Origin: Chryseobacterium aquaeductus | Lineage (GTDB): Bacteria; Bacteroidota; Bacteroidia; Flavobacteriales; Weeksellaceae | Direction: 5' to 3' | NCBI RefSeq assembly: GCF_905175375.1 | Contig: NZ_CAJIMS010000001.1 | Coordinates: forward strand, 1,736,001-1,800,000 | Length of the DNA: 64,000 nt | Shown here: piece after piece, positions 1 through 64,000 of the stretch | Layout: each line of letters begins with the position of its first letter | Position numbering within the stretch: position 1 is the first letter of the stretch | Notes under the pieces: generated by a model | Seen by the model: only the letters and a program-made list of their open reading frames with translations | Database searches by the model: none | Told to the model about the DNA's origin: nothing | Made by a program: the position numbers and the translations under genes

Positions 1-405
1 AAACCTTCAGACATTCAGGTGGCCCAAAAGGAAACTATGATAAAAGATCCAATTGCAAAACCGAAAACTGAAAATAATCCTGAAATTATTCAGCAAAATC
101 AGGAAAAATTTGATAAAGTAGAAAATTTAGCTTCAACAAAACCAGAAGTTATTACTCCAAAAATTATTGTAGACAGACAGCAGAATCTATCCATTATAAA
201 AGAAAATTCTAAAGAGATTGCAGCACAAATTTCCCAGATTCCGGCAGAGAAAATTTTAGCAAAAGCAGATTCTGCGAAAGTTCAGTTGAAAAAGAAAAGA
301 TATGTAGATCCTTCAACTTTACTTTTCTCCGTAGAACATAAGGAGGTGATTGAAAAAACCAAAGACGGAAGCAACGTTGCAAAGGTTGACCTCAATTCAA
401 AATAA
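1..405 (+). CDS. C-terminal part of an unknown protein (5' end outside window)
   Basis: The reading frame is open from base 1 to a TAA at 403-405, so this is the 3' end of a longer gene. The visible ~134 residues are rich in Lys, Glu, Gln and Ile, with no membrane segment and no motif I recognise. The segment around VDPSTLLFSVEHKE is the only part that looks folded. It ends 30 bases before a secreted barrel protein in the same direction, so the two are probably co-transcribed. In Bacteroidota a gene in this position is often an anti-sigma-like or periplasmic partner of the downstream outer-membrane protein. That is inference from context, not from a motif. Confidence 0.6.
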   Translation, partial: KPSDIQVAQKETMIKDPIAKPKTENNPEIIQQNQEKFDKVENLASTKPEVITPKIIVDRQQNLSIIKENSKEIAAQISQIPAEKILAKADSAKVQLKKKRYVDPSTLLFSVEHKEVIEKTKDGSNVAKVDLNSK

Positions 406-435
406 ATCAGTTTAAACTTAAGAAAAATAAAAACT

Positions 436-1473
436 ATGATTAAGAAATTTATCATCACAGGAATGTTGTGCCTTGTTGCCACGTCAATGAAAGCGCAAAA
501 AGCAATGAAACTAGACCTTTCTTCTAAAAGCGAAACAACGGTAAGCCCAATTGTAAAAGAAAAGGTAGAAGAATACGCTTCGAAGATTAACGTCATTATT
601 CAGGAAGAGAAAAATTTGATGGAAGCGGAATTGCTTGCTCTTCAAACTAAAAATTTAGATAAAGCAGAATTTGATAAACAAAAATCTCAAATTGCAGATA
701 ACTATTCTGAAAAAATTGATCAGAGAATTGAAGCTTTAGGTTTTGATCTTGATAGTGTAGTCCAAAAGCAGGTAAGGTTCTCATTGTTGAATTCTGATGT
801 GACTTCTAATGAAGAATTGAAAGAAAAACTGTTAAAAGAGTTTCGTAGTACTAAAAATCTTTCAGGATATTTCACTTACGGAATCATGAATCTTACTAAT
901 GATCTTCCGGATAACAATTTAGATAGAAACATGGGATATGCGAGCAATCTTGAATTTGGTTTGAAATTTAATTATCAATTTAGCAGAACAAGTCCGTGGG
1001 GATTGATTTCGGGAATCGGATTTTCCTGGAGAACTCTTCGTCCTGATAATAATATGATTTTCGCTAAAGATGCCAATGCAGGAGTTTATTTAGCAAACTA
1101 TGGCGGAAATGTTGACAAAACGAAATTAAGAACCGGCTATATTATGGTTCCGCTGGGTTTTCAGTATAACTTTTCAAAGATGAAAAATGCTGGTATGGAT
1201 GTTCAGTACAGACCGTATTCTGATGGTTTCAGAGTGGCTGCGAATATGTATGGAGGCGTAAAAATGTCTACCAGCAACATTGTAAGAGGTGATGGTCCGG
1301 ATTTCAGAGACAGAGGCAATTATCAGGTTAATCCTTTTGTTTATGGTGCACAGCTTACGTTTTCGTATGACAACATCAGTCTGTTTGTGAAAAAAGATTT
1401 CAGTAATTATTTTAAAGGAAGCAATTTTGAAAATGATAAAGCGATCATTTTTGGTATAGGATTTGGATTATAA
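436..1473 (+). CDS. Predicted outer-membrane beta-barrel protein with N-terminal coiled coil
   Basis: 345 residues. A Sec signal peptide is visible at residues 1-21, ending in SMKAQ. It is followed by a Lys/Glu-rich, probably coiled-coil segment (about residues 35-115). From about residue 140 there are alternating aromatic/glycine strands (GYFTYGIMNL, LEFGLKFNYQFS, YIMVPLGFQYNFS), and the protein ends in a strand with hydrophobic C-terminal residues (IIFGIGFGL), as outer-membrane barrels do. It resembles the 'outer membrane beta-barrel' porin-like families of Bacteroidota. The ligand or function is not known. The gene is probably in one operon with the preceding partial gene and is followed by a clear terminator. 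Confidence 0.75.
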   Translation: MIKKFIITGMLCLVATSMKAQKAMKLDLSSKSETTVSPIVKEKVEEYASKINVIIQEEKNLMEAELLALQTKNLDKAEFDKQKSQIADNYSEKIDQRIEALGFDLDSVVQKQVRFSLLNSDVTSNEELKEKLLKEFRSTKNLSGYFTYGIMNLTNDLPDNNLDRNMGYASNLEFGLKFNYQFSRTSPWGLISGIGFSWRTLRPDNNMIFAKDANAGVYLANYGGNVDKTKLRTGYIMVPLGFQYNFSKMKNAGMDVQYRPYSDGFRVAANMYGGVKMSTSNIVRGDGPDFRDRGNYQVNPFVYGAQLTFSYDNISLFVKKDFSNYFKGSNFENDKAIIFGIGFGL

Positions 1474-1496
1474 AATTCACACATTCATATTAACAA

Positions 1497-1530
1497 AAAA
1501 CTCCGTAGAATTTATTTCCACGGAGTTTTT
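1497..1530 (+). terminator. Intrinsic terminator
   Basis: The arms CTCCGT and ACGGAG, extended by A/T pairs, enclose a 13-base loop and are followed by a T run. It ends the operon of the barrel protein. Confidence 0.85.
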
Positions 1531-1678
1531 TATCAATTATTAATTTTATCATTAAGATGTATTAAGAAGTGAAGACTAGTCTTGCTTTAAGCAGACTGCT
1601 TATCAAAATCTATTTGATTTTTCTTAATAAAACTTAACCACTTAATTTTCCTTAATGTTTCAAAAATAGGTCAAAATT

Positions 1679-3073
1679 TTATTTCAAACCTCCTACCATA
1701 TCTTCAGGTTTCACCCATTCGTCAAACTGTTCAGAAGTGACAAATCCAAGATTGATGGCTTCTTCTTTCAAAGTTGTTCCGTTTTTGTGAGCGGTTTTAG
1801 CGATTTTAGCAGCATTTTCATAACCGATATGTGTATTCAGAGCAGTTACCAACATCAAAGATTTATCTACCAATTCTTTGATTCTTTCGTGATTCGGTTC
1901 AATTCCAACTGCACAATGATCATTAAATGAGATACATGCATCCGCAATCAACTGAGCAGATTGCAAGAAATTGTAAGCCATCACAGGTTTAAAAACATTC
2001 AGTTCATAATTTCCCTGAGTTCCTGCAAAAGAAATCGTAGTGTCGTTTCCTAAAACCTGTGCGCAAACCATTGTCAAAGCTTCATTCTGAGTAGGATTTA
2101 CTTTTCCAGGCATGATTGAAGATCCCGGTTCATTTTCAGGAATGTGAATTTCACCGATTCCGGAGCGAGGCCCAGAAGCCAATAATCTCACATCCTGAGC
2201 AATTTTATATAAAGAAACTGCCAGTTGTTTTAAAGCTCCGTGAGATTCTACGATGGCATCATGAGCAGCCAAAGCTTCAAATTTATTTTCTGCTGTCACA
2301 AGAGGAAGGTTGGTAAATTTTGCAATATATTCTGCAACTTTTACATCATAACCTTGAGGTGTATTCAAACCTGTTCCAACTGCTGTTCCTCCCAAAGCAA
2401 GCTCAGAAAGGTGTGGTAAAGTGTTTTTTAAAGCTTTAATCCCGTAATTCAACTGAGCAACGTACCCTGAAAATTCCTGACCTAAAGTCAAAGGAGTTGC
2501 ATCCATCAAATGTGTTCTGCCGATTTTTACAATATTTTTAAAAGCCTCTGTTTTTTCAGCCAAAGTATCTCTCAGTTTTTCAACAGCAGGAATTGTAGTT
2601 TCAACCACTTTTTTGTAAGCCGCAATGTGCATTGCGGTTGGATAAGTGTCGTTTGAAGATTGTGATTTGTTGACATCATCATTCGGGTGCACTTCAGTTT
2701 TATCTCCAAGATTTCCTCCTGCATTTACATGCGAACGATTGGCGATTACCTCATTCACATTCATATTAGACTGCGTTCCGGAACCGGTTTGCCAAATCAC
2801 CAAAGGAAATTGATCATTGAGTTTGCCTTCAAGAATTTCTTCGCAAACTTTTGCAATCATATCTCTTTTTTCAGATGGAAGAACTCCTAAATCGGTGTTG
2901 GTAAATGCAGCTGCTTTTTTTAAATAAGCAAAAGCTTCGATGATTTCTGTAGGCATAGAACCTTCCGGACCGATTTTGAAATTGTTTCTTGAACGTTCTG
3001 TCTGTGCACCCCAAAACTTATCCGCCGGAACCTGCACTTCACCCATAGTGTCTTTTTCTATTCTGTAATTCAT
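1679..3073 (-). CDS. fumC: Class II fumarate hydratase
   Basis: 464 residues. It catalyses the reversible hydration of fumarate to malate in the cytoplasmic TCA cycle and belongs to the aspartase/fumarase superfamily without a metal cluster. The superfamily signature [13 protein letters not shown] is present near residue 317, with the upstream motifs [19 protein letters not shown] and [11 protein letters not shown] chose the ATG at 3073 ([11 protein letters not shown]) because the family begins there. The upstream in-frame extension ([12 protein letters not shown]) has no family counterpart. A class I fumarase is transcribed divergently 318 bases away, so the organism carries both unrelated fumarase types side by side. 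Confidence 0.97.
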
Positions 3074-3094
3074 TGTGATTGAAATATTTAGTTT

Positions 3095-3256
3095 AACTAC
3101 AAAAGGCACAAAAGATTTAGTTTAAATTTTAAGATCAATACTATAATCTTTAAAGTTAACAAAATGAAATCAGAGATTTAACTGTTGTTATCTTTTATAA
3201 CACATTTTATTAAACTTAAATAAGCAGCATTAAAAACTTTTGTGACTTTTGTGGTT
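3095..3256. repeat. Inverted pair of CTTTTGTGnCTTTTGT elements between the two fumarase genes
   Basis: The 318-base intergenic region between the divergent fumarases holds two copies of a ~20-base element. One is on the minus strand at 3095-3114 (CTTTTGTGCCTTTTGTAGTT) and one on the plus strand at 3237-3256 (CTTTTGTGACTTTTGTGGTT). They match at 17 or 18 of 20 positions and point outward toward each gene. Each copy is itself a direct repeat of CTTTTGTG. They could be shared regulatory sites or remnants of a small inverted-repeat element. Confidence 0.6.
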
Positions 3257-3364
3257 TAAAAAGTTTCTCTAAAGTTAAACAATGCATAAAAACCTCGCAA
3301 TTTATAATCATTATAAATACAATGTAAAGTTGTTGATTTTGATCATGTTTTTTTGTGTAAGCCG

Positions 3365-3372
3365 TATTTTTG
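3365..3372 (+). promoter_or_regulatory. Bacteroidota -7 box (TATTTTTG) for the class I fumarase
   Basis: Matches the TAnnTTTG consensus and lies 19 bases upstream of the ATG at 3392. A TTG at 3339-3341 is a possible -33 element at 23-base spacing. Confidence 0.7.
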
Positions 3373-3391
3373 CACCGAAAATAGAAAGTAA

Positions 3392-4999
3392 ATGGATTTT
3401 AAATATCAGGATCCGTATCCAATTTTGAAAGATGATACGGTTTATAAAAAATTGACTTCAGATTATGTGAAAGTTGAACAACATGGTGAAAGAGAAATTT
3501 TAACCATCGATCCAAAAGGTCTTGAACTTCTTGCAGAAGAAGCGATGGCAGATGTTTCTTTCATGCTTCGCTCTTCACATTTAGAAAGTTTAAGAAAAAT
3601 TATTGATGATCCTGAAGCAACAGATAACGATAGATTCGTTGCTTACAATTTGCTTCAAAATGCTGCTGTAGCGGTTGAGGGAGCTTTGCCTTCTTGCCAA
3701 GATACCGGAACAGCAATTGTGATGGGAAAGAAAGGCGAAAATGTTTACACAGGAGTTGAAGACGGGGAATATTTAAGCAAAGGAATCTACAATACTTACC
3801 AAAAGAGAAATTTAAGATATTCTCAGGTCGTGCCTTTGACGATGTTTGATGAGAAAAATTCAGGTTCAAACCTTCCGGCACAGATTGATATTTATGCTAA
3901 AAAAGGTAATTATTACGAATTTTTATTTTTAACGAAAGGAGGAGGTTCTGCCAACAAAACCTTCTTATATCAAAAAACAAAATCTTTATTAAACGAAAAA
4001 TCTCTTGAAGCTTTTGTGAAAGAGAGGATTTCTGATTTGGGAACTGCGGCTTGCCCGCCTTATCATTTGGCTTTGGTGATCGGTGGAACTTCAGCTGAAG
4101 CAAATTTAGCGGCGGTGAAAAAAGCCTCAGCAAAATATTACGACAATCTTCCGACAGAAGGAAATGAAGCCGGACAGGCGTTCAGAGACTTGGAATGGGA
4201 AGCAAAAGTTCAGAAGATTTGCCAGGAAAGTGCAATTGGTGCTCAGTTTGGTGGGAAATATCTAACGCATGATGTGAGAGTGATCAGATTGCCTCGTCAT
4301 GCAGCTTCTTGTCCAGTGGGAATGGGAGTTTCTTGTTCGGCAGATAGAAATATCAAAGGAAAAATTACCAAAGAAGGAATTTTCTTAGAACAATTGGAGC
4401 AAGATCCGAAAAGGTTTTTACCAGCAACTCCGCCACATTTAGAAGCGGCGGTTGATATTGATTTGAATAAACCAATGCCTGAAATTTTGGCTGAATTGTC
4501 GAAATATCCAATCAAAACAAGATTAAAACTAAACGGAACATTGATTGTAGCAAGAGATATTGCTCATGCAAAAATCAAAGAATTATTAGATTCCGGACAA
4601 CCAATGCCGGAATATTTCAAAAATCATCCGATTTATTACGCAGGACCTGCAAAAACTCCGGAAGGAATGGCTTCGGGAAGTTTCGGTCCTACAACCGCAG
4701 GACGAATGGATGTTTATGTTGACGAATTCCAAAGTCACGGCGGAAGTATGGTGATGTTGGCAAAAGGAAACAGAACTGCAGATGTCACCAATGCCTGTAA
4801 TAAATATGGTGGTTTCTACATCGGTTCGATTGGTGGACCTGCTGCAATTTTAGCAAAAGACAACATTTTGTCGGTTGAAGTTGTGGATTTCCCTGAATTA
4901 GGAATGGAAGCCGTAAGAAAAATTGAAGTGAAAGATTTCCCTGCGTTCATTATTACCGATGATAAAGGGAACGATTTCTTCGCCAATCTTGCGCATTAA
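3392..4999 (+). CDS. Class I (iron-sulfur) fumarate hydratase
   Basis: 535 residues, similar in length to E. coli FumA/FumB. It performs fumarate-malate interconversion using an oxygen-sensitive [4Fe-4S] cluster. Candidate cluster cysteines are C102 ([11 protein letters not shown]), C221 ([10 protein letters not shown]) and C307/C315 in [18 protein letters not shown]. The C-terminal beta domain ([35 protein letters not shown]) is intact. It is expected to work beside the cluster-free FumC encoded divergently. The pair probably lets the cell choose between iron-dependent and oxygen-stable enzymes, as in enterobacteria; this last point is inference. Confidence 0.95.
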
Positions 5000-5130
5000 A
5001 GTATATGAATGACAGATAGATGATAGACAGGTAGACCATAGATAAGCTTCTAATATCTCTCTATCTATTATCTAAGTGTCTGAATTTAGTTTAAAATAAA
5101 AATAAATTGCAAAATTTAGGTTCTATATCT

Positions 5131-5161
5131 TTTGATGAAAAAGAAAAAAGTCCTATTTTTG
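5131..5161 (+). promoter_or_regulatory. Complete Bacteroidota promoter (TTTG-19-TATTTTTG)
   Basis: The -33 element TTTG is at 5131-5134 and the -7 box TATTTTTG at 5154-5161, with a 19-base spacer. It lies 19 bases before the ATG of the small membrane protein gene at 5181, which supports that start over any upstream one. Confidence 0.75.
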
Positions 5162-5180
5162 CCTAAAATCTATAAGAAAG

Positions 5181-5471
5181 ATGATGTTATCAGCGTTTTG
5201 GCCGTTTTATCAGTTCCTTTGGACAATCTATTTTGTTACAATGTTCCTAGTGGGATTCTGGTGTATTTTTATGTTCTTCGGTTTCGTTATCCCATTGTGG
5301 TTGACAGAAGGTTTGAAAGAATATTTCGGTAAGGTAAAACCTTTCGATCCTGAAGACATCAGAAGAAAATTGATTTACGAGCAGGAAGGTGTTGAGGTAA
5401 TCTTCAACCAGCCTAAAGGTCACGGACCTTTCATACACGATAGCCACGGGCACGACCACGGACATCATTAA
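5181..5471 (+). CDS. Small membrane protein with histidine-rich tail
   Basis: 96 residues of unknown function. Residues 1-45 are strongly hydrophobic and aromatic (WPFYQFLWTIYFVTMFLVGF, then IFMFFGFVIPLW), forming one or two membrane segments. A charged region follows (EGLKEYFGKVKPFDPEDIRRK). The tail, after a Gly-Pro linker, carries seven His in the last 13 residues (IHDSHGHDHGHH), which suggests metal binding. The start is supported by a promoter 20 bases upstream, and a terminator follows. The gene stands alone after the Fe-S fumarase, so a link to iron or other metal handling is possible but not shown. Confidence 0.8.
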   Translation: MMLSAFWPFYQFLWTIYFVTMFLVGFWCIFMFFGFVIPLWLTEGLKEYFGKVKPFDPEDIRRKLIYEQEGVEVIFNQPKGHGPFIHDSHGHDHGHH

Positions 5472-5535
5472 TTGAATGTCATTGCTTTTCCACCTTAATT
5501 CTGGAAAAGTGATATCATAGCAAAACAACATATAT

Positions 5536-5563
5536 TAAACCATTGATTTATCAGTGGTTTTTC
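5536..5563 (+). terminator. Intrinsic terminator
   Basis: Arms AAACCA-TGA / TCA-TGGTTT, with one mismatch, followed by TTTTT. It ends the His-tailed membrane protein gene. The remaining bases up to 5748 are A+T-rich, with one more small hairpin (CTTTTCCA/TGGAAAAG, 5484-5509) lacking a T run. Confidence 0.65.
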
Positions 5564-5748
5564 TGTTTTAGATATCATTTTCTTGAATCTAAGTTTTCTT
5601 TAAATCAGAAATATTTCCATGTTTTGTAATCGCAAACATGAAAATATTTTGCAAACAGTAGGTAGAATTGTATTCATTGAATAACAATTTCAAAAAGAAA
5701 TCAATAGAATTCCAAATTTTGTTTTATTTTTAAAGAAAAAATAATAAT

Positions 5749-8586
5749 ATGAAGAAAATATATTCGTTATTTTTATTGTTTATCACTGTCTGTATTTTTG
5801 GACAAATAAGCTATACCATTTCGCCAAACCCTTTTAATGAAACCGATCAGATCACTCTATCTGTTCCCGGAAATCAAATTGACGAAACTGCTTGGGGAGT
5901 TGCCAATAATGCTATCTACATCTGGACTTGGTCATTAGATCAGAACTATGCAAACAGTCAGGATTGTCCCACCAACGGAAGTTGGACAAATTCAAATGAA
6001 TTAAATAAACTGGCTTACAATGCTGGAACAGATACCTATTCTTTAACTTTTACTCCGACCACATTTTATGGACGTACAGGAATTGGAAGATTTGGTTTTT
6101 TACTAAAAACTAAAACAGGAAATCACCAAACGTCACCCGATATTTTTGTGAATGTGGGAACCTTAAATTTAAATTTAACAAATCCTGCTGCCAATAGTTT
6201 GACTTCAGTTCCTACAGGAAACGCTATTAATATCACAGCAACAGCCAATATCAATGCGACGTTTCAGTTAAAAGCAAACGGAATAGTTGTCAACTCAACT
6301 TCGACGCCATCTACTTCTTACAGTTATAGTTATACGGTTGCAGCAGATGCAGATATGGAGTTGATCGCAACGGCAAATTCAACAGTAAAAAATGCCACTT
6401 TCACATTACAGGTTCCGAGAAATGTGGTTTCACAGGCGATTCCAAGCTGGATAAGACAAGGGATTAATTATAATCCTACAGACAACACAAAAGTTGGTCT
6501 TGCTTTGTATGCACCTTTCAAAAATTTTGTTCATGTCATCGGAAGTTTTAACAACTGGGCGGTGAACGATACCTATTTAATGAAAAGAGACACTACAAAT
6601 CCTGATTTGTACTGGATTGAATTGAGTGGATTGACTCCTCAGCAATTATACACTTTTCAATATAGAACCAGTGATCTGAAAAAAGTAGCAGATCCTTTTT
6701 CACCTCAGATCTTATCTTCTTATGACGATCAGTATATTTCGGCAACTACTTATCCGGGGTTACCCGTTTTTCCTGCAGGACAAGGTTTTGAAGTTTCTAT
6801 GTTTAAAACAGGTCAAACGCCATACAATTGGCAAGTGACTAATTTCGCAAGACCGAATAAAGAGAATTTAATTATTTATGAATTGCTCTTACGGGATTTC
6901 ACACAAGAGAAAAACTGGCAATCTTTAATTAATAAGATTAATTATCTTAAAGATTTAAAAATCAATGCCATTGAATTGATGCCCATCATGGAATTTGAGG
7001 GAAATCTTTCTTGGGGCTACAATACATCCTTCCACTATGCTTTAGACAAAGCTTACGGAACACCGGAAAAATTCAAAGAATTCGTTGATCTCTGTCACCA
7101 AAATGGTATTGCGGTTATTTTAGATGTTGCCTTTAATCACGCAACGGGAAGATCGCCTTTAGTTAGACTTTGGAATATCGATCCGGACGGTGACGGCTAT
7201 GGTGATGTTGCGGCGAATAATCCTTATTTTAATACCGTTCCGAAGCATTCTTATAATGTCTTCAATGATTTCAACCATACAAGTTTAGCTACAAAATATT
7301 ATGTTGAAAGAACTTTACAACAATGGTTAACTGAATATAAAGTGGACGGTTTCCGTTGGGATTTAACTAAAGGATTTACTCAAAACTGTACTGCAAACGA
7401 TGAAACCTGTACCAATGCTTATCAGCAGGACAGAGTAGATATTCTGAAAGGTTATGCAGACAAACAATGGGCTCTTGATCCTACTTCCTACATGATTTTT
7501 GAACATTTGGGAACCGATGCAGAAGAGCAACAGTGGGCAAACTATAGAGTGGCTGAAGGAAAAGGTGTAATGCTTTGGAATAATCAAACCGGGGCGTACA
7601 ACCAAAATACAATGGGTTACAGCCAAAACAGCAATTTTGATAGAATGGATCATGAACTTCATAGTTTTACCAATATGCACGGAGTTGGCTATGGAGAAAG
7701 CCACGATGAAGAAAGATTGATGTTCAAAAATCTTGCTTACGGTGCAGTAAACGGAACATACAACGTGACCAACCTTACTACAGCTTTAGAAAGAATGAAA
7801 ACTTTCGGGGCAACATTCTTCACAATTCCGGGTCCGAAAATGATTTGGCAATTTGGAGAATTGGGATATGAATTCAGCATCAACAGATGTCCGGACGGAA
7901 CAATCAACAACAATTGTCGTACAGACGAAAAACCTGTTGCTTTCACTTTAGGCTATGATACCAATACCAACAGAAAAGCAATCTACAACACTTGGGCTCA
8001 AATTATTACTATAAGAAATGCACATCCTGTCTTCAGATCAAAAACCTACACCGTAGAATCTAATAATCTGGCGAATGACCCAAATGGTTTGATTACAAGA
8101 ATTTATATCAATGATCCGTTATTGACTGCAGGAGTGAAAAATGTTGTTGTATTGGCAAATTATGATACTTCGGCTAAAAATGTTGTTCCTTATTTCCCCT
8201 TTGCTGGGCAATGGCAGAATTTAATGGATAATACAGCGTTTAATGTCACTTCCACAACTGCACCGATTACACTTCAGCCGGGAGAATTCAGAATCTTTGG
8301 AAATCCTTTTACTACTTTGTCTACAACTGAAGAAAATTTAGATAAAAGATTGTCGCTTCAGATTGCAGATAATCCTGTGAAAAACGATTTGGCTAAATTA
8401 ATTTATCACAAAGCCAAAAACGGAGAGATAACAATTTACGATATGAGCGGAAAGAAAATGGATTCATTTAACTTAAAAAATGAAGATGGAACCTATGAAT
8501 TAAGAACAAATTATCCTGCAGGAACTTATCTTGTTCATCTGAAAACAGATAACGGAGTTGCCATTCAGAAAATGATTGTTCAATAA
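5749..8586 (+). CDS. Secreted GH13 alpha-amylase family enzyme with T9SS sorting domain
   Basis: 945 residues. A signal peptide (residues 1-19) is followed by two N-terminal beta-sandwich regions. The second (about residues 240-335, VHVIGSFNNWAV) resembles CBM48/E-set domains of amylolytic enzymes. The GH13 barrel spans about residues 370-780 with all catalytic residues visible: nucleophile D538 in GFRWD, acid/base E585 in MIFEHLG, and D653 in ESHDEERL; AFNHATG is the first conserved region. A C-terminal all-beta domain and a T9SS type A sorting domain (about residues 870-945, ending GTYLVHLKTDNG...) direct it across the outer membrane to the surface. Likely substrate is starch, glycogen or another alpha-glucan. 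No SusC/SusD genes lie beside it. Confidence 0.93.
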   Translation: MKKIYSLFLLFITVCIFGQISYTISPNPFNETDQITLSVPGNQIDETAWGVANNAIYIWTWSLDQNYANSQDCPTNGSWTNSNELNKLAYNAGTDTYSLTFTPTTFYGRTGIGRFGFLLKTKTGNHQTSPDIFVNVGTLNLNLTNPAANSLTSVPTGNAINITATANINATFQLKANGIVVNSTSTPSTSYSYSYTVAADADMELIATANSTVKNATFTLQVPRNVVSQAIPSWIRQGINYNPTDNTKVGLALYAPFKNFVHVIGSFNNWAVNDTYLMKRDTTNPDLYWIELSGLTPQQLYTFQYRTSDLKKVADPFSPQILSSYDDQYISATTYPGLPVFPAGQGFEVSMFKTGQTPYNWQVTNFARPNKENLIIYELLLRDFTQEKNWQSLINKINYLKDLKINAIELMPIMEFEGNLSWGYNTSFHYALDKAYGTPEKFKEFVDLCHQNGIAVILDVAFNHATGRSPLVRLWNIDPDGDGYGDVAANNPYFNTVPKHSYNVFNDFNHTSLATKYYVERTLQQWLTEYKVDGFRWDLTKGFTQNCTANDETCTNAYQQDRVDILKGYADKQWALDPTSYMIFEHLGTDAEEQQWANYRVAEGKGVMLWNNQTGAYNQNTMGYSQNSNFDRMDHELHSFTNMHGVGYGESHDEERLMFKNLAYGAVNGTYNVTNLTTALERMKTFGATFFTIPGPKMIWQFGELGYEFSINRCPDGTINNNCRTDEKPVAFTLGYDTNTNRKAIYNTWAQIITIRNAHPVFRSKTYTVESNNLANDPNGLITRIYINDPLLTAGVKNVVVLANYDTSAKNVVPYFPFAGQWQNLMDNTAFNVTSTTAPITLQPGEFRIFGNPFTTLSTTEENLDKRLSLQIADNPVKNDLAKLIYHKAKNGEITIYDMSGKKMDSFNLKNEDGTYELRTNYPAGTYLVHLKTDNGVAIQKMIVQ

Positions 8587-8601
8587 AAATCAAAACAATA
8601 T

Positions 8602-8627
8602 AAAGCTCATGAAAATGAGCTTTTTTT
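8602..8627 (+). terminator. Intrinsic terminator
   Basis: AAAGCTCAT-GAAA-ATGAGCTTT hairpin followed by T residues, 15 bases after the amylase stop. Confidence 0.9.
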
Positions 8628-8644
8628 ATTAATCATCAAATCCG

Positions 8645-8652
8645 TATCTTTG
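8645..8652 (+). promoter_or_regulatory. -7 box (TATCTTTG) for prfA
   Basis: Matches TAnnTTTG, 17 bases before the prfA ATG. No clear -33 TTG at the usual spacing, because the upstream terminator occupies that position. Confidence 0.65.
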
Positions 8653-8669
8653 CATACTAAATTTTTAAT

Positions 8670-9755
8670 ATGTCTAAGTCATTAATTCCAAAATTAGAAG
8701 CGATAAAACAAAGATATAATGAGGTTGCAGATCTTATTATACAGCCAGATGTAATTTCGGATCAGAAAAAATATTCTTCACTGAATAAAGAATACAGCGA
8801 TTTAGGAAAAATAGTACACGTTTATAATCAATATAAAGGAGCTTTAGATAATATCGCAGAATCTGAAGAAATCATTGCAGATGGTTCAGACAGAGACTTG
8901 GTCGATATGGCTAAAGAAGAAAAAGTAGAAGCTCAGCAAAAACTTCCCGGTTTGGAAGAAGAATTGAAAGTGCTTTTGATTCCTAAAGATCCTACCGACG
9001 ATAAAAACGTAATTGTAGAACTTCGTGCCGGAACCGGTGGTGATGAAGCAGCAATTTTTGTGGAGGATGTCTATAGAGCTTATGCAATGTTTTTTAAAAC
9101 TAAAGGCTGGAAGCACGAAATAACAGACTCTAGTGAAGCTGCAAAAGGATATAAAGAATTAATCTTAAAAATAGAAGGCGACGGAGTGTACGGAATCATG
9201 AAATTTGAATCCGGCGTTCACCGTGTGCAGCGTGTTCCTGAAACCGAATCTCAAGGTAGAGTACATACTTCTGCAATCACTGTCGCTGTTTTACCGGAAG
9301 CTGAAGAAATTGATTTTGAACTAAATCCTGCAGATATCGAAATGCAGACTTCTCGTTCTGGTGGAGCGGGTGGACAAAACGTAAACAAGGTGGAAACTAA
9401 AGTTCAGTTGACGCACAAACCTTCAGGAATGGTGGTTGTTTGTCAGCAGGCACGTTCTCAGTTGGCAAACAGAGAATTGGCAATGGAAATGCTTCGTACC
9501 AAATTATACGATATCGAGGTTCAGAAATCTGTAGGAGATATTGCTGCACAACGTAAATCGATGGTTTCTACCGGTGACCGTTCTGCTAAAATCAAAACCT
9601 ACAATTATCCGCAAGGACGAGTAACTGATCACAGAATCAACAAATCGATGTATAATCTTGATGCGTACATGAATGGTGACATCGGAGAAATGATCGATGC
9701 TGTTATCATGGCAGAAAATGCCGAGAAAATGAAAGGTGAAGAGGAGAATTATTAA
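8670..9755 (+). CDS. prfA: Peptide chain release factor 1
   Basis: 361 residues, full length for RF1. It reads UAA and UAG at the ribosomal A site and triggers peptidyl-tRNA hydrolysis. The catalytic GGQ is at residues 234-236 inside [19 protein letters not shown]. The surrounding domain II/IV sequence ([44 protein letters not shown]) is typical of RF1 rather than RF2, and no programmed frameshift is present. It is transcribed alone between two terminators. A truncated relative of the release-factor family (prfH) occurs at 18180. Confidence 0.97.
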
Positions 9756-9778
9756 TTTTTTTCTTTTTTAGATATTGT

Positions 9779-9806
9779 AAAGCTTCTCTCACAGAAGCTT
9801 TTTTTT
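9779..9806 (+). terminator. Intrinsic terminator
   Basis: AAGCTTCT-CTCAC-AGAAGCTT hairpin plus T run after prfA. Confidence 0.9.
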
Positions 9807-9823
9807 ATTCCCACAACTTTCCT

Positions 9824-9831
9824 TAAATTTG
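9824..9831 (+). promoter_or_regulatory. -7 box (TAAATTTG) for the prolyl oligopeptidase gene
   Basis: Matches TAnnTTTG and lies 15 bases upstream of the ATG at 9847. Its last three bases are the TTG that would otherwise be taken as an alternative start, which argues against that start. Confidence 0.65.
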
Positions 9832-9846
9832 AGAAAATCGATCACA

Positions 9847-11958
9847 ATGAATTTCAAACCAATCTTAATAACGGCTGGAGTCTTATTTTCAGCTACTTTT
9901 TATTCTCAGAAAATGAATTATCCTAAAGCAATAAAAGGAAATCAAACAGATACTTATTTTGGAACTGCCGTTACAGATCCTTACAGAGATTTAGAAAATG
10001 ATTCTGAACCTACGAGGAAATGGGTGGATGAAGAAGTTGCATACAGCCAAAATTATCTTTCAAAAATTCCTTTCAGAGAACAAATTAAAAAACAATTGAC
10101 TGATATCTGGAATTACGAAAAAATTGGTGCACCTTTCAAAGAAGGAGATTATACATATTATTATAAAAACAACGGACTTCAGGCGCAATCGGTTTTATAT
10201 AGAACCGACAATAAAACAAAAACGACAGAAGTATTTTTAGATCCTAATAAATTTTCCGAAAAAGGAACGACGTCATTGTCTAGTTTATCATTCAACAAAA
10301 AAGGAAATTTAGCAGCGTACGCAATTTCCGAAGGTGGAAGCGACTGGAATAAAATCATTATCCTCGACGCCATTACCAAAAAGCAAATTGACGAAACCAT
10401 TGTTGATGTAAAATTCAGTGGAATTTCGTGGTTGGGCGATGAAGGTTTCTACTATTCAAGCTATGACAAACCAAAAGAAGGAACGGTTTTATCAGGAATG
10501 ACCGATAAACACAAAGTTTATTATCACAAATTAGGAACAAAACAATCCGCAGATCAATTGATTTTTGGTGGAGACAAAACTCCGAGAAGATATTTGGGAG
10601 CAGGAGTTTCTGAAGATCAGAGATATTTAATTATTTCTGCTGCGAATGCCACCAACGGAAACGAAATTTATATTAAAGATTTAAAAAACGGTGGTGACTT
10701 CGTTCAGATTAATAAAGGATTTGACATCAACGTGAATATTGTAGATACTGAAGGTGACAATCTTTTCATCTTTACCGATAAAGATGCTCCAAATATGCGT
10801 TTGGTAAAAACAACCATCCAAAATCCGTCTCCGGAAACGTGGAAAGACGTGATTCCTGAAACTGAAAATGTATTAGGAATTTCTTCAGGTGGTGGCTATT
10901 TCTTCGCTACCTATATGGTCGATGCGATTGATAAAGTGAAACAATTTGACAAAACCGGAAAAATGATCAGAGAAATTGACTTGCCAGGAAAAGGAAATGT
11001 CGGAGGTTTTGGTGGTAAGGAAAAAGAGAAAGAAATGTATTACTCTTTCAGCAATTATATTACACCGGGAACTACTTATAAGTTCAATGCTGATACTGGG
11101 AAATCAGAAGTTTATCAAAAGCCGAAAGTAAAATTTAATCCTGAAGATTACATATCCGAACAGGTTTTCTATACATCAAAAGACGGTACAGAAGTGCCGA
11201 TGATGATCAATTATAAAAAAGGAACAAAGCTTGACGGCAAAAATCCCACGATTCTTTATTCTTACGGTGGTTTCAACGTCAGTTTGCAACCGTCATTCTC
11301 GGTAGTCAACGCAATATGGATGGAAAATGGTGGAATTTATGCTGTTCCAAATATCCGTGGTGGCGGTGAATATGGTAAAAAATGGCATGATGCAGGAACG
11401 AAAATGCAGAAGAAAAATGTATTCGATGACTTTATCGCAGCAGGAGAATATCTTCAAAGCAAAGGCTATACTTCAAAAGAATATATGGCACTTTCAGGCA
11501 GATCAAATGGCGGTCTTTTAGTTGGAGCAACCATGACGATGCGTCCCGATTTAGCTAAAGTTGCCTTTCCGGGAGTTGGCGTTTTAGATATGTTGAGGTA
11601 CAATAAATTTACGGCAGGAGCAGGTTGGTCTTATGATTACGGAACTGCCGAAGACAACAAAGAAATGTTTGATTATCTTAAATCATATTCTCCGGTTCAT
11701 AATGTAAAAGCAGGAACTTGTTATCCGTCAACGATGATTATTACAAGTGATCATGACGATAGAGTTGTTCCGGCTCACTCATTCAAATTCGGAGCAGAAT
11801 TGCAGGAAAAACAGAAATGTGCAAACCCGATTTTGGTAAGGATAGAAAAAAATGCAGGTCACGGTGCAGGAAGAGCAACCGATCAGGTCATCAGCGAAAA
11901 TGCAGATTTGATTTCTTTTGCTTTATTTGAAATGGGAATTAAAAAGCTAGGAAAATAG
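9847..11958 (+). CDS. Secreted prolyl oligopeptidase (S9 family serine peptidase)
   Basis: 703 residues. It cleaves short peptides after proline. A signal peptide (residues 1-20, ending ATFYSQ) predicts export to the periplasm. An N-terminal seven-bladed propeller (about residues 75-425) gates the active site. The C-terminal alpha/beta-hydrolase domain carries S553 in SGRSNGGLLVG, the Asp in SDHDDRVVPAHS and H672 in NAGHGAG, the complete catalytic triad. The start at 9847 was chosen over an in-frame TTG at 9829 because the latter is part of a -7 promoter box and the signal peptide begins at MNFKPILI. Transcribed alone, with a terminator at each end. Confidence 0.95.
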   Translation: MNFKPILITAGVLFSATFYSQKMNYPKAIKGNQTDTYFGTAVTDPYRDLENDSEPTRKWVDEEVAYSQNYLSKIPFREQIKKQLTDIWNYEKIGAPFKEGDYTYYYKNNGLQAQSVLYRTDNKTKTTEVFLDPNKFSEKGTTSLSSLSFNKKGNLAAYAISEGGSDWNKIIILDAITKKQIDETIVDVKFSGISWLGDEGFYYSSYDKPKEGTVLSGMTDKHKVYYHKLGTKQSADQLIFGGDKTPRRYLGAGVSEDQRYLIISAANATNGNEIYIKDLKNGGDFVQINKGFDINVNIVDTEGDNLFIFTDKDAPNMRLVKTTIQNPSPETWKDVIPETENVLGISSGGGYFFATYMVDAIDKVKQFDKTGKMIREIDLPGKGNVGGFGGKEKEKEMYYSFSNYITPGTTYKFNADTGKSEVYQKPKVKFNPEDYISEQVFYTSKDGTEVPMMINYKKGTKLDGKNPTILYSYGGFNVSLQPSFSVVNAIWMENGGIYAVPNIRGGGEYGKKWHDAGTKMQKKNVFDDFIAAGEYLQSKGYTSKEYMALSGRSNGGLLVGATMTMRPDLAKVAFPGVGVLDMLRYNKFTAGAGWSYDYGTAEDNKEMFDYLKSYSPVHNVKAGTCYPSTMIITSDHDDRVVPAHSFKFGAELQEKQKCANPILVRIEKNAGHGAGRATDQVISENADLISFALFEMGIKKLGK

Positions 11959-11996
11959 GTAGAATTTGTATCATAGAGATTTAGATTCAAATTAAT

Positions 11997-12034
11997 AAAA
12001 AAGCGATTTTGTAGACATACAAAGTCGCTTTTTT
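11997..12034 (+). terminator. Intrinsic terminator
   Basis: Long hairpin AAAGCGA-TTTTG...CAAAG-TCGCTTT with an 8-base loop, then TTTTTA, after the prolyl oligopeptidase gene. Confidence 0.85.
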
Positions 12035-12177
12035 ACTTTTAAATATTTCACTAAAGTCCCAAATGGATGACTTAATAGGGATTAGGCTAAAATCCTGTTA
12101 ATTTTGCAAAAATAAACTTTAAACTCAATTTTAATACATAAGTCATATTAGCTTTAGTTACAAGGTAGAAAAAGTTG

Positions 12178-12233
12178 AGAACACACTAAGAAAGAAAATC
12201 AAAGATTTTCAAAAAACTAATGTGTTCTTTTAC
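12178..12233 (+). other. Nested hairpin in the leader region of the mutase gene
   Basis: In the 342 bases (12035-12376) before the methylmalonyl-CoA mutase gene, the arms AGAACACA (12178-12185) and TGTGTTCT (12221-12228) pair perfectly and enclose a second perfect hairpin GAAAATC-AAA-GATTTTC (12194-12210). TTTT follows closely. I see no cobalamin-riboswitch B12 box here. The rest of the region is A+T-rich with nothing else recognised. It may be a terminator, an attenuator or a remnant of a repeat. Confidence 0.5.
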
Positions 12234-12376
12234 TCAGTATAACAAAATACTCTATGTGGCTAATTTTTTAAAAAAAACTTCGTTTTTCACGATGTAATTT
12301 CCCTTTTTCATATTGAAAATCAAGTTAAAAACATTAATGTAAAAATGCTTATTTTTAAAATCTTAAATCAAAACTC

Positions 12377-14494
12377 ATGAGAAGGGAAATTCAGAATAAA
12401 AATCCCCAATTTACAATATCCGAAAAGCATCTTGAAGTATATCAGTTCGAGAAAGACGGACTTGAATTAAAATCAAAATATACTTCTGGAGATATTAAAG
12501 ATCAATCTATTAGCAATTCTTCTCCGGGAATTGCACCTTTTTTAAGAGGTCCTTATTCCACGATGTATGTTCAAAAACCTTGGACAGTTCGTCAATATGC
12601 AGGTTTTTCAACCGCTGAAGAGTCAAATGCGTTTTACAGAAGAAATTTAGCGGCCGGACAGAAAGGACTTTCTGTAGCATTCGATTTGGCGACGCATAGA
12701 GGTTATGATTCTGATCACGCAAGAGTTGTTGGTGACGTAGGAAAAGCCGGTGTCGCAATTGATTCAATTGAGGATATTAAGATTTTATTCAATGAGATTC
12801 CTTTAGATCAGATTTCTGTTTCTATGACAATGAATGGTGCCGTTTTGCCCGTCCTTGCTTTTTACATTGTAGCGGCAGAAGAACAGGGCGTTTCTCAGGA
12901 TAAGCTTTCAGGGACGATTCAGAATGATATTTTGAAAGAGTTTATGGTACGTAATACTTACATTTATCCGCCAACACCTTCCATGAAAATCATTGCAGAT
13001 ATTTTTGAATACACTTCTAAAAATATTCCGAAATTCAACTCAATTTCTATTTCTGGGTATCACATGCAGGAAGCGGGAGCAACTCCGGTTTTGGAAATGG
13101 CTTATACATTAGCCGATGGTTTAGAATATGTAAGAACAGGGATAAAAGCGGGAATGAATGTCGACGATTTCGCTCCAAGATTATCATTTTTTTGGGCAAT
13201 CGGGATGAATCATTTTATGGAAATTGCCAAAATGCGTGCCGCAAGATATATTTGGGCTACACTTTTAAAGCAATTTAATCCTCAAAATCCTAAATCTTTA
13301 GCTTTAAGAACACACTCTCAAACTTCAGGATGGTCTTTAACGGAGCAAGAACCTTTTAATAATATCACAAGAACAGCAATCGAAGCATTATCTTCAGCTC
13401 TCGGCGGAACGCAGTCTTTACATACCAATGCTTTGGATGAGGCAATTGCACTTCCTACTGACTACTCGGCAAAAATTGCAAGAAACACTCAGATTATTCT
13501 TCAGCAGGAAAGCGGAATTTGCGATGTTGTAGACCCAATGGGTGGGAGCAATTTAGTCGAAGCTCTGACTCAGCAAATGATTGAAGAAGCGATGAAATTC
13601 ATCGATGAGGTTGAAAAAGAAGGCGGAATGACGAAAGCTATTGAAGCCGGAATTCCAAAAATGAGAATTGAAGAAGCTTCAGCTATAAAGCAGGCCAAAA
13701 TCGATAGCGGCGAAGAATTTATCATTGGTGTCAATTCTTTCAGATCAAGTTTAAAACAGATGGAATTGGAGATTTTAGATATTGATAACTCCGAGGTTCG
13801 CAGAAAACAAATCGAAAGATTAGAATCAATTAAATCAAATAGAAATTCTGAAGCCGTTGAAGAAATTTTAAATCAAATCCGAGAATCTGCGAAGACAGGA
13901 AACGGCAATCTCTTGGCGTTATGCATCGAGGCAGCTCGCAGAAGAGTTACTTTAGGCGAAATGAGCGATGCGATGGAAGAAACCTTCGGACGTTACAAAG
14001 CTAATATCAGAACTATACAGGGAGTTTACGCTATGAATGCAGGTAAAAACGAATACTTTGGAAAAGCACTAGAGCTGACCCAAAAATTTGAAGAAAAGGA
14101 AGGACGTCGCCCAAGAATTATGGTGGCAAAAATGGGACAAGATGGTCACGATCGAGGCGCAAAAGTAGTAGCAACAGCATTTGCTGATATGGGATTTGAC
14201 GTGGATGTAGCTCCGTTGTTTCAGACTCCTGAAGAGGTGGCAAAGCAGGCAATAGAAAATGATATTCACATTTTAGGAGTGTCTTCTCTTGCTGCTGGTC
14301 ACAAAACTTTGGTTCCGCAAGTTGTGGAAGAATTGAAAAAGCTTGGTGCAGATGATATTACAATTGTAGTTGGTGGAGTAATTCCTCAACAGGATTATGA
14401 ATATTTGTACGCCAATGGTGCAGATTTTATTTTCGGTCCGGGAACGAATCTTCCAAAATGCGCGGTGGATATTTTGAACAGGTTTTTAAATTAA
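12377..14494 (+). CDS. scpA: Methylmalonyl-CoA mutase, large (catalytic, B12-binding) subunit
   Basis: 705 residues. It interconverts methylmalonyl-CoA and succinyl-CoA with adenosylcobalamin in propionate, odd-chain fatty acid and branched amino acid metabolism. The N-terminal TIM-barrel domain carries the family blocks [36 protein letters not shown] and [12 protein letters not shown]. The C-terminal cobalamin-binding domain (about residues 570-700) has DGHDRG, with H591 as the lower axial ligand. The usual small subunit is not beside it: the upstream neighbour is a peptidase across a gene-free leader. The chaperone GTPase MeaB is encoded 6 kb downstream. Confidence 0.96.
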
Positions 14495-14642
14495 ACAACA
14501 TAAAAAAGTAAAACTAATTGTCGTACCGTAATTTAGAATAGAATTTTGAGGTAGAATTTATATAAATTTAAGTTAACATAAAAATAAATAATCTTTTTTG
14601 CACAGCTTTTGTACTGTAAGTCATAACCAAAAAATAAATATT

Positions 14643-15152
14643 ATGGCATATACAGTAATTTCAGTATTTCCGGCAACTGTAGATACAGAGGAAATCAAAA
14701 GAGAACTTCAAGATCAAGGGTTTAACGGCTCAGATATAATAATTTCCACTTCAAAATATGAAGGAGAATCAGCCATCGGAGACTATTCGGATGACGAAAA
14801 AACAAAAAGTTTTTGGGATCATGTTTTTGTAAGTGATAACGAAATGTTGGATGCGTACAGCAGAGAAAGTGCAGGGAAAACAAATGTAGTTGTTTACACA
14901 TCAAATATTGATGACGCACAAAAAGCGAAAAACGTACTATACAGCAAAGGAGCAGTAGAAGTAAAAAAGAAAACTTCTGAAGACCAGCAACCAGAATCTG
15001 GTGCTGAAGCTGCGGGATTACCGCAAGATGTATATGATGGCATCATTGCGAAGGCTAAGCATGATGTATATTTCTTGGATAACGAAAGAGTTTACAGCCC
15101 AACAACAAAGGGAATGGGAGATACTATGGATGGATTAGGTTCGAAAGATTAA
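14643..15152 (+). CDS. General stress protein-like cytoplasmic protein (YflT-type, tentative)
   Basis: 169 residues. The start is set at MAYTVISVFPATVD because an upstream in-frame ATG at 14598 would add a Cys/His-rich stretch lying in the promoter area. Residues 1-110 form an alternating beta/alpha fold with a repeated pattern (VISVFPATVDTEEIKRELQ; VVVYTSNIDDAQKAKNVL). This resembles the YflT / general stress protein 17M domain, in which a short ferredoxin-like fold senses or buffers stress. The C-terminal third is acidic and probably flexible. No membrane segment or signal peptide. Transcribed alone, with a terminator after it. The family call is by resemblance only. Confidence 0.6.
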   Translation: MAYTVISVFPATVDTEEIKRELQDQGFNGSDIIISTSKYEGESAIGDYSDDEKTKSFWDHVFVSDNEMLDAYSRESAGKTNVVVYTSNIDDAQKAKNVLYSKGAVEVKKKTSEDQQPESGAEAAGLPQDVYDGIIAKAKHDVYFLDNERVYSPTTKGMGDTMDGLGSKD

Positions 15153-15170
15153 AAATAATCAGCAAAAGAT

Positions 15171-15204
15171 AAAGGGTTGATCATTTGTGATTAACCTTTT
15201 TTTG
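15171..15204 (+). terminator. Intrinsic terminator
   Basis: Hairpin AAAGGGTTGATCA-TTT-GTGATTAACCTTT, with two G-T pairs, plus T run. Confidence 0.85.
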
Positions 15205-15342
15205 CAATTTAAATATTTCATTCAAAAATTTGGATAAGAAATGTTAAACTTCATTTACCGAGTTTTCCAAATAGTTTTTAAATTTCCAAACTATAATTTA
15301 ACAGATATCATTTTTACCCAAAGTAAATATTAGAGATATTTT

Positions 15343-15377
15343 AATAAAAAAGAGACTGTATTAATTTACAGCCTCTA
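15343..15377 (-). terminator. Intrinsic terminator of the fasciclin gene
   Basis: Read on the minus strand: AGAGGCTGTAA-ATTAA-TACAGTCTCT followed by TTTTTTA, 23 bases after the fasciclin stop. Confidence 0.8.
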
Positions 15378-15399
15378 AACAACCAAATATGTTAATTTG

Positions 15400-16350
15400 C
15401 TACGGTAACAAAACTTTATCTATTGCATGAATAATACCGTTGGAACACTGTACATCCGTTGCAATAATATTAGACATTCTAGAATTGGCATCCGTAATCT
15501 TAGCTCCTCCTGTAGTCGTAATCTTAAATGTACCTCCCTGAAAAGTAGTAACATTCATATTGTTCGTAAGATTATTCGATCCTACATTGGCTCCCGTTAC
15601 AACATGATATTTTAATACATTCTCAAGCGTTGCAGTTGGAATTGCCGCTAAATTTGGAGCACTGATTTCTGTTAAAAGAGAGGAAAAAGCATTGTTTGTG
15701 GGAGCAAAAACCGTAAAAGGTGAATTTGCAGTGCCACTCAAAATTCCTACAAAGTTAGGCATATCGTTACGGGTAAGAGCAGAAACCAAAGTACTAAAGT
15801 TTGGATTTGCTGTTGCATGGGTAACTATTGTTGGTAAACCTATTACCGCATCAACTTTATGAATTACCCCGTTATTAGCATCAATATCGGTTGCTACAAC
15901 ATTAGAAATACCGTTGATCTTGACACCTCCAGATGTGTTAATAAACATACTCAGGTTTCTCGTCGTAGATGCTGCTCCTTTAGCAAGTGTTGACACATAT
16001 CCTGTTGTCACATTTGCAGCTTTAACTTCTGTGCCCAACACATGATTTAATAGGATTTCTTTTAAAGCATCCACAGGAACAGTATTTAAATTGCTGAATC
16101 CGTTCGCCTGCAAAAAAGTATTAAAAGCTGCATTGGATGGTGCAAAAACGGTATAGCTACCACTTTGGCTTAAAGTTGCCGAAAGACCAGCTCTGTCTAT
16201 TGCGGCTTTCAAATTAGAAAGATCTGAATCTGCCGACACAAATTCATAGATGTTTTCTGGCGCAGCAATACTTGTACTATCATCAACACAAGATGATAAA
16301 GTGCATACAGATATTCCTGCAAAAAATAAAGGTTTTAAAAATTTGACCAT
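15400..16350 (-). CDS. Lipoprotein with two fasciclin (FAS1) domains
   Basis: 316 residues. A lipoprotein signal ends in LSSC (C21), so the mature protein is lipid-anchored in the periplasm or on the surface. There are two FAS1 domains, at about residues 33-175 and 176-316. Each has the H1 box (YTVFAPSNAAFNTFL; FTVFAPTNNAFSSLL), the YH-type motif (NHVLGTEV; YHVVTGANV) and the H2-like end (NGVIHKVDAVIGLP; NGIIHAIDKVLLP). FAS1 proteins usually mediate adhesion. Both domains are complete. Transcribed alone with its own terminator. Confidence 0.93.
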   Translation of the reverse strand: MVKFLKPLFFAGISVCTLSSCVDDSTSIAAPENIYEFVSADSDLSNLKAAIDRAGLSATLSQSGSYTVFAPSNAAFNTFLQANGFSNLNTVPVDALKEILLNHVLGTEVKAANVTTGYVSTLAKGAASTTRNLSMFINTSGGVKINGISNVVATDIDANNGVIHKVDAVIGLPTIVTHATANPNFSTLVSALTRNDMPNFVGILSGTANSPFTVFAPTNNAFSSLLTEISAPNLAAIPTATLENVLKYHVVTGANVGSNNLTNNMNVTTFQGGTFKITTTGGAKITDANSRMSNIIATDVQCSNGIIHAIDKVLLP

Positions 16351-16459
16351 GATAAATAAGTTTTAGAAATTAAAAACAGCAAATATTATACCATATTGGT
16401 TTAAAATATACACGTAATAAGAGATTTTTGAATAAATTATTTAACATAATAATAAATTA

Positions 16460-16467
16460 TATATTTG
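16460..16467 (+). promoter_or_regulatory. -7 box (TATATTTG) of a short transcription unit
   Basis: Perfect TAnnTTTG match about 140 bases upstream of a strong terminator, with no normal-sized gene between. The only candidate -33 TTG (16428-16430) is 29 bases away, longer than usual. Confidence 0.55.
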
Positions 16468-16507
16468 CAATTCATCAAGTCTAACCATTTAAAAAAACAA
16501 CGAAGCA

Positions 16508-16585
16508 ATGCTCAAATACAATCAACTTACATCAGTAGGATTGCCTTTTGCAAAGGCGAGGCTTCGTGGTTTGGTAACTTCTTAG
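16508..16585 (+). CDS. Possible 25-residue peptide within the small transcript
   Basis: ATG at 16508 to TAG at 16583-16585 encodes MLKYNQLTSVGLPFAKARLR followed by GLVTS. It is cationic, lacks acidic residues and cysteines, and would be amphipathic. The frame ends 21 bases before the terminator stem, so promoter, frame and terminator fit a mini-gene. The same bases form the RNA stem described for the transcript, and a frame this short can arise by chance. No ribosome-binding signal is obvious. Confidence 0.3.
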   Translation: MLKYNQLTSVGLPFAKARLRGLVTS

Positions 16586-16606
16586 AACAACAGTATAATG
16601 AAATAT

Positions 16607-16638
16607 CAAAACCCGAAGTCGTAAGATTTCGGGTTTTT
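16607..16638 (+). terminator. Intrinsic terminator of the small transcript
   Basis: AAACCCGAA-gtcgtaagat-TTCGGGTTT hairpin followed by TTTTTT. Confidence 0.85.
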
Positions 16639-16726
16639 TATTGCGCAATATTTCAAACTCAAAACAAGTTCCCCCGAAATCATTTTTTTAATAGGAGTTT
16701 TTCCGAATAGCAGATAATTTTTATTT

Positions 16727-16815
16727 GAAGCTATTTCCCGCTGTCCACTATATCTTTTTGCCAACGCTTTTTTCAAGCCAACGCAAAAAAGGATGCCGTT
16801 TCCATCGGGGCTAGG
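16727..16815. other. Bulged stem-loop element with internal direct repeat
   Basis: AGC...CCCG (16729-16740) pairs with CGGGGCT (16806-16812). Inside, GTCC faces GGAT, and ATC-TTTTT faces AAAAA-GGAT. The apical loop carries the direct repeat GCCAACGC twice. I recall very similar blocks (on the other strand AGCCCCGAT...CATCCTTTTTT...AAGATATAG.GGACAGCGGGAAAT) recurring between genes of many Flavobacteriia, often mis-called as protein tails, but I cannot verify that here. The rest of 16639-16930 shows no gene. A small AACTAAAAATTTAGTT palindrome lies at 16870-16885. Confidence 0.5.
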
Positions 16816-16930
16816 AATTACGACTCCAAAACAACATTTGTCATAAAAATATTGTGACACAAAAAAATCAACTAAAAATTTAGTTGGTTCAAATATTCGA
16901 TGCAGAAATGTCTAACATCTTATTAAAACA

Positions 16931-18265
16931 ATGGGAAATTTAAAACTAAAAGATATATTAAAATTAGGCTATCCAAACAATCAGAGCATAAACATCGCTT
17001 TGGAGGTGATGAAAAGAAATTTTGCAACCAAAAATATTCATTTTGTGAAATCTCTTCTAAAGGAAATTCAGCAAAATCCGGAGAACTTCGAGAAAGATTT
17101 AACCTTCGGACAAATTGCGGAAGCTTTGCTTTCATCAAAGAAAACTGAGAAAAGAATGCTCAACACCAACAGAGCGACTTTCCAGATTTTCGGAAATAAT
17201 ATTTCAGATGAAGCAAAAAACCAATTGTACACCGCACTAAAACTGCCAATTGAAACACAAGGCGCTTTGATGCCAGATGCACATAGCGGTTACGTACTTC
17301 CAATTGGTGGTGTTCTTGCTGTAGAAAATGCTGTAATTCCTTATGGAGTCGGGATGGATATCGGTTGCAGAATGTCGCTCAGTATTTTGGATACGCCAAT
17401 TTCATATCTCGATGGAGCAAGAGATAAATACGAAAAAGCGCTTGCTGAACACACGAAATTCGGGATGTACGAAACGCATAAATCTCACGTCGAGCACGAA
17501 ATTTTCAACAGAGATACGTTCGATTTAATTCCGATTTTGAGAATATTAAAAGGAAAAGCCATCAAGCAAATGGGAAGTTCTGGTGGCGGAAATCACTTTG
17601 TGGAATTCGGGGAAGTTGAAATTACGGAAGAGGACAAACAAATCAATCTTCCGAAAGGGAAATACCTCGGAATCCTTTCTCACAGTGGTTCTCGTGGATT
17701 GGGAGCAGAAATAGCTCAGTATTATTCGAGAGTCGCGACAGAACAATGTCCGTTGCCAAAAGAAGCGCAAAACTTCGCTTGGCTTGATTTAAACACGCAT
17801 CTCGGTTTAGAATATTGGACGGCGATGAATCTCGCAGGAGATTACGCTTCAGCTTGTCACGACGACATTCACAGAAGATTGGTAAAAGCAGTCGGCGGAA
17901 GAGTGAAAGCCAGAATCGAAAACCATCACAATTTTGCGTGGAAAGAAATTCACAACGGAAAAGAAGTGGTAGTTCACAGAAAAGGTGCTACTCCTGCCAA
18001 CGAAAACGAATTGGGAATGATTCCAGCTTCTATGACCGCAAAAGGTTTCATCGTCCGTGGAAAAGGAAATCCGGATTCGCTGAACTCGGCTTCACACGGA
18101 GCTGGGCGAGCTTTTTCGAGAGGCGAATGCAGAAACCGCTTCACCCAAAATGACATCAAGAAAGAATTAAAACTTAAAAATGGACAAAATAATACAAATC
18201 ACCTTGGGAAGAGGAACTTTAGAATGCCAGTGGGTAGTTGCCAAAGTTCTGAAAGTTTTCCTTGA
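16931..18265 (+). CDS. rtcB: RNA-splicing ligase RtcB, C-terminus lost
   Basis: 444 codons. RtcB joins RNA 2',3'-cyclic phosphate (or 3'-phosphate) ends to 5'-OH ends using Mn2+ and GTP. Metal and GMP sites are visible: D143 and C146 in GMDIGCRMS, SSGGGNHFVEFG, LSHSGSRGLG, NHHNFAW, and the guanylated histidine H349 in VVHRKGATPA. Homology stops after RCRNRFTQNDIKKELK-like sequence near codon 417. The last ~27 codons are prfH DNA read out of frame. The normal ~60-residue end (AYK..I..VM..Q..LV...P type, with a GMP-contacting lysine) is missing. So the coding region is open but probably damaged. It overlaps the prfH remnant by 86 bases. Confidence 0.85.
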   Translation: MGNLKLKDILKLGYPNNQSINIALEVMKRNFATKNIHFVKSLLKEIQQNPENFEKDLTFGQIAEALLSSKKTEKRMLNTNRATFQIFGNNISDEAKNQLYTALKLPIETQGALMPDAHSGYVLPIGGVLAVENAVIPYGVGMDIGCRMSLSILDTPISYLDGARDKYEKALAEHTKFGMYETHKSHVEHEIFNRDTFDLIPILRILKGKAIKQMGSSGGGNHFVEFGEVEITEEDKQINLPKGKYLGILSHSGSRGLGAEIAQYYSRVATEQCPLPKEAQNFAWLDLNTHLGLEYWTAMNLAGDYASACHDDIHRRLVKAVGGRVKARIENHHNFAWKEIHNGKEVVVHRKGATPANENELGMIPASMTAKGFIVRGKGNPDSLNSASHGAGRAFSRGECRNRFTQNDIKKELKLKNGQNNTNHLGKRNFRMPVGSCQSSESFP

Positions 18266-18590
18266 GGAAGCAATGCAATGTGATGTCACGAATCTCAATA
18301 CTCCAAGATATTACATCAAATGTCTATTGGATAATGAAGATTTGGAGGAAGCAGAAAAACTTATTAATTATTCTTTGAAAATAAAAGGAATTGATAAAGC
18401 AACAATGTGGTTTTACAGATCTCTGCTTTCAGAAAAAAGAGGAAGTTTTCTTAATGCATTAAAATTTTTAAGTGAATCGGAAAAGTATTGCTTCTCTTCA
18501 CAAAGTCTTGATGTTGTGAAAGATCGTAAGAAATTTATAAAATCTAAAATGCCTAAGAAAAAATCTAAAAACAGGAAGGAGACGAAATAA
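18180..18590 (+). pseudogene. prfH: prfH 5' remnant fused to a TPR-like tail
   Basis: 136 codons. Residues 1-31 (MDKIIQITLGRGTLECQWVV, then AKVLKVFLEEA) match the start of peptide chain release factor H, the rescue factor commonly encoded right after rtcB. PrfH is about 200 residues and has a GGQ loop; here the match stops after FLEEA and no GGQ follows. The remaining ~105 residues look like TPR repeats (DNEDLEEAEKLINYSLKIKG; TMWFYRSLLSEKRGSFLNAL) with a very basic end (KKKSKNRKETK). The fusion is in frame and ends at a terminator, so a chimeric protein may be made, but it cannot act as a release factor. Origin of the tail is unknown. Confidence 0.75.
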
Positions 18591-18603
18591 GTCTCCTTTT
18601 TTT
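18576..18603 (+). terminator. Intrinsic terminator overlapping the stop codon
   Basis: GGAGAC-GAAATAA-GTCTCC followed by TTTTTTT. The TAA stop of the chimeric frame lies in the loop. Confidence 0.9.
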
Positions 18604-18615
18604 GTAAATTTAATT

Positions 18616-19603
18616 ATGGAATTACGATTCAAACTTAAAAATCTACTCTTAAAAGAAACATTCTCCATCGCGTATGGAAACTACAATCACCGTGACGCCT
18701 TGCTTGTAGAATTATCTCATCAAAGCGAAAAAGGTTATGGCGAGTGTGTTGCGATTGATTATTATCAGATTAATCTTCAAAGTTTTGTTTTAAAAGTAAA
18801 AGAAATTCAGGATCAGATTGAAACTCAAAAAATCATTCATCCAAAAGAATTTTTTCAATTTTTATTGAGTTTAAATCTGCAACCTTTCTTGCTTTCAGCA
18901 CTAGATTGTGCGTATTGGGATCTTTTCGGAAAGTTGGAGAACAAAAGTTTTATTAAATAAACTTCCTTCTGAAAATTTAGTCGAAAGTTCGATTACGATT
19001 TCTGTTGCCAAAATTGAAGATCAAATTAAAAAAATCAAAAATAGTAATTGGGACAAATTCAAAGTAAAATGCAAAGGTTTAAATAAAAACAATGTTGAAA
19101 AACTTTTAGAATTAAATAAAAATATTGCCCTAGATTCGAATGCCAGTTTTACAGATGAAGATTGTATTTGGCTTCAGGAAAATCCTGAAATTCAAAAATT
19201 TACATACTTGGAACAACCAAGACCAGTTGATCACTTTCAAATTTTACGGAAAAATAATTTTGCCAATTGGATGGCGGACGAAGATTGTCAGAATTCAGAT
19301 TCTTTGACAGAATTACTTCTATATTATAAAAGCATCAATATCAAATTAATGAAATGTTGCGGATTAACTCCCGCTTTAGAAATGATTAAAAAAGCAAAAG
19401 AACTCAATTATAAAATCATGATTGGGTGCATGACAGAATCCACAGTCGGAATTTCTGCAGCTTGTCTTTTAACTGGGCTTGTTGACTACGCCGACTTGGA
19501 TGGTGCAACACTTATCTCCAATGATTATGCTGACGGAAGTTTTGTTGAAAACGGTAAAATATTTTTATCTGAAAAACCAGGTTTGGGGATAAAACTGAAA
19601 TAA
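18616..19603 (+). pseudogene. Dipeptide epimerase (enolase superfamily), frameshifted
   Basis: The gene reads MELRFKLKNLLLKETFSIAY...LDCAYWDLFGKLENKS and hits TAA at 18958 in this frame. The protein continues in the next frame from LLNKLPSENLVESSI to 19603. Removing one T from the TTTT run at 18948-18951 restores one ~328-residue frame. The restored product has the muconate-cycloisomerase/Ala-Glu epimerase plan: KVKCKG with the catalytic lysines, metal ligands in ALDSNAS, YLEQP and MADEDCQ, and the second lysine in NIKLMKCCG. Such enzymes epimerise L-Ala-D/L-Glu from peptidoglycan. All active-site residues survive, so the lesion is recent or a sequencing error. Confidence 0.85.
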
Positions 19604-19624
19604 TGTAAATTTTATGAACAGAAC

Positions 19625-19912
19625 TTATTTTTTATTTACAGAAATCAGATAATCATAAACCATTTGGTGTTGTATGTCAGTAAGTTTGGCTTTCGGTGCC
19701 ATTCTGCTCAAAGTTTTTATCCATCCCATATCATCATGCTTCTCCGGATTAGGAAGTTTGTGACATCTATTGCAAGAGTTCTCAAATACTGTTTTTCCTT
19801 GTGCAAGCTGTTCAGTAGCAGTATATTTTGGTCCGCTCACGGCTGTACTTTTCGGACCACAAGAAACTAAAAATACTGATCCTAAGATCATGCTTAAAAT
19901 TAACTTTTTCAT
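19625..19912 (-). CDS. Small cytochrome c-like haem lipoprotein (copy 2)
   Basis: 95 residues. The lipoprotein signal ends in LVSC (C18). A single haem c site, CNRCH, lies in FENSCNRCHKLPNPEKHDD, with a possible distal methionine in RMAPKAKLTD. The protein is just long enough for a mono-haem cytochrome c fold and would be membrane-anchored in the periplasm. It lies 27 bases after a close paralogue (19940-20233) and is probably co-transcribed with it. Electron partners are not evident; the cbb3 oxidase of this window is 30 kb away. Confidence 0.85.
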   Translation of the reverse strand: MKKLILSMILGSVFLVSCGPKSTAVSGPKYTATEQLAQGKTVFENSCNRCHKLPNPEKHDDMGWIKTLSRMAPKAKLTDIQHQMVYDYLISVNKK

Positions 19913-19939
19913 AGGAATATTTTAAAATGGTTGATCAAA

Positions 19940-20233
19940 TTACTTTTTCACAGAAACTACATAGTCGTAAACCCACTGATGTTGCTCGTCAGTCAATTTT
20001 GCTTTTGGAGCCATTGCATTCATAATTCCTACCCATTGTACAGAAGTAAATTGAGTGGGATCGTAGAGTTTGTGACATTTGTTGCATGAGTTTTCAAATA
20101 TCGTTTTTCCCTGTGCAATTTGTTCGGCAGTGCTGGTTGCAGATTTCGGAGCTTCTATTGCAGGAGCAGATTTTGGAGTACAAGAAGCCAATAAAACAGC
20201 AGCAAAAATTCCGGTGAACCCTATATTTCTCAT
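19940..20233 (-). CDS. Small cytochrome c-like haem lipoprotein (copy 1)
   Basis: 97 residues. Lipoprotein signal ending LLASC (C18), a short Ala/Ser/Thr linker, then CNKCH in FENSCNKCHKLYDP and the motif NAMAPKAKLTDEQHQWVYDY. It is a tandem paralogue of the gene that follows: AQGKTxFENSCNxCHKL and MAPKAKLTDxQHQxVYDY are shared. It is probably the first gene of the two-gene unit. Each would carry one covalent haem c facing the periplasm. Function beyond electron transfer is unknown. Confidence 0.85.
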   Translation of the reverse strand: MRNIGFTGIFAAVLLASCTPKSAPAIEAPKSATSTAEQIAQGKTIFENSCNKCHKLYDPTQFTSVQWVGIMNAMAPKAKLTDEQHQWVYDYVVSVKK

Positions 20234-20352
20234 GAAGATAATTTTTTATTTAAACAAAAATACACAATTCCTGAACGGCTTTACGAAAGATGCTTAATTT
20301 AGAAACATTAAAATTAATATCTGATTATGACTTATTTTGAAGCTTATTTTTA

Positions 20353-20360
20353 TATTTTTG
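20353..20360 (+). promoter_or_regulatory. -7 box (TATTTTTG) upstream of meaB
   Basis: Matches TAnnTTTG, 56 bases before the meaB ATG. The -33 candidate is at a short spacing, so support is partial. Confidence 0.45.
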
Positions 20361-20416
20361 AGTCAATGAAACCAAAAGGTCACTTCTCAACTTTTAAAAA
20401 AAATATAAATAGTTAG

Positions 20417-21400
20417 ATGAAATTTTCTACTCAAGATTTAATAGAAGGAATACAATCGGGCAACAAACGCCTGATTGCAAAAGCCATTACATTAGTCGAG
20501 AGTAAAAATTCTGAACATCGTCATCAGGCGGAAGATTTACTCAAAAAAATAATGCCTTTGACGGGAAAATCAATTCGTGTAGGAATTACAGGAGTTCCGG
20601 GAGCAGGAAAATCTACATTCATCGAGAATTTTGGAAGATTGGCAATAGCCAATGGGAAAAAAGTAGCCGTTCTTGCCATCGATCCTAGTTCTGCCATCAA
20701 TAAAGGAAGTATTTTGGGAGATAAAACCCGTATGGAAGAATTGGCAAAAGAAGAAAATGCTTTCATCAGACCTTCCCCAAGTTCAGGGTTTTTAGGCGGA
20801 GTTGCCAATACAACTTTTGAAACCATGTTGATTTGCGAAGCTGCAGGTTATGATTATATTTTGATTGAAACCGTTGGAGTAGGGCAATCAGAAGTTTTGG
20901 TGTCAGATATTACCGATGTTTTTTTATTTCTAAAAATTATTGGTGGCGGCGATGAACTTCAAGGCATAAAACGCGGTATTATGGAAATGGTAGATGTTAT
21001 TTTCATTAATAAAGTTGATGACAGTAATCTGCAAAAAGCTAAAAATACCAGATTGGAATTAAAACGTGCTTTAGATTTTCTTACATCAAAAGAAAAAGAT
21101 TGGAAAGTGCCCGTTTTACTGGGTTCTGCCCTCCGTAATGAAGGTTTGGACGATGTTCTTCACAAAATTATTGAGTTTATAGATTTAAAAAAGAAAACTG
21201 GACGATTTGATCTGGTGCGAGCCGAACAGTCAGAAAAACGCTTCGAATATTGGGTTCAGGAATATATTTTAAATATGATGAAGCGAAATGAATCTTTGGA
21301 AGAAGCTTATATCCATCACAAAAAAAATGCTTCAGCATTGGTTTCAAACCCAAGTACCGAAGCAAAATTATTTGTTGAAAAGTTTCTAAAGAAAGAATGA
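20417..21400 (+). CDS. meaB: Methylmalonyl-CoA mutase-associated GTPase MeaB
   Basis: 327 residues, usual length for the family. MeaB is a G3E-type P-loop GTPase that loads and protects the adenosylcobalamin of methylmalonyl-CoA mutase. The Walker A motif GVPGAGKST is at about residues 59-67. Switch/Walker B sequences are LAIDPSS and ILIETVGVGQSE, and the NKVDD base-specificity motif is present. Its partner mutase subunit is encoded at 12377-14494 on the same strand, with unrelated genes between. It ends two bases before the stop of the convergent DUF4251 gene. Confidence 0.96.
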   Translation: MKFSTQDLIEGIQSGNKRLIAKAITLVESKNSEHRHQAEDLLKKIMPLTGKSIRVGITGVPGAGKSTFIENFGRLAIANGKKVAVLAIDPSSAINKGSILGDKTRMEELAKEENAFIRPSPSSGFLGGVANTTFETMLICEAAGYDYILIETVGVGQSEVLVSDITDVFLFLKIIGGGDELQGIKRGIMEMVDVIFINKVDDSNLQKAKNTRLELKRALDFLTSKEKDWKVPVLLGSALRNEGLDDVLHKIIEFIDLKKKTGRFDLVRAEQSEKRFEYWVQEYILNMMKRNESLEEAYIHHKKNASALVSNPSTEAKLFVEKFLKKE

Positions 21401-21402
21401 TA

Positions 21403-21948
21403 TTACTCGATCTTTTTCTCTTTTATTTCTTCATTTTTAGAAATGTATCCATCATAAGAAATCGGTTGTCTGTCGTTGCTTCTTATTGATGTTAATGCTC
21501 TTCCATTTTTATATATTTCGATATTAATGTCTGTAACATTTTTTACGTCGTTGGGCTTGATTTTATATACCCAGTTTCCTTTTTTGCTTTGAGATTTATT
21601 TAAGGTAAAATCTTTCGAAGTAAATCTATAGCTTGTATCTGAGCCACCATAAGATGCATTAAACGCTCTGCCGAAATAAGGCAACGTTACCTCCATTTCT
21701 CCCTTTTTAATTTCGATTCCATAGTTTTCACCAGAAATCTGAAAGGTACGAAGCTGCTGGGCATTCGGAAGAGAATTTACCACATTGATAACATCAAAAT
21801 TCATAGGATTTGCTTTCTCTGCATGAAAAGTAAACTCGTCAGTTGATATTAAATTGTTTACGATCTGTGGATCTGTCTTCTGAGCCGAGCAATTTTGAAA
21901 AGCCAATGCCAGGAGAAAGACTGATAATATTTTAAGATATTTTTGCAT
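21403..21948 (-). CDS. DUF4251 family protein, probable lipoprotein
   Basis: 181 residues. The signal ends in FQNC (about residue 20), which fits a lipobox loosely; otherwise it is a secreted protein cleaved near SAQK. The body carries features I associate with DUF4251 of Bacteroidota: FTFHAEKANPMN near the start, then a central VTLPYFGRAFNASYGGSDTS, then a Tyr/Lys-rich beta region. The molecular role of the family is unknown. Convergent with meaB with only two bases between stop codons, so antisense transcription through the ends is likely. Confidence 0.75.
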   Translation of the reverse strand: MQKYLKILSVFLLALAFQNCSAQKTDPQIVNNLISTDEFTFHAEKANPMNFDVINVVNSLPNAQQLRTFQISGENYGIEIKKGEMEVTLPYFGRAFNASYGGSDTSYRFTSKDFTLNKSQSKKGNWVYKIKPNDVKNVTDINIEIYKNGRALTSIRSNDRQPISYDGYISKNEEIKEKKIE

Positions 21949-22051
21949 AACATTAATGATTAGTCAATAAGTATAGCAAAATCTATGCAAATCAACTATA
22001 ATTACTATTTTGGAATAGAAATTGTAATGTTGAATCTATATACGCAATACA

Positions 22052-22855
22052 ATGAAAATTACACATCTATTAGGAATAGGAGCAACCGCATTAGCTGTTG
22101 CAGCTTGTACAACAAATCCAATTACCGGACGATCTTCTCTACAGATTGCAAATAATTCTGAAATCGAAGCGATGGCTTTGCAACAATACAAACAAACTTT
22201 AACCGAATCTAAAGTGGTTACTGGTTCGCAGGCTCAGAGTGTGAAAAATGTAGGTAACAGAATAAAAAATGCAGCAGAAAAATATTATGCAAGCATAGGA
22301 AGAGGTGCTGATTTGGCAAATTATAAGTGGGAATTTAATCTTTTACAGGATAGCCAGATTAATGCATGGTGTATGCCTGGTGGTAAGGTTGCCGTTTATT
22401 CGGGTATTCTTCCAATTACAAAAGATGACACAGGATTGGCTGTTGTAATGGGACATGAGGTGTCTCACGCTTTAGCAGGGCATGGTAACGAAAGAATTTC
22501 TCAGGCAATGGTTGCGCAAGGTTTAGGCACAGCTTCAGGTCTAGCTATTAAAAACGACAGGGCAGCAGCTATTTTTCAAACTGTTTACCCAATCGGTTCG
22601 CAGGTTGCTTTGCTTAAGTATGGAAGAAATCAGGAATCTGAAGCAGATAAAATGGGATTGTACTTGATGTCGATGGCAGGTTATGATCCTAGACAAGCTA
22701 TCCCTTTCTGGAACAGAATGGAAGCTTCATCGTCAGGAGCAAGACAGCCGGAATTTTTATCTACGCACCCAAGTCCGGGAACCAGAGTTTCGGGAATTGA
22801 AAAAGATTTGCCACAAGCTTTAGCATATTATAAAGCAGCAGGAGGAAAAATTTAA
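22052..22855 (+). CDS. M48 family metalloprotease, lipoprotein
   Basis: 267 residues. The lipoprotein signal ends in VAAC (C19), followed by TTNPITGRSSLQI, typical of the periplasmic LoiP/YcaL-like group of M48 zinc proteases. The zinc motif H135-E-V-S-H139 lies in VVMGHEVSHALAGH, and the third ligand glutamate lies in NQESEADKMG. Such enzymes degrade misfolded outer-membrane proteins. No transmembrane helices beyond the signal. A small two-helix membrane protein follows 53 bases downstream in the same direction. Confidence 0.93.
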   Translation: MKITHLLGIGATALAVAACTTNPITGRSSLQIANNSEIEAMALQQYKQTLTESKVVTGSQAQSVKNVGNRIKNAAEKYYASIGRGADLANYKWEFNLLQDSQINAWCMPGGKVAVYSGILPITKDDTGLAVVMGHEVSHALAGHGNERISQAMVAQGLGTASGLAIKNDRAAAIFQTVYPIGSQVALLKYGRNQESEADKMGLYLMSMAGYDPRQAIPFWNRMEASSSGARQPEFLSTHPSPGTRVSGIEKDLPQALAYYKAAGGKI

Positions 22856-22908
22856 TTATTTTTCAGTTTAAATTTTTAAATAGTAATCACGTACAAAAAA
22901 CAACAAAA

Positions 22909-23220
22909 ATGAAAGGTATTTCAATCACAGGACTTATACTTTTAGCAGTATCAGCATTGCTGTTTTATCTAACAACAGATTTTACTGTTGAAAGAATTAC
23001 AATTTCCCACGTAATGGGAGTGATGGCAGGAATTGGAATAGGACTCATCATTGGTGGAATGATTGGCTATGTGAGTAAAGGTTCTGCAATTAAAGCAGAG
23101 CAGCAAAGAAGAGAATTTAAGCAACTCCAGAAAGATAAAGAAGAACTAGAAAAAAAAGCCGCAATCGTTGCTCAACGTGAAGCGGAAGTCGAATATCAAA
23201 ACAAAAATCCTCAAATTTAA
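22909..23220 (+). CDS. Small membrane protein with cytoplasmic coiled coil
   Basis: 103 residues, unrecognised. Two hydrophobic helices are visible (residues 5-22, GLILLAVSALLFYL; residues 35-58, VMGVMAGIGIGLIIGGMIGYV). A long charged coiled-coil tail follows (AEQQRREFKQLQKDKEELEK). The helix hairpin with Gly-rich second segment suggests oligomerisation. It is likely co-transcribed with the upstream M48 protease and ends in a terminator that overlaps its stop codon. Confidence 0.75.
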   Translation: MKGISITGLILLAVSALLFYLTTDFTVERITISHVMGVMAGIGIGLIIGGMIGYVSKGSAIKAEQQRREFKQLQKDKEELEKKAAIVAQREAEVEYQNKNPQI

Positions 23221-23236
23221 TTTGAGGATTTTTTTA
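23203..23236. terminator. Bidirectional terminator
   Basis: AAAATCCTCAAATT-TAATTTGAGGATTTT is a near-perfect palindrome with T runs on both strands, serving the converging genes on each side. It contains the TAA stop of the plus-strand gene. Confidence 0.85.
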
Positions 23237-23253
23237 TTTGTATAAAAAGTAAA

Positions 23254-23892
23254 TTAGAACTTATATCCTAAACCAAGCATAAACAAGCTTGATCTGTTGT
23301 CGTAATTGATTTCCTGACTAGAACCTGCAACATTGTTGATGAATTTTCTTTGATCCTTAGAAAAAGCACCTTCATATTTTGCCGAAAGAATAACTTTTTT
23401 AATTTCACTTTGGAAACCCAACTGATATCCAACTGTAAACTCTTTCGCATCCACTTTCTGCACAAAATCACCAAAATTTTCTCCTTTAGAAAGATTAAAA
23501 CTTCCTACCGGACCGGCATAAGCACTAAGAAAATCTCCAAGAAGACTTACGCCTACCAAAACAGGAACGTCTATTCTGCTGCTTTTTGCTTTAATCGTCG
23601 TTTGCGCTGCATTTACATCATTGGCTACCGTTACTTCGTTGCTGAAATTGGTGTAATATATCTCAGGCATTACGAATAATCTCGTTGGCAAATCTATTTT
23701 AAAAGATAGACCTGCATTGAAACCTGTAATGTTTTTTCCTTTTTGTTCTACCGCGTTGGTAGCAGCTGTTTTAAGGTTTTTCCAAGAAGCTGAACTTGTA
23801 GGTATCAGAACATTGGCTTTTGCGGCAAGAGAAATCTGTGCCGATGCAAATGCCGAAAAACCTATTAATGCGATACTAATTATCTTTTTCAT
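23254..23892 (-). CDS. Predicted outer-membrane beta-barrel protein
   Basis: 212 residues. The ATG at 23892 (MKKIISIALIGFSAFASAQ) gives a clean signal peptide; a TTG nine bases upstream was rejected. The mature part has alternating amphipathic strands (LSFKIDLPTRLFVMPEIYYT, RIDVPVLVGVSLLGDFLSAY, FTVGYQLGFQSEI) and ends in a strand with terminal Phe (SSLFMLGLGYKF), as in 8-10-stranded porin-like barrels. It overlaps the end of the upstream ABC ATPase gene by 17 bases, so the two are in one operon. This may link the barrel to the lipid transport system, which is inference. Confidence 0.8.
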   Translation of the reverse strand: MKKIISIALIGFSAFASAQISLAAKANVLIPTSSASWKNLKTAATNAVEQKGKNITGFNAGLSFKIDLPTRLFVMPEIYYTNFSNEVTVANDVNAAQTTIKAKSSRIDVPVLVGVSLLGDFLSAYAGPVGSFNLSKGENFGDFVQKVDAKEFTVGYQLGFQSEIKKVILSAKYEGAFSKDQRKFINNVAGSSQEINYDNRSSLFMLGLGYKF

Positions 23893-24694
23893 TGTCGTCA
23901 ATTTTAGTAATTGTATTTTCTATAGTTGTTTTATTGTTTTCGAGAAGATATTCTCGAAGTTCTTTGAATAATTCTGATGAATAAACGAAATCTATCAGAT
24001 TTTTGTTACCAGCGGTGATGAGAATGTCTTTGTTCCCTTCCCATTCCTTTATTCCTAATCTGAGATAAACGATTTTTTCACCAATCGTCATTACTGAGTT
24101 CATATCGTGGGTATTGATGATCGTCGTTGTGTTGTATTCTTTTGTGATCTCAAGCAGCAAGTCATCAATAACATTAGATGTATAAGGATCCAATCCTGAA
24201 TTAGGCTCATCACAAAAAAGATATTTAGGATGGTTTACAATTGCTCTAGCAATAGCAACTCTTTTCTGCATACCTCCTGATATTTCAGACGGAAATTTTC
24301 TGTTGGCTTTATCCAAATGTACTCTACCAATTACCTCAAAAACTCTTCTTTTCTTTTCTCTAAAAGTTAAATTGGTAAACATATCCAGAGGAAACATAAT
24401 GTTTTCTTCCACCGTAAGAGAATCAAATAACGCACTTCCTTGGAATAGTGTTCCAATTTCAGAGCGAAGTTGTTGCTTTTCTTCTCTGTTCATTACATTA
24501 ATGTCTCTCCCGTCAAACAGAATTTCTCCGGATGATGGCTGATAAACATTTAATAAACTTTTAAGAAAAACCGTTTTTCCAGATCCGCTTTGACCAATAA
24601 TTAGGTTAGTTTTTCCTTTTTCGAAAGTGGTTGAAATTCCTTTAAGCACTTCAACATCACCAAAACTCTTTTTAAGATCTTTTACCTCAATCAT
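23876..24694 (-). CDS. ABC transporter ATP-binding protein, MlaF-type
   Basis: 272 residues from the ATG at 24694 (MIEVKDLKKSFGDVEV). Walker A is GQSGSGKTVFLKSL, the signature is EISGGMQKRVAIARAIV, Walker B is LFCDEPNSGLD, and the switch is NTHDMNSV. The match to MlaF/Ttg2A (the phospholipid-trafficking ATPase of the Mla system) includes SGGMQKR, where most ABC proteins have SGGQ. It overlaps the stop of the permease gene by one base (TAATG). A longer start at 24754 lies inside the permease gene and was rejected. Confidence 0.93.
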   Translation of the reverse strand: MIEVKDLKKSFGDVEVLKGISTTFEKGKTNLIIGQSGSGKTVFLKSLLNVYQPSSGEILFDGRDINVMNREEKQQLRSEIGTLFQGSALFDSLTVEENIMFPLDMFTNLTFREKKRRVFEVIGRVHLDKANRKFPSEISGGMQKRVAIARAIVNHPKYLFCDEPNSGLDPYTSNVIDDLLLEITKEYNTTTIINTHDMNSVMTIGEKIVYLRLGIKEWEGNKDILITAGNKNLIDFVYSSELFKELREYLLENNKTTIENTITKIDDNEKDN

Positions 24695-25446
24695 TAGCTT
24701 AATATTAATTGTGTTAGAAGCAATTCGGAAATAATGATAAAAACCATCGTCCAAACCACGGCTTGTGTACTTGCCCTACCTACTTCTAGTGAACCACCTT
24801 TCACAAAATATCCAAAATAGGAAGGTACTGTGGCAATCACAAATGCAAAAACGATTGTCTTTGCAAATGCATAATATATAAACAGATTGGGCATATACAT
24901 CTGAATTCCTGTGATATAATCTGCAGTAGTCCAGTTACCGGTAAGCATACCTGCAATGTAACCTCCTGCAATACCACAAACTATACTGAGTGCAATTAAA
25001 ATAGGATTGAAAATAAGACAGGCAATGATTTTTGGCAAAATCAGAAAATTTGGAGAGTTTACTCCCATAATATCCAGAGCGTCAATCTGCTCAGAAACAC
25101 GCATTGTACCGATCGTTGAAGCAATATAAGAGCCCACTTTTCCTGCAAGAATCAAACTTATAATTGTAGGAGCAAACTCGAGCACCAATACGGCTTTAGT
25201 CGCGTACCCTACAAATGAAGTCGGGATGGGGAATGATGATGCAGCAAAATTATTAAACATCTGAATGGCTACAACAGCGCCCACAAATATCGATGTGAAA
25301 ACCACCAACCCAAATGAGTTGACACCTAAGTCATTGATTTCTCTCATAAAAAGCTTCCAAAAAACTCTCATTTTCTGAGGTTTTTGAAGAGATTTACCGA
25401 TAAGAATCATGTACTCTCCTATGGCTGTAAAAAACTTTTTTAACAT
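24694..25446 (-). CDS. ABC transporter permease, MlaE-type
   Basis: 250 residues with about five or six membrane segments. The family blocks are visible: GVNSFGLVVFTSIFVGAVVAIQ near residue 37, APTIISLILAGKVGSYIASTIGTM, and LDIMGVNSPNFLILPKI. MlaE forms the membrane part of retrograde phospholipid transport between inner and outer membranes, with MlaF as its ATPase (next gene, one-base overlap). The MCE-domain partner (MlaD) is not here. A candidate is at 40026. Confidence 0.93.
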   Translation of the reverse strand: MLKKFFTAIGEYMILIGKSLQKPQKMRVFWKLFMREINDLGVNSFGLVVFTSIFVGAVVAIQMFNNFAASSFPIPTSFVGYATKAVLVLEFAPTIISLILAGKVGSYIASTIGTMRVSEQIDALDIMGVNSPNFLILPKIIACLIFNPILIALSIVCGIAGGYIAGMLTGNWTTADYITGIQMYMPNLFIYYAFAKTIVFAFVIATVPSYFGYFVKGGSLEVGRASTQAVVWTMVFIIISELLLTQLILS

Positions 25447-25474
25447 TCTGCTAAATTAGACTATTTTTATTTAT

Positions 25475-26845
25475 TTACTTGGCGTTTTTATCGCCTGCGA
25501 CTACTAAAACCATTGTTTTTAAAATGATAACTAAATCTATGACAAAGCTCCAATTTCGTACATAAAAGGCATCGGCAAGTATTCGTTTATTCATCTCAAC
25601 TTCCACATTTCCCAAATCACCACGGAAACCGCTAACCTGTGCAAGACCCGTAATTCCGGGGTTTACCAGACTGCGAAGTGTATATCTCCCGATTTTTGGT
25701 TTGTAATAATTGTCTACTGCCAACATATGCGGTCTGGGTCCTACAACGGACATCTCTCCTCTTATTACATTAATAAACTGAGGCATTTCATCTAAACTCG
25801 TTTTCCTCAGAAATTTTCCAATACCCGTAATTCTTGCATCGTTTTCACGAGTTGTTTTTGTGGTAGATTCTTCATTAATCACCATTGTTCTGAATTTAAT
25901 ACAACTAAAAATCTCTTCATGAAAGCCATATCTTTTTTGAATAAAAAAAATAGGACCTTTTGAGTTTATTTTGATTAAAAATGCAATGATGGGAAACAAC
26001 CATGAGCAAATCAAAACTAAGACCAATGTCGAAAATATTATATCAAATGATCTTTTTAGTATAAAGTTTGAATAATGATCTAAAGGATATTTTTTCTGAT
26101 TTAAAACTGGCTGAGTACCAATATAATCTAAATCGAAGAAGAAATAGTCACTATTCGAAAGATTAGGAATAAGCGATACGTGTACTTTATTAGATTCCGC
26201 AATTCTGAAAATTTCGTCCTGTATTTCGGTTGTTAATAGGTTTTCTGTGGGAAGAAATAAGGTGTGAATTCCGTTTTTTTTCCAAAATTCAATGAGCTGG
26301 GCAGAATTTATTTCAGATTGATTATAATTAAAAATCTTGTAACCAAAATCTTTTCTTTCTTTAAGGATGTTCTTTAAAATTTCAGTAGAGTTGTCTTCCT
26401 GCAGAAACATAATATTTCTGTGGTTGATCCCCAAAGAACGCAGATACTTTATTCCAAAATAAACAAGTGATTTCGTTAAAATAATAAAGAAGAAGAAATA
26501 AAGTGACAGCCAGGTAAGTTCTGAACTGAAAAACTGATTGTTGCTCACTTTTCTGATGAGCACAAGTCCAATGATAAAGAGTAGAAAATGAATGATGATT
26601 CGCTCTACAAATATGATATAGGTGAGGTTTCTTGTGATATTGTAAATTTTGGTTCTTCCGCTTAATAAAATCCAGAAAGAGATGAGAAGGAGTAGAGAAA
26701 AAGAATTTTGTGACCAGATATCTCTGTCATGAATTAAATCCTGATTTCTTTCTAAAAAAAAGAATACAAAAACAGATGCAATCACCAAAAGGTCTAGCAA
26801 TATTACAATCGATTTTAAATATCTGGAGTACCGGATTCTTTGCAT
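25475..26845 (-). CDS. Polyprenyl-phosphate sugar-1-phosphate transferase (WcaJ/EpsE type)
   Basis: 456 residues. Four N-terminal membrane helices (about residues 12-30, 45-62, 85-105, 110-130), a Rossmann-like middle domain, one further helix (about 273-295), then the bacterial sugar transferase domain with IKFRTM, RITGIGKFLRKTSLDEMPQ, VVGPRPH and NPGITGLAQVSGFRGD. It transfers a sugar-1-phosphate from a nucleotide sugar to undecaprenyl phosphate, the first step of exopolysaccharide or capsule repeat synthesis. Other polysaccharide genes (glycosyltransferase, flippase) are 18 kb away at 43837-46226. It lies 39 bases after queE in the same direction. Confidence 0.93.
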   Translation of the reverse strand: MQRIRYSRYLKSIVILLDLLVIASVFVFFFLERNQDLIHDRDIWSQNSFSLLLLISFWILLSGRTKIYNITRNLTYIIFVERIIIHFLLFIIGLVLIRKVSNNQFFSSELTWLSLYFFFFIILTKSLVYFGIKYLRSLGINHRNIMFLQEDNSTEILKNILKERKDFGYKIFNYNQSEINSAQLIEFWKKNGIHTLFLPTENLLTTEIQDEIFRIAESNKVHVSLIPNLSNSDYFFFDLDYIGTQPVLNQKKYPLDHYSNFILKRSFDIIFSTLVLVLICSWLFPIIAFLIKINSKGPIFFIQKRYGFHEEIFSCIKFRTMVINEESTTKTTRENDARITGIGKFLRKTSLDEMPQFINVIRGEMSVVGPRPHMLAVDNYYKPKIGRYTLRSLVNPGITGLAQVSGFRGDLGNVEVEMNKRILADAFYVRNWSFVIDLVIILKTMVLVVAGDKNAK

Positions 26846-26884
26846 CTAGGAATATTAAAACACACAAGCTAATGTATGGAAATA

Positions 26885-27514
26885 TTATGGAATATTCAGA
26901 TATTTATGGGTTTGCACTGATGCCTGCCAACGAGGGTTGGCAAGTATAAAATCTGTAATTTTAGGATATATTTCATCACGTTTGCTCCACTCACTTTGAA
27001 GGTAAAGTCTGCAGTTTTCCGAAACCTTTGCAGCTTGTTCTTCAGCAAATTTAAGATCATTATTGTTGAAGACAATCATTTTCAATTCGTGAGCTTGTTG
27101 ATAAATTTCTTCTTTCGGAAGTCCGGTTTTTTTTGGTGAAAGGGTAATCCAATCCAACTGTCCGCTCATAGGATATGCACCAGAAGTTTCTATATGAACA
27201 GTACATCCCAATTCTTTCAGCTTAGACGTCAAGATATCCAGATTCCACATTAATGGTTCACCTCCCGTTAAAACCACTATTTTGCAATGTTTCGCTGCAG
27301 TCTCTGCAATTTCCTCAGCATTCATCAAAGGGTGAAGAGCAGGATCCCAACTTTCTTTTACATCACACCAGTGGCAACCGACATCGCAGCCGCCTAATCT
27401 GATGAAATATGCCGCTTTTCCTGTATGTGCACCTTCCCCCTGAATAGTGTAAAAATGCTCCATCACAGGGAGCATTTTACCTTCTTTTAATAATATATCT
27501 TCTACTAAATTCAT
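26885..27514 (-). CDS. queE: 7-carboxy-7-deazaguanine synthase
   Basis: 209 residues. A radical SAM enzyme that converts 6-carboxytetrahydropterin to 7-carboxy-7-deazaguanine in queuosine precursor synthesis. The [4Fe-4S]/SAM motif is C43-x3-C47-x2-C50 in GGCDVGCHWCDVKESW. Also visible are FYTIQGEG (start of the fold), VVLTGGEPLMW, and THIETSGAYP-like sequence (HIETSGAYPMSG). The start at MNLVEDILLKEGK is supported by its 6-base spacing to folD. No other queuosine genes are present in the window. Confidence 0.95.
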   Translation of the reverse strand: MNLVEDILLKEGKMLPVMEHFYTIQGEGAHTGKAAYFIRLGGCDVGCHWCDVKESWDPALHPLMNAEEIAETAAKHCKIVVLTGGEPLMWNLDILTSKLKELGCTVHIETSGAYPMSGQLDWITLSPKKTGLPKEEIYQQAHELKMIVFNNNDLKFAEEQAAKVSENCRLYLQSEWSKRDEIYPKITDFILANPRWQASVQTHKYLNIP

Positions 27515-27520
27515 TTTAAA

Positions 27521-28405
27521 TTAGTCGTTATAGACCGAAGTTTTGTAAGCTATGATGGTGTTTTTCATCAACATCGCTCTTGTCATGGGACCCACTCCTC
27601 CGGGAACGGGCGTGATCCAGCTTGCTTTTTCTGCACAGCTGTCAAAATCTACATCACCTGCCAAATAATATCCTTTTGGAGAATCGTTGTCTACTCTTGT
27701 AATTCCTACATCAACGATCACTGCGCCGTCTTTGATCATCTCACCCTTTAAGAAGTGTGGATCACCAAGAGCTGTAATTACGATGTCTGCTTTTTTTGTG
27801 TATTCTTCGATGTCTTTTGTGTAAGAATGCGTTAAGGTCACAGTAGAGTTCCCCGGAAAATCTTTTCTTCCCATCAAGATACTCATTGGTCTCCCAACGA
27901 TTTTACTTCTTCCGATGATCACACAATCTTTACCTTTAGTTTCGATATTGTATCTTTCTAATAAAGTTAAAATTCCGAAAGGAGTTGCCGGTAAAAATGT
28001 GTCCATTTCCAAAGCCATCTTTCCAAAGTTTTCAGGATGAAAACCGTCTACATCTTTTCTGGGATCGATAGCCAAAATTATTTTTTCCTGATCAATCTGA
28101 TCCGGCAACGGCAGCTGAACAATAAAACCATCTACTGATTTATCTTTATTAAGATCATCAATTTTTTCAAGAAGTTCAGATTCTGAAACCGTACTTGGAA
28201 ATTTCAGAAGAGTAGAACGAAATCCTACTTCCTCGCAATCTTTCACTTTAGAATTCACATAAGCCTTACTTGCGCCGTTATTTCCAACAAGGATCGCTAC
28301 CAAATGTGGAGCTCTTCTTTTATTCTCTAAGATTTTATCAACTTCAACCTTGATCTCCGATTTTATTTCTTTGGATACTTTTAATCCGTCAAGAATTTCT
28401 GCCAT
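27521..28405 (-). CDS. folD: Bifunctional methylene-THF dehydrogenase / methenyl-THF cyclohydrolase
   Basis: 294 residues, the normal length. It interconverts 5,10-methylene- and 10-formyl-tetrahydrofolate using NADP. The catalytic Tyr49 and Lys53 are in AYVNSKVKDCEEVG. The conserved blocks GFIVQLPLP, DVDGFHPENFG, VIIGRSKIVGRPM and ITPVPGGVGPMTRAML are intact. The gene sits between the toxin-antitoxin pair (33 bases) and queE (6 bases) in the same direction and is probably translated from one mRNA with queE. Confidence 0.97.
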   Translation of the reverse strand: MAEILDGLKVSKEIKSEIKVEVDKILENKRRAPHLVAILVGNNGASKAYVNSKVKDCEEVGFRSTLLKFPSTVSESELLEKIDDLNKDKSVDGFIVQLPLPDQIDQEKIILAIDPRKDVDGFHPENFGKMALEMDTFLPATPFGILTLLERYNIETKGKDCVIIGRSKIVGRPMSILMGRKDFPGNSTVTLTHSYTKDIEEYTKKADIVITALGDPHFLKGEMIKDGAVIVDVGITRVDNDSPKGYYLAGDVDFDSCAEKASWITPVPGGVGPMTRAMLMKNTIIAYKTSVYND

Positions 28406-28437
28406 TTTTACTTTTATTACTTTTAATTATTAGATTT

Positions 28438-28728
28438 CTAAGGATGTTTTTCCGGATTTTGATGAGTGCAAAAAACCGAAACCACGTAAACGAATTTTTT
28501 AACTTCATCAACGTGAAATAAAACAACATAAGGGAATTTTCTAAAAGGAAGTACTCTAACGTCATCGTAGCGAATTTGAAAAAAAGGATTTCTCTCTAAT
28601 TTACCATAAGCTTTTGAAAGTTCTTTCTCGAAACTTGATAATACAGAATTCGAAATTTCTTTGTAATAATCTATTGCGTTCAAAATATCTTCATCCGCTT
28701 CTGGATATTGGAAGATTTCAAATGCCAT
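28438..28728 (-). CDS. RelE/ParE-family toxin
   Basis: 96 residues. The fold signature of RelE/ParE is visible: PEADEDILNAIDYYKEIS (helix 1), LERNPFFQIRYDDVRVLPF, then the beta strands FPYVVLFHVDEVKKFVYVVSVF, ending in a His-containing turn. ParE members poison DNA gyrase, while RelE members cleave mRNA. The sequence looks more ParE-like, but the target cannot be decided here. Its start overlaps the end of the antitoxin gene by 11 bases, the standard translational coupling. Confidence 0.85.
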   Translation of the reverse strand: MAFEIFQYPEADEDILNAIDYYKEISNSVLSSFEKELSKAYGKLERNPFFQIRYDDVRVLPFRKFPYVVLFHVDEVKKFVYVVSVFCTHQNPEKHP

Positions 28729-28936
28729 GCTCCTTTTTTATTTTTTTCAAAAATTCTCTTGCAGGAGTAAATTCCTGATGATTCTTAGCTTTTCGTTCAT
28801 CAATAACTCTTTTCATCTCCTCAGTCAACTCAAAGTCGTCTTCATCTTTCACAAATGCAATTCTCATCTTTTGAAGAAGATTTTCCATAAATGTTTCCTC
28901 TTCCTTATTTTTAAAGTGTATTGTGATGGTACTCAT
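28718..28936 (-). CDS. Antitoxin of the ParE-type pair
   Basis: 72 residues, acidic and basic segments mixed, no membrane segment. It is placed directly upstream of and overlapping the toxin gene, in the normal antitoxin-first order. The N-terminus (MSTITIHFKNKEEETFMENL) is a short beta strand plus helix. The C-terminal part (TPAREFLKKIKKEHGI) is the likely toxin-binding helix. No named antitoxin family is certain. The pair lies in the 572-base interval between pgi and folD, so it may have been inserted between housekeeping genes. Confidence 0.75.
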   Translation of the reverse strand: MSTITIHFKNKEEETFMENLLQKMRIAFVKDEDDFELTEEMKRVIDERKAKNHQEFTPAREFLKKIKKEHGI

Positions 28937-28977
28937 TGCTTTATATTTTAATCAAAATTAATGAAAATCTGCAACAG

Positions 28978-30618
28978 TTATTTATTTGATTTGTAATAAT
29001 TGATCAATCCGTTGGTAGAACTGTCATGAGAACTAATTGCAACATTAGTTTCCAACTCAGGTAAGATTTTGTTCGCTAAAACTTTTCCTAATTCTACACC
29101 AAATTGATCGAAACTGAAAATATTCCAGATCACACCTTGTACAAAAATTTTGTGTTCATACATTGCGATCAATTGTCCAAGTGAAAAAGGAGTTAATTCG
29201 TTAATTATCAATGAGTTTGTAGGCGTATTTCCGTGGAAGACTTTATAATTTAATAAGAAATCAATTTCTTCTTCGGATTTTCCGGCAGCATTTAATTCTT
29301 CTTCAACTTCTTCTTCATTTTTACCGAAAGCAAGTGCCTCAGTCTGAGCGAAAAAGTTCGCTAATAATTTATCCTGATGATCAGAAACTTTGTTAGGGCT
29401 TTTTGCATAAGCAATAAAATCAGCAGGAATTAATTCTGTTCCCTGGTGAATCAACTGATAGAAAGCGTGTTGTCCGTTGGTTCCCGGCTCTCCCCAAATG
29501 ATGGGTCCTGTTTCATATTCTACAAATTCACCGTTTCTGTCAACACATTTTCCGTTACTTTCCATGTCTCCTTGTTGAAGATACGCTGCAAATCTGTCAA
29601 GATATTGAGAATAAGGAAGAATTGCATAGGTTGTTGCTGCATAAAAATTTCGGTACCAAATTCCTAAAAGTCCCATCAAAACAGGAATGTTTTCAGCAAA
29701 ATCTGCGGTCTGGAAATGTTGATCAGTATTTTCAGCACCTTTTAATAATTGCTCAAAATTTTCATATCCGACAGAAAGCACGATGCTTAAACCAATTGCG
29801 CTCCAAAGTGAATATCTTCCACCAACCCAATCCCAGAACTCAAAAATGTTTTCTTCCGCAATTCCGAATTCTTTAACTGCTTGAACGTTAGTAGATAAAG
29901 CTACGAAATGTTTTGCTACATCTTCTTGTTTTCCTACTTTTAAGAACCAGTCTTTTGCAGAGTTTGCATTCGTCATTGTTTCCTGAGTCGTAAATGTTTT
30001 AGAAGCAATGATAAATAAAGTTGTTTCGGGATTTAAATCTTTTACAACTTCTGCAATATGATTTCCGTCTACGTTTGAAACGAAACGAACGTTTAATCTG
30101 GTTTTAAAATGTTTCAAAGCTGAAACTACCATCACAGGTCCCAAATCTGAACCTCCAATTCCGATATTTACTACATCTGTAATTTCTTTTCCGCTGAAAC
30201 CTTTGTGTTCTCCTGAAATTACACTGTCAGAAAAAGATTTCATGTGATCAAGAACTCTTTTGATTTGAGGTTTGATATTTTCACCCTCTACCAAAATTTC
30301 TTTATCAGAAAAATCTCTCAAAGCTGTATGTAAAACCGCTCTTCCTTCTGTTTCGTTGATTTTATCACCCAAAAACATTTTAGAAATTGCATCTTTCAAC
30401 TGACATTCTTCCGCTAAATTTAATAAAAGCTGTTTCGTTTCAGCATTAATTAAATTTTTAGAATAATCGAAAAGGTAATTGTCTTTTTTAATTGAAAACT
30501 CATCAAAACGGTTTGGGTTGTATTGGAAAAGACTTCTTAATTCAAAATCGTTGTTGGCAAAATGCTCGTCAAGTGCTTTCCAGCTATTAGTTTGTGTAGG
30601 ATTTATTTTTGATAACAT
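28978..30618 (-). CDS. pgi: Glucose-6-phosphate isomerase
   Basis: 546 residues, full length. It interconverts glucose 6-phosphate and fructose 6-phosphate in glycolysis/gluconeogenesis. Signatures are visible: [11 protein letters not shown] for phosphate binding, [30 protein letters not shown] and [15 protein letters not shown]; the catalytic Glu is in [20 protein letters not shown]. There is a probable promoter 79 bases upstream, and the gene may lead the long minus-strand run toward folD and queE. Confidence 0.97.
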
Positions 30619-30696
30619 ATGTAGAAGTGATTATAGGATTTTTGGAAATAATTTGGAATTAAATTTTCAAAAATCATATTATTAAAATTCAATTTG

Positions 30697-30704
30697 CAAA
30701 TTTA
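30697..30704 (-). promoter_or_regulatory. -7 box (TAAATTTG, minus strand) for pgi
   Basis: Matches TAnnTTTG on the minus strand, 78 bases before the pgi ATG. No -33 TTG at ideal spacing. Confidence 0.45.
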
Positions 30705-30799
30705 CGGAATTTTCGTGCAATGATGTTAATTGAGGATTAAAAATCGATTTGGTTGCATAGCTGAATGAAAAATAATTTAAATTTTAAAATCATCAAAAC

Positions 30800-30828
30800 G
30801 AAAAACCTCCGCAATCTGCAGAGGTTGA
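30800..30828 (-). terminator. Intrinsic terminator of the DUF4349 gene
   Basis: On the minus strand AACCTCTGCA-GATT-GCGGAGGTT with one mismatch, then TTTTTCG, about 40 bases after the DUF4349 stop. Confidence 0.75.
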
Positions 30829-30869
30829 AAAACATTTATATGAATAACCAAAAGGCTAGGATGCCAGAT

Positions 30870-31772
30870 TTAATCTTCCGTAGTGTGTAATGATTTCTTA
30901 TTAGATTTAGTTTTTCTGTAAAAGTAAAATGCAACACCTGCAATTAATGCAATTGGCCAAATGGTTACCAAACCCACAAGAATTTTTTGAATTAAATAAA
31001 AGCCTTCTACAAAAGCATTTTTTACATCGTATAAAAAATTGAATTTGTATTTGTTGTCGATATTCTGAGTATTCGTAATTGCAATTTCCGCAATACGGAG
31101 TTGAGGTTCTTTGATGTAAATGTCTACTGTGCTGTACTTTAAATTGTCAGCTACATCCATATTGGCAAGTTGCTGTTGATTTTCTTCAGACATATTTTCA
31201 TCGCTCATATTTACTTTGTCTTTAGTGTTTTTTAGCTCTGAAATATTTTCGCTGGTCTTCTTGATTCTTTTCCCTTCCAGTTCTGCATATTTTATATTGG
31301 CAGTTACATCTTCAGCATTAATGATTCTTGAATTTAGAAAAAGCTTTTTATCATTGATGAGAGTTAAAAGTTTACTCAATTTTTGAGTAGGAACACGAAC
31401 CTGCAGGGTGTTTTCTGTCTGATATTTCTTCACCAACATTGCTTCGTCATCTGATGTGTTAAAGGTTTCTTCCGAAATGACATTGCTGTGCAGATTGCTG
31501 TGAGTGACGAACCCACCCAATTCCTGAACAGATTTTTCTACAGAAATTGTAGTTTGGTAAACGTCTTTTACTTCCATGTTCACGCTGGCGGTTTTGATGA
31601 ATTGTTTATCTTTTACAGACATTGTCGCAACAGATGAAACACTGTCTGCTGCAATTTCGTTGTTGTATTCGGCTGTTGAATATTCATTTACAGATGCTTC
31701 GCCTTTTTTACATGAAAATATTCCTAAAAAAATTGCTGTCGCTAAAGTAAGTTTGATGTGAGTCGTTTTCAT
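30870..31772 (-). CDS. DUF4349 domain lipoprotein
   Basis: 300 residues. Lipoprotein signal ending IFSC (C21). The body (about residues 55-235) is a DUF4349-type domain: FIKTASVNMEVKDVYQTT, a beta region with LQVRVPTQKLSKLLTLI, a coiled-coil EDVTANIKYAELEGKRIKKT, then STVDIYIKEP. One C-terminal membrane helix (about 268-288) is followed by a basic tail, so the protein is anchored at both ends. The family is of unknown function and common in many phyla. Alone, with its own terminator. Confidence 0.85.
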   Translation of the reverse strand: MKTTHIKLTLATAIFLGIFSCKKGEASVNEYSTAEYNNEIAADSVSSVATMSVKDKQFIKTASVNMEVKDVYQTTISVEKSVQELGGFVTHSNLHSNVISEETFNTSDDEAMLVKKYQTENTLQVRVPTQKLSKLLTLINDKKLFLNSRIINAEDVTANIKYAELEGKRIKKTSENISELKNTKDKVNMSDENMSEENQQQLANMDVADNLKYSTVDIYIKEPQLRIAEIAITNTQNIDNKYKFNFLYDVKNAFVEGFYLIQKILVGLVTIWPIALIAGVAFYFYRKTKSNKKSLHTTED

Positions 31773-31975
31773 AATGATGATGTTTTTGATTTTGTTTGAT
31801 TCAAAGTTGAGAACGAATCGTTTGTAATGTTTGAAAATGGCGAGTAAAAACTTTGTAAATAATATATTGCATTTAAATATTTGAAATTCAATGTTTTGTA
31901 AAACTTGCTATATCCTACGTGTGGTATTTCGGATTGATTTTTGCTTGAAATTTACAAATCAAAACCAAAATCATT

Positions 31976-33334
31976 ATGTCTAAAACTTTTTCCAAAATAA
32001 GAAATGCCATAGAATTATTTAAATCAATCGATTTTGATCAGTTGGGCGAAATTTCACAAAAAGTAAATCTTCCCAAACTCATGGAAAATTTTTCAAAGCT
32101 GGATGATAAACAGCTCAACGGAATGATGAAAATGCTGGATCCAAATCAAAAAAAGCGAGAACTGCCGCCAATTGATGGTGATTTCTACGATATTTATCAC
32201 ACATTGACACCGGAACAGAGAGATGTTCAGCAGAAAGTAAGAACATTTATGGAAAAAGAGGTAAAACCTTTGGTGAATCATTATTGGTTACGAGACGAGT
32301 TTCCGCATGAATTAATCCCTAAATTTCAGAAATTAGATATTTGCGGGGTAACGTATCAAGGTTATGGCTGCAAAGGAATGCCTTTCCTTATGGAAGGCGT
32401 TATCGCAATGGAAATGGCAAGAGTAGATGCTTCAATTGCAACTTTCTTCGGAGTACAATCTGGGTTGTCGATGGGTTCTATTTATATTTGCGGTTCTGAG
32501 GAACAAAAACAAAAATGGCTTCCTCAGATGCAAAAGTTTGAGAAAATAGGAGCATTTGGATTGACTGAGCCAGAAGTTGGTTCCGGAGCAGCTGGCGGTT
32601 TAACGGTTACTTGTAAAAATACACCAGAAGGGTGGATTCTTAACGGACAAAAAAAATGGATCGGGAATGCAACTTTTGCAGATATTATTATCATTTGGGC
32701 AAGAGATTTAGATGATGGCGAAGTAAAAGGTTTTATTGTAGAAAAAGATAATCCCGGATATTCTGTTGAGAAAATTAGAGGAAAAATGGCTTTGAGGATT
32801 GTTCAGAATGGTTTAATAACACTAAAAGATTGCGTTGTTACCGAAGAAAACAGATTGCAAAATGCCAATTCATTTAAAGATACCGCAAAAGTTTTAAGAA
32901 TGACAAGAGCCGGAGTTGCGTGGATGGCTACAGGTTGTGCAAGAGGTGCATACGAAAGTGCTTTAGATTATACCAGAACAAGAGAGCAGTTTGGGAAACC
33001 GATTGCTTCTTTTCAAATGATTCAGGGACATTTGGTGGAAATGTTGTCTAATCTTACTGCAATGCAGACCATGGTTTTCAGACTCTCTGAAATGCAGGAT
33101 GAAGGAATTTTAAAAGACGAGCACGCTTCTTTGGCTAAAGTTTTTTGTACCATGCGAACAAGAGATATAGTATCCAGAGCACGAGAAGTAATGGGCGGAA
33201 ACGGAATTTTGCTGGAATATGATGTTGCGAGATTCGTGGCAGATGCCGAAGCGATTTATTCTTACGAAGGAACCAAAGAGATCAATTCCTTGATTGTAGG
33301 CAGATCGATTACTGGATTCAGTGCGTTTGTGTGA
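31976..33334 (+). CDS. Acyl-CoA dehydrogenase family protein (glutaryl-CoA dehydrogenase-like)
   Basis: 452 residues, longer than the usual 380-400 because of a ~65-residue N-terminal extension. The FAD/substrate blocks FGLTEPEVGSGAAGG and ILNGQKKWIGNATFAD are present. The catalytic base E431 lies in YSYEGTKEINSLIVGRSITG, the position used by glutaryl-CoA and short-chain dehydrogenases. The enzyme is a cytoplasmic flavoprotein that oxidises an acyl-CoA. The group with this C-terminus includes glutaryl-CoA dehydrogenase, but the true substrate cannot be settled from the sequence. Confidence 0.9.
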   Translation: MSKTFSKIRNAIELFKSIDFDQLGEISQKVNLPKLMENFSKLDDKQLNGMMKMLDPNQKKRELPPIDGDFYDIYHTLTPEQRDVQQKVRTFMEKEVKPLVNHYWLRDEFPHELIPKFQKLDICGVTYQGYGCKGMPFLMEGVIAMEMARVDASIATFFGVQSGLSMGSIYICGSEEQKQKWLPQMQKFEKIGAFGLTEPEVGSGAAGGLTVTCKNTPEGWILNGQKKWIGNATFADIIIIWARDLDDGEVKGFIVEKDNPGYSVEKIRGKMALRIVQNGLITLKDCVVTEENRLQNANSFKDTAKVLRMTRAGVAWMATGCARGAYESALDYTRTREQFGKPIASFQMIQGHLVEMLSNLTAMQTMVFRLSEMQDEGILKDEHASLAKVFCTMRTRDIVSRAREVMGGNGILLEYDVARFVADAEAIYSYEGTKEINSLIVGRSITGFSAFV

Positions 33335-33350
33335 TAATGTGTATAGTCAT

Positions 33351-33428
33351 CAACAGTGAATGGTCAATCTGCTTCGCAAGTGAATTTTAAAAAATTAACA
33401 AGCAAAGCAGATTGACCATTCACTATTG
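33351..33428. repeat. Long perfect inverted repeat between convergent genes
   Basis: AGTGAATGGTCAATCTGCTT (33355-33374) and its exact reverse complement (33405-33424) form a 20-bp stem, extended on the inside by GC/GC and on the outside by CAA/TTG after single mismatches. The loop is about 25 bases, A+T-rich. It fills almost the whole space between the acyl-CoA dehydrogenase gene and the convergent DoxX-like gene. A bidirectional terminator or a miniature mobile element is possible. No long T run follows the stem. Confidence 0.8.
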
Positions 33429-33435
33429 TTACTTT

Positions 33436-33813
33436 TTATTTTACTAATGACTTATATTTCTCTTTGTTATCGATAATCATCAATAGATTGATCAGAAAAA
33501 GAACTCCTGCGATTGCCATACCGGAAGTAGATTTATCTATCATAAAAATGTGGCAAATAATCCCGACCATTACAGGCAAAATAACGATTGCTCCCAAAGC
33601 TCTTGTTTTTTGGAAAATAAATAACAATCCGCCAATAATTTCTACGGCTCCAACTAAAGGCATTAACCAACTTATTTCTTCAAATGCTGCAAAAAGCTTC
33701 ATTTGTTCAGGTGTTGGTTTTGGCATTGGCATGTAATTAAGGAATTTGTTGAGTCCGGCATTGATAAACATCAAACCGAAAAGTAGACTGATGATAAATT
33801 TAATGATTTTCAT
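33436..33813 (-). CDS. DoxX-like small membrane protein
   Basis: 125 residues from the ATG at 33813 (MKIIKFIISLLFGLMFINAG). An upstream in-frame start would add 21 residues in another hydrophobic run without family support. Four membrane helices (about residues 3-20, 45-67, 72-92, 95-112) and the pattern GLMFINAGLNKFLNYMPMPKP fit the DoxX/DoxD group. Those proteins are often linked to quinone or thiol redox chemistry. Exact function unknown. Confidence 0.8.
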   Translation of the reverse strand: MKIIKFIISLLFGLMFINAGLNKFLNYMPMPKPTPEQMKLFAAFEEISWLMPLVGAVEIIGGLLFIFQKTRALGAIVILPVMVGIICHIFMIDKSTSGMAIAGVLFLINLLMIIDNKEKYKSLVK

Positions 33814-33909
33814 GATAATGATTTTTATCAAATTTAAATAAAAATTCAATCTTTCAATAAAAAACTTAAATATCACAAGTTACTCGTGATCAATTATTCA
33901 TGCAAAAAT

Positions 33910-35022
33910 CTAGTCCATTTCTTTTAAAGTGATGTTCTTAGAGATTTTGTAACTTTTCTTTTTCTTATTAAGCAGTTGTTCTTCACCCAGCAAATATCCC
34001 CAAGGTTTTAGACCATTTACTCTTTCGAAGATAATTTTAAGAATCGCAATGGCAGGAATACACAGAAACATACCAGAGATTCCCCAAAGATGCTCACCAA
34101 CCAAAATTCCGATAAAAGAAAAAAGAGCATTAATTTTGACTTTAGAACCGACTACAAAAGGCAAAATAATATTTCCATCTATTGCATGTACAATCACATA
34201 TCCGATCGCAACGTAAATACAACTCGAAACAGTGCCTGTGGCAAATGCAATAAAACAAGAGATTATTAATGAAATTGCAATTCCGATGTATGGAATTACG
34301 TTTAATAATCCCGTTAAAACACCCAATAAAATTGCATACTTTACACCGATTACAGATAGTAAAACAGTGGTGAGAACAGATACGATTATGATCTGCAGAC
34401 ATAGACCGATGATGTATCTTTTAGTCATTATTCGCACTTCCGAAACAACTTCCTGTACGCTTGCTGTATGCTCTTCACTAAAAACATTGACGATGAAATT
34501 ATTTAAGATTCGTCTGTAATTTAAAATAAAAATGAAAAACAGAATAAAGAATGCTAAAAAACCTAAACTTGACGAAAATATTCCGAAAGTAAATCCTAGT
34601 ATAATGCCTGATGAAGACAGTATTTTACTCAATCCCTGATCAAGATAATCAAACTGCTCATCAATTTTCACATTGAAAGTATGAGAAACCCAGGTCTGTA
34701 AATTATGGAAGACCGTATTAAACTGTCTAGACAAATGCGGAAGATCTTTGCTGAAATTTGATAGCTGAGATCCGAAGAAAAAGATCAATCCTGTAAGAAT
34801 TGTCAACATCATCATGACCGATATGATGGTAGAAAATGACCTCGGAAACTTCAATTTTTTTTCTAAAAAGTTGGCGATTGGTAAGAAAAGCATTGCCATC
34901 AGAAAGGCCAAAAAGAACGGAGCCAAAATACTTTGTCCCAAATTGATCAAGTAACCGATTCCGATGATTGAAATGACTGCAAGCGAAAGTTTTAGAAGAA
35001 AAGGAAGTTTAAAGAGGTTCAT
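33910..35022 (-). CDS. AI-2E family transporter (PerM/YdiK type)
   Basis: 370 residues, about eight membrane helices: two N-terminal pairs, a large central soluble segment (about residues 85-155), then four or five helices ending near residue 325. The family motif DGNIILPFVVGSKVKINALF and the preceding GLLNVIPYIGIAISLI are present. Members export small molecules or are Na+/H+-type transporters. The name comes from E. coli TqsA and does not prove AI-2 export. It lies after lon in the same direction but is separated from it by a terminator. Confidence 0.9.
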   Translation of the reverse strand: MNLFKLPFLLKLSLAVISIIGIGYLINLGQSILAPFFLAFLMAMLFLPIANFLEKKLKFPRSFSTIISVMMMLTILTGLIFFFGSQLSNFSKDLPHLSRQFNTVFHNLQTWVSHTFNVKIDEQFDYLDQGLSKILSSSGIILGFTFGIFSSSLGFLAFFILFFIFILNYRRILNNFIVNVFSEEHTASVQEVVSEVRIMTKRYIIGLCLQIIIVSVLTTVLLSVIGVKYAILLGVLTGLLNVIPYIGIAISLIISCFIAFATGTVSSCIYVAIGYVIVHAIDGNIILPFVVGSKVKINALFSFIGILVGEHLWGISGMFLCIPAIAILKIIFERVNGLKPWGYLLGEEQLLNKKKKSYKISKNITLKEMD

Positions 35023-35045
35023 GATAAAGTTTTTCTACACATAAC

Positions 35046-35074
35046 AAAAACCTCACCGTTTATGATGAGGTTTT
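35046..35074 (-). terminator. Intrinsic terminator of lon
   Basis: On the minus strand AAAACCTCATCA-TAAACGG-TGAGGTTTTT, with one bulge, 21 bases after the lon stop. Confidence 0.85.
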
Positions 35075-35094
35075 CAGATTTTATTGCGAAAAAT

Positions 35095-37500
35095 TTATTT
35101 TTCGATGGCCAGTTCAAGAACTTCAGTCATCCAGTTTACATAGTTTACTTTAAGATTTTTCAGATAATCCTGTTTGATCTCTTCTACATCTTTTCTGTTG
35201 GCTTCACAAAGGATTACTTCTTTTATTCCAGCTCTTGTTGCAGCAAGAAGTTTTTCTTTAATTCCGCCTACAGGAAGTACTTTTCCTCGTAGAGTAATTT
35301 CGCCTGTCATTGCGAGGTGAGGTTTTACTTTTTTATTTCTGAAAGTAGAAACCATAGAAGTCAGCATTGCGATTCCTGCGGATGGTCCGTCTTTCGGCGT
35401 TGCTCCTTCAGGAACGTGAACGTGGATGTTTTTCTTTTCCAGATCATCTTCTGTAATTCCTAAATCTTCGTGTTTTGCCTTAATATATTCCAAAGCAATC
35501 GTTGCAGATTCTTTCATTACCGTTCCCAAGTTTCCGGTCATTGTAAGGTTTCCTTTTCCGTTGCTGGTAATACTTTCGATAAATAAAATGTCACCACCAA
35601 CGCTTGTCCACGCCAATCCTGTGACAACTCCGGGAACGTCAGTCAATTCAGACAAACTTTTCGGTCTTGGAACTCCCAGAATTTCGTCTACTTTTTCTAC
35701 TGAAATTTTTGCATCATATTCTTTCACCAAAGCAGTCTGCAAAGCTACCCAACGAGCAATTCCTGCAATTCTTTTTTCTAAAGTTCTTACACCGCTTTCA
35801 GAAGTGTGAGCTTCAATGATATGTTTGAGTTCAGCATTTCCAAGTTTGAAAGATTTTGCCGTCAAACCGTTTTCGTCCTGCTGTTTTTTAATTAAATGTC
35901 TCTTCGCAATCTCAATTTTTTCCTCTAAAGTATAACCGGCAATCTGAATGATTTCCATTCTGTCCAAAAGTGGACTCTGAATAGTTGACAGAGAGTTTGC
36001 TGTTGCTAAAAACATTACTTTAGACAAATCATAACCCATCTCAAGGAAATTGTCATAGAAAGCATTATTTTGTTCAGGATCAAGCACTTCCAATAAAGCT
36101 GAGCTTGGATCGCCGTGCATTCCTTTTCCTACTTTATCAATTTCATCTAAGACAATCACAGGATTTGATGTCCCCGATTTTTTGATGGATTGAAGAATTC
36201 TTCCCGCCATGGCACCGATGTACGTTTTTCTGTGACCGCGGATTTCGCTTTCGTCATGAAGGCCGCCCAAAGAAACACGCACATATTTTCTTCCCAAAGC
36301 ATCGGCAACAGATTTTCCAAGAGATGTTTTACCAACTCCCGGAGGCCCTACCAATAATAGGATAGGAGATTTCATGTTATTTTTCAATTTTAAAACAGCC
36401 ATGTGTTCCAAAATTCTTTTCTTAATATCTTCTAAACCAAAATGAGCTTTATCTAAAACTTTTTCAGCTTTTTCAATGTCAAAAGTATCTTTGGTGAAGG
36501 TTTCCCAAGGAAGATCAGTGAAGAAATCAAGATAATTTCTCTGAACATTGTAGTCGGGAGAATTAGGATTTTGCCTCTGTAACCTTCCTATTTCTTTCTG
36601 GAAATGTTCTTCTACTTCGGGTTTCCACGTTTTTGTACTTGCTTTTTTTATTAAATCTTCAACATCACTTTCCGGTCCGCCTCCCAATTCATCCTGAATC
36701 GTTCTGATCTGTTGATTCAGAAAATATTCTCTTTGCTGTTTATCAAGGTCTTTCGAAGTTTTCTGGTGGATCTGATTTCTCAATTCCAGTTTTCTGAAAT
36801 CTTCGTGCATCATTTCGTAGCACTTGTTGGCTCTTTCCATCAGGCTTTTTTCCTCCAGAAGTTTTTGCTTTTCAGCGTACGGAAAGTTGGCGTTGGTACA
36901 GATGAAATTTAATAAATCATCGTTATTGTTGATGTTTTTTATAGCAAAATTGGCTGCGTTGGGAATGTTGGGATCTAGCTCAATAATTTTTAGTGCTAAA
37001 TCTTTAATGTTTTCCAATAACGCTTCGTATTCTTCCTTTTTTTTCGCTTTAGAATCTTTCAGACGTGTAATTTCACCTTTGAAATAAGGTTGACTGTCGG
37101 TAATGCTTTTAATTTTAAATCGCTGGAACCCTTTTGTAATTGCAGTAACGTTTCCTTCAGGAAGTTTGATGATTTTTATAATCTTGGCTAAAGTTCCGAT
37201 TTGGTAAAAATCTTTCTCCGTTGGTTGCTCTATATTCGAGTTTTTTTGGCTTACAATGCCTATCAAATCACCGTTTTGCTGGGCTTCTTCCAGAAGTTGT
37301 ATTGATGTTTTTCTTCCTGCAGTAATTGGGATTACCACATTTGGGAACATTACCATATTTCTCACGGGAAGTATCGGGAAAATTATTTGCTCAGAGTTTT
37401 TTGTGCTTTCGTCAATATCAGAAAGATTAATCTCTTCAGCCACAATATCAAATCCGTCGCGTAAGATTTCATCAAAATTTATATCTTCAAATTCTGTCAT
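35095..37500 (-). CDS. lon: ATP-dependent protease Lon (endopeptidase La)
   Basis: 801 residues. A soluble AAA+ serine protease that degrades damaged and regulatory proteins. An N-terminal LON domain (about residues 40-245) is followed by the AAA+ module with Walker [10 protein letters not shown] and Walker [12 protein letters not shown], then the protease domain. The catalytic Ser707 is in DGPSAGIAM and Lys750 in [10 protein letters not shown], 43 residues apart as in E. coli Lon. A small perfect palindrome lies 10 bases upstream of the start codon and may be an operator. Confidence 0.97.
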
Positions 37501-37510
37501 AATAAGGTAA

Positions 37511-37525
37511 ATGACAAATTGTCAT
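37511..37525. promoter_or_regulatory. 15-bp palindrome upstream of lon
   Basis: ATGACAA-A-TTGTCAT, perfect 7-bp arms, centred 18 bases upstream of the lon start codon. Its position in the leader fits a repressor or processing site. The regulator is unknown. Confidence 0.4.
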
Positions 37526-37757
37526 TCATAGTTTTAATCGTTAAAGGATAAATTCAAAATATGTACAAGAAAAGGTTTACATATAATGTGTACGTAATTT
37601 TCACAATACTTATGCCATTTGCTTTTTAATAAAAAATACGGTCAAAATTTCCATTTTTAGCGATATGAAATTTTAAAAATTAAAAAACCTTCTTATATTT
37701 CTGTAATTTCTTAAAAATGTGTATTTTCGCACACTGATATAAAACTATATTTATAAA

Positions 37758-39899
37758 ATGGCAATTTTAGGACAGATTAGGAGTAGACCTTGGCTTTTGA
37801 TGGGAATGATCGCATTGGCGCTATTGGCGTTTTTGGTAAACCCAGAAAGTCTCGATAAAGTTTTTGGAAAAAATCCTGATATTTTAGGAAAAGTAAATGG
37901 CGAAAAAATTACCCGTGAGGAGTATAATGACCAGCTTTTTGTATTACAACAACAGGCTGATCAACAACAACAGCCAAAAAGCGGACTTGAAGAGCAAGCT
38001 TGGCAACTGCTGGTGCAATCAAAGTTGGTGAAGCAGCAATTTGAAAAAATGGGGTTTGAAATGACAGAAGATTTATTCTGGAATCAACTTCAGTACGATC
38101 AGATGTTTGCTCAAAATCAACAGCTTTTTGACGAAAAAGGAAATTTCAAACTTCAGGAATTGAAAAAGGAGATTGAAACTTTACAAAATACAAATCCTGA
38201 AGGGTACAACCAATGGTTGAAAACTAGAAAAACAATCGAATACAGAATTATGGCAAGACAGGTCTTTGCTAATATTTCTACAGGTATCACGACTGGTAAA
38301 AAAGAAGCTGAAGAATTGATGAAGCAAAGAGATCAGCTTGCTGATATTGACTTTGTGAAAGTTGATTACACATCTTATATTCAAAAAAATAAAATTAAAG
38401 CGACTACTGAGGATTTATCAAACTACATCAAGCAACATCCTGTCATGTTCAAAACAGAACCTAGCAGAAATCTTGGAGTGGTATTTTTCCCTTCACTTCC
38501 AAGTCCTGCTGACGACGCTGCAGTACAGAAAGAGATTACTAAAATTTTCTCAGTCGGAACAGATGAAAGTGGTGGAAAAGAAAATTTCATCAATACCACA
38601 AACGATTCTATGTTTGTGATGGCAAATTCTGATATTCCTTTCAATAACCAATACGTTCAGGCAACTCAAATGCCACAAGGACTAAAAGGGAAAATTGAAA
38701 CGGCTGCTGTAGGGCAGACTTTTGGTCCTTACAAAGAACAAAATTTATATGTAGTTTCTAAATTGATAGACAAGAAACCTTCAGATTCTACTTTATCTAA
38801 GCATATTTTGATTGCTTACAAAGGTGCTGAAAGATCTACTGCTACAAGATCAAAAGAAGAAGCGAAGAAAATCGCAGACAGTTTGATGGCAGCTATCAAA
38901 GGAAATCCTGCAAAATTTGCAGAAGGTCTTAAGTTATCTGACGAACCAAATGCTGTTGAGAGAAACGGAAGCGTGGGCTGGACAACTCCTGAAAGTCAAT
39001 TTGCTCCGCCATATCTGGCGTTTTTGGCAAGTAACCCTAAAGGTGCAACCGGATTGACTGAAACTAGTTTTGGTTACCACATCATCAACGTAGAAGATAA
39101 GAAAGCAGGAACAATGGGTTATAAAGTAGCTCACTTGGTTAAAACGATCAAACCTTCTGAAGCTACAGAAGCTGAAGTTGATAAAAAATCTAGAAAGTTT
39201 GCACAGCAGGTTTTAGGCAAATCATTCAATGATTTTGTAAACATTGCTAAAAAATCAAACTACCAATATTCAAATGCAAAATCTGCAAAAAGATTTGATG
39301 GTCAGTTGCAAGGTTTAGGAACTGATAAAGACGGAGAAATTATCGCTTGGGCTTTTGATAAGAAAAGAGAAAAAGGAGATTCTGAAATTTTCACAGTTGA
39401 CGGAACGGGAGACAAGATTGTTGTTTACTTAAACGGAAAACAAGAAAAAGGTCTTGCTGATCCGGAATCTGTAAGAGATCAGATAGAGACTATTGTTCTT
39501 AATAAATTAGCTGCTAAACAGATTTCTGATAAAATAGGCAAGGCAACAAGTCTTGATCAAGTTGCTAAAACTTTTGCTACAACAAAACAATCTGCACAGG
39601 TTAATATACTGAATCCATCAGTTGCAGGTGCAATGGAACCTAAAGTTGCAGGTGCCGCATTCGGAGTTAAAAAAGGAGCAATCTCAAACGCTATCGAAGG
39701 TGGAACGGGAGTTTATGTTTTAGTAAAAAAGAACGAAACTATCAACAAACAGCCGGGTGATGCTAAACAATTTACAGAATCTGTAACACAGAGAAATTCA
39801 GGAATGTTTGGTCAGGCTTGGTTGAAGAGTTTGCAGGATAATTCAGACATCGATGATTACAGAATCGAAATTTGGAGTAAGCTCGGAACTCAACAATAA
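37758..39899 (+). CDS. PpiD-like periplasmic peptidyl-prolyl isomerase
   Basis: 713 residues. One N-terminal membrane helix (residues 13-28, PWLLMGMIALALLAFLV) anchors a periplasmic protein. A SurA-type N-terminal chaperone region (VNGEKITREEYNDQLFVLQQ, residues 45-65 onward) follows. A parvulin rotamase domain is at about residues 350-460 (SKHILIAYKGAERSTATRSKEEAKKIADSL split around KHIL; ending FGYHIINVEDKK), with a second, degenerate one further on. This is the PpiD/SurA architecture for folding outer-membrane and secreted proteins. A near-match -7 box (TATTTTCG, 37722-37729) lies upstream. Confidence 0.93.
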   Translation: MAILGQIRSRPWLLMGMIALALLAFLVNPESLDKVFGKNPDILGKVNGEKITREEYNDQLFVLQQQADQQQQPKSGLEEQAWQLLVQSKLVKQQFEKMGFEMTEDLFWNQLQYDQMFAQNQQLFDEKGNFKLQELKKEIETLQNTNPEGYNQWLKTRKTIEYRIMARQVFANISTGITTGKKEAEELMKQRDQLADIDFVKVDYTSYIQKNKIKATTEDLSNYIKQHPVMFKTEPSRNLGVVFFPSLPSPADDAAVQKEITKIFSVGTDESGGKENFINTTNDSMFVMANSDIPFNNQYVQATQMPQGLKGKIETAAVGQTFGPYKEQNLYVVSKLIDKKPSDSTLSKHILIAYKGAERSTATRSKEEAKKIADSLMAAIKGNPAKFAEGLKLSDEPNAVERNGSVGWTTPESQFAPPYLAFLASNPKGATGLTETSFGYHIINVEDKKAGTMGYKVAHLVKTIKPSEATEAEVDKKSRKFAQQVLGKSFNDFVNIAKKSNYQYSNAKSAKRFDGQLQGLGTDKDGEIIAWAFDKKREKGDSEIFTVDGTGDKIVVYLNGKQEKGLADPESVRDQIETIVLNKLAAKQISDKIGKATSLDQVAKTFATTKQSAQVNILNPSVAGAMEPKVAGAAFGVKKGAISNAIEGGTGVYVLVKKNETINKQPGDAKQFTESVTQRNSGMFGQAWLKSLQDNSDIDDYRIEIWSKLGTQQ

Positions 39900-39918
39900 A
39901 ATCAAATATTGATGATAT

Positions 39919-39950
39919 AAAAAAGTGGCAGAGTTTTTGCCACTTTTTTT
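39919..39950 (+). terminator. Intrinsic terminator
   Basis: AAAAGTGGCA-GAGTTTT-TGCCACTTTT plus T run after the foldase gene. Confidence 0.92.
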
Positions 39951-39995
39951 GTGTTTAACCCAAAGGAATGCAGAATAACATTAATATAAATGTAT

Positions 39996-40003
39996 TATAT
40001 TTG
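39996..40003 (+). promoter_or_regulatory. -7 box (TATATTTG) for the MCE-protein gene
   Basis: Perfect TAnnTTTG, 22 bases before the GTG start at 40026. It would drive the MCE gene and the following Fe-S genes. Confidence 0.65.
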
Positions 40004-40025
40004 CTTACTAGAAAAAAAATAAAAA

Positions 40026-40976
40026 GTGAAGTTCAATAAAGAAATAAAAGCTGGCTTAATAGGCGTTTTAGCCGTTGTCGGCTTTGTCATTTTATTCCAA
40101 TTCATGAAAGGCAGGAGCCTTTTTACTACCGATAATATATTTTATGCAAAATATGATAACGTTGAAGGTCTCACGCAGTCTTCACCAGTTTCTATTAATG
40201 GGTTAAAGGTAGGGCAGGTTGATAAAATTCTTCCTCAAACATCCAAAGACGGTAAAATTCATTTTATCGTAAAAATCACTGTAGATGATAATTTTGAATT
40301 TTCAAAAAATTCTTCTCTCGAAATCTTTGAGCCAGGTTTGATGTCTGGTAAAGAAATGAGAGTGAATCTTGCATATGGTGGCGCAACAGCCAAAGATGGT
40401 GACACTTTGCAAGGAGCTTTCAAATTGGGAATGATGAATAGTCTGTCATCTCAAGTTGGTCCGGTAAAAGATCAGTTGCAAACGGTACTGCATCGTGTAG
40501 ATTCTTTGATGGTAAATGCCAACCAGGTCATGAATGCTCAAAACAGAGAAGAAATTAAAATTTTACTCCATAATCTTAACAGAACTGTTGGAGCGTTGGA
40601 AAATACCGCAGGAAGCGTAAACAAATTGGTAGGAAACAATGATCCTAAACTTCAGAGAGTTTTGGATGATGCAAGTGTTACAATGCAGACAGGTAAGGTT
40701 ACTTTAGACAAATATGGAAAACTGGCTGAAAGTATTGATACTCAAAAATTAAATGCAACTATTGCAAATTTAGATAATACTGTAGGTCAGCTGAATAAAG
40801 TTGTTTCCGGAATTGATAGAGGTGAGGGAAGTTTGGGTAAAATAATGAAGGATGATCAGCTTTATAACAATCTGAACGCCGCTTCTACGAACCTAAATTC
40901 GCTTATTGAAGATTTAAAAGCCAATCCTAAGAAATATGTTAATTTTTCGGTATTCGGTAAAAACAGTAAAGACTAA
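40026..40976 (+). CDS. MCE (MlaD) family protein
   Basis: 316 residues, starting at GTG (no ATG fits: the frame begins directly with the signal-anchor). One N-terminal helix (residues 8-27, AGLIGVLAVVGFVILFQFMK) anchors the protein in the inner membrane. An MCE domain follows (about residues 38-120: DNVEGLTQSSPVSINGLKVG, FEPGLMSGKEMRV). A long helical/coiled C-terminal part contains repeated Asn-Leu-Asn patterns. MCE rings carry lipids across the periplasm. It could complete the MlaE/MlaF system encoded at 23876-25446, although the two loci are 15 kb apart. It lies 8 bases before the Fe-S gene. Confidence 0.9.
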   Translation: MKFNKEIKAGLIGVLAVVGFVILFQFMKGRSLFTTDNIFYAKYDNVEGLTQSSPVSINGLKVGQVDKILPQTSKDGKIHFIVKITVDDNFEFSKNSSLEIFEPGLMSGKEMRVNLAYGGATAKDGDTLQGAFKLGMMNSLSSQVGPVKDQLQTVLHRVDSLMVNANQVMNAQNREEIKILLHNLNRTVGALENTAGSVNKLVGNNDPKLQRVLDDASVTMQTGKVTLDKYGKLAESIDTQKLNATIANLDNTVGQLNKVVSGIDRGEGSLGKIMKDDQLYNNLNAASTNLNSLIEDLKANPKKYVNFSVFGKNSKD

Positions 40977-40984
40977 TCAACCTT

Positions 40985-42313
40985 ATGCAATATCTTGACA
41001 ATATTATTTTTCTGATTCTATTAGTTGCAGGTTTTGGGTTATTCGCAAAAAGCCTTTTTAAAATCTATAGAAATATCAGATTAGGAAGAGAAATCAATCG
41101 AAGTGACAGAAAAGCTGAGCGTTGGGAAACCATGGCTCGTGTTGCGATGGGACAGAGTAGAATGGTGAAAAGACCTGTAGCAGGAATTCTTCACCTTTTT
41201 GTGTATGTAGGTTTTGTGATCATTAACATAGAATTGATTGAAATTGTTGTAGATGGGATCTTCGGTACACACCGATTCCTTGCAACAATTTTCGGACATA
41301 CTTTCTATAATATTTTCACAGCAACACTTGAAGTTTTAGCAATTCTTGTAGTCATTGGTGTAGTATTGTTTTTCATCAGAAGAAATTTCTACGGAGTTAA
41401 AAGATTAACTATGAAAGAACTTTTCGGATGGCCAAAAAACGATGCCAACTGGATTTTGATTATTGAATTTGCTTTAATGGTAGCTTTCTTTACCATGAAC
41501 GCCTCAGATTTAGTTTTGCAACAGAGAGGAATTTTTGCAGAACATGGAAGTTTTCCTATCAGCGAAGTTTTAATTTCTCCTTTGTTCGGAGGTTTTGGTG
41601 ATAGCATTTTGATTGCTACTGAAAGAGCTGCGTGGTGGTTTCACTTTGTGGGAATTTTGTTCTTTATGAATTATCTTTATTATTCTAAACATTTACACAT
41701 TATTTTGGCATTCCCAAGTACTTGGTACGCCAACTTAGATTTATACGGAAAGTTTAGTAATTTAGATTCAGTTACGGCTGAAATTAAACTAATGATGGAT
41801 CCGAATTCAGATCCTTATGCCGCTCCGGCTGAAGGTGATGTTGCGGAAGCGCCTTCGAAATTTGGTGCAGAAGATGTTTTTGATCTGAATCAGGTTCAAT
41901 TACTTAATGCATATTCATGTACAGAATGTGGACGTTGTACTTCGGTTTGTCCGGCAAATATTACAGGTAAAAAATTGTCTCCAAGATTAATTTTGATGAA
42001 AACCAGAGATCGTCTGGAAGAAGTCGGAAGAAATATCGATAAAAACGGAAAGTTTGAAGATGATGGTAAAAAATTGCTCAACGATTATATCACAAAAGAA
42101 GAACTTTGGGCTTGTACTACTTGTAACGCATGTACAGAAGCTTGTCCGGTATTGCTAGATCCACTTTCAATCATTTTCGAAATGAGAAGATTTTTGGTGA
42201 TGGAACAGTCAGCAGCTCCGCAAGAATTAAATCTGATGATGACCAATGTGGAAAATAATGCTGCACCATGGCAATATAATCAGGCAGATCGTTTAAATTG
42301 GGCAAAAGATTAA
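40985..42313 (+). CDS. Membrane (Fe-S)-binding oxidoreductase, heterodisulfide-reductase-like
   Basis: 442 residues. Five or six N-terminal membrane helices (within residues 1-240) precede a cytoplasmic domain with two [4Fe-4S] cluster motifs, CTECGRCTSVCP and CTTCNACTEACPVLLDP (about residues 313-325 and 378-390). The arrangement resembles a fusion of a NarI/HdrE-like membrane part with an HdrC-like ferredoxin part. It probably passes electrons between the quinone pool and the CCG-type partner encoded next. The donor or acceptor is unknown. Common in Bacteroidota. Confidence 0.85.
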   Translation: MQYLDNIIFLILLVAGFGLFAKSLFKIYRNIRLGREINRSDRKAERWETMARVAMGQSRMVKRPVAGILHLFVYVGFVIINIELIEIVVDGIFGTHRFLATIFGHTFYNIFTATLEVLAILVVIGVVLFFIRRNFYGVKRLTMKELFGWPKNDANWILIIEFALMVAFFTMNASDLVLQQRGIFAEHGSFPISEVLISPLFGGFGDSILIATERAAWWFHFVGILFFMNYLYYSKHLHIILAFPSTWYANLDLYGKFSNLDSVTAEIKLMMDPNSDPYAAPAEGDVAEAPSKFGAEDVFDLNQVQLLNAYSCTECGRCTSVCPANITGKKLSPRLILMKTRDRLEEVGRNIDKNGKFEDDGKKLLNDYITKEELWACTTCNACTEACPVLLDPLSIIFEMRRFLVMEQSAAPQELNLMMTNVENNAAPWQYNQADRLNWAKD

Positions 42314-42379
42314 AAATTGAAAATGCGATAATTTGAAGTTTAAAATCAATTATCAATCATCACTTATCATTAATAAATC

Positions 42380-43165
42380 ATGGATTTCACTATAAAAACA
42401 ATGGCAGAGTATGCTGCCGAAGGAAAATCACCCGAAGTTTTGTTTTGGGTTGGCTGCGCCGGAAGTTTTGACGATAGAGCCAAAAAAATCACTAAGGCTT
42501 TTTGTAAAATTCTGAATAAAATCGGGGTTGAATTTGCCGTTCTCGGTCAGGAAGAAAGCTGTACTGGAGATCCCGCAAAACGTGCCGGAAACGAGTTTGT
42601 TTTCCAGATGATGGCAATGACGAATATTGAAGTTCTGAATGCTTATGAAGTTAAGAAAATCGTAACAGCTTGTCCACACTGTTTCAATACATTGAAAAAC
42701 GAATATCCAAGTTTAGGAGGAAATTTCGAAGTCATACATCACACGCAATTTTTAAAACAATTGATGAATGAAGGACGATTGAAGATTGAAGGTGGAGCTT
42801 TTAAAGGCAAAAAAATCACGTTTCACGATCCTTGTTATCTTGGAAGAGCAAACGGTGAATATGAAGCACCAAGAATGCTTCTTGAAAAACTGGATGCAGA
42901 ATTGGTAGAAATGAAACGCTGTAAAACCAACGGTCTTTGTTGTGGAGCAGGTGGCGCACAAATGTTTAAAGAACCCGAAAAAGGTAATAAAGATGTGAAC
43001 ATTGAGAGAACAGAGGAGGCTCTGTCTTTTGAACCGAAAATTATTGCTACCGGTTGTCCGTTTTGTAATACCATGCTGACAGACGGAGTAAAGCATTTTA
43101 ATAAAAACAACGAAGTAGAAGTAAAAGATATTGTAGAACTTTTGGCTGAGGCTGAGGATTTATAA
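42380..43165 (+). CDS. CCG-domain (Fe-S)-binding protein, HdrB/LutA-like
   Basis: 261 residues, soluble. Two cysteine-rich CCG domains are visible: the first around GCAGSFDDRA and TACPHCFNTLKNEYP, the second around DPCYLGRANGEYEAPR, NGLCCGAGGAQMF and ATGCPFCNTML. In HdrB these bind non-cubane [4Fe-4S] clusters that act on disulfides; in LutA/GlpC relatives they serve lactate or glycerol-3-phosphate oxidation. With the upstream membrane Fe-S protein it forms a two-subunit electron-transfer unit. No dehydrogenase subunit is present nearby. A terminator follows. Confidence 0.88.
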   Translation: MDFTIKTMAEYAAEGKSPEVLFWVGCAGSFDDRAKKITKAFCKILNKIGVEFAVLGQEESCTGDPAKRAGNEFVFQMMAMTNIEVLNAYEVKKIVTACPHCFNTLKNEYPSLGGNFEVIHHTQFLKQLMNEGRLKIEGGAFKGKKITFHDPCYLGRANGEYEAPRMLLEKLDAELVEMKRCKTNGLCCGAGGAQMFKEPEKGNKDVNIERTEEALSFEPKIIATGCPFCNTMLTDGVKHFNKNNEVEVKDIVELLAEAEDL

Positions 43166-43185
43166 TTGAATTCTCTTAATTATAC

Positions 43186-43216
43186 AAAAACTCAGGATCA
43201 GTCTTGAGTTTTTTTG
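43186..43216 (+). terminator. Intrinsic terminator
   Basis: AAAACTCA-GGATCAGTCT-TGAGTTTT plus T run after the Fe-S pair. Confidence 0.85.
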
Positions 43217-43271
43217 TTTAAAAATATTGAATCAATAAAATTGCGTAATTTTACTATTTAAATTTATCCAA

Positions 43272-43760
43272 ATGAGAATTGAAGAATCAAATATAGTAGA
43301 AGCTGAAGATTACAGAGTGATTATTTATCCTGCTTCACGAGCTTTTACAACCAGAGAAGCAAAAGCGATTACAGAAAAATTGTATGATTTTTTGGCAGGT
43401 TGGGCAGCACACGGAAAACCGCTTTCGTCATCTTTTAAGATTGAAAAAAATCAGTTTATCGTTATTTGTGTGGATGAAGAAAAAGAGATGGCTTCGGGTT
43501 GCAGTATCGATGCTTTGGGCAAAATCATGCGAGAGATTGATGAAGAATACCAATTGGGATTGTTTGACAGGATGAAAGCCAGTTTTATAGAAAATGGTGA
43601 AGTAAAAACGCTGAAGCTCTTAGATTTTAAAAACAAAGTGAGAAGCGGAGAATTATCCAAAGAAATTGAAGTTTTTGATTTTTCTAAAAATACCTATCTT
43701 GAATTTTTAGGAAATTTCTTACTTCCTTTCAACAGAAGTTGGGCGGCAGGAATTAAATAA
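43272..43760 (+). CDS. Conserved Bacteroidota protein of unknown function
   Basis: 162 residues, soluble, no signal peptide. Homologues are, as I recall, often labelled 'ABC transporter ATPase' in databases, but no Walker A, signature or Walker B motif exists here, so that name is not supported. Recognisable blocks are VIIYPASRAFTTREAKAITE, FLAGWAAHGKPLSSSFKIE, MASGCSIDALGKIMREID and FDRMKASFIENGEV. The aromatic end (LLPFNRSWAAG) looks conserved. The mixed alpha/beta pattern with a GCSID turn suggests an enzyme-like fold, but no reaction can be assigned. Alone between a terminator and the glycosyltransferase gene. Confidence 0.8.
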   Translation: MRIEESNIVEAEDYRVIIYPASRAFTTREAKAITEKLYDFLAGWAAHGKPLSSSFKIEKNQFIVICVDEEKEMASGCSIDALGKIMREIDEEYQLGLFDRMKASFIENGEVKTLKLLDFKNKVRSGELSKEIEVFDFSKNTYLEFLGNFLLPFNRSWAAGIK

Positions 43761-43836
43761 TTTTTGAGAACGCTAATTTACTTTCAGTAAGAATTTCATG
43801 AGTTTGATGGAATTTATTGCCCGATTTTTTTAATAA

Positions 43837-44973
43837 ATGTCTAAAATACTTTTTTTAACAACAGCCCACAATTACAATGATGACAGAATTTTTTATCATC
43901 AAGCGAAAGAATTAAAAACCCGGGGTTACGACGTTAAAATCACCAGTCTATACTCAGATTATCAAGGCAAAATTGACGGGATCGAGATTGAATCTTATGC
44001 AATATTAAATAAATCCAGCAGAGAGAAAATACGTGTTTTTCAAAAAATTTGTGAATCTTATCAACCAGATTGCATTATTTGCTCAGAGCCGCTGACTGTG
44101 ATAGCTGCTAAAAAATTTAGCAAGATAAAAAAGGCAAGTATAATTTACGATATTACAGAATGGTATCCTTCGATGAGAATGGTGAAAAATTACTCTTATC
44201 CCCTTAAAATTATTCATGCGTTGAAATTTTTCTTGATTCAACTTTATGCAGGATTTTTGAGTAAAAGTTATATTTTCGGTGAAGTCACAAAGAAATTTCC
44301 TTTAGCTTATTTTTTTCCTTGGAAAAAAAGTATTGTTCTTCCCTACTATCCTGATAACATTTATATAGAAAAGAATTTTAAGCAACTTAAACCGAATGAA
44401 ATCAAATTATGCTATTCAGGATCGTTTTCGAAAGAAAAAGGAATAGAAAATTTTTTTAATGTTGCAGACAGTTTGCGTAAACTAAGACCGGAACTAAAAG
44501 TTGATCTGCTTTTGATTGGAGGTGTCAAGAGTTCTGAGGACGAGTTGTATTTTTCAAAATTACTCACCAAATATTCATGGGAAAATATTACGATTCAAAA
44601 ACCTGTTTCTTTCAGTAAATTTTCTCAATCATATGCTGATGCAGATGTATGCTTTGATTTAAGACCTGTAAACATAGAAAATGACCATTGTCTTCCCATT
44701 AAGCTTTTTTATTATATAGCATCAGGTAAACCGGTAATTTACAGCAATCTTAAAGCAATCAGAGAACATTTGAAAGATTTTAATTTTGGATATTTAGTAA
44801 ATCCTGATGAGTCTGAAGAGACAGCGAAATATATACTATCGTATGTTGATGATCATCATCTTTATAATCAACATGCTTACAATGCGCGAAAAGCATTTGA
44901 AAAACATTACAATTGGGAAATTATAAGCAAAAATTTTATTAGCTTTATAAAAAACTCATACAAATCAAAATGA
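43837..44973 (+). CDS. Glycosyltransferase family 4 protein
   Basis: 378 residues, GT-B fold. The N-terminal half starts with KILFLTTAHNYNDDRIFYHQ (a donor-side Rossmann start). The C-terminal half carries the GT4 features KLCYSGSFSKEKGIENF, VDLLLIGG and the donor-binding stretch LPIKLFYYIASGKPVIYSN. It transfers a sugar from a nucleotide donor to a lipid- or polysaccharide acceptor; specificity unknown. The stop overlaps the ATG of the flippase gene (ATGA), so the two are translated together. Confidence 0.9.
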   Translation: MSKILFLTTAHNYNDDRIFYHQAKELKTRGYDVKITSLYSDYQGKIDGIEIESYAILNKSSREKIRVFQKICESYQPDCIICSEPLTVIAAKKFSKIKKASIIYDITEWYPSMRMVKNYSYPLKIIHALKFFLIQLYAGFLSKSYIFGEVTKKFPLAYFFPWKKSIVLPYYPDNIYIEKNFKQLKPNEIKLCYSGSFSKEKGIENFFNVADSLRKLRPELKVDLLLIGGVKSSEDELYFSKLLTKYSWENITIQKPVSFSKFSQSYADADVCFDLRPVNIENDHCLPIKLFYYIASGKPVIYSNLKAIREHLKDFNFGYLVNPDESEETAKYILSYVDDHHLYNQHAYNARKAFEKHYNWEIISKNFISFIKNSYKSK

Positions 44974-46226
44974 ATCAACTTTCTGTTGTTCAAACCTTCA
45001 TTTCCCGGTTTTTTATTTTATTACTAAGTTTTGCGTTGGTAATATTTTCTACAAATATGTGGGGAAGTGAGGGAAAGGGTGTTATTTCCATTGTGGTGGC
45101 AAATTCTGCTATTATTGGGTTCTTCAGTAATATTTTTGCAGGAAGCAGTATTTCTTATTTCACATCTAAATATCAAACAGAGAAAGTTTTATTATATGCT
45201 TATCTATGGTCTGTCATCATCGGCATTGTTGGCCCGGTTATTTCCTGTGCTTTATTTTTCGAATCGAAGTATTTAGTGTATTTGATTGGGATTTCGGTTT
45301 TGTTTTCATTACTTTCTGCGAATATCAATTTGTTTATTGGGAAACGAGATATTAAAAAATATAACCTTTATACCATCCTCCAACAGCTTATTCATATTCT
45401 GTTTATCATTGTATTGATTTATTTTTTAAATGAAAAGTCTGTTGAAGTATATTTTATTGCGCAAATCTGTTGTTACGGATTTCTGTTTCTCTTAAGTTCT
45501 TATGGGATATTAAAGCATTTAAATTTAAATCAAATTTCCTTTTCTAAGGAGATCATTTTTTCAATATTTACTTACGGTTGGAAATCACAACTCAGTGCTT
45601 TCATTCAGTTTTTAAATTACCGTCTTTCCTTTTATTTCTTAGAATATTACATCGGCATTTCATACGTAGGGATCTTTTCAATAGGAGTTGTTTTCTCAGA
45701 AGCGATCTGGACGGTGAGCCGCAGTTTGGCTGTAGTTCTTTATTCAGATCTTTTGAATAACACTAATACAGAAGATATAATTTCTAAAACTAAAATATCT
45801 CTTAAAATCACTTTTTTAGTTACTCTGTTTTTTATTATAGGTATCATTTTCGTTCCCAATCAATTTTATATATTTATTTTCGGAAAAGATTTTTATCAGA
45901 CCAAAGATATTATCTTGCTTTTATCGCCCGGAATTTTAGCAATTGCAGTAAGTAACATTATAGGATTTTACTTTGCTGGAAAAAATAAACTTGGAATTTT
46001 GAATCTCAAATCGATTTTTGGTTTAGCAATCACAATAAGTTTTTCTATTTATGCTGTTCCTAGATGGGGAATATTAGGAGCATGCGTTGTTACCACATTA
46101 TCCTACTGTGCATCTTCAAGTTTGCTTTTCTGGAAATTTTATCAGTTAACTAAATTTAGAATGAGCGATTATTTCATATCAAAAACAGAAATTAATACAG
46201 TTTTGAATAAGTTTTTAAAGAAATAG
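44970..46226 (+). CDS. Polysaccharide flippase (Wzx/MATE-like, MOP superfamily)
   Basis: 418 residues with about twelve membrane helices and short loops, in two similar halves. Typical features are the first-helix FISRFFILLLSFALVIFSTN and a mid-protein break with SYVGIFSIGVVFSEAIWTVSR. Such proteins move undecaprenyl-linked oligosaccharides across the inner membrane. The overlapping upstream glycosyltransferase supports a role in a surface polysaccharide. This two-gene unit lacks a polymerase and further transferases, so the rest of the pathway is elsewhere. Confidence 0.88.
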   Translation: MNQLSVVQTFISRFFILLLSFALVIFSTNMWGSEGKGVISIVVANSAIIGFFSNIFAGSSISYFTSKYQTEKVLLYAYLWSVIIGIVGPVISCALFFESKYLVYLIGISVLFSLLSANINLFIGKRDIKKYNLYTILQQLIHILFIIVLIYFLNEKSVEVYFIAQICCYGFLFLLSSYGILKHLNLNQISFSKEIIFSIFTYGWKSQLSAFIQFLNYRLSFYFLEYYIGISYVGIFSIGVVFSEAIWTVSRSLAVVLYSDLLNNTNTEDIISKTKISLKITFLVTLFFIIGIIFVPNQFYIFIFGKDFYQTKDIILLLSPGILAIAVSNIIGFYFAGKNKLGILNLKSIFGLAITISFSIYAVPRWGILGACVVTTLSYCASSSLLFWKFYQLTKFRMSDYFISKTEINTVLNKFLKK

Positions 46227-46270
46227 TTAAAAAATACATTTTCACTTATAATTAAAAAAAATGAATCAAT

Positions 46271-46278
46271 TACCTTTG
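46271..46278 (+). promoter_or_regulatory. -7 box (TACCTTTG) only 4 bases before a start codon
   Basis: Matches TAnnTTTG. Transcription would begin at or next to the ATG at 46283, implying a leaderless or nearly leaderless mRNA if this box is used. Confidence 0.5.
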
Positions 46279-46282
46279 CACT

Positions 46283-46789
46283 ATGAAGAATTTACTTTTC
46301 GGAATATTGCTCGGATGTTTTGCGTTGATGGCATGTAGAAGTGATGAAGATTCTATTCAAAAAATAGATCAGATCATGAATATCTACATACAGGATGCAA
46401 GTGGTAAAGATCTGTTGATTCCCGATAGCATTGGTTCTTTTACTTCGGTTACGATGAATGATATGCTTGCGGCAACAGATAATGCGCCGGTCAGCTTTTC
46501 TCCAAAAACATCTGAAAGCTCGAGACGGTTTTTAGAATATATAGCAGGTGCGACAAGACAATTACAAAGTGGCGAAGATTCTGATGACAGAATTTACCGT
46601 TCACAAATACTGGTGGCTCTTACAAAAAAGCTTACAGATACAACGTTTAGTAATCCTGTAAACGATACTTTAGAAATCCTTTATCGATGGACACCCAATG
46701 TTTTTGAAGTTTCAAAAGTGAATTATAACCAACAATTGATTTTCACTAAAGTTCCTGATCAGCCAAATAATGTCACAATCATAAAATAA
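46283..46789 (+). CDS. Lipoprotein of unknown function
   Basis: 168 residues. Lipoprotein signal MKNLLFGILLGCFALMAC with acylated C18, then an acidic start (RSDEDS). The mature part has no family I recognise. It contains NIYIQDASGKDLLIPDS near the front and a beta-rich end (TLEILYRWTPNVFEVSKVNY). The DASGKDLLI-type start of the mature domain resembles small periplasmic beta-sandwich lipoproteins of Flavobacteriia. It lies 56 bases after the flippase and before serS in the same direction. Confidence 0.8.
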   Translation: MKNLLFGILLGCFALMACRSDEDSIQKIDQIMNIYIQDASGKDLLIPDSIGSFTSVTMNDMLAATDNAPVSFSPKTSESSRRFLEYIAGATRQLQSGEDSDDRIYRSQILVALTKKLTDTTFSNPVNDTLEILYRWTPNVFEVSKVNYNQQLIFTKVPDQPNNVTIIK

Positions 46790-46885
46790 TCTTTAAATTT
46801 GCATAAACAGTCCAAAGTTTTGGGTTTTCGAGTTTGTTAAATGCTGAAAACCTTAAGCCTTAAACTTTTAAACCTAAAAACATTT

Positions 46886-48154
46886 ATGTTACAAGTCAAT
46901 TTTTTGCGCGAGAACAAAGAACGCGTTTTAGAAGGTCTTCAAAAAAGACAATTCAAAAATCTTGAGTTGGTAGACGAGGCAATCGTTACTGACGAAGAAA
47001 GAAAAAAAATTCAGTTTGAATTAGATTCCCAACTTTCAGAGATCAATAAAATCTCCAAAGAGATCGGAATTTTAATGAAAGATGGAAAAAAGGAAGAAGC
47101 TGAAGCATCAAAATCTAAAACAGCACAATATAAAGAATCGAGCGCCGAATTGAAGTCTCAGTTGGAAGTGATCGAAAAGAAATTATTGGATATTCTGTAT
47201 CAAATTCCAAATGTACCTTACCAATTGGTAAAAGCGGGAGTTTCTGCAGATGATAACGAAATTATTTTTCAGTCTCACGATGTTGAAGGTTTGGGTGAAG
47301 GTGCAATTCCACATTGGGAACTGGCAAAAAAATACAACTTGATTGATTTTGAATTGGGCGTAAAAATCGCCGGAGCTGGTTTTCCGGTTTACTTTGGAAA
47401 AGGAGCGAGATTACAAAGAGCTTTGGTTCAGTATTTTTTAGATAAAAATGTAGATGCAGGTTATCTGGAAGTTAATCCGCCTCATGTTGTGAATGAAGCT
47501 TCGGGATACGGAACCGGACAATTGCCAGATAAAGAAGGGCAAATGTATTATATCAATGCAGACGAATTGTATTTGATTCCAACAGCTGAAGTTCCGGTAA
47601 CGAATTTGTACCGTGATGTTTTGTTGGATGAAAAAGATCTTCCGATTAAAAATACAGCATTTTCTCAATGTTACAGAAGAGAAGCTGGAAGTTACGGAGC
47701 TCATGTGAGAGGGCTCAACCGTCTTCACCAATTTGAAAAAGTAGAAATTGTAAGATTAGAAAAGCCTGAAAATTCTTATGCTGTTTTGGAAGAGATGGTA
47801 GAACACATCAAAGAAATTTTGACAGATCTTGAATTGCCATACAGAGTTTTAAGATTATGTGGTGGCGATACAGGTTTTGCTTCTGCAATGACGTATGATT
47901 TTGAAGTGTGGAGCGCTGCTCAGGAAAAATGGTTGGAAGTAAGTTCGGTTTCCAATTTTGAAACGTTTCAGGCAAACAGATTGAAGTGTCGTTATAAAGT
48001 TGACGGAAAAACTCAGTTGGTTCATACTTTGAACGGTTCTGCAATGGCGTTGCCGAGAATTATGGCTGCGTTGCTTGAAAATAATCAAACAGAAGAAGGA
48101 ATTAAACTTCCGAAGAAAATCGCGGAGTATGCAAAGTTTGATTTGATTAATTAA
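46886..48154 (+). CDS. serS: Seryl-tRNA synthetase
   Basis: 422 residues from the ATG at 46886 (MLQVNFLRENKERVLEGL), the family start; an upstream in-frame ATG at 46841 adds only low-complexity Leu/Lys sequence. An N-terminal helical hairpin that grips tRNA-Ser (about residues 30-110) is followed by the class II catalytic core. Visible motifs are FSQCYRREAGSYG and LHQFEKVEI (motif 2), TAEVPVTNLY for serine binding, and NGSAMALPRIMAALLEN (motif 3). Ends in a strong terminator. Confidence 0.97.
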   Translation: MLQVNFLRENKERVLEGLQKRQFKNLELVDEAIVTDEERKKIQFELDSQLSEINKISKEIGILMKDGKKEEAEASKSKTAQYKESSAELKSQLEVIEKKLLDILYQIPNVPYQLVKAGVSADDNEIIFQSHDVEGLGEGAIPHWELAKKYNLIDFELGVKIAGAGFPVYFGKGARLQRALVQYFLDKNVDAGYLEVNPPHVVNEASGYGTGQLPDKEGQMYYINADELYLIPTAEVPVTNLYRDVLLDEKDLPIKNTAFSQCYRREAGSYGAHVRGLNRLHQFEKVEIVRLEKPENSYAVLEEMVEHIKEILTDLELPYRVLRLCGGDTGFASAMTYDFEVWSAAQEKWLEVSSVSNFETFQANRLKCRYKVDGKTQLVHTLNGSAMALPRIMAALLENNQTEEGIKLPKKIAEYAKFDLIN

Positions 48155-48171
48155 GACTAACTTTTTTAAAT

Positions 48172-48204
48172 AAAGAAACCACCGAAATTTCGGTGGTTTC
48201 TTGT
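48172..48204. terminator. Bidirectional terminator
   Basis: AAAGAAACCACCGAAAT-TTCGGTGGTTTCTT is a near-perfect palindrome between serS and the converging cbb3 locus. Confidence 0.85.
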
Positions 48205-48240
48205 TTAATTATATTTTTAAAACCTTTTTAGTTTTCAAAG

Positions 48241-49005
48241 TCAATGGCAATTCGCACTATGCGGATGTGTTCTATGATCTCCCGGCAAATGACATTCTCC
48301 TTTATTGTCTTTAGAAATCGTCATCGCTTCAGCTCTTGGCGAAATGTAAGGAATTCCTAGTTCCAATCCTCTTAGAATAAATAATCCGCCAAGGATTATC
48401 ATGATGAAAGGAACTGCTTTTAAAATTTTTAGCCTGAAAGCCTGATTCATCAGATTTCCAACTAAAACTACGGTAAACATGAATGGAAGTGTTCCCAAAC
48501 CAAATAAAGCCATATATGAAGCTCCCTGCCAAATTCCACCAGCGGCTAAACTTGCAGTTAATGCCATGTAAACCATTCCGCATGGAAGAAATCCGTTAAG
48601 AATACCTGTCGTAAATCTTGAGCGGTAATCTGCTTTCTGCAGCAGTTTTCCTAAGTTTGACTTTACGGAAAATAAAAATTTAGATAAAAAAGGAATTTTT
48701 GAAGCAAAATCTTTTCCTCCAAATGAAAATAAAGCCATAATGATTAGCAATATTCCGACAGCAATGGTAAGATACTGCTGAAAACCTGCCATTTCAAAAC
48801 CTTCGCCAATGATTCCTAACATTCCGCCTAATAACGAATAGGTGAAAATTCGTCCAAATTGATACGTTAAATTTTGAAGATAGAAATTCGTCGCCTGTTT
48901 TTTGGTTAATCCCATCGACAGAGCAATTGGACCGCACATTCCAATGCAGTGAAAACCGGAAGCAAAGCCTAAAGCAATCGCCGATACTACCAGTGCTATT
49001 TCCAT
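48241..49005 (-). CDS. SafE/TauE-like membrane protein of the cbb3 locus
   Basis: 254 residues with six or seven helices. The sulfite-exporter TauE/SafE-type pattern is present (GFASGFHCIGMCGPIALSMG at the start; GFLPCGMVYMALTASLAAG mid-protein). Conserved Cys/His pairs (FHCIGMCGP) and a His/Cys-rich tail (CHLPGDHRTHPHSANCH) suggest copper handling. Proteins of this group lie at the ends of cco operons and are thought to supply or export copper for oxidase assembly. The start overlaps the fixH end by 10 bases. Confidence 0.88.
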   Translation of the reverse strand: MEIALVVSAIALGFASGFHCIGMCGPIALSMGLTKKQATNFYLQNLTYQFGRIFTYSLLGGMLGIIGEGFEMAGFQQYLTIAVGILLIIMALFSFGGKDFASKIPFLSKFLFSVKSNLGKLLQKADYRSRFTTGILNGFLPCGMVYMALTASLAAGGIWQGASYMALFGLGTLPFMFTVVLVGNLMNQAFRLKILKAVPFIMIILGGLFILRGLELGIPYISPRAEAMTISKDNKGECHLPGDHRTHPHSANCH

Positions 49006-49448
49006 ATCACATCATAATCAAGTCGGTAGTCTGTTTTGTTGGTAGTCCACATCAATCGTAATGTATAATTGCCTTTGGTTAAAACCTTTGCAGGAATCGT
49101 GAATGACTGATTGGCGTCTAGTTGCTCAGATCTTTTGATATCTAAATTCTGATCGTCTGATCTGTTAAGTACAAATTTAATATTAGAATTTGCGTTGTTG
49201 ATATTTTTCGGGAAAGTCATTGTTATTCCTTCCGCATTTTGAGAAAATGCAGGCTTCACCTTTATGGTATCTGCTCTTCTTTTGGCATCTATTACAGATT
49301 GATATTCAAGTTCTTCTTCATAATATTTATCAGTAACCATCTCCGAGTTTTTTTGCCCGTTTGGAAAAAGAAATAGCATCGATAAAATAAATATAATAAA
49401 AGAGGCAAGGGCTAAAATAATACCGTGTCCCCAAGTGAAATTTTTCAT
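48996..49448 (-). CDS. fixH: FixH/CcoH family oxidase assembly protein
   Basis: 150 residues. One N-terminal membrane helix (residues 10-28, IILALASFIIFILSMLFLF) and a periplasmic beta-domain ending LRLMWTTNKTDYRLDYDVIWK. FixH/CcoH is required for stable assembly of the cbb3 oxidase and works with CcoG and CcoI. Position between ccoG (12 bases) and the SafE-like gene (10-base overlap) confirms the call, because the sequence itself is short of strict motifs. Confidence 0.88.
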   Translation of the reverse strand: MKNFTWGHGIILALASFIIFILSMLFLFPNGQKNSEMVTDKYYEEELEYQSVIDAKRRADTIKVKPAFSQNAEGITMTFPKNINNANSNIKFVLNRSDDQNLDIKRSEQLDANQSFTIPAKVLTKGNYTLRLMWTTNKTDYRLDYDVIWK

Positions 49449-49460
49449 TTTTTTTGAAAA

Positions 49461-50915
49461 TTAAAATTGTAATTTAAACGGACCTTCGAAATAAGTCTGA
49501 TAAGAATCCACCAATTCACCGTTCATATCATAAACACCGATCGTGATGTTCTGTTTAGATAATTTCATAGCATTTTCCGGGAAACTGATGTTGATGGTTC
49601 CTTTGGTAATTTTATCTCTTTGCACTGTAATTTTGCTTGATGCACTGTAGCTTATTTCTCCCTTTGCAGGCTCGATCACCTTAATGGTAACGATTTTTTT
49701 GTCGTTGGTTTTATTAAGAAAAGTATAGTTGTAAGTGTTGGTAATTTTTCCTTCTCTTACGAAGAAGGTACTTCCTGCAGGCTTGATGAATTTAGCCTCC
49801 ATATCACCTCGGCTTGATAGTAGAAACCCTAAAAACCCTGCCAGGAAAACCAAAACAACAGCAAAACCTTTCATTCTTCCTGTAAATTTGTACGGAGCTC
49901 CGGTTTCGATCTCTTTTTCTGATGCGTAACGTACCAAACCTTTCGGTAAACCTACTTTCTCCATCACTTCATCACAAGCGTCGATACACGCTGTACAGTT
50001 GATACATTCTAATTGCTGCCCGTCTCTGATGTCAATTCCTGTTGGGCACACAACCACACATTGGTAGCAATCTATGCAATCGCCTTTTCCGGCAGCTTTT
50101 CGATCTTCACCTTTTCTCCATTTTGAACGGTTTTCTCCGCGGTTGAAATCATAAAAGACATTGATGGTTTCTTTATCAATCAAAACACCTTGTAATCTTC
50201 CGTATGGACAAACCAATGTACAAACCTGCTCTCTGAACCACGCAAAAACAAAATAGAATGCTGCGGTAAAAAGAATCATCACGATGAAGTTGGTAGGATG
50301 GGCAAACGGTCCGTCAGAAACGATTGCAAGTACCTGCTCATAACCCACGATGTACATAAACATAAAGTGCGTAATGATTAACGAAATCACGGCGTACACA
50401 AACCATTTTAGACTTCTTTTCCAGATTTTTTCGCTATTCCATTCTTGTCTGTCAAGCTTCATCTGCTTATTTCGGTCTCCTTCGATCAGATATTCAATTT
50501 TACGAAATATAGATTCCATAAAAATTGTCTGAGGGCATATCCACCCGCAGAAAATCCTTCCGAATGCAATCGTAAAAATAATAATGAACAAAAGAGAAGC
50601 GATGGCTCCCAGAGTAAGGATAAAAAAATCTTGAGGATAGAATGGCTGCCCAACAATGAAAAACTCTCTATCGATAACATTAAATAAAAAAAACGGATTG
50701 CCATTGATTTTAATAAACGGTACTGTAAAGTAGACGATCAGTAAGAAGTAACTTACGATGTCTCTGTAATTGGTGTATTTGCCTTTTGGTTTTTTTGGAA
50801 AAACCCATTTTCTCTTTCCGGATTGTTCCATGGTACCGATAGAGTCTCGATAGGTTTCGGGATCTAAAACCTGCCCTTGCCCGCCACGCAGAATATCTTC
50901 TTCTTTATCTGACAT
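49461..50915 (-). CDS. ccoG: cbb3 oxidase accessory protein CcoG (ferredoxin-like)
   Basis: 484 residues. Several membrane helices (about residues 45-65, 95-120, 165-185, 200-220 and 345-362) frame a cytoplasmic ferredoxin module with two [4Fe-4S] motifs, CIDCYQCVVVCP and CINCTACIDAC. Also visible is the N-terminal GRIFCGWICPQTIFMESIFRK, and a C-terminal FixG-type beta domain. CcoG reduces Cu2+ to Cu+ for oxidase assembly. In operon with ccoP upstream and fixH downstream. Confidence 0.95.
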   Translation of the reverse strand: MSDKEEDILRGGQGQVLDPETYRDSIGTMEQSGKRKWVFPKKPKGKYTNYRDIVSYFLLIVYFTVPFIKINGNPFFLFNVIDREFFIVGQPFYPQDFFILTLGAIASLLFIIIFTIAFGRIFCGWICPQTIFMESIFRKIEYLIEGDRNKQMKLDRQEWNSEKIWKRSLKWFVYAVISLIITHFMFMYIVGYEQVLAIVSDGPFAHPTNFIVMILFTAAFYFVFAWFREQVCTLVCPYGRLQGVLIDKETINVFYDFNRGENRSKWRKGEDRKAAGKGDCIDCYQCVVVCPTGIDIRDGQQLECINCTACIDACDEVMEKVGLPKGLVRYASEKEIETGAPYKFTGRMKGFAVVLVFLAGFLGFLLSSRGDMEAKFIKPAGSTFFVREGKITNTYNYTFLNKTNDKKIVTIKVIEPAKGEISYSASSKITVQRDKITKGTINISFPENAMKLSKQNITIGVYDMNGELVDSYQTYFEGPFKLQF

Positions 50916-51013
50916 TATAGTTTGGTTTTATTTATAAAAAAGAAAAAACATAATTCGTTACTATTTTTAATTTAATAACAAATTATGTTTAATCATATAT
51001 TTTAAAGTTTTAA

Positions 51014-51892
51014 TTACTGTTTCTCCCACTTCGCTTCGTCACCATAAGCTGGTGCTCCGCCTTTGTCTGTTGTAATTGGTGGAAGTTCCTGGTTGATGTG
51101 GTAAACATAAGCAGCAACATTTTGAATATCTGTTCCTGTTAATACTCCATTTTTACCCCAAGCCTGCATTGCTGTACCCGTTACTCCGTTTTCTACAACG
51201 TGGAATACGTTTTTGAATAATTTTTTCTCCGGTTGATTGTTCCAGAAATTATCGGTCAAGTTAGGACCGATACCTCCTTTACCTCCGTCTGAGTGACAAG
51301 ATACACAGTTACTTTTGAAGATCTCTTCACCGGCAGCAATGTTGTCTTCAGAAAATACGGCAGTTTCTATAGTTACGGGTGGCTGGTTCTTGTTGTATTC
51401 ATCTATAGATGCCATTTGTTCTTTATATTCAGCATCATATTCGCTTAATGGGTGCGCAAAGTCTGTGAAAGAGTATGCACAGATATAAACGATACAGAAA
51501 ACAGTTCCGAAGTAAAATAAACCTACCCACCATTTTGGAAGTTGATTATCCAATTCCATAATTCCGTCAAAACCGTGATCAATAAGAATATCTTTCTCTT
51601 CTGTTTCAGATTGCTTTTTGAAAGCTGCATCATACTGTCTTTTCAGGAAAGGGATTTTCTTTTCTGCAAGATATGCTGCTTTTTCTTCGTCAGATAATTT
51701 TTTGAATCTATTGTTTTCAATCAGATCTCCGATTGCACTGTGAATGTATGCTAAGATTGCACTGATTGCAACAGTTCCCCAGAAATATGGCGAAGCTAAA
51801 AACGAATAGTTTTGAACAAATAAATAATAAAAAACTATAAGAAGCCCTAGTATTATCAAGATGTTTACAAAAACCGGTGTTCTTTGTTTCAT
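51014..51892 (-). CDS. ccoP: cbb3 oxidase cytochrome c subunit CcoP, mono-haem type
   Basis: 292 residues. Two N-terminal helices (residues 8-48) and a third (about 125-143, PKWWVGLFYFGTVFCIVY, the usual CcoP anchor). One cytochrome c domain (about residues 180-280) has C196-V-S-C-H200 and GTAMQAWG with the distal Met. Proteobacterial CcoP has two haems; only one CxxCH is present here, as in other Bacteroidota. It passes electrons to the CcoNO core. Confidence 0.95.
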   Translation of the reverse strand: MKQRTPVFVNILIILGLLIVFYYLFVQNYSFLASPYFWGTVAISAILAYIHSAIGDLIENNRFKKLSDEEKAAYLAEKKIPFLKRQYDAAFKKQSETEEKDILIDHGFDGIMELDNQLPKWWVGLFYFGTVFCIVYICAYSFTDFAHPLSEYDAEYKEQMASIDEYNKNQPPVTIETAVFSEDNIAAGEEIFKSNCVSCHSDGGKGGIGPNLTDNFWNNQPEKKLFKNVFHVVENGVTGTAMQAWGKNGVLTGTDIQNVAAYVYHINQELPPITTDKGGAPAYGDEAKWEKQ

Positions 51893-51968
51893 AAGTGAAT
51901 GTTTATTTTTTTAAAGTTTTTATGGAGTCATCAATTGTATTGAAACTTGCGACTCCATAATATTTTGT

Positions 51969-52166
51969 TTAATCTTTTAAATTAAAATCATCTTCGTCAT
52001 CCCCAAGAGGTGCGTGTTCTTCTTCTCTGTAATATTTTTTTGGCCTGCTAAAAACATATACAATCAAACCGATGAAGAACAGCATAAAGAAAATTAGAGC
52101 CAAAGTCTGATACAAACCTGCATTTTCCGTATTGGATAATATATCTTTAAAGTTCTGAGGAATCAT
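51969..52166 (-). CDS. ccoQ: cbb3 oxidase small subunit CcoQ-like
   Basis: 65 residues with a single membrane helix (about residues 20-40, LALIFFMLFFIGLIVYVFSR) followed by an acidic tail (EEHAPLGDDEDDFNLKD). Size, topology and position between ccoNO and ccoP identify it as the CcoQ/FixQ-type subunit that stabilises the complex. The gap to ccoN is 12 bases. Confidence 0.85.
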   Translation of the reverse strand: MIPQNFKDILSNTENAGLYQTLALIFFMLFFIGLIVYVFSRPKKYYREEEHAPLGDDEDDFNLKD

Positions 52167-52178
52167 AAGCTTTTAATG

Positions 52179-54440
52179 TTAATTATTACTAGCTGTTTTT
52201 ATTTCTGTAGTCTTAATATCTGTACCTAATCTCTGCAGATAAGAAATCAAAGCTACAATTTCCTTCTTCTCAAGTTTCACATCTGGTCTCTTAGCATATT
52301 CTGCTTTAAGGTCAGCTGCTTCAAAGTAGATGTCTTTTACAATTTTTGCAGCTTGGTTGTCTGCCCATTTGTCTGCAGAATCAATTTGAGCTTTTGTGTA
52401 AGGCACATCAAACGTATTTTTCATCAGCTTCATTTTGTCAACCATCTTAGATCTGTCTAGATTATTGGCAATCAACCACGGGTAACGAGGCATGATAGAA
52501 CCTGCAGATGTAGATCTCGGGTTATACATGTGTTTGTAGTGCCAAGAACTTGGGTTTTTACCACCTTCTCTATGCAAATCTGGTCCAGTTCTTTTTGATC
52601 CCCAAAGGAAAGGTCTGTCATAAATAAATTCTCCAGCTTTTGAGTACTGTCCGTTTTTACCATTAAATCTTACAATCTCATCTCTGAATGGTCTTACCAT
52701 CTGAGAGTGACAAGCATTACAACCTTCACGGATATATAAATCTCTTCCTTCCAATTCTAAAGGTGAATAAGGCTTCACTGCTGAAATTGTCGGTACACTT
52801 TTCTTCAATGATAAAGTAGGGATAATTTCTACCATACTTCCTATCGAAATTGTAAGTAAAGACAACACAGTCAATAACATCGGCATTCTTTCCAACCAAA
52901 GGTGGAAACCTTCTCCTTCCTTACGTTTGTTCCCGATGTTTGCCAAAGCTGGTGCTTCTGCAGGAACCTCTTTCTGGAATGATCCTTTTCTAACTGTAGC
53001 ATAAACGTTTACTACCATTAATAAAGCTCCTGAAAGGTAAAATAAACCACCTAAGAATCTCAATTTATAGTAAGGGATAACTGCCGTAACAGTATCCAAC
53101 CAGTTTTTCCATAATAATGTTCCGTCCGGGTTAAATTGCTTCCACATTAGACCTTGTGTAAATCCTGCGATGTACATTGGTACTGCGTAAAAGATAATTC
53201 CTAATGTACCTAACCAGAAATGCCAATTAGCTAATTTTACTGAATATATTTTAGTTCTCCACAAGATTGGTACCAAATAGTAAATAACACCGAATGCCAT
53301 GAAACCATTCCATCCTAATGCTCCTAAATGTACGTGACCGATAACCCAGTCTGTAAAGTGACCAATTTTATTAATGTTTTTTGTTGCTAAAAGCGGTCCT
53401 TCGAATGTCGCCATACCATAACAAGTAACTGCAACTACGAAGAATTTCAAAATAGGATTTTCTCTTACTTTATCCCAAGCTCCCCTAAGTGTAAGAAGAC
53501 CATTCAACATTCCTCCCCAAGAAGGTGCAATCAACATAATTGAGAAACCAGTTCCCACTGCCTGTGCCCAAGCTGGTAATGCAGTATACTGAAGGTGGTG
53601 AGGACCAGCCCAGATGTATACGAAGATCAATGACCAGAAGTGAATAATCGATAATTTGTAAGAAAAGACAGGTCTGTCTGCTGCTTTTGGTAAGAAATAA
53701 TACATCAAACCTAAAACAGGCGTCGTTAATACGAATGCAACGGCATTGTGACCGTACCACCATTGTACGATGGCATCTTTTGCTCCTGCATACGCAGAAT
53801 AAGATTTCCAACCTGTGAATGATAAAGGTACTTCAAGATTGTTAAAGATATGAAGCATTGCAACGGCAACCCAAGTTCCAAGGTAAAACCAAATGGCAAC
53901 ATAAAGGTGTCTTACTCTTCTCTTTTTGATCGTCATGATCATATTGATACCGAAGATAATCCAAGATACAGCGATCAAAATATCAATTGGCCACTCGTGC
54001 TCAGCATATTCTTTTGAGGTGTTGATTCCCATAAAGAATGTAATGTATGTCGCTACAATCATCAACTGCCATGTCCAGAAATGAATCCAAGACAGCGTGT
54101 CGCTATACATTCTTGTTTTTAATAACCTTTGTGTAGAGTAGTATACACCCACATAAACGATATTACATACAAATGCAAAGATCACAGTGGTGGTGTGCAA
54201 CATTCTTATTCTCCCAAAACCAAACGCACCGTTCGTACTGATTAATCCCGAAATGTCTCCGGATGACAGACTTTTAATGGTCGTATCATCAGTTCCGAAC
54301 AAAAATTCAGGGAGTTCAGGGTAGAAAAGCATCAATGCTGCAGTAAGTCCAAATACGAATCCTATAATCCCAAAAACTATGGTCGCGTATAGGAATGCCC
54401 TAACAATACTGTTGTCATAACTAAACTTTTGTGTCTCCAT
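52179..54440 (-). CDS. ccoNO: cbb3 cytochrome oxidase subunits I and II fused (CcoN-CcoO)
   Basis: 753 residues. Residues 1-480 are the 12-helix CcoN core. Haem b/b3 and CuB histidines lie in blocks such as IRMLHTTTVIFAF, WWYGHNAVAFVLTTP, AGPHHLQYTALP and TDWVIGHVHLGALGWNG. Residues ~515-753 are the CcoO part with one membrane helix and a mono-haem c site C574-NAC-H578 (REGCNACHSQMVRPFRDE). The fusion is typical of Bacteroidota. It is the high-affinity oxygen-reducing proton pump. ccoS lies 5 bases upstream. Confidence 0.96.
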   Translation of the reverse strand: METQKFSYDNSIVRAFLYATIVFGIIGFVFGLTAALMLFYPELPEFLFGTDDTTIKSLSSGDISGLISTNGAFGFGRIRMLHTTTVIFAFVCNIVYVGVYYSTQRLLKTRMYSDTLSWIHFWTWQLMIVATYITFFMGINTSKEYAEHEWPIDILIAVSWIIFGINMIMTIKKRRVRHLYVAIWFYLGTWVAVAMLHIFNNLEVPLSFTGWKSYSAYAGAKDAIVQWWYGHNAVAFVLTTPVLGLMYYFLPKAADRPVFSYKLSIIHFWSLIFVYIWAGPHHLQYTALPAWAQAVGTGFSIMLIAPSWGGMLNGLLTLRGAWDKVRENPILKFFVVAVTCYGMATFEGPLLATKNINKIGHFTDWVIGHVHLGALGWNGFMAFGVIYYLVPILWRTKIYSVKLANWHFWLGTLGIIFYAVPMYIAGFTQGLMWKQFNPDGTLLWKNWLDTVTAVIPYYKLRFLGGLFYLSGALLMVVNVYATVRKGSFQKEVPAEAPALANIGNKRKEGEGFHLWLERMPMLLTVLSLLTISIGSMVEIIPTLSLKKSVPTISAVKPYSPLELEGRDLYIREGCNACHSQMVRPFRDEIVRFNGKNGQYSKAGEFIYDRPFLWGSKRTGPDLHREGGKNPSSWHYKHMYNPRSTSAGSIMPRYPWLIANNLDRSKMVDKMKLMKNTFDVPYTKAQIDSADKWADNQAAKIVKDIYFEAADLKAEYAKRPDVKLEKKEIVALISYLQRLGTDIKTTEIKTASNN

Positions 54441-54445
54441 ACTAA

Positions 54446-54670
54446 CTATTCACTTTTTTCTTCAATTTTATTATTTTCTCCTATTTCTTCTTTGCCGTTT
54501 TTCTTGCCAGAATCTTCCTTCTCTTCCCTTACTTCATCATCAAAAAGAATTCTTACAGCAGGAGATTCGTCATCTTCAAACTGTCCTTTTCTGGCGTTTA
54601 CTATAAAAACGACCAAAAAAACTGCAGCCAAAGAAACACTGCACAAGATCATTAAATATAGAATATCCAT
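54446..54670 (-). CDS. ccoS: cbb3 oxidase maturation protein CcoS
   Basis: 74 residues with a single helix (residues 3-24, ILYLMILCSVSLAAVFLVVF) and then WNVK-like short link NARKGQFEDDESPAVRILFDDE. The FDDESPAVRILFDD motif is the CcoS signature. A highly charged Lys/Glu tail follows. CcoS acts in haem/copper insertion into CcoN. Located between ccoI and ccoNO. Confidence 0.93.
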   Translation of the reverse strand: MDILYLMILCSVSLAAVFLVVFIVNARKGQFEDDESPAVRILFDDEVREEKEDSGKKNGKEEIGENNKIEEKSE

Positions 54671-54779
54671 CTGACAACAAAATTAACCTATTTTCGGGGT
54701 TCAAAATTAGTGAAAAATAATGACATTAATCACGAAATAGCGTTTGTTGCTAATTTAAAACAAGTCTAAATAAGGGCTT

Positions 54780-57164
54780 TTACGCTGTTTTTCTAAAATA
54801 TTTACGACCCAATATCCAGGTTGAAAGTGTGGTAAATGTTATGACTGTGATCGAACTTAGAGGCATTAAGATAGCCGCAAATAATGGCGACATATTTCCT
54901 GTAACAGCAAAACTCAATCCAACAATATTGTAAAGAAAACTGATTACGAATGTTAATTTTACAATCGTCATAGAGCCCTTACAAACATTCAGATACTTGT
55001 CGAGATCTGAAACTTTTTCACCATTCATAATAACGTCTGAAGAAGGCGTAAAGCTGTTGGTGTCGTCAGAAATAGCAATTCCTACGTTGCTTTGCTTTAA
55101 TGCTCCGGCGTCATTTAATCCGTCTCCAAGCATCGCAACTTTCATTCCGTTGTTTTGTAGATTTTGGATAAAGTTGAGTTTGTCTTCCGGGCTTTGGTTG
55201 AATGCCATTGAGCTCACATTCGGGATGATGGTTTTGAGCTGATTTTCTTCAGAAGAATTGTCTCCGCTCAGGATGAAAATTTTGTACTGAGTGATTTTTT
55301 CAAATAAATTTTTAAGATTTTCCCGGTATTCATTCTTAAAAATAAATTTACCCAAAAATTCGTTGTTTTTGCTGATAAAGACTGCAGTTTCAAGATTTTT
55401 AGATTCCTGATTATTATACTTTGCAGATCCGATTTTGTATAAATTTCCTCTTATTTTGGCTTCGTATCCTTTCCCTGAAATTTCAACAAAATTCTCTACA
55501 GGAAAATAGTCGTCTTTAATCTCAATAAAATCGTACAAAGATTTTGAAAGCGGATGGTTAGAGTTTTTTAGTAAAGTTTTGATATTCATTAGATCAAACT
55601 CAGGAATTTCAGTGCCTTCAAATTTAATGTTGGTCTTTTTTCTTTCTGTAATGGTTCCTGTTTTATCAAAAACTATGGCATCAATTTTTGAAATTTTCTC
55701 AATGGTCAATGTGTCTTTAACATAAAATTTATTTCGCCCTAAAATTCTCATAATGTGCCCAAAAGTAAACGGCGAAGAAAGTGCCAAAGCACACGGGCAA
55801 GCAATAATTAATATGGCAGAAATCACCTGAAACATTTTTTCTAAATCGATAAAATACCAGTAAATTCCCGAGATAATTGCAATGCCTAAAATGATGAAAG
55901 TGAAGTATTTACTAATGTCGTTGATGAGCGTGTCTAATCCTGTTTCGTGTTTCTTAAACGCTTCTTTATTCCAAAGCTGGGTAAGATAACTTTGGTCAAC
56001 ATTTTTGATGACTTCCAGCTCAAGAGAAGAGCCAACTTGTTTTCCGCCCGCAAAAATTTTGTCGCCAGGTTGTTTGCTGATGCTTTCACTTTCTCCTGTG
56101 ATAAAGCTGTTGTCAATATTTCCTTCACCGTTGATCAAAACGGCATCAACCGGAATAATTTCTTGGTTTCTAACCAAAATTCTGTCGCCGACTTTAATTT
56201 CAGAAAGCAAAATGTTTTGCTGTTTTCCACCGAAATCAACTTTGGTAACTGCAATCGGATAAAAAGATTTGTAATCTCTGTCGTAAGAAAGCGAGCTGTA
56301 CGTTCTTTTCTGGAACATTTTCCCCAACAGCATAAAAAACAGAAGTCCGCATAAGGTGTCGAAATATCCTGGGCCATAATCTGTTAGCACTTCATAAACG
56401 CTCCTTCCAAATAAAACGAAGATTCCTAAAACGATAGGAACATCAATATTGACGATTTTGTTTTTTAAACCATACCAAGCCGATTTGTAATAATCAGAAG
56501 CGGAGTAGAGCACCACCGGAATTGATAGCATGAACATTAAAAATCTGAATAAACCTTTATAATGCTCCATCCAAACGTCTTCTCCACCAATGTATTCCGG
56601 GAATGCGAGAAACATTCCGTTTCCAAAAGCAAATCCGGCAATCGCAAGTTTTACCAACAGAGATTTATCTAGATTATCTTCATTTTTGTCGGCGGTTTCT
56701 AAACTGATGGCAGGTTTGTAACCCAAATTAGTCAGAAAATTAGCAAGTTCGCTTAATTTCAGATCGTTATGATTAAATGAAATCTGTAAGTTTTTTCTGG
56801 TAAAGTTGACCTGAGAATATTTAATATCATTATGAAGGGTATGAAGACTTTCTAAAAGCCAGATGCAAGACGAGCAATGAATCACCGGAATTTTAAAAGT
56901 GACAAGACTGGTATTTCCCTCTGAAAAATCTGTTATTTTTTCAAAAATTTCAGGCGAATCCAGATAGTCAAACTGTGAAAAATTTTCGTCGCTCGGGCGT
57001 ATTCCTGCTCTTTTATTGAGTTCGTAGAAATTGGTTAAGTTGTTGATGTTCAGAATTTCGTAGACCGATTTGCAGCCGTTGCAACAAAAAATTTTCTCAT
57101 CAAAAGAAATTCTCTCTTTTTCTATGCCTTGTCCACAATGAAAACAGTTTTCGCTCACCTTCAT
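54780..57164 (-). CDS. ccoI: CcoI-type copper-transporting P1B ATPase
   Basis: 794 residues. An N-terminal Cys-rich domain (CFHCGQGIEKERI; FCCNGCKSVYEIL) is followed by a heavy-metal-associated domain (VIHCSSCIWLLESL), eight membrane helices, and P-type ATPase signatures. These are the C456-P-C458 metal motif (IIACPCALALSS), the phosphorylated D500 in DKTGTITE, NHPLSKSL and MLGDGLNDAGALK. CcoI exports Cu+ to the periplasm for the cbb3 oxidase. First gene of the locus, divergent from a Crp/Fnr regulator. Confidence 0.95.
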   Translation of the reverse strand: MKVSENCFHCGQGIEKERISFDEKIFCCNGCKSVYEILNINNLTNFYELNKRAGIRPSDENFSQFDYLDSPEIFEKITDFSEGNTSLVTFKIPVIHCSSCIWLLESLHTLHNDIKYSQVNFTRKNLQISFNHNDLKLSELANFLTNLGYKPAISLETADKNEDNLDKSLLVKLAIAGFAFGNGMFLAFPEYIGGEDVWMEHYKGLFRFLMFMLSIPVVLYSASDYYKSAWYGLKNKIVNIDVPIVLGIFVLFGRSVYEVLTDYGPGYFDTLCGLLFFMLLGKMFQKRTYSSLSYDRDYKSFYPIAVTKVDFGGKQQNILLSEIKVGDRILVRNQEIIPVDAVLINGEGNIDNSFITGESESISKQPGDKIFAGGKQVGSSLELEVIKNVDQSYLTQLWNKEAFKKHETGLDTLINDISKYFTFIILGIAIISGIYWYFIDLEKMFQVISAILIIACPCALALSSPFTFGHIMRILGRNKFYVKDTLTIEKISKIDAIVFDKTGTITERKKTNIKFEGTEIPEFDLMNIKTLLKNSNHPLSKSLYDFIEIKDDYFPVENFVEISGKGYEAKIRGNLYKIGSAKYNNQESKNLETAVFISKNNEFLGKFIFKNEYRENLKNLFEKITQYKIFILSGDNSSEENQLKTIIPNVSSMAFNQSPEDKLNFIQNLQNNGMKVAMLGDGLNDAGALKQSNVGIAISDDTNSFTPSSDVIMNGEKVSDLDKYLNVCKGSMTIVKLTFVISFLYNIVGLSFAVTGNMSPLFAAILMPLSSITVITFTTLSTWILGRKYFRKTA

Positions 57165-57178
57165 AAATTATTGACTTA

Positions 57179-57186
57179 CAAAATTA
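57179..57186 (-). promoter_or_regulatory. -7 box (TAATTTTG, minus strand) for ccoI
   Basis: Matches TAnnTTTG on the minus strand, 14 bases before the ccoI ATG. It lies back to back with the promoter of the Crp/Fnr gene. Confidence 0.6.
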
Positions 57187-57197
57187 TAACAATTTTT

Positions 57198-57229
57198 TTT
57201 GTTTATAGAGTTTAAATGTTCTATTTTTG
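57198..57229 (+). promoter_or_regulatory. Promoter of the Crp/Fnr gene (TTTG-20-TATTTTTG)
   Basis: The -33 element TTTG is at 57198-57201 and the -7 box at 57222-57229, with a 20-base spacer. It lies 19 bases before the ATG at 57249. An in-frame ATG at 57216 falls between these elements and could not be translated from this promoter. Confidence 0.7.
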
Positions 57230-57248
57230 TGATAAATGTCATATTAAA

Positions 57249-57962
57249 ATGTCGCAGGAAAAACAGATTGCTATTGAAGAAAGATTCGCTAAAGTATTTA
57301 ACGATAAATCCTTCAAAGAAAGGCTTTCCAATACTGATTTTGAAAGATACTTAGGTGCCAAAAAGAAGATGAGTTTTCAGAAACATGACATCATTTTTGA
57401 TGATGGTGAAATTCCGAAAGGCGTCTATTTTTTAGAAAAAGGAGCTGCTAAACTTTCGAAGTCCGGTTCTTTTGGGAAAGATCAGATTTTAAGATTCATA
57501 AAAGAAGGTGATATCATTGGGTATCGTGCATTGCTTTGTGGTGAAAACTTTCAGGCAAAAGCTGAAGCGATGACCGATGTAGACTGCACTTTTTTACCTG
57601 CTGATGTTTTTATGTATCTTCTGGAAGTAGATCCTCAATTGTCTTTTATTATGCTTCAGAAGATTTCTTATGAATTGGGTGAGTCTTCTAACACGATTAC
57701 ATTCCTTGCGCAGAAAACGGTGAGAGAAAGATTGGCGGAGATTTTAATTCTTCTGGAACAAAAACTAGGTACAGATCCCGAAGGTTTCATTAAGATTTCT
57801 TTAACAAGAGAAGAAATTGCCAACATTATCGGAACTGCTACAGAAAGTGCAATAAGACTAATTTCCGAATTTAAAGGAGACAGCCTCATTGAGGTTGATG
57901 GCAGAAATATAAAGATTCTGAATCACGATAAACTCATGAAACTCGGGCACGTAGTTTTATAA
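57249..57962 (+). CDS. Crp/Fnr family transcriptional regulator
   Basis: 237 residues from MSQEKQIAIEERF. An N-terminal cyclic-nucleotide-binding-type sensor fold (about residues 35-150; KGVYFLEKGAAKLSKSG, EGDIIGYRALLCG) is followed by a C-terminal winged helix (about residues 160-225; SLTREEIANIIGTATESAIR, LIEVDGRNIKILN). The position, divergent from the cbb3 locus, suggests it controls those genes. Only two cysteines remain in this form (LLCGE, VDCTF), so FNR-type Fe-S sensing is not evident. A start at 57216 would add a CxxC (FCDKC) but lies inside the promoter. Confidence 0.9.
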   Translation: MSQEKQIAIEERFAKVFNDKSFKERLSNTDFERYLGAKKKMSFQKHDIIFDDGEIPKGVYFLEKGAAKLSKSGSFGKDQILRFIKEGDIIGYRALLCGENFQAKAEAMTDVDCTFLPADVFMYLLEVDPQLSFIMLQKISYELGESSNTITFLAQKTVRERLAEILILLEQKLGTDPEGFIKISLTREEIANIIGTATESAIRLISEFKGDSLIEVDGRNIKILNHDKLMKLGHVVL

Positions 57963-57975
57963 ATCATACAACATA

Positions 57976-57999
57976 CAAGTCGGCGAAAGCCGACTTTTT
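57976..57999 (+). terminator. Intrinsic terminator
   Basis: Perfect AAGTCGGC-GAAA-GCCGACTT hairpin with a GAAA tetraloop and T run, between the regulator and panB. Confidence 0.9.
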
Positions 58000-58022
58000 A
58001 ACTTTTAAACAATACAAACATT

Positions 58023-58838
58023 ATGTCTGTACATTCTGAAATAAAAAGAGTTACAACCGAAACCTTACGAAAAATGAAATTCGATAAGGAAAAAATCACG
58101 ATGCTCACAGCGTATGATTTTACAACTGCAAAAATGGTTGATGCAGGAGGAATTGATGCGGTTTTGATCGGAGACTCTGCGGCGAATGTTATGGCAGGTT
58201 TTGAAACTACTTTGCCTATCACACTAGACCAAATGATCTATCATACCCAAAGTGTAGTACGCGGAATTGAAAGAGCTTTGATTGTTGCAGATTTACCTTT
58301 CGGAACCTATCAGAGCAATCCTGACAGAGCGTTAGAGTCTGCAGTGAGAATGATGAAAGAAGGCGGTGCACATGCCGTAAAAATAGAAGGAGGAAAAGAG
58401 ATTTCAAAATCAATCAAAAAAATAATCAATGCGGGAATTCCTGTCATGGGACATTTGGGTTTAACTCCGCAATCTATTTATCAGTTCGGAACATACAAAG
58501 TAAGGGCTAAAGATGAGGAAGAGGCAGAAAAATTGATCAGTGACGCACAGCTTTTGGAGGATTTGGGATGTTTCTCTGTTGTTTTAGAGAAAATTCCGGC
58601 AGATTTGGCTAAGAAGGTTTCAGAGAGTATTACTATTCCTACGATCGGTATTGGTGCTGGTCCGGATTGTGACGGTCAGGTCTTGGTATATCACGATATG
58701 GTAGGGATGAATAAAGGTTTTTCACCTAAATTTTTAAGAAGATATCTTGATCTCTACACAGAAATCACAGGAGCTGTCGCACAATATGTAAAAGATGTGA
58801 AAAGTTCAGACTTCCCTAACGAAAAAGAAAGTTACTAA
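58023..58838 (+). CDS. panB: 3-methyl-2-oxobutanoate hydroxymethyltransferase
   Basis: 271 residues. It converts alpha-ketoisovalerate to ketopantoate with 5,10-methylene-THF, the first step of pantothenate (CoA) synthesis. The family sequence is intact: MLTAYDFTTAKMVDAGGIDAV with GDS metal site (LIGDSAANVMAG), VKIEGGKE, PVMGHLGLTPQS and TIGIGAGPDCDGQVLVYHD. The stop and next ATG overlap (TAATG), so the downstream membrane protein is translationally coupled. No other pan genes are present in the window. Confidence 0.97.
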   Translation: MSVHSEIKRVTTETLRKMKFDKEKITMLTAYDFTTAKMVDAGGIDAVLIGDSAANVMAGFETTLPITLDQMIYHTQSVVRGIERALIVADLPFGTYQSNPDRALESAVRMMKEGGAHAVKIEGGKEISKSIKKIINAGIPVMGHLGLTPQSIYQFGTYKVRAKDEEEAEKLISDAQLLEDLGCFSVVLEKIPADLAKKVSESITIPTIGIGAGPDCDGQVLVYHDMVGMNKGFSPKFLRRYLDLYTEITGAVAQYVKDVKSSDFPNEKESY

Positions 58839-59164
58839 TGAGAAATAATTTACAAATGGCACAGGGTATCATCTCTGTTTTGGCAATACTTTGTTTGGTT
58901 GCAGGATGGTTTCAGCTATTTTCGCCAGAAATTAATGATATCCTTTCAAGAAAAGTATTTTATGTTTTAATAGGTTTAAGTTTCATTCTCCAGGCACCAT
59001 TGCTTTCTAATGCTAAATTTACTTATCCAATGTACGGTGCAGCTGCATTATGTATCATAGGAGCATTTCTTCCGGCGGACTCAAATCTATCGTTTATTAA
59101 AACGCTGGGGTTATTGGGAGGTGTGATTATTTCATTTACCAACAGATCAGCGGCTCGTAAGTAA
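58838..59164 (+). CDS. Small four-helix membrane protein
   Basis: 108 residues, four hydrophobic helices (about residues 8-28, 40-56, 62-80, 88-103) with short polar links and a basic end (NRSAARK). No family is recognised. Start and stop overlap its neighbours by one base each (TAATG on both sides), so it is translated in one unit with panB and the pseudouridine synthase. That suggests fixed stoichiometry more than a shared pathway. Confidence 0.78.
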   Translation: MRNNLQMAQGIISVLAILCLVAGWFQLFSPEINDILSRKVFYVLIGLSFILQAPLLSNAKFTYPMYGAAALCIIGAFLPADSNLSFIKTLGLLGGVIISFTNRSAARK

Positions 59165-59853
59165 TGAAGGAAGAACAAATCGTCTATGAAGACAACCATC
59201 TTTTGGTTATTAATAAGAAAGTCGGTCAGCTAGTACAAGGTGACAAGACTGGCGATGAGTCTATGCTGGATTCTATAAAAAATTTCATTAAGAAAAGAGA
59301 TGACAAACCGGGAAATGTATTTCTTGGTTTGGTTCATCGTATCGACAGACCGACTTCGGGTTTGGTGATTTATGCTAAAACTTCCAAGGCGCTTTCTCGC
59401 TTGACGCAAATGGTTAAAAATCGTGAAATTAAAAAAACGTATTGGGCCGTCGTGGCGAAAGAAATGATTCCGCAAAGCCAAAGACTGGTACATTATTTAA
59501 AGAAAAACGAAAAAAATAATAAAGCGATCATTTTTACCAAAGTGACTGATGGTGCAAAAGAATCTATTCTTACTTATCAAATTGTAAAAACCTTAGATAA
59601 TTATCATCTTCTGGAAATTGATTTGGAAACAGGAAGGCATCATCAAATTCGTGCTCAGTTGTCTAAAACGGGAGTTCCTATAAAAGGGGATTTAAAATAT
59701 GGTTCGCCACGTTCTAATCCCGATGGAGGAATTAATCTTCACGCAAGAAAGTTGGAATTTATTCATCCGGTGACAAAAGAAAATATAGAAATTATTGCTC
59801 AGGTTCCGCAAAACGATGCAATATGGAGAGCGTGTGAAGACATAATTGATTAA
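59164..59853 (+). CDS. RluA-family pseudouridine synthase
   Basis: 229 residues, without an S4 domain (length fits the short RluA-type enzymes such as TruC/RluA). The catalytic D61 is in VHRIDRPTSGLVIYAKT. The downstream blocks KTYWAVV, LLEIDLETGRHHQIRAQL and GDLKYGSP follow the family order. It isomerises uridine in rRNA or tRNA; the exact site cannot be told. Last gene of the panB unit. Confidence 0.93.
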   Translation: MKEEQIVYEDNHLLVINKKVGQLVQGDKTGDESMLDSIKNFIKKRDDKPGNVFLGLVHRIDRPTSGLVIYAKTSKALSRLTQMVKNREIKKTYWAVVAKEMIPQSQRLVHYLKKNEKNNKAIIFTKVTDGAKESILTYQIVKTLDNYHLLEIDLETGRHHQIRAQLSKTGVPIKGDLKYGSPRSNPDGGINLHARKLEFIHPVTKENIEIIAQVPQNDAIWRACEDIID

Positions 59854-59947
59854 ATTTCTAAGTTATCTTCTCAAAATGAAACAATAATGTTATTATAATT
59901 AGATTATCTTGATAAATTTTTAAAAAATTAATGTTTATATACGAAAA

Positions 59948-59979
59948 TTGATTAAGTTATGCAAAAAATAGTATATTTG
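59948..59979 (+). promoter_or_regulatory. Promoter of the surface-protein gene (TTG-21-TATATTTG)
   Basis: -33 TTG at 59948-59950 and -7 box TATATTTG at 59972-59979, 21-base spacer, 22 bases upstream of the ATG at 60002. Confidence 0.7.
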
Positions 59980-60001
59980 CGCAAATCTAATTGAAACTTA
60001 T

Positions 60002-62824
60002 ATGAAACATTTTTACAAACTTTTTTCATTTCCGGAAAAAGCAGGAGTTCTCTTAAAAAGTATGACGCTGCTTGTAGTATTTCTTTTCGGGAATTTGCAA
60101 TCTACAAATGCTCAAGTGGGAGCTTATGGATTTTCGCAATCGTCTGGAACATTTACTCCCATTGTTGGAACAAATTTAGGAACCGCAACCGGAAATGCTA
60201 GTGCTACCAATTTAAATAGTGCAGTATATCCTGTTACTCTTCCCTTTAGTTTTATCTTTAATGGAACCTCTTATTCGGCACTTAATGTATCTACAAATGG
60301 TTTTGTAACATTTGGTGCAACGGCTCCTGCAACCACAACCACTACACCAATATCTGGTACTGTTGCGTACGATGGCGCAATCTCGGCATGGGGTAGAGAC
60401 ATCAGTAGTTTTTTTAATGTCGCAGGAACTACAGGTAGTATCAGTTGGGAAACAACAGGAACTGCTCCTAATAGAGAAGTAACCATCCAATGGAGAAATT
60501 TCAGAACAAACTCTGCAACAGCTGTAACTACTGTTTTCTCTTTTTCTTTTCAAATTAAACTTCAAGAAACTTCAAACATCATAAAAATTGTTTATGATAG
60601 CGGTTCTTATTTAATAGGATCTACTGCGGTTGATCTGACGGCTCAGATTGGTCTTCGTGGTTCTACGAATGCTGATTTTAAAAATCGGTTGAATGATGAT
60701 ACAGTTTCTTTCACAAATTCTACTCAAGGTATTGCAAACGGCAGTACTCAAGCGTTCAGTACCGTTGATGCTATACCTGGAATGCCTACTGCAGGACTTA
60801 CATATACTTTCACGCCACCTACTTGTTTTCCACCAACGAATGTTTTGGTAAACAATATTTTGACAACAAGTGCAAACGTATCTTGGACGGCGCCTACTTC
60901 TGCTCCTGCAAACGGATATGATGTATATTACAGCACTTCTAGTGCACCTCCGTTAAATTCAGTTACACCTCAATATACTGGAGTAACGGGAGTTTCTCAG
61001 GTTATCACTGGTTTGACTCAAGCTACCGTTTATTACGTTTGGGTAAGATCTGTTTGCTCACCATCAAATGTTAGCGAATGGAGCTTGCTGGCTACTTTTC
61101 CTTCCGGGTGTGATCCTGTGGCAACAATGTTTGAAAATTTTGACTCTTACGATACGGGTAACATTGTCCCTATTTGCTGGGCAAGAATTGTTGGAGCGTC
61201 TAATACAGCTCAAAGTATTAGCTCAACATCTCCAGCTTCGGGTACAAGACATATTTTACAGACAACTTCGACTGCAGCGAACGCTACAATTGTAGTGCTT
61301 CCCCAATTTAGCAACGTAAATGCCGGAACTCATTGGTTAAGATTTAAAGCAAGAGTTGCCTCTGCAACAGGTTCTTTAGATGTTGGTTATGTTACCAATA
61401 TTACTGATGCTACAACGTTCGTCAATATTCAGACAATTAATATTTTAAATACTTCGTATGCTGCACAAGATTCAGAATATAAAGTTATTGTTCCGAATAC
61501 AGTTCCAGCAAATGCGAGATTGGCTATCAGAAATAGTGGAACTTCAACTATAGGGCATTTTTATGATGATGTATATTGGGAAGCTAAACCTTCTTGTATT
61601 TCCCCAACCAATATCAGCATTAGCAATATCAGTCCAACTTCAGCGCAAGTACAATGGACGGCTTCTGTAACACCACCTGCAAATGGATATGATATTTACT
61701 ATAGCACAAGTGATACACCACCTACTTCATCTACATCGCCACTCCTTACTGTCAATACAGGATTGTTTGGAGTTATTAGTCCATTAACACCTGTCACTAC
61801 ATATTATGTATGGGTAAGATCAAGATGTTCCACAACTGATTTCAGTGCTTGGTCAACCCAAATTGTAACATTTAATAGTTTGTGTCAGCCACCAACAATT
61901 ACTGCAACAACAGGTGCAACGGTATGTCCAAACAATCCCGCTACACTTACGGCAACATCCACAGGTGCTCTCAAGTGGCACGACGCTCCGACTGCAGGTA
62001 ATGTTGTAGGTACAGGATCTTCATTTACAACACCATCGCTTACTGCAACAACGCCATATTATGTTTCTGCAGCTAATACTACCATGGGTTATGTAGGATT
62101 ACCAGCGCCAATCTCTATAACTGGTAATAGTGGTGTAAATAGCTTAGGTTTAATATTTGATGCTATTAGACAGATGACTATCGAAACGGTAGATATTTAT
62201 CCGTTGCATGCTACTAACACTTCAGGAACTGTAACTATTGATTTAAAAGATGCCGCAAATGTTACTCTACAGACAGTTACTGTGAACGTAACTGTAAGTC
62301 CTTCGGGAGCTCTTAATACAGTATCATTAAATTTTCTTGTACCTGCTGGAACTGGTTATAAGCTTGTAGTAACAGGAAAATCAACTACTATTACTAGTTT
62401 TTTAAGAGAAAGTGATACTGCAAATTTCAGCTATCCATATGTGTTCCCTGGTGTTTGTACCATTACAGGAACGACGACAGCAAACTTTTATTATTATCTT
62501 TATAACTGGAAAGTATCTTCAATTTGCGAATCAGCAAGAACAATGGTAACTGCTACCGTAGACAGTAACTGTCTTTCAACTTCGGAAACAGATAAGAAGA
62601 AAAACATTAATGTTTATCCAAACCCCTTCTCAGACGTTATCAATATCGACAGACCAGAACTGGTAAAATCAATTCAGATTACAGATTTATCTGGTAAATT
62701 GGTAAGAAACAATATCAAAGCAGAATCTATTTTGAGATTAAATGATCTTACAGCTGGAATGTACATTCTACAACTTGATATGAAAGATGGTTCTAAACAG
62801 ACGATCAAAATAATTAAAAAATAA
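60002..62824 (+). CDS. Large T9SS-secreted surface protein with FN3 domains
   Basis: 940 residues. After a signal peptide (about residues 1-37, ending STNAQ) comes a ~240-residue beta-rich N-terminal domain (VGAYGFSQSSGTFTPIVGTN onward). Two fibronectin type III-like modules follow (about residues 280-370 and 535-625, each with NGYDxYYSTS and TxYYVWVRSxCS), separated by a jelly-roll domain (NFDSYDTGNIVPICW). Then come an Ig-like module (TITATTGATVCPNNPATLTA), a beta domain and a C-terminal T9SS sorting domain (NINVYPNPFSDVINI ... TAGMYILQLDMKDG). It is exported to the cell surface, probably adhesive. No catalytic motif is seen. Confidence 0.9.
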   Translation: MKHFYKLFSFPEKAGVLLKSMTLLVVFLFGNLQSTNAQVGAYGFSQSSGTFTPIVGTNLGTATGNASATNLNSAVYPVTLPFSFIFNGTSYSALNVSTNGFVTFGATAPATTTTTPISGTVAYDGAISAWGRDISSFFNVAGTTGSISWETTGTAPNREVTIQWRNFRTNSATAVTTVFSFSFQIKLQETSNIIKIVYDSGSYLIGSTAVDLTAQIGLRGSTNADFKNRLNDDTVSFTNSTQGIANGSTQAFSTVDAIPGMPTAGLTYTFTPPTCFPPTNVLVNNILTTSANVSWTAPTSAPANGYDVYYSTSSAPPLNSVTPQYTGVTGVSQVITGLTQATVYYVWVRSVCSPSNVSEWSLLATFPSGCDPVATMFENFDSYDTGNIVPICWARIVGASNTAQSISSTSPASGTRHILQTTSTAANATIVVLPQFSNVNAGTHWLRFKARVASATGSLDVGYVTNITDATTFVNIQTINILNTSYAAQDSEYKVIVPNTVPANARLAIRNSGTSTIGHFYDDVYWEAKPSCISPTNISISNISPTSAQVQWTASVTPPANGYDIYYSTSDTPPTSSTSPLLTVNTGLFGVISPLTPVTTYYVWVRSRCSTTDFSAWSTQIVTFNSLCQPPTITATTGATVCPNNPATLTATSTGALKWHDAPTAGNVVGTGSSFTTPSLTATTPYYVSAANTTMGYVGLPAPISITGNSGVNSLGLIFDAIRQMTIETVDIYPLHATNTSGTVTIDLKDAANVTLQTVTVNVTVSPSGALNTVSLNFLVPAGTGYKLVVTGKSTTITSFLRESDTANFSYPYVFPGVCTITGTTTANFYYYLYNWKVSSICESARTMVTATVDSNCLSTSETDKKKNINVYPNPFSDVINIDRPELVKSIQITDLSGKLVRNNIKAESILRLNDLTAGMYILQLDMKDGSKQTIKIIKK

Positions 62825-62845
62825 GTTTAAAATATTCAAATACTG

Positions 62846-62879
62846 AAAGTGAACTCTTGAAAAAGGGTTCACTTTTTTA
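62846..62879 (+). terminator. Intrinsic terminator
   Basis: AAAGTGAAC-tcttgaaaaaggg-TTCACTTT plus T run after the surface-protein gene. Confidence 0.85.
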
Positions 62880-63059
62880 TATAATGTATGCACTGAATAA
62901 GAAAATATCATCTTTATAGATTGGTGTTTTTGGATAGAAAACTTTAATTGTATAGATAAATCCCATAAATAGTGCGTTTTTTTTGATTTATTTCATGCGA
63001 TAGAGATGAATATTTGTTAATTTAAAATTTATTATATTTAAAGAAATAAAATAAATTTT

Positions 63060-64000
63060 ATGACTAAACTCTACAAATTATGTTACAGAATTGGCAAGAT
63101 TGATCATTTATTCAAATTTTTGCTAATAGTTACTGCTATTTTTGCATGTGTCACTACAAAAGTAAAAGCTCAGGTGAGTGCTTATACTTTTGCGCAATCT
63201 TCAGGAACATATACTTCAGTATTTGGAACCGTACTGGGAACTGCTACAGGAAATGCATCTGCTACTAACTTAAACAGTGTAGTATATCCTGTTACTTTAC
63301 CATTTAATTTTAATTTTAATGGTGTGTTATATTCTTCGATTAATGTTTCCACCAATGGTTTTATTACATTTGGATCTGTGGTTCCTACAACCACTAATAC
63401 AACACCAATTTCGGGTACAGCTTTGTATGATGGAGCAATCTCTGCATGGGGAAGAGATTTAAGCAGTTATTTTGATGTTAATTCTAGAACTGGAAGTATA
63501 GTTTGGGAAACGGTAGGTACTGCACCTAACAGAGAAGTAGTAGTAGAATGGAAAAATTTCAGAACGAATTCTGCAACTGCTGTAACGTCAATTTATTCCT
63601 TTTCATTTCAGATTAGATTGTCTGAAACATCCAATATTATAAAGGTTGTTTACGATTCTGGAAGTTATCTCGTAGGAAGTACTGCAGTAACAGGAACTAC
63701 ACAAGTAGGTTTACGAGGCAGCTCAAACTTTGATTTTAATAATAGATTAAATGACACTTCAACAGAATACTTTAATTCTACGGCAGGAATTACTAATACG
63801 AGTTCACAAGCATTTAATACTACAGCTGCAATCCCAGGAATGCCAACTTCCGGACTTACTTATTCATGGACGCCGCCTTCATGTTATGCTCCCTTAAGTG
63901 TTTCTACCTCTAATCCTACGACTAATTCTGTTGATGTATCTTGGGTAGCGTCACCTTCATTACCTTCCGGTGGTTATGATATTTATTACAATACATCAAG
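63060..64000 (+). CDS. Partial paralogue of the upstream T9SS surface protein (3' end outside window)
   Basis: Open from ATG 63060 to the window edge (313 codons). Signal peptide MTKLYKLCYRIGKIDHLFKF, then a hydrophobic stretch ending KVKAQ. The following ~240 residues match the N-terminal domain of the gene at 60002: QSSGT, GTATGNASATNLNS, VYPVTLP, NVSTNGF, YDGAISAWGRD and GTAPNREV are shared, and the first FN3-like module (PSGGYDIYYNTS) has just begun. It is therefore a tandem duplicate; the rest, including any T9SS tail, is not visible. A weak -7-like box (TATATTTA, 63034-63041) lies 18 bases upstream. Confidence 0.88.
   Translation, partial: MTKLYKLCYRIGKIDHLFKFLLIVTAIFACVTTKVKAQVSAYTFAQSSGTYTSVFGTVLGTATGNASATNLNSVVYPVTLPFNFNFNGVLYSSINVSTNGFITFGSVVPTTTNTTPISGTALYDGAISAWGRDLSSYFDVNSRTGSIVWETVGTAPNREVVVEWKNFRTNSATAVTSIYSFSFQIRLSETSNIIKVVYDSGSYLVGSTAVTGTTQVGLRGSSNFDFNNRLNDTSTEYFNSTAGITNTSSQAFNTTAAIPGMPTSGLTYSWTPPSCYAPLSVSTSNPTTNSVDVSWVASPSLPSGGYDIYYNTS

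Follow-up and report, generated by a model that had tools for sequence, protein, structure and literature searches.

The stretch of Chryseobacterium aquaeductus DNA analysed here (64,000 nucleotides, below called the window) carries what is very probably a decayed ribosome-repair operon of the layout rtcB-(NTase)-prfH-TPR (NTase, nucleotidyltransferase), and the chimeric reading frame in it has most likely been left behind by accident and is not a new protein. On the best reading, the decay of this known anti-ribotoxin module is recent. Decay is favoured because syntenic orthologues are intact in relatives, the junctions carry repeats and the spacing between the parent sites is nearly invariant, and because no other genome with the fusion occurs among the matches listed. 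It is favoured further by the conservation of the lost parts, the frameshift in the neighbouring epimerase gene, the decay of the module elsewhere in the genus, and the precedent of a deletion reported for E. coli K-12 and O157 (PMC1586002).

Layout of the locus

In the window, rtcB and, after it in the same orientation, prfH survive only as remnants, which are truncated when set against intact syntenic orthologues, as in pseudogenes formed by deletion. The chimeric open reading frame (18180-18590, + strand, ATG start, 136 aa) overlaps the end of an altered rtcB frame (16931-18265, 444 aa). The features are as follows.

16931..18181, + strand: rtcB, RNA ligase, codons 1-417 kept (up to 97% identity to relatives over 416 residues; Pfam RtcB)
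18182..18265, + strand: out-of-frame extension of rtcB, 27 residues and a stop, running through the prfH fragment (the frame of the chimera is +1 relative to rtcB)
18176..18182, + strand: junction 1, where a deletion brings rtcB codon ~417 up to the prfH ATG, A-rich microhomology AAAAATG
18180..18272, + strand: prfH 5' fragment, PrfH residues 1-31 (alignment to relatives' PrfH)
18262..18273, + strand: deletion junction 2, TTGAGGAAGCAA, prfH codon ~31 to TPR gene codon ~66, 787 bp gone
18273..18590, + strand: accessory TPR gene, 3' portion, corresponding to residues ~66-169 in the intact form (alignment to relatives' TPR gene)
18576..18604, + strand: intrinsic-terminator-like stem and T run, operon end, ancestral (common to 21/31 relatives)
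18616..19603, + strand: dipeptide-epimerase-like pseudogene in two frames, 18616-18960 and 18908-19603 (ORF comparison)

The epimerase neighbour is a single unbroken ORF of 330 aa in L118 and L119 and is frameshifted near 18955 in the window. The copy in L033 carries a separate split of its own.

The operon in related genomes

In relatives, rtcB (463 aa) stands first, then in some an NTase gene (181 aa), then prfH (232 aa) and, last of the four, a TPR gene of about 170 aa (169-171 aa in six loci), the start of which overlaps the end of prfH by 14 bases in L036 and L033. Beyond the TPR gene lie the epimerase gene in some relatives, then two small cytochrome-like genes and meaB. Among 20 loci of the same genus, rtcB was found in all 20, prfH in 19 and the TPR gene at the syntenic place in 18, which bears out the proposal of the earlier note that an rtcB-prfH pair has collapsed around a prfH fragment of ~95 bases. 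Its statement that both genes lost sequence is right as far as it goes, as rtcB and prfH are both shortened, but in full the losses take in three or four genes of a single operon.

Across the genus, rtcB was matched at E 1e-60 in 169 of 173 genomes, and 124 of 173 gave an NTase match, which in a few genomes is fragmentary. The prfH query found matches in 173 of 173 genomes, in 166 of them with E 1e-60 or better; in the other seven (G000, G003, G114, G115, G123, G165 and G173) E gets no better than about 1e-22 to 1e-24, and these matches are taken as other release factors or fragments. The chimeric ORF as a query, which in effect searches for the TPR tail or the PrfH start, found matches in 168 of 173 genomes and none in G003, G114, G115, G123 and G165. 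At 18 prfH loci from other genera of the family, the TPR gene lies directly 3' of prfH in 13 and ~3.5 kb away in one, with no TPR match in four.

To judge by sequence, the operon is also decaying independently in other species: only prfH codons 169-232 remain in G173, rtcB and prfH are both frameshifted in G135, the TPR gene is broken in G178, and the rtcB rows of G011 and G081 contain an in-frame TGA.

Some loci differ in the accessory genes. The optional NTase (L036:6169-6711) has a weak likeness to aminoglycoside/lincosamide nucleotidyltransferases, with 22.7 bits for Pfam PF10706 (cut-off 21) and scores far under the cut-offs for the NCBIfam Lnu models. In L104, L113 and L115, which belong to other genera, a zinc-type protein of ~195 aa with a CxxC motif (read by eye) sits between rtcB and prfH, the slot held by the NTase in the genus of the window. 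At L037 (G003:C2:2857000-2873000), about seven copies of the 3' end of rtcB stand in tandem behind an intact rtcB at ~5310-6800 (reversed), each unit consisting of the last ~45 rtcB codons and a terminator-like palindrome, with a period of 226 bp given by the repeat finder. By eye, these copies start in the same A-rich stretch of rtcB where deletion 1 of the window ends; the L037 genome has no match to the NTase, to the TPR gene or, other release factors aside, to prfH.

Two deletions and their junctions

Set against the relatives read, the window has two deletions in an ancestral rtcB-(NTase)-prfH-TPR operon. Deletion 1 joined rtcB codon ~417 to the start codon of prfH, and deletion 2 removed 787 bp between repeat copies of ~10-12 bp in prfH and the TPR gene, thereby fusing both in frame. 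Replication slippage or microhomology-mediated deletion may account for both events.

For junction 2, the distance from prfH codon 29 to TPR codon 63 is 787 bp in 30 of 31 relatives and 789 bp in L097. Four relatives carry an in-register direct repeat of 10 bp at the two parent sites, GAGGAAGCAA in L033 and TTGAGGAAGC in L036, L088 and L094, while the window has a single TTGAGGAAGCAA with prfH to its left and the TPR gene to its right. In the remaining 27 relatives, the longest in-register run is 2-9 bp and is sometimes found away from the junction site. The longest word common to prfH codons 1-60 and TPR codons 1-100 measures 7-13 bp in relatives, and in L033, L036 and L088 this word is the junction 2 repeat itself; on these sequences, a 10 bp word common to the two genes is by itself not rare.

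The codons at the junction spell LEEA in prfH and FEEA in the TPR gene. The direct repeat lies in one and the same codon register in prfH and in the TPR gene, which puts their fusion in frame, and since the in-frame join is thus forced by the repeat, the open frame is no evidence of function. This carries a more general caution, as an open frame over a deletion junction is to be expected whenever the repeat register matches in the two genes.

At junction 1, AAACTTAAAAATG of rtcB is joined to the prfH ATG, and AAAAATG is common to both parent sites in L088 and L096. The length of deletion 1 is estimated at ~220-770 bp, depending on the presence or absence of the NTase, from ten relatives (L033, L036, L088 and L090-L096) after subtraction of the 16 bp that remain in the window.

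The fusion appears to be restricted to this genome. Among the matches listed for the 168 of 173 genus genomes that respond to the chimera query, no other genome has a row spanning residues 1-136, and the rows of other genomes begin at query residue 22-34. A protein search with the chimera gave P0001 as the only fusion protein among the 120 listed of 522 matched, and it is taken as the window's own; P0069 and P0108, which have long query coverage among the listed proteins, are ordinary TPR proteins when read. The junction-1 DNA has 0 matches in the genome contig collection, which may omit the records of this genome. A fusion common to related species was rejected, as no second spanning match occurs among the matches listed, and a literature search at the level of titles found none describing a prfH-TPR fusion.

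What remains of PrfH and the TPR protein

The earlier note had read the chimera as PrfH residues 1-31 with a foreign tail joined in frame, and had made the match of the N-terminus to PrfH one of the points on which this reading turned. The match was found: a relative's PrfH aligns to chimera residues 1-36 with 83% identity (E 3.6e-14, tblastn), and by eye L036 PrfH agrees with the chimera at 29 of the first 31 positions. The NCBIfam PrfH model gives a weak partial match to residues 5-36 of the chimera (E 0.043). With TIGR03072, the window ORF scores 13.3 bits and L036 PrfH 215.2 bits against a cut-off of 166.65, so the chimera is not a PrfH by this model. The catalytic RF-1/GGQ domain is lost in the window, and PrfH would consequently be inactive. 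No second full PrfH was found in the genome with the L036 PrfH query, for which the best E is 2.5e-22, on a scale where the same query reaches at least E 1e-60 in 166 of the 173 genomes of the genus.

The tail had been called unrelated in the earlier note. Alignment to the TPR gene that lies 3' of prfH in relatives rules this out, and shows the tail to be the last ~104 residues, the body, of that accessory gene, with 81-92% identity in L033-L036, L038 and L039, falling to ~43% in remoter relatives. TPR residues 1-65 are deleted and with them the four N-terminal helices, without which the TPR protein would probably be inactive. Among 48 TPR homologues, 38 of 65 positions are invariant in the deleted N-terminus versus 30 of 104 in the remainder, a modest signal, as circular shifts of the invariant positions equal that enrichment in 925 of 20000 cases. 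The chimera does not reach a Pfam TPR assignment (TPR_19 12.7 bits, cut-off 25), and the intact L036 protein does so with both TPR_2 (27.8 bits, cut-off 27) and TPR_19 (27.3 bits, cut-off 25). The AlphaFold2 model of the intact TPR protein has nine helices and is of low confidence in the first 70 residues (mean pLDDT 71.4); that of the chimera keeps the last five of these nine (mean pLDDT 78.1), with block means of 87-97 over residues 41-120 and values of about 43-61 in the PrfH part.

A terminator belonging to the tail had also been proposed, and a stem GGAGAC..GTCTCC with a T run does stand there, read by eye in the window, where a consensus scan gave this stem for the - strand only. It is not a novelty of the chimera, as the same stem passed a strict test in 21 of the 31 relatives having the TPR gene, and the terminator is on this comparison ancestral.

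RtcB and the possibility that it still acts

As the earlier note had it, the normal C-terminus of RtcB is replaced by sequence read in another frame: 417 codons are kept, the 44 C-terminal residues of the intact protein are gone, and the ORF stops at 18265 after 27 frame-shifted residues foreign to RtcB. Two codons near the start are also missing in comparison with L036. The Pfam RtcB model PF01139 is matched over positions 1-378 of 426 in the window and 1-423 in the intact L036, so that the window falls short of a complete RtcB ligase domain. With the C-terminal part of its fold missing, RtcB is expected to be inactive.

Of the alternatives, the one that survives best is that prfH and the TPR gene alone are dead and that the shortened RtcB is retained as a working RNA ligase, which is very unlikely, although compatible with the main reading of the chimera. 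In its favour, the retained 416 residues are up to 97% identical to relatives and the pN/pS of rtcB is ordinary. Against it, the lost tail includes the EEAPxAYKD stretch, which aligns to the solved chains TTHA1785 (2epg) and PH1602 (1uc2), and the end is now a foreign tail of 27 residues. Two columns that do not vary elsewhere among 34 sequences are also changed in the window RtcB, by G122V (GYG motif) and by R205I, and the same genome holds a second, distant RtcB with an open frame of 466 codons (G000:C1:260519-261283). A second RtcB is also present in the 35 relatives of the same genus that were compared; in G021 it is in pieces.

Selection on the remnants and the status of the chimera

Ordered by pN/pS, the window comes 9th of 34 for rtcB, 27th of 32 for the tail and 1st of 33 for the prfH fragment, though the last has only 31 codons. 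Intact control genes of the window come high as well, with meaB 3rd of 30, scpA 5th of 20 and cytB 2nd of 33, and cytA is 7th of 32; for the two halves of the epimerase the places are 13th of 21 and 3rd of 20. Changes private to the window at otherwise invariant columns number two in rtcB, one in the prfH fragment and none in the tail. In sister-triple tests, neither rtcB nor the prfH fragment nor the tail shifted significantly; for cytB, p was 0.011 and 0.039 in two of four triples. By these three measures no excess amino-acid change is seen in the remnants, which means that the event is recent relative to species divergence or that a product is still constrained.

The chimera could accordingly be imagined as a functional new protein, a PrfH N-terminal leader on TPR C-terminal helices that works with RtcB or alone, and this is highly improbable. 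Its 136 codons are open, an A-rich stretch lies ahead of the ATG, the tail helices are predicted with confidence over residues 41-120, and the tail has no private change at invariant columns. On the other side, the repeat forces the in-frame join, the more conserved TPR helices and the catalytic domain of PrfH are gone, RtcB as the presumed partner is itself cut short and has the G122V change, the fusion is seen in one genome only among the matches listed, and the neighbouring epimerase is frameshifted. The more specific form of this idea, a translated adaptor of 136 residues made of the PrfH start and the last five TPR helices that acts with the RtcB paralogue or ribosomes, is likewise very doubtful. 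Were the chimera functional, a gene would have been born by deletion, which is not where the evidence leads. The earlier note had left the choice between a dying locus and a new TPR fusion protein; the former is favoured, as the in-frame join follows from the repeat. In the favoured reading, decay of the operon, the chimeric ORF would be a by-product without a selected role.

An assembly artefact, in which the genes are intact in the organism and two stretches were collapsed by the assembler, is extremely unlikely: the sequence does rest on a single assembly, but two independent collapses would be needed at repeats of ~7 and 10-12 bp, which are probably too short for this, the 3.49-Mb genome is in 2 contigs and 99.94% complete, and the same operon decays independently in related genomes.

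Comparison with known systems

The accessory genes of the operon are not new. Burroughs and Aravind (2019, PMC6514570) describe RFH-RtcB operons whose accessory genes are of the TPR, Pol-beta NTase and ZnR kinds, so the TPR, NTase and zinc genes do not count as new partners in the operon. The operon of the relatives has the same kinds of genes as given there, and the tail of the chimera comes from the TPR accessory gene. The window differs in that the operon is broken and the NTase and the zinc gene are both absent. The Chryseobacterium RtcB scores under the NCBIfam cut-off for PrfH-linked RtcB (143.5 against 271.8 bits, intact L036). An rtcB2-prfH module is reported to act in vivo against colicin E3 (PMC9223846); the two gene families are the same, but the module is intact and protective there and both genes are truncated in the window.

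The locus points to the stepwise loss of a sporadic anti-ribotoxin repair module through short repeats in its own genes, and the in-frame ORF left over by accident is one that automatic annotation would call a protein. A close parallel is in E. coli K-12 and O157, where a deletion of ~1000 nt over the rtcB/prfH border is reported by Baranov et al. (2006, PMC1586002). In those rtcB2-prfH pseudogenes, as in the window, the C-terminal part of rtcB and adjoining prfH sequence were lost and the remnants joined. By the same source, E. coli has one deletion, which takes the start of prfH, whereas the window has two, keeps the start of prfH and fuses it to a third gene. The window adds one more case to a kind of loss already known, and what is peculiar to it is the two deletions and the accidental TPR fusion.
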